A DNA stretch of 14,327 nt. Source: Desulfobacterales bacterium. Its GTDB lineage: Bacteria; Desulfobacterota; Desulfobacteria; Desulfobacterales; RPRI01. The notes under the pieces are model-generated. The model did no database searches, was not told where the DNA came from, and saw nothing but the letters and a program-made list of their open reading frames with translations. Below are positions 1 through 14,327 of the stretch, in pieces (the stretch's first letter is position 1; every line of letters starts with the position of its first letter). The translations under genes and the position numbers were made by a program. The stretch spans positions 1-14,327 of the forward strand of contig JAGVOC010000297.1 in assembly GCA_020052975.1 (NCBI GenBank), given 5' to 3'.

Positions 1-20
1 CCACCAGAGGTAAAAAACAG

Positions 21-49
21 TTGAAAAAAAGTCAAGAAAAGGGTATAAT
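21..49 (+). promoter_or_regulatory. Sigma-70-type promoter for the first gene
   Basis: The -35 box TTGAAA (21-26) matches the consensus at five of six positions. It is followed by a 17-nt spacer and a perfect -10 box TATAAT (44-49). This predicts a transcript start near 56-57 and a leader of about 77 nt before the ATG at 134. It is the best promoter I could find by eye in the window and may drive all of module 1. No operator is obvious around it. Confidence 0.7.
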
Positions 50-133
50 ATTGACAATGTATTAGTTAGTGTCAAATGACCCCAATATTGCCTGACTTTC
101 AGAGTCGCCAAGTTTTGGAAAGGAGGTGCTCAC

Positions 134-289
134 ATGCCATACCACAAGTGTTATAAGTGTGGAACTACTGAACAAAGTGGAGCTGCTTTTAGACGATGCA
201 ATAAATGTGGTGCTGAATATTGCTATAAACACTCCTCGGAAGGACAGAGATGTCCTGAGTGCGGAAAAGGTTTTCTCCATAAGCCATAA
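134..289 (+). CDS. 51-residue cross-brace zinc-finger protein (AN1/FYVE-like spacing)
   Basis: The start is fixed by a strong Shine-Dalgarno AAAGGAGGTG (119-128) ending 5 nt before the ATG. The 51-residue product is almost entirely a zinc-binding unit with eight potential ligands: C6, C9, C22, C25, C30, H33, C40 and C43. The spacing is C-x2-C-x12-C-x2-C-x4-C-x2-H-x6-C-x2-C. The 4-2-4-2 order and the x4 between the second and third pairs are seen in cross-brace fingers such as FYVE. The first six ligands also fit the AN1 consensus, which ends H-x5-H-x-C rather than H-x6-C-x2-C. Two zinc ions are therefore expected. There is no signal peptide or membrane segment. A role in protein or nucleic-acid binding is plausible but not shown. 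It is the first gene of module 1 and is followed by a palindromic repeat. Confidence 0.85.
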   Translation: MPYHKCYKCGTTEQSGAAFRRCNKCGAEYCYKHSSEGQRCPECGKGFLHKP

Positions 290-314
290 AGTAACATTAT
301 ATGTAAAATAATTC

Positions 315-452
315 ACCACGGATTTTCACGGAAGGACACTGAAAATATTTTATCACAGAAATACACGGAAATGCACGAAAAAGAAAAAAATATTATAAAA
401 ACCTTTGTACATTTTCATAAAATTCCGTGATATTCCGTGTCTTTCCGTGGTA
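315..452. repeat. CACGG inverted-repeat element, copy 1
   Basis: An imperfect palindromic element lies between the zinc-finger gene and the OB-like gene. The outer arms are ACCACGG (315-321) and CCGTGGT (445-451). The left arm carries CACGG-like boxes at 317, 327, 337, 354, 364 and 374, and the right arm has CCGTG boxes at 425, 435 and 445. Spacing is 10 bp apart from one 17-bp step. The asymmetric AT-rich core, including CATTTTCATAAAATTCC, recurs in copies 2 and 4 in the same orientation. The next Shine-Dalgarno starts about 11 bp after the right end. Confidence 0.85.
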
Positions 453-475
453 GTAAGCTTTAGAGGATAAATACA

Positions 476-781
476 ATGATAGAAATCACGGGTGAAGTTG
501 ATTACAAAGAATTCAGCCAGATGCAGCCGCCAGGCTTGATTTTGCCAAACCAAAAGGATTCTCGTTATATTCCTATCTTTAAGTTACGGCTATTAACTTC
601 AGACGGCAAGATTGTGCAGATATTGTTTAAGGGAGATATTCCAGGAGATGCAAATATTGGTGACCAGGTAACAGTAAAAGGTAATGATAAAGGTGGGGTA
701 ATCCGTGCCCTGAGCATATACAACAATACAACCAACTCCTGGGTTACACCTGGTCCAGGCTTTTTTGCTCGGCTTTTTTGA
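476..781 (+). CDS. Small OB-fold-like protein, function unknown
   Basis: This is a 101-residue soluble protein with no signal peptide or membrane segment. The start is supported by GAGGA (463-467) with an 8-nt spacer. Residues 31-90 alternate predicted strands and turns: IPIFKLRLLTSDGK, then VQILFKGD, then IGDQVTVKGNDKGGVIRA, then LSIYNNTTNSWV. The GDxVxVxG...GVIRAxxIxNxTT pattern is typical of small OB-fold domains, which often bind single-stranded nucleic acid or act as protein-interaction modules. That assignment rests on pattern recognition only. The C-terminus ends in an unusual GPGFFARLF tail, which could be a docking or sorting peptide. The gene sits between repeat copies 1 and 2 and immediately upstream of the HerA-like ATPase, so an accessory role to that ATPase is plausible. 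Confidence 0.7.
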   Translation: MIEITGEVDYKEFSQMQPPGLILPNQKDSRYIPIFKLRLLTSDGKIVQILFKGDIPGDANIGDQVTVKGNDKGGVIRALSIYNNTTNSWVTPGPGFFARLF

Positions 782-804
782 AATATTTAACTACGGGGAT
801 ATTT

Positions 805-920
805 TACCACGGATGGACACGGAGATACACGGAAAAATAAAGAAATATTATGGGAAAACCTCTGTATATTTTCATAAAATTCCGTGACACTCCGTGAAAT
901 TCCGTGAAATTTCCGTGGTA
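805..920. repeat. CACGG inverted-repeat element, copy 2
   Basis: This is the cleanest copy. The terminal inverted repeats are a perfect 9 bp, TACCACGGA (805-813) and TCCGTGGTA (912-920). CACGG boxes begin at 808, 818 and 828, and CCGTG boxes at 882, 892, 902 and 913, so spacing is one DNA turn. The core around 841-880 matches that of copies 1 and 4 in the same orientation. It starts 24 bp after the OB-like gene and ends 7 bp before the ATPase gene's ribosome-binding site. It would form a long hairpin in RNA. Confidence 0.9.
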
Positions 921-926
921 AATCAT

Positions 927-932
927 GGAGGA
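927..932 (+). promoter_or_regulatory. Ribosome-binding site that sets the ATPase start
   Basis: GGAGGA lies 8 nt before the ATG at 941 but only 2 nt before the in-frame TTG at 935. This spacing favours the ATG at 941 as the start of the HerA-like ATPase and removes two residues from the longest frame. Confidence 0.75.
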
Positions 933-940
933 TTTTGGTA

Positions 941-3900
941 ATGGACAACATCAGAAACCCTGGGACTAATCCTGATGAATATGGCAAGTTGGTTCAGCTT
1001 GTAGAAAGGCGAGATTTGGACATGGCAACTGATGTGGAGAGGGAGATTGCATCACAAGTATCTCGTCTATCCACCTTAGATAAAGGTAAATTTCAATTTA
1101 TCAGGATTCTAAGTATTGCCAGGACATTGCCTACCCAAAAAGCCGAAGCCGAAAGATATTTAATGGAAGATGTTATTTCAGGTCTTCACGGTTCAATGAC
1201 CCCTTTCGTTTATCTAATACTTGGTTCAAAATCCTATATAAATGTCTATCTTGGTATTCCCGCCAAACAGCCATCTTCTCAGTATTCTCTAACAGACAAC
1301 CTTGATGTCCTCATTAGTTCATTATGCAGCACATTTCCCAACATAGAGATAAAGACCTTAGATGACGATGAGGTTGAAAAGAATATTCATCAATTCTTTC
1401 GCACTTCTTGCCATTGTGGAATTATGACGGGTATTCCTACGCCCAAGATTGGAATAGAAGAATACGGCACCTATCAGATTGAACGATTACTGCGAGGGTT
1501 GTATCAGCAGGAATTTGGATATATGGTTATCTGTGACCCAATAGTTGACCATGAAATAATCAGGGCATTTGAGGATGTATCCTCAGAGATTAAGGATAAA
1601 TCAATCTTTGTAAAAGAATCACGGCAATATACCCAGACCACTCGCTTAACCCTTAGTGGCGAATCACTCAACAAAGAGGTCCAGTATTACATTGAACTTT
1701 TAGAAACTATTTTTGACAAATTGAAATTGGCAAAGGCACAAGGAATGTGGCGAACCACAACCTATTTTTTCTCTCCAAATCCTGCTACACTCGGTAGAAT
1801 GAAAAACTTGTTAAAGGGTGTCTTTGGTGGTGATAAATCTGTCCCTGAAACGATTAGAACATTAATCCTTACTGGAAACTACTCGAAAACACTGATTGAG
1901 CAATTCCGCCAACTTGAGGTTGAGTTGAATTATCATTCTTTAGGGATACAAGCAGGACATCCTCTACAGCGACTTATGAAATATAAGTTTATGACCCCGC
2001 TCAATTCCCGTGATTTAGCTACCTTAACCCACCTGCCAAAGGAAGAGATGCCGGGATACGATGTTAAGGACACTGCCAGATTTGGGGTTTGTTTGCCATC
2101 TAAACAGGAAGGAATCCATCTTAACATAGGTGAGGTGCTGGACAGGGGCTTATCCACAGGGAATTTCTGTTCTGTAAAGGTGACTGATTTAGTTAAACAT
2201 GGACTTATTGCAGGGGTTACCGGGAGTGGAAAGACCAATACCTGTTTTAATCTCTTATCTCAGCTTTGGAATGGTTCCACTCGTACACCTTTTTTAGTAA
2301 TTGAGCCGGCCAAAACCGAATATCGTGCCCTTTTAAGGGTAGATGGATTCCATGATATGCAGATATTTACCCTGGGAGATGAGACTACCTCTCAATTCAG
2401 GCTAAATCCCTTTGAGGTAATAGAAGGTGTTCAAATCCAATCGCATATTGACCATCTGAGGTCTGTTTTCAATGCCGCCTTTATAATGTATGCCCCGATG
2501 CCTTATGTCCTTGAACGATGCATTCATGAAGTTTATCAAGACAAAGGTTGGGATTTGACCAATAATAAGAATAGATATGCCCGGGATGAAAACTGCAAGG
2601 CAGACATCTTCCCTACCCTAACAGACCTTTACCAAAAGATAGATTCAGTTGTTAATAATCTTGGATATGAAGACAGGATAACGATGGATGTTAAAGCGGC
2701 TTTAAAGACTCGTATCGGAAGCCTTTGTATTGGCGGTAAGGGGGCAATGTTAGACACACGGCTATCAATACCAATAGAACTATTATTATCTAAACCCACT
2801 ATCCTTGAACTGCAATGTATTGGGGATGATGAAGAGAAATCATTTATTATTGGACTGCTTCTAACACGGCTTTATGAATTTCGAGAGGTTGAACACAAAA
2901 GGATGATAGTTATCCATGAGTTCAAACACCTTACCTTGATTGAAGAGGCTCACAGATTATTAACCAGGACTTCGCCGGATTCTGGAAATTTAGAGGTTGT
3001 CGGCACGAAGGCAAAGGGAGTTGAATCCTTTTGTAATATCCTTTCTGAAATTCGGGCATTTGGAGAGGGGATACTAATTGCCGAGCAGATTCCGTCCAAG
3101 TTAGCCGCTGATGCCATTAAAAATAGCAATCTTAAGATTATGCACCGACTTGTAGCCAAAGACGATCGAGATTTTTTAGGTTCTACGATGAATCTGTCCG
3201 AGGAACAAAATAACTATGTTTCAATAATCGAAACAGGAGAAGCGGTTGTCTTTTGTGAGGGATTCCATGAACCCTTTTTAGTCAAGGTGCCTTATTTCCC
3301 TGATGTTAGCCGGATTCAGGCAGGAACAACACCAGGCGATGCCGAGGTCAGGCAATTTATGTCAAAATCATTGCTTGCTCTTGACTATGTCTATGCTAAA
3401 CAAAAAGGATGTGTATCCTGTCAAAATAAGTGCAAGTATTTAGACATAGCAAAGCGTATTTTAGACGCACCTGAACCCAAGAGGGCTTTTACAAGGTATC
3501 TCTTGGCCGCAATAGAGAATAAAGATGCTGTTACATCCAAATATAGTTACTTGAAAGATATTGTGCTTCGTGAAATCTCTGCTCTTTTACTTACTCCAGA
3601 TGAAATAGAAGGGATTATGTTTTGTTTCTTTATCAATGCAGGAAGCCAATTTTTCAGGCACAAGCGAGAGCTATACAAAATATCTTCTCCTGAAATCAGC
3701 CCTTTGCTCGATTGCTACTTTAATACGATCAACTCCTTGTTTGCCGTAAAAATCAAGACACAATTATCGCTGGAAGCCGAAAGACAGGTTGAACGGTTCC
3801 AGCAATTGTATCAGGAAATACTTCAGATTGAAACAGGTCCCTTTCCTGGCTGCAATGAGTTTTGTAAGCACAAATGCCTGTTTAGATTCGAGGTAGAGCA

Positions 3901-4156
3901 AATTATAAAGAATCCTTCTATTGGCAACGGCTTACTTGCGGCTATAAAATCCGGGCCTGATTCAAGAGCAAATGTCAGGAATTTTTGTCTTCAGGTCGCC
4001 AGAGGAATTACTCTTGGGAATAGCCCTGAATTTATCGAAAATATTGCCCTTTGTTTCTTCATTCAAGTATCCATTCAGTGGAGTGTAGAAGAGATTCTGG
4101 CTAATATAAGACAATGGTTTCTGTGTAAGAGTTCACCACTGAAAGACACGGAATAA
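941..4156 (+). CDS. HerA/FtsK-type P-loop ATPase with C-terminal cysteine clusters
   Basis: This is a 1071-residue cytosolic-looking protein with no signal peptide. Residues 1-400 include a YINVYLGI segment and a CHC motif (157-159). The ATPase core begins with the Walker A motif GVTGSGKT (425-432), followed by FLVIEPAKTEYRALL, a typical HerA/DUF87-like stretch. The Walker B region LTLIEEAH (664-671) uses Glu-Glu where HerA proteins usually have Asp-Glu. An LIAEQIPSKL segment and a GEAVVFCEG strand complete the fold. After the core, about 270 residues carry CxxCxxxC (C824, C827, C831) and CxxxCxxxC (C971, C975, C979), which could bind zinc or an iron-sulfur cluster. HerA-family members are hexameric pumps or translocases acting on DNA or protein. 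No NurA nuclease or Sir2 partner is present. The final residues, SPLKDTE, are encoded by repeat copy 3. The substrate is unknown. Confidence 0.88.
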   Translation: MDNIRNPGTNPDEYGKLVQLVERRDLDMATDVEREIASQVSRLSTLDKGKFQFIRILSIARTLPTQKAEAERYLMEDVISGLHGSMTPFVYLILGSKSYINVYLGIPAKQPSSQYSLTDNLDVLISSLCSTFPNIEIKTLDDDEVEKNIHQFFRTSCHCGIMTGIPTPKIGIEEYGTYQIERLLRGLYQQEFGYMVICDPIVDHEIIRAFEDVSSEIKDKSIFVKESRQYTQTTRLTLSGESLNKEVQYYIELLETIFDKLKLAKAQGMWRTTTYFFSPNPATLGRMKNLLKGVFGGDKSVPETIRTLILTGNYSKTLIEQFRQLEVELNYHSLGIQAGHPLQRLMKYKFMTPLNSRDLATLTHLPKEEMPGYDVKDTARFGVCLPSKQEGIHLNIGEVLDRGLSTGNFCSVKVTDLVKHGLIAGVTGSGKTNTCFNLLSQLWNGSTRTPFLVIEPAKTEYRALLRVDGFHDMQIFTLGDETTSQFRLNPFEVIEGVQIQSHIDHLRSVFNAAFIMYAPMPYVLERCIHEVYQDKGWDLTNNKNRYARDENCKADIFPTLTDLYQKIDSVVNNLGYEDRITMDVKAALKTRIGSLCIGGKGAMLDTRLSIPIELLLSKPTILELQCIGDDEEKSFIIGLLLTRLYEFREVEHKRMIVIHEFKHLTLIEEAHRLLTRTSPDSGNLEVVGTKAKGVESFCNILSEIRAFGEGILIAEQIPSKLAADAIKNSNLKIMHRLVAKDDRDFLGSTMNLSEEQNNYVSIIETGEAVVFCEGFHEPFLVKVPYFPDVSRIQAGTTPGDAEVRQFMSKSLLALDYVYAKQKGCVSCQNKCKYLDIAKRILDAPEPKRAFTRYLLAAIENKDAVTSKYSYLKDIVLREISALLLTPDEIEGIMFCFFINAGSQFFRHKRELYKISSPEISPLLDCYFNTINSLFAVKIKTQLSLEAERQVERFQQLYQEILQIETGPFPGCNEFCKHKCLFRFEVEQIIKNPSIGNGLLAAIKSGPDSRANVRNFCLQVARGITLGNSPEFIENIALCFFIQVSIQWSVEEILANIRQWFLCKSSPLKDTE

Positions 4157-4243
4157 CACGGAAAAGAATTTTAGATTTTAGATTGCGGATTTAAAATCCA
4201 AAATTTTCTTAATTCAGTGTCTTTCCGTGAAAAGTCTGTGGTA
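4133..4243. repeat. CACGG inverted-repeat element, copy 3 (divergent core)
   Basis: The left arm has CACTG at 4137 and CACGG at 4147 and 4157. The right arm has CAGTG at 4215, CCGTG at 4225 and CTGTG at 4236. The 10-11 bp phasing matches the other copies. The left arm overlaps the last 24 bp of the ATPase gene and provides its TAA stop at 4154-4156. The conserved core of copies 1, 2 and 4 is missing and an unrelated AT-rich palindromic stretch takes its place. Confidence 0.8.
4167..4205. repeat. AT-rich palindromic insert inside repeat copy 3
   Basis: This short stretch replaces the usual core. It is flanked by AATTTT (4167-4172) and AAAATT (4200-4205). Inside are two tandem ATTTTAG heptamers and the inverted pair GGATTT/AAATCC (4187-4199, one-base loop). 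It looks like a second small interspersed repeat nested in the first. Whether it recurs elsewhere in the genome cannot be seen here. Confidence 0.5.
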
Positions 4244-4284
4244 AATTATTCTGTTTCTGTTGGAATAAAAGGAGGAAGATATCC

Positions 4285-5100
4285 ATGAAAGAAATAGACC
4301 CAACAAAGGATGGAATTTCCAAAGAGGTAGCTGAGCCTATCGAAAAAAGACGGATAAATACATTCGATGATATAGCTAATTCACCTGACAGCCACCGGCG
4401 GATGGAGACCTTCGATGATATAGCCAGGCAGGGGAAGTCGAAAGATTCTATCAGGACATTTGATGATATCGCTGTGTCTGATAAACGCCAGCCCACCGAA
4501 AGTCAACGGTTTGATGAGGCAGGGGAAAAATTACGGCAGAATGATTGGCTAAAACCTGAAAACTGGAAAAAATTAAATGATACAGAGAAAAGGGTAGCCT
4601 TAGAAAGAGCAGGTAGGCAACTATCTGATGGATACCATCATCCAGATCCGCCTCTCTTTGTAATTTCTGACAAGGACGAGGGGAAAAACTCATTAGGGGT
4701 TTATGGAGATGGATACTCTTATGATAAAAGAAGCGATAAGATTGTCGGCAGTGACTACAGAATTGAGCTAAACAAGGATGGTGAGACAAGGTGTGGAGGA
4801 AAGCTCTTTGGAGACGACCCAAAAGAAGCACTCCACACTTATTCCCATGAATTCAGGCATAGTTATCAGTACGAACAGGCAAACAGGTTTGGAAATGGAT
4901 TTCATACTGATAACCCAGAGCAAGCCAAAGAATGGGCAGAGAATCTGAGAGTGAGAGACTATAAACAGCCGCCAGATAAAAGCTTGGCAGAATCAGACCC
5001 TGAAAAATACAAGAGAGAATTTGCAGAATATGAAAATCAACCGGTGGAAAGGGATGCTAACCATTTTGCGGATGAGATAATAGACCGAATTTACAAGTAA
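4285..5100 (+). CDS. Predicted HExxH metallopeptidase with three N-terminal TFDDIA repeats
   Basis: This is a 271-residue hydrophilic protein. AAAAGGAGGAA (4267-4277) fixes the ATG. Residues 22-69 are three consecutive 16-residue units, each holding an identical TFDDIA hexapeptide (26-31, 42-47, 58-63). A charged linker follows. The C-terminal domain (about 115-271) has a strand-like region and then HTYSHEFRHSYQ, which contains a zincin HExxH motif (H188, E189, H192). Downstream, QPVERDANHFADE supplies E255 as the probable third zinc ligand, as in gluzincin-like peptidases and the DUF4157-like domains of injection-system and polymorphic-toxin proteins. There is no secretion signal. The repeats look like docking or sorting motifs ahead of an enzymatic domain, an architecture common in exported effectors, but export is inferred. 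It lies between repeat copies 3 and 4, downstream of the large ATPase. Confidence 0.8.
   Translation: MKEIDPTKDGISKEVAEPIEKRRINTFDDIANSPDSHRRMETFDDIARQGKSKDSIRTFDDIAVSDKRQPTESQRFDEAGEKLRQNDWLKPENWKKLNDTEKRVALERAGRQLSDGYHHPDPPLFVISDKDEGKNSLGVYGDGYSYDKRSDKIVGSDYRIELNKDGETRCGGKLFGDDPKEALHTYSHEFRHSYQYEQANRFGNGFHTDNPEQAKEWAENLRVRDYKQPPDKSLAESDPEKYKREFAEYENQPVERDANHFADEIIDRIYK
4348..4491 (+). repeat. Three in-frame 48-bp repeats encoding TFDDIA units
   Basis: Three contiguous 48-bp units encode residues 22-69 of the predicted metallopeptidase. The hexapeptide TFDDIA is invariant and recurs at exactly 16 residues, while the flanks vary (RRIN, RRME and DSIR before it). The DNA of the hexamer has drifted at third positions, for example ACATTCGATGATATAGCT against ACCTTCGATGATATAGCC. 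Conservation at the protein level with synonymous change suggests selection on the peptide rather than a fresh duplication. Confidence 0.9.
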
Positions 5101-5104
5101 AATT

Positions 5105-5261
5105 TACCACGGAGTTTTTTACCACGGAGATACACGGAAAGATAAAGAAATATCATAAAAAACCTTCATACATTTTCATAAAGTTCCATGCATTTTCTGT
5201 GAAATTTCCGTGGTAAAAAATTCCGTAACAATCCGTGGCAATTCGTGAAATTTCTGTGGTA
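5105..5261. repeat. CACGG inverted-repeat element, copy 4 (nested double)
   Basis: Two left termini, TACCACGGAG at 5105 and 5120, face two right termini, TTTCCGTGGTA (5204-5214) and TTTCTGTGGTA (5251-5261). The inner pair encloses the same core as copies 1 and 2 in the same orientation. The outer right arm has CCGTA, CCGTG, TCGTG and CTGTG boxes at 5223, 5233, 5243 and 5254. It begins 4 bp after the metallopeptidase stop codon. One element appears to have partly duplicated, or a second copy inserted around the first. Confidence 0.85.
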
Positions 5262-5284
5262 AACCAAATTAAGGGGATAGATTA

Positions 5285-5629
5285 ATGGGTTGTATGCATG
5301 CATTTTGGATGTGGGTGCCAATATTGATATTTAAAGCCATAGCCGCTATTTGTAGATGTCTCTGGACTTTTGTCTTATGGATTCTTCAAACCATTAGCGG
5401 TGTGCCGCTGTACTATTGCAAGCCGGAATTCTTAATCCCGGCCAAGATAATTGGGACAATAGGGATTCTTTTGCTCACTGGTGTAGTCTTTATTATTAGC
5501 CTTTCATCAGGTATAGATACCGATAGCCAGAATAACAATTCCATCCTTTGGACAATTTTTATGAATAGTGCTATCAGTTTCTTGTTATTATGGGGTAGTC
5601 GGATATTAATTAGAAAGGGAGCCGAATAA
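5285..5629 (+). CDS. Small polytopic membrane protein, unknown
   Basis: This is a 114-residue, strongly hydrophobic protein. The start follows AGGGG (5272-5276) with an 8-nt spacer. Three membrane segments are likely: about 10-37 (Trp-rich, with K17, C23, R24 and C25 interrupting it), 52-73 and 86-107. The C-terminus is a short basic tail, RILIRKGAE. Cysteines sit at 3, 23, 25 and 45, and CKPE follows the first segment. I do not recognise the family. The gene lies downstream of the zincin and 48 bp upstream of a second small membrane protein, so the two could form a pair that anchors, regulates or gives passage to products of module 1. That role is inferred from position only. Confidence 0.65.
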   Translation: MGCMHAFWMWVPILIFKAIAAICRCLWTFVLWILQTISGVPLYYCKPEFLIPAKIIGTIGILLLTGVVFIISLSSGIDTDSQNNNSILWTIFMNSAISFLLLWGSRILIRKGAE

Positions 5630-5677
5630 CAAAACTTCCTCTACGAAAAAGTGAAAAAAGAGGAGTCAATACTTTTT

Positions 5678-5836
5678 ATGATAGGTAACTTAATCGAATT
5701 TATAATCTTAGTCGCAGTGGTAAATTTCTTTTTGTATATGATTCTTGGAAGGTTTTCCTTTGGAAGACTGCTCATTTCCCCCTTGACAATCATTGCGGCG
5801 GTCTATATTGGATATAGGTTTTTAAGGAAAAGGTAA
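5678..5836 (+). CDS. Tiny two-TM membrane protein, unknown
   Basis: From the ATG at 5678 the product is 52 residues, with hydrophobic segments at about 5-23 and 31-46 and a basic RFLRKR tail. AGAGGAG (5659-5665) lies 12 nt upstream, which is a rather long spacer. An in-frame GTG at 5651 would add MKKEESILF, but no Shine-Dalgarno precedes it, so I prefer the ATG with limited certainty. The size and shape fit a small membrane subunit or a toxin-like peptide. Neither can be distinguished here. It is the last gene of module 1. Confidence 0.5.
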   Translation: MIGNLIEFIILVAVVNFFLYMILGRFSFGRLLISPLTIIAAVYIGYRFLRKR

Positions 5837-5894
5837 AGCTTGTAAAAAATTATACCCAAACAAACCATGTTTGCAAAAACTGTGCGTGTAACTT

Positions 5895-5943
5895 ACCACA
5901 AAGTTTTAATGATTTGCCACAGAGTTCGCAGGGGTCACAGAGA
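5895..5943. repeat. Degenerate CACAGAG-type interspersed repeat
   Basis: Boxes ACCACAAAG (5895), CCACAGAG (5917) and TCACAGAG (5935) run in one orientation with no facing right arm. They resemble half of a palindromic element related to, but distinct from, the CACGG elements upstream. It appears eroded. Confidence 0.4.
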
Positions 5944-5951
5944 TTTAATAG

Positions 5952-6188
5952 AAGCAGGAAATAAGGAATTTTTATCAAAGGGAAACGGAGGGAAAACGGG
6001 AAAAGGATTTAGAATTAAGTGAAAAACAAGGCTTTGGAATAGAAGAAATTCTGTGTTCACTTGCAAGCAATGTTGTTGTGGCAAGAATGATAGGAGACAA
6101 TTCTGAAACTAATTTATTGAGGAATAAGCAGTTACAAAAAAAATACAGAAAAAATAGGACAATCTTTGAAGATTGTGTTATTGTATGA
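5952..6188 (+). pseudogene. Start-less open frame, probable gene remnant
   Basis: A frame is open for 78 codons from just after the TAG at 5949 to a TGA at 6186-6188. It encodes a charged N-terminal half (RETEGKREKDLELSEKQG), then GIEEILCSLASNVVVARMIG and a basic tail. No ATG, GTG or TTG occurs in the first half, and the only later starts (a GTG and an ATG near the middle) lack a ribosome-binding site. This looks like the 3' part of a gene whose start was lost, perhaps through the adjacent repeat. I do not recognise the family, and a chance open frame in AT-rich DNA is possible. Confidence 0.3.
6159..6176. promoter_or_regulatory. Perfect 8+2+8 palindrome upstream of the Ycf46-like operon
   Basis: ACAATCTT-TG-AAGATTGT is a perfect inverted repeat whose right end lies 37 bp before the ATG at 6214. 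The size and symmetry suit an operator for a dimeric regulator. The two-base centre is too tight for a good RNA hairpin and no T-tract follows, so a terminator is unlikely. I could not identify a convincing -35/-10 pair around it. Confidence 0.5.
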
Positions 6189-6213
6189 GTCAAATGGAAT
6201 CAGAGGTGAGAAT

Positions 6214-6690
6214 ATGCCGAGGCCAATATTTTTGAATAAGGAAAAAGTTGAAATAAGGTTTTCGACTGATAATTTTAATCGGACAAAAGTTCTTTCTCCT
6301 ATGGAGTTGGATAGAAAACTTCGTCAGAAAAGATCCACCAAATATATCGAGGCGATGACAAAACTTGATTCAGGTGGACATGTTATGAACAAGGAAATTA
6401 TTCGCTCTCTGATAAATGTCATACGCGAGGAGTTGCCGGAGATAACTATAGAGCAACTTCCTATAGGCTTCATTGCCAAATGCTACCTCGAACCTCCCCA
6501 TGAAGTCCATTGTCTGTCCATGGATGGTGAGATCATAAAACACTATAAATCACATGAGTCCTTACCGCCGCTTCTCGAAAGAGCAAGAAGCCTGGCGATT
6601 CACGGGGGATATGCGTTTATCGAAGTCTATCATGACTGCTTGAGAGCAGTAAAAAATGATGGTAGCATTTCTGTAGTAAAGGAGGATTGA
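6214..6690 (+). CDS. Unknown 158-residue protein, first gene of the Ycf46-like operon
   Basis: I place the start at the ATG at 6214 because AGAGGTGAG (6202-6210) sits just upstream. A longer in-frame TTG at 6166 lies within the palindrome and has no ribosome-binding site. The 158-residue product is soluble. A basic N-terminal third (NRTKVLSPMELDRKLRQKRS) leads into helices and a C-terminal alpha/beta part with IGFIAKCYLEPPHEVHCLSMDG and GGYAFIEVYHDCLRAVKNDGS. I do not recognise the family. Its last codons overlap the AAGGAGG ribosome-binding site of the next gene, whose ATG comes 1 nt after the stop, so translation is likely coupled. A role as adaptor or regulator for the operon's membrane complex is inferred from position. 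Confidence 0.8.
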   Translation: MPRPIFLNKEKVEIRFSTDNFNRTKVLSPMELDRKLRQKRSTKYIEAMTKLDSGGHVMNKEIIRSLINVIREELPEITIEQLPIGFIAKCYLEPPHEVHCLSMDGEIIKHYKSHESLPPLLERARSLAIHGGYAFIEVYHDCLRAVKNDGSISVVKED

Positions 6691-6691
6691 T

Positions 6692-8395
6692 ATGCCGGAG
6701 ATAAGTATTGATCTTAGCCCAGTTATGCGCGCAGTGGATGTCGTTAATAATAATTTACGAATTGTAGCTAAAGAGGTTAGTAGCGTTCAGCATAATGTTG
6801 GTGTCGTTGACTCAAAAGTTGAGCGATTGGCTCAAGATTTTTATAGCTTTGTTCTAAAGGATTCAATGGACAAAGAGCTTCAAAGGTCTATGACCGACAT
6901 CATCAGGATTCGACAAGAAATTGAAAAGAAATTTGGCTATTATGACGAGGCAAGACGTAGAATAACCGGTATATTGCAGGCTGTGGATATCAGTGTCGTA
7001 AGGAAAGAAACAATAACGAGTTGCACGGAAGAACTGATGCTATCTGCACCACACTATTGGCTTGCTCCCTGCCTCATAGCATTGGCAGCATGGATAAATA
7101 ACAATCAGGATCTTGCGGATAAGGCAATAAAAGAAGCCTTGAGGAGAGACGATGAAAAGCCGTCTCTTCTCTTTGCACTCATTAGCCGTAGAGCCAACAG
7201 ATTCAATGCCAGTGAAATATGGCTTGAGCGGTACTTCAGCATGCAAGATCCGACAGCACTGGAAAGAAATATGATTGTTGTGATAGACGCATTTGCAAGT
7301 GGACTGTTTGGTGGGGATTCCCATGGTAATTGCTCCAGGCATATTAAGAAATGGATTACTGAACTGTCTGAGAAAGTTGGCTTTGCAGAAGAACAATATA
7401 AGCAATGGTCAGATGCGTTGTTATCCAGGATGCCTGGAGGAGGAGGTGTCCTGTATCCGTACTTAACTAAGTATAGTTCAACATGGGAGCAAATTAACAA
7501 ATCCCTTCTGGCTGCAAAACTTCATCAAGCAATTCTTGATTATTTTCAAAATGTCTTTTCCGGAACAATTTCACCATCACAAAATCTTGCCACAGCAGTT
7601 GACAACCTGTTGGACAAACTTGTTACTAATTTTGATGATGAAGAGCTATCATTGAGACAAGAAGAAAGACTTACAACCTTAATCATTGAAAAAAATGGGG
7701 ACCGTGACGAAGCACAACAGAAATTTGCTCTTGAGAAGGTATCTCTTACCGAATGCTTTAGTTTTACTCAACTTTTGACAAATGCAGCCATGTATTCTGA
7801 AACTTCCCACGCATCAAAAGCAACGCAGTGGTTTGCTATAGCGATGTCAAAAGACTGGATTATCAAAGCCTATGAAGATATTACAGCCAAGAACAGGTCA
7901 AAGGTACCTCTTGACATTAAGCTGAAAATAGAAGGCTGGGAAAATAGTACAAGGGATGGCTCAAATGAAGAGGAACTCCTCAAATCAATAAAGACCTATC
8001 TTAATAATAAACTCACTAAAGCTATCGAGAAAATCAAGTTGAACATAATGCACTGGTTTACACTTGTAGGCGGAATTGCCCTCATAATATTCGGAATAAT
8101 AAATCCCCCTATAAACATTTTAATGCTCGTAATAGGATTAGCAGGACTTGCATGGTTTGGAAAATCATACTCTGACCTCGACAAAAAACGCAAGCAGACA
8201 ATAGATGAGTTCAACAAACTTCAGGAACAATGCCAGAATATTCTTAAGGCAACACTCGCGGAAACTGTGGATGTGAGAAGGGAAATAGCAACCGAAGATT
8301 TAAAGTATGATAAAGTCATACAATTCCTTGAGGAAATAGCACCACAGCAATTTGTTTTTTCAAACTATAGTTCCCGGATGATAGCGGGTAAGTGA
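6692..8395 (+). CDS. Large helical protein with C-terminal membrane hairpin and coiled coils
   Basis: This is a 567-residue protein. The N-terminal 75 residues form a probable coiled coil (VVNNNLRIVAKEVSSVQHNV onward). A long alpha-helical middle region (about 80-440) includes segments such as WLAPCLIALAAWINNNQDLADKAIKEAL that resemble helical-hairpin repeats. Two adjacent membrane segments at about 455-470 and 474-489, joined by an NPP turn, form a re-entrant or hairpin anchor. A charged coiled coil follows (about 490-545). With both long domains on the same side of the hairpin, most of the protein should be cytosolic. GGDSHGNC and a PGGGG loop are visible, but I see no catalytic motif. It is the likely membrane scaffold of this operon. 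I do not recognise the family. Confidence 0.82.
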   Translation: MPEISIDLSPVMRAVDVVNNNLRIVAKEVSSVQHNVGVVDSKVERLAQDFYSFVLKDSMDKELQRSMTDIIRIRQEIEKKFGYYDEARRRITGILQAVDISVVRKETITSCTEELMLSAPHYWLAPCLIALAAWINNNQDLADKAIKEALRRDDEKPSLLFALISRRANRFNASEIWLERYFSMQDPTALERNMIVVIDAFASGLFGGDSHGNCSRHIKKWITELSEKVGFAEEQYKQWSDALLSRMPGGGGVLYPYLTKYSSTWEQINKSLLAAKLHQAILDYFQNVFSGTISPSQNLATAVDNLLDKLVTNFDDEELSLRQEERLTTLIIEKNGDRDEAQQKFALEKVSLTECFSFTQLLTNAAMYSETSHASKATQWFAIAMSKDWIIKAYEDITAKNRSKVPLDIKLKIEGWENSTRDGSNEEELLKSIKTYLNNKLTKAIEKIKLNIMHWFTLVGGIALIIFGIINPPINILMLVIGLAGLAWFGKSYSDLDKKRKQTIDEFNKLQEQCQNILKATLAETVDVRREIATEDLKYDKVIQFLEEIAPQQFVFSNYSSRMIAGK

Positions 8396-8411
8396 AGGAG
8401 GAGATATAACT

Positions 8412-8969
8412 ATGATGTTGTCGAAGCCTCTGTGGGTCAAGCATAAGTGTCCACAATGTGGAACAATGGTAAGCAAGGATGATACGGAATGTCCTGAGTG
8501 TAATCTAGAATTTTGGTCGTGTAACTCCTGTGGAGTAATAATCAGTGAGGATATGACAAAATGTCCAGAGTGTGGTGAAGAATTAGATGAGGAAGAAGAT
8601 ATTTCAGAAGTAGGCGAAGAGTTTGAAGGGGATTCTGCCGGAACATGGACTTGCTCAAAGTGTAATACCATGATAAAAGAAAGGGATATATTTTGCTATA
8701 ATTGTGGAGAGCCAAAGGAACAGATAGAGGAACCTGTGTCACAGGCAGCCTTAGGTAAAATAGTAGATGTGACCATGGGAGAGAAAAAGGGACAAATGAA
8801 GAATATTGTCCCTCAGCCGGTAGAAAAGTCCAGCTTTGACTTTTCTATTCCCACAGTGGAATCATCAAAGCAATCGGTTTATGATGCATCAATTTTTGCA
8901 TCACAGTTTCCAGAGTGGGAATTACTACCGCCAGCAATGCCCATAAGGAGGATAAAACGCAGCGTATGA
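8412..8969 (+). CDS. Triple zinc-ribbon protein
   Basis: The start follows a strong AAGGAGGAG about 8 nt upstream. The 185-residue protein has three zinc ribbons of identical geometry, CxxC-x10-CxxC: C13/C16/C27/C30, C37/C40/C51/C54 and C81/C84/C95/C98. An acidic linker (DEEEDISEVGEEFEG) separates the second and third. The tail (about 105-185) is low in cysteine and predicted to be largely disordered, ending in the basic PIRRIKRSV. Such rubredoxin-like double or triple ribbons usually act as protein-binding adaptors or bind nucleic acid. Here, beside an AAA+ ATPase, an adaptor is the better guess. Its TGA overlaps the next gene's ATG in an ATGA, so the two are translationally coupled. Confidence 0.85.
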   Translation: MMLSKPLWVKHKCPQCGTMVSKDDTECPECNLEFWSCNSCGVIISEDMTKCPECGEELDEEEDISEVGEEFEGDSAGTWTCSKCNTMIKERDIFCYNCGEPKEQIEEPVSQAALGKIVDVTMGEKKGQMKNIVPQPVEKSSFDFSIPTVESSKQSVYDASIFASQFPEWELLPPAMPIRRIKRSV

Positions 8970-9415
8970 CCATACCACAAAGTTATGCAGACTGGATGAA
9001 ATGTTTTGATGAGATAAAGCAAGGATTGAAGGATGAGGAGACAGTGGCTATTATGGAAAAAGGAACTTTGTCGTGGTCAAGCGGTGTTGCGGAGCGGTTC
9101 TCCACTCAGTTGTTTGAAGTAATTAATATTAGAATTGATGGTGCGTCCAAAAGGTTCCAGCGTAACATGGATATGTCAAGAGGAAATGAAACCGCTATAG
9201 TAACTGCACTAATGGGCATAAAGAGGGAGCTGAAATTCTTGAAAAGGTTGACTAATCTTTCCGCTATTCCTGAGGACAAAAGGACATACTTTTTTCAGCA
9301 GATAGTCAATTACGCCAAAAATGTCCAGCAGTCGCTTGAAAACAGTGCAAAAAACGATAGGAGCGGAAGACTGGGTAGTCTTATTAGAAACAATCGGGTT
9401 GATGCATTGGAATAA
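8966..9415 (+). CDS. Small helical protein, unknown, coupled to the zinc-ribbon gene
   Basis: I choose the ATG at 8966, which shares an ATGA with the upstream stop. AAGGAGGA (8945-8952) lies 13 nt upstream. A longer GTG start at 8915 would read through the zinc-ribbon coding sequence and is less likely. The 149-residue product begins MTIPQSYADWMKCFDEI and is almost wholly helical and charged, with ASKRFQRNMDM, a RELKFLKRL helix and a C-terminal basic stretch. There is no membrane segment or catalytic motif. Gene coupling suggests it is made in proportion to the zinc-ribbon protein and may bind it or the AAA+ ATPase that follows. I do not recognise the family. Confidence 0.78.
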   Translation: MTIPQSYADWMKCFDEIKQGLKDEETVAIMEKGTLSWSSGVAERFSTQLFEVINIRIDGASKRFQRNMDMSRGNETAIVTALMGIKRELKFLKRLTNLSAIPEDKRTYFFQQIVNYAKNVQQSLENSAKNDRSGRLGSLIRNNRVDALE

Positions 9416-9438
9416 ATAATCAGGAGGAAGAAAGCAAA

Positions 9439-11001
9439 ATGGCTGATGTTCAAAGTTGTGTAAAGATATTAGAGCGGTACTCAATTGCGAGAATACCGTT
9501 TATCAGTGTCAATACGAGCGAGCGGTCAAGGGTTCTGGAAATCGTAAAGCAGGTTGCTGATAATATCAGATTGCCCTTTTATGTACACACCTTATCAAAA
9601 GGTATGTATGATCTGTCAACCGGACGCACGGTGAATGAAGACCGCTCTGTTTCTGGTGCTCTTGATTTCATCAGTCAACAGGTTAGGCAAAGACAGAACC
9701 TCAGCTTTATTCTGGCAGAAGTTTCCGACATAGAGAATGACAGTTTAACAGCCCGTCAGTTCCTTGATGTCGTTATGCTCGCTGAAGAATGTGGTGCAAT
9801 TATTATCGTAATTACGACTAATCCTGTATGGAGTTCACTTCAGCGATTGGGAATGTCAGTTGCTCTCGATATGCCTTCCGAAGAAGAAATGTTTCAGATT
9901 ATCAAAGAGGCAATTGAGCCTTATCAAAGGGATATTTCTATTGAGTGGGACATAAACGATTACAAGGAGGCAGCTACCATTTTAACAGGAATCAGCCGTA
10001 TTGAGGCACAAAATGTAATTGCTTCGTTAATAGCAAACAGAACTATAAAGAAAGCTGATATGGTGGAATTAAGATACGCTAAAGACCGGATGTTTTCTAA
10101 TATCTCCGGTCTTGAAAGATTTGATATTACAGGAGAGGAATTAAACATTGGAGGACTTAGCGGACTAAAGTTATGGCTTAGTGAAAAACGCCGTCTTCTA
10201 TCAGCAGAAAAAAGAGAAAAGCTCAGGGAAAGGAAAATACCACCTCCGAGAGGTATTTTATTGGTTGGTGTTCCAGGCTGCGGTAAATCCCTGTCTGCAA
10301 AGGCTATTGCGGCAAGCTGGCAGATGCCTTTATACAGACTGGATTTTGCTACAGTTCAGGGGATGTATGTAGGACAAAGCGAGGGAAGGCTCAAAGAAGC
10401 ACTTTGTACTGCAGAGCATATTTCGCCGTGTGTTCTGTGGATTGACGAAATCGAAAAAGGACTGGCAGGTGCACAGGGTTCTGGTGACAGTGGTGTATCA
10501 GTAAGGATGGTGGGACAGTTTTTGTTCTGGCTTCAGGAATGTAGAAAACCGGTTTTTGTTGTTGCAACTTCAAATGATGTTTCAAAATTGCCCCCAGAGC
10601 TTTTAAGACGAGGTAGATTTGATGAATTGTTCTTTGTGGACCTTCCAACAAATGAAGAGCGTAAAGAAATAATAGGTCTTTACATCAAACGATTTCTTAG
10701 AACTGAAATTAGTAATAATCTAATGGAAGAATTAGTTGATTATTCTGAAGGATTCGCCGGTGCAGATTTGGAGTCAGCAGTTAAGGAAGTTGGATATAAT
10801 CTCATTGCAAATGAGAATTTGCAAATTTCTGACGACCTTCTTAAATCAAGTTTTCAGAATGTTGTGCCTTTATCAAAGGTAAATCCTGAAAAGATTGAGG
10901 AGATTCGCAATTGGGGAAGAGAACGGGCAATTCCGGCGTCAGGACAGCCTATCGGTGGAACGTCAGTGCCACACAAGTCACGCAGAATCGTCCTGGTGTG
11001 A
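9439..11001 (+). CDS. Ycf46-like AAA+ ATPase
   Basis: This is a 520-residue AAA+ protein starting after AGGAGGA (9422-9428). The N-terminal half (about 1-210) looks like a degenerate AAA domain: it has core strands (LSFILAEVSDIEN, IIIVITTNPVW) but no Walker A. The C-terminal AAA domain is complete, with Walker A GVPGCGKS (277-284), Walker B VLWIDEIEK (D336, E337), sensor-1 region VATSN (375-379), and LLRRGRFDE with arginine-finger candidates R390, R391 and R393. The inactive-plus-active layout, the GKSLSAKAIA sequence after the P-loop and the wording around APCVLWIDEI/FVVATSN/ELLRRGRFDE match the Ycf46 family of plastids and cyanobacteria. Ycf46 function is poorly understood. This is the motor of the operon, probably a hexamer that remodels a protein partner. 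The last 35 residues form a basic disordered tail. Confidence 0.9.
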   Translation: MADVQSCVKILERYSIARIPFISVNTSERSRVLEIVKQVADNIRLPFYVHTLSKGMYDLSTGRTVNEDRSVSGALDFISQQVRQRQNLSFILAEVSDIENDSLTARQFLDVVMLAEECGAIIIVITTNPVWSSLQRLGMSVALDMPSEEEMFQIIKEAIEPYQRDISIEWDINDYKEAATILTGISRIEAQNVIASLIANRTIKKADMVELRYAKDRMFSNISGLERFDITGEELNIGGLSGLKLWLSEKRRLLSAEKREKLRERKIPPPRGILLVGVPGCGKSLSAKAIAASWQMPLYRLDFATVQGMYVGQSEGRLKEALCTAEHISPCVLWIDEIEKGLAGAQGSGDSGVSVRMVGQFLFWLQECRKPVFVVATSNDVSKLPPELLRRGRFDELFFVDLPTNEERKEIIGLYIKRFLRTEISNNLMEELVDYSEGFAGADLESAVKEVGYNLIANENLQISDDLLKSSFQNVVPLSKVNPEKIEEIRNWGRERAIPASGQPIGGTSVPHKSRRIVLV

Positions 11002-11015
11002 GTTGAGGAGACGAG

Positions 11016-12026
11016 ATGACTATTTGTCCGAAATGCAACGCAATTTATAGTCAGGCAAAGAACTTTTGTGGAAAATGTGGTGTACCTCTCATAACAGGTA
11101 CAACCGTGCCCGTTGCCCAGGGTGTAATAACGCAAACGGCAGCTGATGAACCGACTGAAGAAATACCCTTAGTTATTCCAAAAAGCGATAAAACATCTAT
11201 CTTTGTTGGGATTATATTAACCGTTTTAATAACCGTAGGCGGCTACTTCGGATATGATTATTTTATCGTCAAAAGAGGCTTTATTGGAAAGATAGACAGT
11301 GCTCTTGCAGATGGAAGGTATTTTGCTCCTCCGGGTGATAATGTAGAAGAAATTTACAGGGCAAAAGAGGCTAACTCTCCTGATTCCAGAGAACTGAAAG
11401 AGGCTGCCAATAAAATTATGGTAAAGTTTGGTCAGGAGGGAGACACAGCATTTCAAAATTTTTATAATGAATCGGACGATACAGGCTGGGACAATGTCGT
11501 GAAAATATATGCCTTTCTGATTGAGATTATGCCGGAAGACAATGAGATCCTCGCACGGGCAGCATTTAGCAAGGCACACGAAATTATTCGAGGCAGAGGA
11601 GAAAGTAATTATAGCGAGGCATTGTCACTTTATCAGAAAGCACTCCAGTTAAAGCCGAATTGGGTTATTGCAATCAATGGTATCGCAAAGGGTTATGTCC
11701 GCAAGGATTCTCCTTATTACAATAAGAACAAAGCCATTAATTGGTATAATCGTGCCTGCGAGGCCGACCCCAACTTCCCGTGGGCATATACAAATATAGC
11801 AGCAATTTATTCAGAAGATCGCCAGTGGGAAATGGCGGAGCAATTCCTTCTGAATGCCCTGAATTTAAAAAGAAACCGTCCCTCTATTCTTGCAGATTTG
11901 GGCAATGTGTGTGAAAAACAGAACAAGAAACAGGAGGCGATAAATTATTATCAGGAGGCATTGAAGTATGAGGAGAACCCGGAGAAGATTGACTTGTTAC
12001 AGAAGAAGGTCAACGGTATCTCCTGA
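11016..12026 (+). CDS. Zinc ribbon, transmembrane helix and TPR protein
   Basis: TTGAGGAGAC (11003-11012) precedes the ATG at 11016. The 336-residue protein starts with a CxxC-x10-CxxC zinc ribbon (C4, C7, C18, C21), the same geometry as the three ribbons encoded earlier in the operon. A flexible linker leads to one membrane helix (about 61-82). The remainder is a globular region and then roughly four TPR-like repeats (about 195-330), including YSEALSLYQKALQLKPNW, KAINWYNRACEADPNFPW, EMAEQFLLNALNLK and EAINYYQEALKYEENP. With one membrane pass, the ribbon and the TPRs should lie on opposite sides of the membrane, so it could link an outside TPR receptor to the cytosolic AAA+ machine. The open frame continues 75 codons beyond its TGA. 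Confidence 0.88.
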   Translation: MTICPKCNAIYSQAKNFCGKCGVPLITGTTVPVAQGVITQTAADEPTEEIPLVIPKSDKTSIFVGIILTVLITVGGYFGYDYFIVKRGFIGKIDSALADGRYFAPPGDNVEEIYRAKEANSPDSRELKEAANKIMVKFGQEGDTAFQNFYNESDDTGWDNVVKIYAFLIEIMPEDNEILARAAFSKAHEIIRGRGESNYSEALSLYQKALQLKPNWVIAINGIAKGYVRKDSPYYNKNKAINWYNRACEADPNFPWAYTNIAAIYSEDRQWEMAEQFLLNALNLKRNRPSILADLGNVCEKQNKKQEAINYYQEALKYEENPEKIDLLQKKVNGIS

Positions 12027-12254
12027 TTAATTATTCACCTTAAACTTAAAGGTAAACGGCTGAAAGACGGTAGTGTAGAATTAGAGGAATATACAAACGG
12101 CAATCTTACGGCAAATTGCAAGCTCTATGGGAAACAAAATTGTCTTATTGGGAAGATGTTTAATGCAAACGGTAAGATATTTGATATGACAATTACATAT
12201 AACTTATCTACGAGTAGACAATGGCCACATGATGCCTCAAGACATTTATCATGA
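12027..12254 (+). pseudogene. Start-less MORN-like fragment in frame with the TPR gene
   Basis: Directly after the TGA of the TPR gene, the same frame stays open for 75 codons to a second TGA at 12252-12254. The peptide has alternating Asn-Gly turns (EYTNGNL, MFNANGKIF) with Tyr, Leu and Gly spacing like MORN/YwqK-type repeats. There is no ATG, GTG or TTG in its first half. Either a nonsense change removed a C-terminal domain from the TPR protein, or this is a separate gene that lost its start. Occasional TGA read-through is a weaker option, because other TGAs in the window end genes at well-formed gene boundaries. Confidence 0.4.
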
Positions 12255-12280
12255 ATTATTACAGTGCGTGAAATAGAATT

Positions 12281-13990
12281 ATGAAATATAGATATCTCAA
12301 TCAAAAGCAAGAGCAGAAACTCCGTTGGCTATTTTTGTTCAGCGGTGTTATATTACTGACTCTCATATCGGCTTACTTTTACATCCAATGCAGAGCCGTC
12401 TCATACGACATTGCCATAATCAACGCCGATATTCATGATGGAACTAAAGACGGGAAAGGATATAGAGGTGGGGTCGGTATTAAAGGTGATAAAATAGTAA
12501 AGATTTGGAAAGGTCGGTCATGGTTTATCAAGCCGCGAGCGGCACAGCTTATAGACGCTAAGGGTGCTGATTTGTCCCCTGGGTTCATCGACACCCATTC
12601 GCATGCCGACCTCAGCATCAGTAACAGCGGCAACGGCAAGGTCAGTGCCGATAATTTTGTAGGCCAGGGCATTACAACCGTAATTGTGGGGAACTGCGGT
12701 AGGTCACACTCCAACATCCCGGTTTTTGCGCGAAGTTTTAAAAATCGAAAAAGTAATATCAATATTGCGACGCTAATTGGCCTTAACGCAATCAGAAAAA
12801 AAGTTATGAACGAATCCATCGCCCCTGCAAACTTATCCGAGATCGCCAGAATGTGCGAGATGATTAAATCCGGTATGAAGGTTGGTGCATTAGGCGTAAG
12901 TACCGGCCTTGCCTACCCGCCTGGCATTTTCGCTTCAAAGGTTGAAATCGTTGCACAACTGAAAGTCGCAAAAGAGTTCGGTGGTATCCATGCTACCCAT
13001 ATGAGAAACGAAGGCGGAGAGATAAAAAAAGCGGTTGAGGAAGTTATAGATTATTCTCAATCTGCCGGTATTCCTTTACTGATTTCCCATTATAAAATCA
13101 CAGGATTGAAGAATTGCGGTCAATTTGATATGCTGAAAAAAATCATCAACCATGTCCGCTCCAAAGGTATGCAGATACATCTGGACTACTATCCCTATGA
13201 TGCCTCAAGTACAAACCTCAATATCTTTTTGCCGAAATGGTACTTGGCTTTAAACCAAAAGGGTAAATCCAAAGCAATTGCAACGCCGACAGGACGCAAA
13301 AAGATTAAGGTTGGAATTATAGAAGTGTTGAACCATGAAGGCTTCAGTGATTTTAAATTTGCGACAGTGTCTTATTATGCACCACATCGTGAGTGGCAAG
13401 GACACTCATTAGACATCATAGACAGGTTCCGCAGAAAGGCAACCGTTTCTACTCTTGATGGTCAACTGGATATTTTTGTAGAAATGGAAAGTCACGGCGG
13501 GGCACAAATGATATACCATAATATCTATCCTGATGTTATTGATCGTATACCGAAAGAGGAAGAAAACATGATTGGCACAGATAGTGCTATTCGTTATAAC
13601 AACTCTGAATCGATACCTCATCCAAGGGGATGGGGGACATTTCCTCGTTTTATAAGATATTTCGTGAGAGAAAAAAAACTACTCTCTATTGATGAAGCCG
13701 TTTATCGAATGGCAGGACTGCCGGCAAAAGTGTTTCACATAGACAACAGGGGGAAAATACAAAATAATTATTATGCAGACCTCGTCTTGTTTGATGTTAA
13801 AACTATTTCTGATATGGCTACCTATCAGGACCCACTTCTTCCTCCTGTTGGAATTAAATATGTGATAATCAATGGTACGGTTGTCATGGACAACACTGGC
13901 AATAGGAAGGTCAATAAAGGGAACGCTAACATTTTAGATGTTTATCCCGGGCAATTTGTCCAAAGAGGGAAGCGGGAGGTTTGTCAATAG
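12281..13990 (+). CDS. Membrane-anchored N-acyl-D-amino-acid deacylase (D-aminoacylase family)
   Basis: This is a 569-residue amidohydrolase. The start has only a weak ribosome-binding site, but residues 16-36 form a single hydrophobic anchor, which supports it. C37 lacks a proper lipobox. The catalytic domain should face outward. Family hallmarks are HSHAD (106-110), VGNCG with C139, GLAYPPG, THMRNEG, ISHYK, GTDS and HPRGWGTFPRFI. The metal ligands expected for D-aminoacylases are all present: H106, H108, C139, H240, H270 and D434. The family hydrolyses N-acyl-D-amino acids, and relatives act on D-glutamate or dipeptides, so the exact substrate is open. Bacteria use such enzymes in D-amino-acid and cell-wall peptide turnover. 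It has its own leader of over 250 nt and is not obviously part of the upstream operon. Confidence 0.9.
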   Translation: MKYRYLNQKQEQKLRWLFLFSGVILLTLISAYFYIQCRAVSYDIAIINADIHDGTKDGKGYRGGVGIKGDKIVKIWKGRSWFIKPRAAQLIDAKGADLSPGFIDTHSHADLSISNSGNGKVSADNFVGQGITTVIVGNCGRSHSNIPVFARSFKNRKSNINIATLIGLNAIRKKVMNESIAPANLSEIARMCEMIKSGMKVGALGVSTGLAYPPGIFASKVEIVAQLKVAKEFGGIHATHMRNEGGEIKKAVEEVIDYSQSAGIPLLISHYKITGLKNCGQFDMLKKIINHVRSKGMQIHLDYYPYDASSTNLNIFLPKWYLALNQKGKSKAIATPTGRKKIKVGIIEVLNHEGFSDFKFATVSYYAPHREWQGHSLDIIDRFRRKATVSTLDGQLDIFVEMESHGGAQMIYHNIYPDVIDRIPKEEENMIGTDSAIRYNNSESIPHPRGWGTFPRFIRYFVREKKLLSIDEAVYRMAGLPAKVFHIDNRGKIQNNYYADLVLFDVKTISDMATYQDPLLPPVGIKYVIINGTVVMDNTGNRKVNKGNANILDVYPGQFVQRGKREVCQ

Positions 13991-14126
13991 CCTTACAGGA
14001 CACAGTAAGTGGGTGCCGTCTGTTGCCTTCAGTCTGGATGGCAGGTATCTTGCATCAGGGAGTAGGGATGACACCATCAATCTTTGGGAGATACGATATG
14101 GTTTGAGATTTATTAAGAACCCCTGA
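13977..14126 (+). pseudogene. Single WD40-repeat fragment
   Basis: In a different frame from the deacylase and overlapping its last 14 bp, the sequence encodes one nearly complete WD40 repeat. It runs from SLTGHSKWVPSVAFSLDG (from 13989) through RYLASGSRDDTINLWEI (to about 14094), then a short tail and a TGA at 14124-14126. WD40 proteins need several repeats to close a propeller, so this is a remnant. The nearest start (ATG at 13938) lies inside the deacylase gene with no ribosome-binding site. It probably derives from a WD40-repeat gene cut by recombination at the deacylase 3' end. Confidence 0.7.
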
Positions 14127-14221
14127 CAATCCAGAAATAATTTATAGATAACAATTTTCAAAACAAGAGGTTATAAAGAATATCTCCTTTTTTACTCTTT
14201 TTTACACAATGGAGTTAGAAA

Positions 14222-14327
14222 ATGCACCTTCATCATTATAAACTCATTGCCTGTTACATAATAATCAGTATTATTTGCATAGGCTGTGTTGAAATTCAAG
14301 GAACATTACCGGAATTGCAGCCACCAC
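14222..14327 (+). CDS. Lipoprotein, N-terminal part only
   Basis: GGAG (14211-14214) lies 7 nt before the ATG. An alternative ATG at 14209 meets a stop after ten codons. The 35 visible residues begin MHLHHYKLIACYIIISIIC and continue IGCVEIQG, a hydrophobic signal ending in CIGC. That is an acceptable though not ideal lipobox, with the last Cys as the lipidated residue. After it comes a Pro/Gln-rich start to the mature protein (PELQPP). The gene runs off the end of the window, so the function cannot be judged. Confidence 0.65.
   Translation, partial: MHLHHYKLIACYIIISIICIGCVEIQGTLPELQPP

Follow-up and report, generated by a model that had tools for sequence, protein, structure and literature searches.

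Gene organization of the locus

The window (the whole 14,327-nt stretch of DNA analysed in this work) contains six open reading frames (ORFs) on the + strand between positions 6214 and 12026, as found in the ORF listing and checked against the sequence. They are designated g1 (6214..6690, 158 aa), g2 (6692..8395, 567 aa, a membrane scaffold as judged from hydrophobicity and an AlphaFold2 model), g3 (8412..8969, 185 aa), g4 (8966..9415, 149 aa, overlapping g3 by 4 nt), g5 (9439..11001, a 520-aa AAA+ ATPase), and g6 (11016..12026, 336 aa). With the start codons chosen in the initial annotation, the intergenic gaps are 1, 16, -4, 23, and 14 nt, exactly as given there; the ORF listing opens g1 at an earlier TTG (6166) and g4 at an earlier GTG (8915). 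A Shine-Dalgarno-like purine stretch, judged by eye, precedes all six starts, in agreement with the ribosome-binding sites already proposed. The two membrane proteins and four zinc ribbons of one geometry noted earlier were also recovered: Kyte-Doolittle hydrophobic segments are located in g2 (at 450 and 472) and g6 (at 60), and the CX2CX10CX2C ribbon occurs three times in g3 and once in g6. A further hydrophobic segment in g5 (at 107) is probably a buried strand rather than a transmembrane (TM) segment.

Upstream of the operon and on the same strand are genes overlooked in the initial annotation, i.e., an OB-like gene (476..781, 101 aa), a HerA/FtsK-superfamily ATPase gene directly downstream of it (935..4156, 1073 aa), and a gene for an effector-like protein (4285..5100, 271 aa) with three N-terminal TFDDI motifs and a C-terminal HEFRH metallopeptidase-like domain. 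They are followed on the + strand by a gene for a 114-aa protein with two hydrophobic segments (5285..5629), whose location would fit an immunity protein and which gave no identifying family match above cut-off, and by a hydrophobic 61-aa ORF with a GTG start (5651..5836) that is possibly coding, taken from the ORF listing. The HerA gene stops 2 kb short of g1, and the 377 nt immediately in front of g1 are free, so that HerA and the g1 to g5 core may be separate transcription units.

Conservation and distribution of the five-gene core

The genes g1 to g5 form a conserved unit in several bacterial phyla. Among the best-scoring 80 of 245 relatives, g1, g2, g4, and g5 were found together in 62 of the 63 loci with enough flanking sequence; these loci were picked via g2, so that the figure describes close relatives. 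The joint recurrence indicates that the operon is more than a chance arrangement, and it bears out the earlier view of a dedicated unit of an ATPase and its partners with a membrane scaffold. Core-clade ATPases were not routinely encountered without g1, g2, and g4, either in the g2-chosen loci or in a sample of 291 Clostridia genomes, where both strong g5 matches are accompanied by g2. Mutual dependence of the members thus holds for the ATPase, which keeps its partners, and fails for g2 and the g3-type protein, which also occur in the absence of g4 and g5 (L132 and L133). The same 291 genomes contain four full-length g2 genes, two of them without the core ATPase (G101 and G211), and a fifth match that is a fragment (G198). 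As judged partly by eye, the g2-g3 pair is combined with zinc-ribbon proteins having hydrophobic segments in L132 and with SPFH-like and zinc-ribbon genes in L133, and g2 stands alone beside vWA-like and tubulin-like genes in L077.

The whole five-gene core was found in the Streptococcus satellite phage Javan368 and on Comamonas and Komagataeibacter plasmids, and a contig of the viral collection (L138) carries the core with recombinase-like genes (identified by eye) a few kb downstream. In the annotation records examined, the core members other than the ATPase are labelled "hypothetical protein".

Features of the core and accessory proteins

The g1 and g4 proteins were assigned to the core by co-occurrence; g1 has 16 invariant positions over 40 aligned sequences and no clear match to known folds. 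The AlphaFold2 model of g2 (mean pLDDT 76, pTM 0.55) predicts a long N-terminal helix, TPR-like helical repeats (residues ~83-200), a TM hairpin (~450-490), and a long C-terminal helix. In g3 the conserved feature is not the ribbons but a C-terminal W..L.P...RRxK tail (a W..L.PP...RR class tail in the window protein); a zinc ribbon is present in just 27 of 60 g3 proteins that bear the tail, which does not support the suggestion that the ribbons are the client-presenting element.

The g5 protein carries a C-terminal AAA domain (PF00004, 3.3e-29), and its closest PDB relatives are VCP/CDC48. The AAA+ part of its original description as a Ycf46-type ATPase was thus confirmed, and no model named Ycf46 was found among the Pfam or NCBIfam matches of the window proteins; the label is used here as a putative one, after the initial annotation. 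As in other Ycf46-like ATPases, the AAA domain of the core protein is preceded by an N-terminal half in which no Walker A motif was seen by eye. The core g5 ATPases nevertheless group separately from the five other Ycf46-like proteins compared (clade support 100/100) and differ from these in two respects: they sit in a fixed gene set, and they end in an R[RK]xVLx-type tail (SRRIVLV in the window) that was not seen when the tails of the five others were compared by eye. This tail class was present in 73/77 core ATPases versus 14/786 in the background, figures that are descriptive because the pattern was written after inspection of the tails; a stricter pattern gave 25/77 and 0/786. The four exceptions are two proteins cut by contig ends (L033 and L069), one with another ending (L023), and one ending in IMNIM (L059). 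Among the other core proteins the pattern was found in 19/78 g4, 10/81 g2, and 0/75 g1 sequences.

The g6 protein combines a zinc ribbon, one TM segment, and TPRs detected in the domain scan. It had been counted as a sixth constant family, a view that we abandon: g6 is a variable zinc-ribbon-TM (ZnR-TM) accessory outside the constant gene set. ZnR-TM proteins are enriched by the core (11/109 near versus 7/782 far, the near count including one doubtful match, the open frame with scattered cysteines in L006), and their outer domains vary.

The HerA-family ATPase and the OB-like protein

The large upstream ATPase contains the Walker A sequence GVTGSGKT and matched Pfam DUF87 (PF01935) at 5.6e-5 (23.8 bits, cut-off 23.2) and, over part of the protein and under the family cut-off, NCBIfam NF033849 at 1.5e-40. 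HerA-type PDB chains, labelled DNA helicase, HerA, or DUF87, matched it at 1e-7 to 5e-3. Known HerA members are DNA-acting or serve in intracellular defence. When 7993 candidates were scored, 1308 homologues were obtained at E up to 1e-10. The few named relatives of HerA and the effector include metagenome-assembled genomes of Nitrospirota, Anaerolineae, Desulfobacteraceae, and Deltaproteobacteria. HerA is rare in Clostridia, with 15 genes at E < 1e-40 in 14 of the 291 genomes.

The OB-like protein, so named from our own tentative reading, had no Pfam or NCBIfam match, and may be a counterpart of the ZnR-OB-TM gene that precedes HerA in some Clostridia and on actinobacterial plasmids. In hhalign comparison it matched a pooled profile of HerA-upstream proteins with P 9.2e-5 (probability 59%), the best of 100 shuffles reaching P 0.01, and it matched the actinobacterial set alone with P 0.005. 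The homology is regarded as tentative because, among five other window proteins scored on the pooled profile (P 0.0022 to 0.82), g3 reached 0.0022, and because the match to the Clostridial ZnR-OB-TM profile alone was not significant (P 0.15).

The effector-like protein and its repeated motif

Sixty-four homologues of the window effector were identified, 45 with exactly three copies of the TFDDI-type motif, 9 with one or two, and 10 with none, in a pattern that was written after viewing the proteins (an earlier, tighter pattern fitted fewer copies). Motif spacing is 15-16 aa in 96/97 cases. H188, E189, R191, H192, and E255 are invariant in 30 aligned sequences. The C-terminal domain matches effectors of L067, L118, and L120 (hhalign P 4e-16, 7e-13, and 5e-11, respectively); the HExxH proteins of L032, L035, and L117 gave no match to the window effector profile and thus belong to separate families. 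No relative of the window effector was found in a scan of the viral collection.

Of 1467 selected ORFs from the 80 loci, no more than 4 contain a triple (F/Y)(D/E/N)D motif, and each of these lies between g5 and g1 in a HerA-linked locus. This N-terminus precedes differing C-termini, HNH-like in L025 (by eye; a Pfam scan found no HNH domain there) and HExxH in L032, L035, and L067, and the same metallopeptidase domain conversely follows differing N-termini in the window, L067, L118, and L120. Such a shared N-terminus with swapped C-termini, and the reverse, is a hallmark of polymorphic toxins. In L025 the triple-motif effector is followed by a SUKH gene; no immunity gene was recognized in the window with Pfam or NCBIfam.

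Linkage of HerA, core, and effector

Five of the 80 loci, in Clostridia, have HerA 0-19 nt ahead of g2, and four of these five carry triple-motif effectors within the core, the effector and a neighbour gene being inserted between g5 and g1. Given the rarity of HerA in Clostridia, chance would not be expected to produce five such adjacencies. Two separate HerA lineages show the linkage, and the HerA-linked loci are dispersed over the core tree (5 changes). When 30 core genomes were searched with the window HerA, strong matches were found only in the 4 with HerA adjacent to the core, plus one further match at 5.9e-4 (G018). Of the 66 loci in which the sequence before g2 extends for 2.8 kb or more, 61 have no full HerA gene beside the core. 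In G284 the core and a HerA-type gene are both present on different contigs, and no toxin was found among the HerA neighbours (L119).

Fourteen Clostridial HerA genes from loci without the core were compared. In the three genes that follow HerA, nine of the fourteen show a toxin or putative metallopeptidase family (counted above the Pfam cut-off) and six a SUKH, SUFU, or YezG immunity gene. The toxin families near HerA include colicin-DNase, WHH, LHH, and GH-E, which, like the three immunity families, are typical of delivered polymorphic toxins. Judged from same-sized contigs, 18 of the 33 listed effector homologues on contigs of at least 5 kb are apparently co-located with a HerA homologue, in a comparison with 57 HerA homologues out of 120 listed from the 1308; no g2 sequence could be paired with HerA in this way (by eye only).

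Comparison with known systems

HerA-based systems include the NurA-HerA and Sir2-HerA defence systems, with which the window shares the HerA/DUF87 core. It differs from them in the long N-terminal part of HerA and the effector neighbour, and no NurA or Sir2 partner was found among the 10 window proteins scanned. Type VII secretion systems employ the ATPase EssC with WXG/LXG substrates, and are similar in having an FtsK-HerA superfamily ATPase and toxin substrates; they differ in that no WXG domain was detected in the 10 window proteins scanned, where the FtsK_SpoIIIE score was 15.4 bits (cut-off 24). The same 10 proteins of the 14-kb window included no sheath, tube, or baseplate component of contractile injection systems (eCIS, PVC).

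Polymorphic toxin systems, as described in the available part of a 2012 survey (PMC3482391), resemble the HerA-linked loci in that immunity genes lie next to proteins whose common N-terminal region is combined with various C-terminal toxin domains. That part of the survey names FtsK/HerA-type ATPases for T7SS and T4SS and does not contain the terms "AAA+", "zinc ribbon", or "DUF87"; a further difference is that export at the present locus is putative. NTPase-centred conflict systems also resemble the window in having an NTPase hub, zinc ribbons, membrane partners, and variable effectors, as far as the available text of Kaur et al. 2020 (PMC7159879) goes. The hubs given there are MoxR-vWA and GTPase-GAP1, "ycf46" is absent from that text, and "HerA" appears in it only in a reference title. 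Neither MoxR with vWA nor a TRAFAC GTPase with GAP1 was found among the 10 window proteins scanned. In titles and abstracts of the openly licensed literature we found no description of the five-gene unit, in keeping with the earlier remark that no described system with this gene set was known to its author, or of HerA-linked triple-motif toxins.

Proposed mechanism and alternatives

We propose, with a probability of about 0.5, that the window is a polymorphic-toxin (bacterial conflict) locus in which a HerA pump module is coupled with a mobile membrane module of the Ycf46-like type. Its gene content, co-occurrence, linkage, motifs, and domain homology are demonstrated in this work, and from them we infer hexamers, tail docking, unfolding, recognition, export, and a target. 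The first module would comprise the OB-like partner, the HerA-family pump, and the effector with three TFDD(I/L) motifs before its zinc metallopeptidase domain, and the second the five-gene core g1-g5 plus the accessory ZnR-TM-TPR protein g6. The g2 scaffold, held in the membrane via its TM hairpin, would assemble g1, g4, g3 (by the W..L.P...RRxK tail), and the g5 AAA+ ring (by the R[RK]xVLx-type tail). The ring would unfold or extract the effector and hand it to HerA, which would recognize the triple motif and move the effector across or onto the membrane, toward a rival cell; linked immunity proteins would protect the producer in loci having them. Neither a secretion signal nor an outer channel or needle turned up in a search made without a dedicated tool. 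Most core loci lack HerA, so that the core must also serve some purpose independently of it, probably in conflict with phages or other mobile elements, given that a satellite phage and plasmids carry the core.

This proposal joins a widespread AAA+ operon of "hypothetical" partners, a large HerA-like family without clear use, and, next to that family, toxin-immunity genes without a recognized delivery route. If it is true, the substrates of an ATPase class could be predicted from a short repeated motif, which would make export directly testable, and the five-gene core, with its occurrence in a satellite phage, on plasmids, and in chromosomes of several phyla, would represent a new mobile module of conflict. 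Should export prove wrong, g1, g2, g4, and g5 with their docking-like tails still define an AAA+ complex accessible to expression and purification. More tentatively, HerA pumps with a ZnR-OB membrane adaptor might constitute an undescribed ATP-driven delivery route in which tandem short motifs (three TFDD/FDDC) mark the effectors and exchangeable NTPase modules, the five-gene core included, energize or gate the route; the core would then be a mobile conflict system in its own right, capable of being armed with toxins.

It is possible, though we consider it doubtful, that nothing is exported, and that the core (with or without HerA) detects invading phages or plasmids at the membrane and frees an internal toxin otherwise restrained by immunity proteins. 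The cargo status of the core in Javan368 and plasmids, the recombinase-like genes of L138, the DNA helicases among solved HerA relatives, and the existence of defence HerA proteins are consistent with such intracellular immunity, as is L108, where HerA and an OB-type partner lie beside a ZnR GTPase, a vWA protein, and a large partner (by eye). The last arrangement resembles, in its general style, the NTPase-centred conflict systems of Kaur et al. 2020 (PMC7159879), which, in the available text, have variable effectors and no sign of secretion. However, the SUKH, SUFU, and YezG genes and the colicin-DNase, WHH, LHH, and GH-E toxins near HerA are of families typical of delivered toxins, and PADLOC matches of HerA, the AAA domain, and g6 were only to HerA, IetA, mad8, TRIP13, and TPR models.

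It is unlikely that the core works independently as a machine for membrane-protein remodelling or stress, alongside which a HerA-toxin cassette has settled as a passenger. The absence of HerA beside the core in most of the 80 loci, the recombination of g2-g3 with other membrane modules (L132 and L133), the solitary g2 of L077, and the scatter of HerA-linked loci on the core tree would all fit a passenger, but the Clostridial effector and its neighbour sit inside the core with HerA 0-19 nt from g2, and the adjacencies of a rare gene exceed chance expectation and are seen in two HerA lineages. Finally, a housekeeping protease partner of HerA in the lineage of the window, rather than a toxin, is an improbable identity for the effector in spite of the lack of a recognized immunity gene in the window and the retention of the C-terminal domain in all 64 homologues (which were found through that similarity), since the domain is homologous to proteins at the toxin position in L067, L118, and L120, and the triple-motif layout is common to the window effector and the SUKH-associated effector of L025.

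Gene content of the window

The six plus-strand ORFs at 6214-12026 (g1 to g6), with gaps of 1, 16, -4, 23, and 14 nt, are present in the window as the initial annotation described, and so are its four CX2CX10CX2C zinc ribbons (ZnR), transmembrane (TM) segments, TPRs, and AAA domain. Upstream on the same strand are three genes missed by that annotation. The first (476-781) encodes an OB-like protein of 101 aa and the second (935-4156) a HerA-family ATPase of 1073 aa (DUF87 at 5.6e-5, HerA-type PDB chains at 1e-7 to 5e-3); the third (4285-5100) encodes an effector-like protein of 271 aa, whose N-terminus repeats a TFDDI motif three times ahead of a metallopeptidase-like domain with the sequence HEFRH. 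Between this group and g1 are two short plus-strand ORFs (5285-5629 and 5651-5836) with hydrophobic products. Downstream, a gene resembling N-acyl-D-amino-acid deacylase (12281-13990) and part of a WD40 protein (13938-14126), both judged by eye, are apparently unrelated.

The five-gene core and its mobility

A search with the g2 membrane scaffold protein gave 599 relatives among 7999 candidates scored. A scan with one genome per species found 245 stretches encoding a g2 relative, the best 80 of which were taken as loci (L-numbers). Among these best 80 of 245, g2 has 6.5 kb or more of sequence downstream and 0.7 kb or more upstream in 63, and in 62 of the 63 it is accompanied by g1, g4, and the Ycf46-like ATPase g5, with g1 placed upstream in 33 loci and downstream in 29. 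The single exception carries g2 without these genes (L077, 8018-18132), followed 41 nt on by a vWA-like protein and then a 1175-aa tubulin-like protein, and by eye it appears to be another module built on the g2 scaffold.

The reverse test used 291 Clostridia genomes (the class around genome G011). Proteins resembling g5 occur in seven (E up to 1e-60), and both strong matches (G011 and G284) are accompanied by g2. The five weaker matches belong to other Ycf46-like proteins with different surroundings (neighborhoods of four inspected); the fifth, in G126, sits in HerA locus L113. On a tree, the core g5 sequences group together to the exclusion of all five (support 100/100). Matches to g2 were found in five genomes (E up to 1e-3), one being a fragment, and the idea that g2 is confined to the full set failed, as two of the four full-length genes (in G101 and G211) lack g4 and g5. 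In both genomes a g3-type tail protein follows g2, thus g2-g3 is a separable pair. In L132 (8596-16960), g2 and a long multi-ribbon g3 precede four further proteins that combine zinc ribbons with hydrophobic segments; in L133 (5686-10465), a divergent g2 (32%) and a g3-like tail protein adjoin SPFH-like (by eye) and zinc-ribbon genes.

The conserved feature of g3 is its C-terminal tail (W..L.P...RRxK), found in 60 of the 77 loci where both g2 and g4 are present and, by eye, as a variant in 14 more; only 27 of the 60 proteins with the tail pattern contain a zinc ribbon. In 73 of 77 g5 ATPases the C-terminus is a basic-hydrophobic tail, and several g4 and g3 proteins finish in similar basic stretches. 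Since the g3 tail persists with g2 where g4 and g5 are absent (L132, L133), these tails may all bind one partner, for which the g2 scaffold is the simplest candidate. The ZnR-TM-TPR protein g6, initially counted as a constant member, proved to be accessory: proteins with an N-terminal ribbon and TM segment recur near the core with varied outer parts (11 of 109 core-proximal ORFs, including one doubtful case, vs 7 of 782 farther off; p 8.7e-7).

Core hosts include Bacilli, Clostridia, Lactobacillales, Burkholderiales, Stenotrophomonas, and an Acidobacteriota MAG. Profile searches located all five core genes on one plasmid each from Komagataeibacter and Comamonas and in the Streptococcus satellite phage Javan368, where they are last in the element and opposite the integrase, and also in a Fusobacterium record; viral-collection contig L138 has all five with recombinase-like genes downstream. 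The plasmids, Javan368, and L138 demonstrate carriage by mobile elements. In the Fusobacterium record (L131, 12543-15836), two TPR-like proteins (by eye) reminiscent of g6 follow the core.

HerA and neighboring effector candidates

In five of the best 80 loci (L025, L032, L035, L067, and L075), HerA ends 0-19 nt before g2; 66 of the 80 have 2.8 kb or more of sequence ahead of g2. A ZnR-OB-TM gene precedes HerA in four of the five, and in L075, ended by its contig, just the end of one is visible. All four HerA-linked loci whose contig continues have, between g5 and g1, a gene whose product bears three (F/Y)(D/E/N)D(C/I) motifs, and then a smaller gene, encoding a SUKH immunity protein in L025. 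Among 1467 selected ORFs of the 80 loci, no further ORF has three motifs in its first 260 residues. A 147-aa ORF 29 nt upstream of g2 in L060, with a weak HerA match (32 bits) at the place of HerA in that locus's relatives, is possibly a HerA remnant. L068 (9974-11689) has g2 broken into two ORFs and an ATPase almost identical to that of L060.

Of 64 homologues of the window effector, 45 have exactly three motif copies, seven two, two one, and ten none, the spacing being 15-16 aa in 96 of 97 cases; one motif or more appeared in just 0.5% of shuffled N-termini. The window metallopeptidase profile matches the C-termini of effector proteins from L067, L118, and L120 (P 4e-16 to 5e-11), with no match to L032, L035, L117, or four non-protease controls.

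Fourteen of the 291 Clostridia genomes contain 15 HerA genes (E below 1e-40), and neighbors were inspected for 14, L032's own left out. A toxin or putative metallopeptidase family above the Pfam cut-off occurs within the next three genes in nine: WHH (L109, L115), LHH (L110), GH-E (the similar L111 and L112), Colicin-DNase (L113), glutamine deamidase (L114), Endonuclea_NS_2 (L116), and DUF6782 (L118). Evidence is weaker in L117, L120, and L121, and no toxin family was recognised within those three genes in L108 and L119. SUKH, SUFU, or YezG immunity genes occur in six of the 14 loci. Partners vary, mostly by eye, among dynamin-like GTPases, Hsp70-like proteins, and a Ycf46-like ATPase. HerA is thus the element that recurs in a toxin cassette, with the five-gene core as one of the partners it can have. 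G284 has the core, with HerA on another contig.

HerA-linked cores are scattered over a quick ATPase tree, requiring five changes, at least two forced by well-supported branches. In a quick HerA tree, the core-linked HerAs of Clostridia group together as one clade, sister to L108, and the window HerA falls in a separate clade whose members and TFDD effectors occur on contigs of matching length. These positions imply that the modules came together either in two HerA lineages or at an early stage, with frequent separation afterwards.

Proposed function

Gene content, linkage, motifs, domain homology, and mobile-element carriage are directly established, and the window is best explained as a polymorphic-toxin locus in which a HerA pump is joined to a mobile Ycf46-like membrane module. 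The core-protein tails would dock, the AAA+ ring would unfold protein, and HerA would recognise the effector motif, with the effector exported to a target. Its chief competitor is a role in immunity inside the cell, without export, which the carriage of the core on a satellite phage and plasmids favors; both are compatible with a conflict function. The initial annotation was right about an ATPase unit with partners, and its pure membrane remodelling complex is less likely than a conflict function. Polymorphic toxins, HerA pumps, and AAA+ rings are known kinds; the HerA-core combination, the triple-motif signature, and the five-gene core are not described in those parts of the openly licensed literature that were searched.

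Other HerA layouts

Effectors adjacent to another HerA subgroup (L115, 7172-7819; L118, 6724-8366) share by eye (F/Y)(K/R)xI(K/Q)P and then an acidic stretch with F..N..F; this differing N-terminal motif suggests that each HerA group may have its own signal. On Rhodococcus and Streptomyces plasmids (L124, L125, L126), HerA is preceded by an OB-TM-type gene, which in L125 and L126 also encodes zinc ribbons, and followed by a low-complexity protein in which a short motif recurs (for example, ERPEL in triplicate in L125), giving these actinobacteria a similar layout. In L108 (951-18719), HerA and an OB-type partner adjoin genes for a GTPase with a zinc ribbon, a vWA protein, and an acidic-repeat protein of 1318 aa that bears WDL motifs, a neighborhood that by eye is like a GTPase-centered conflict system.
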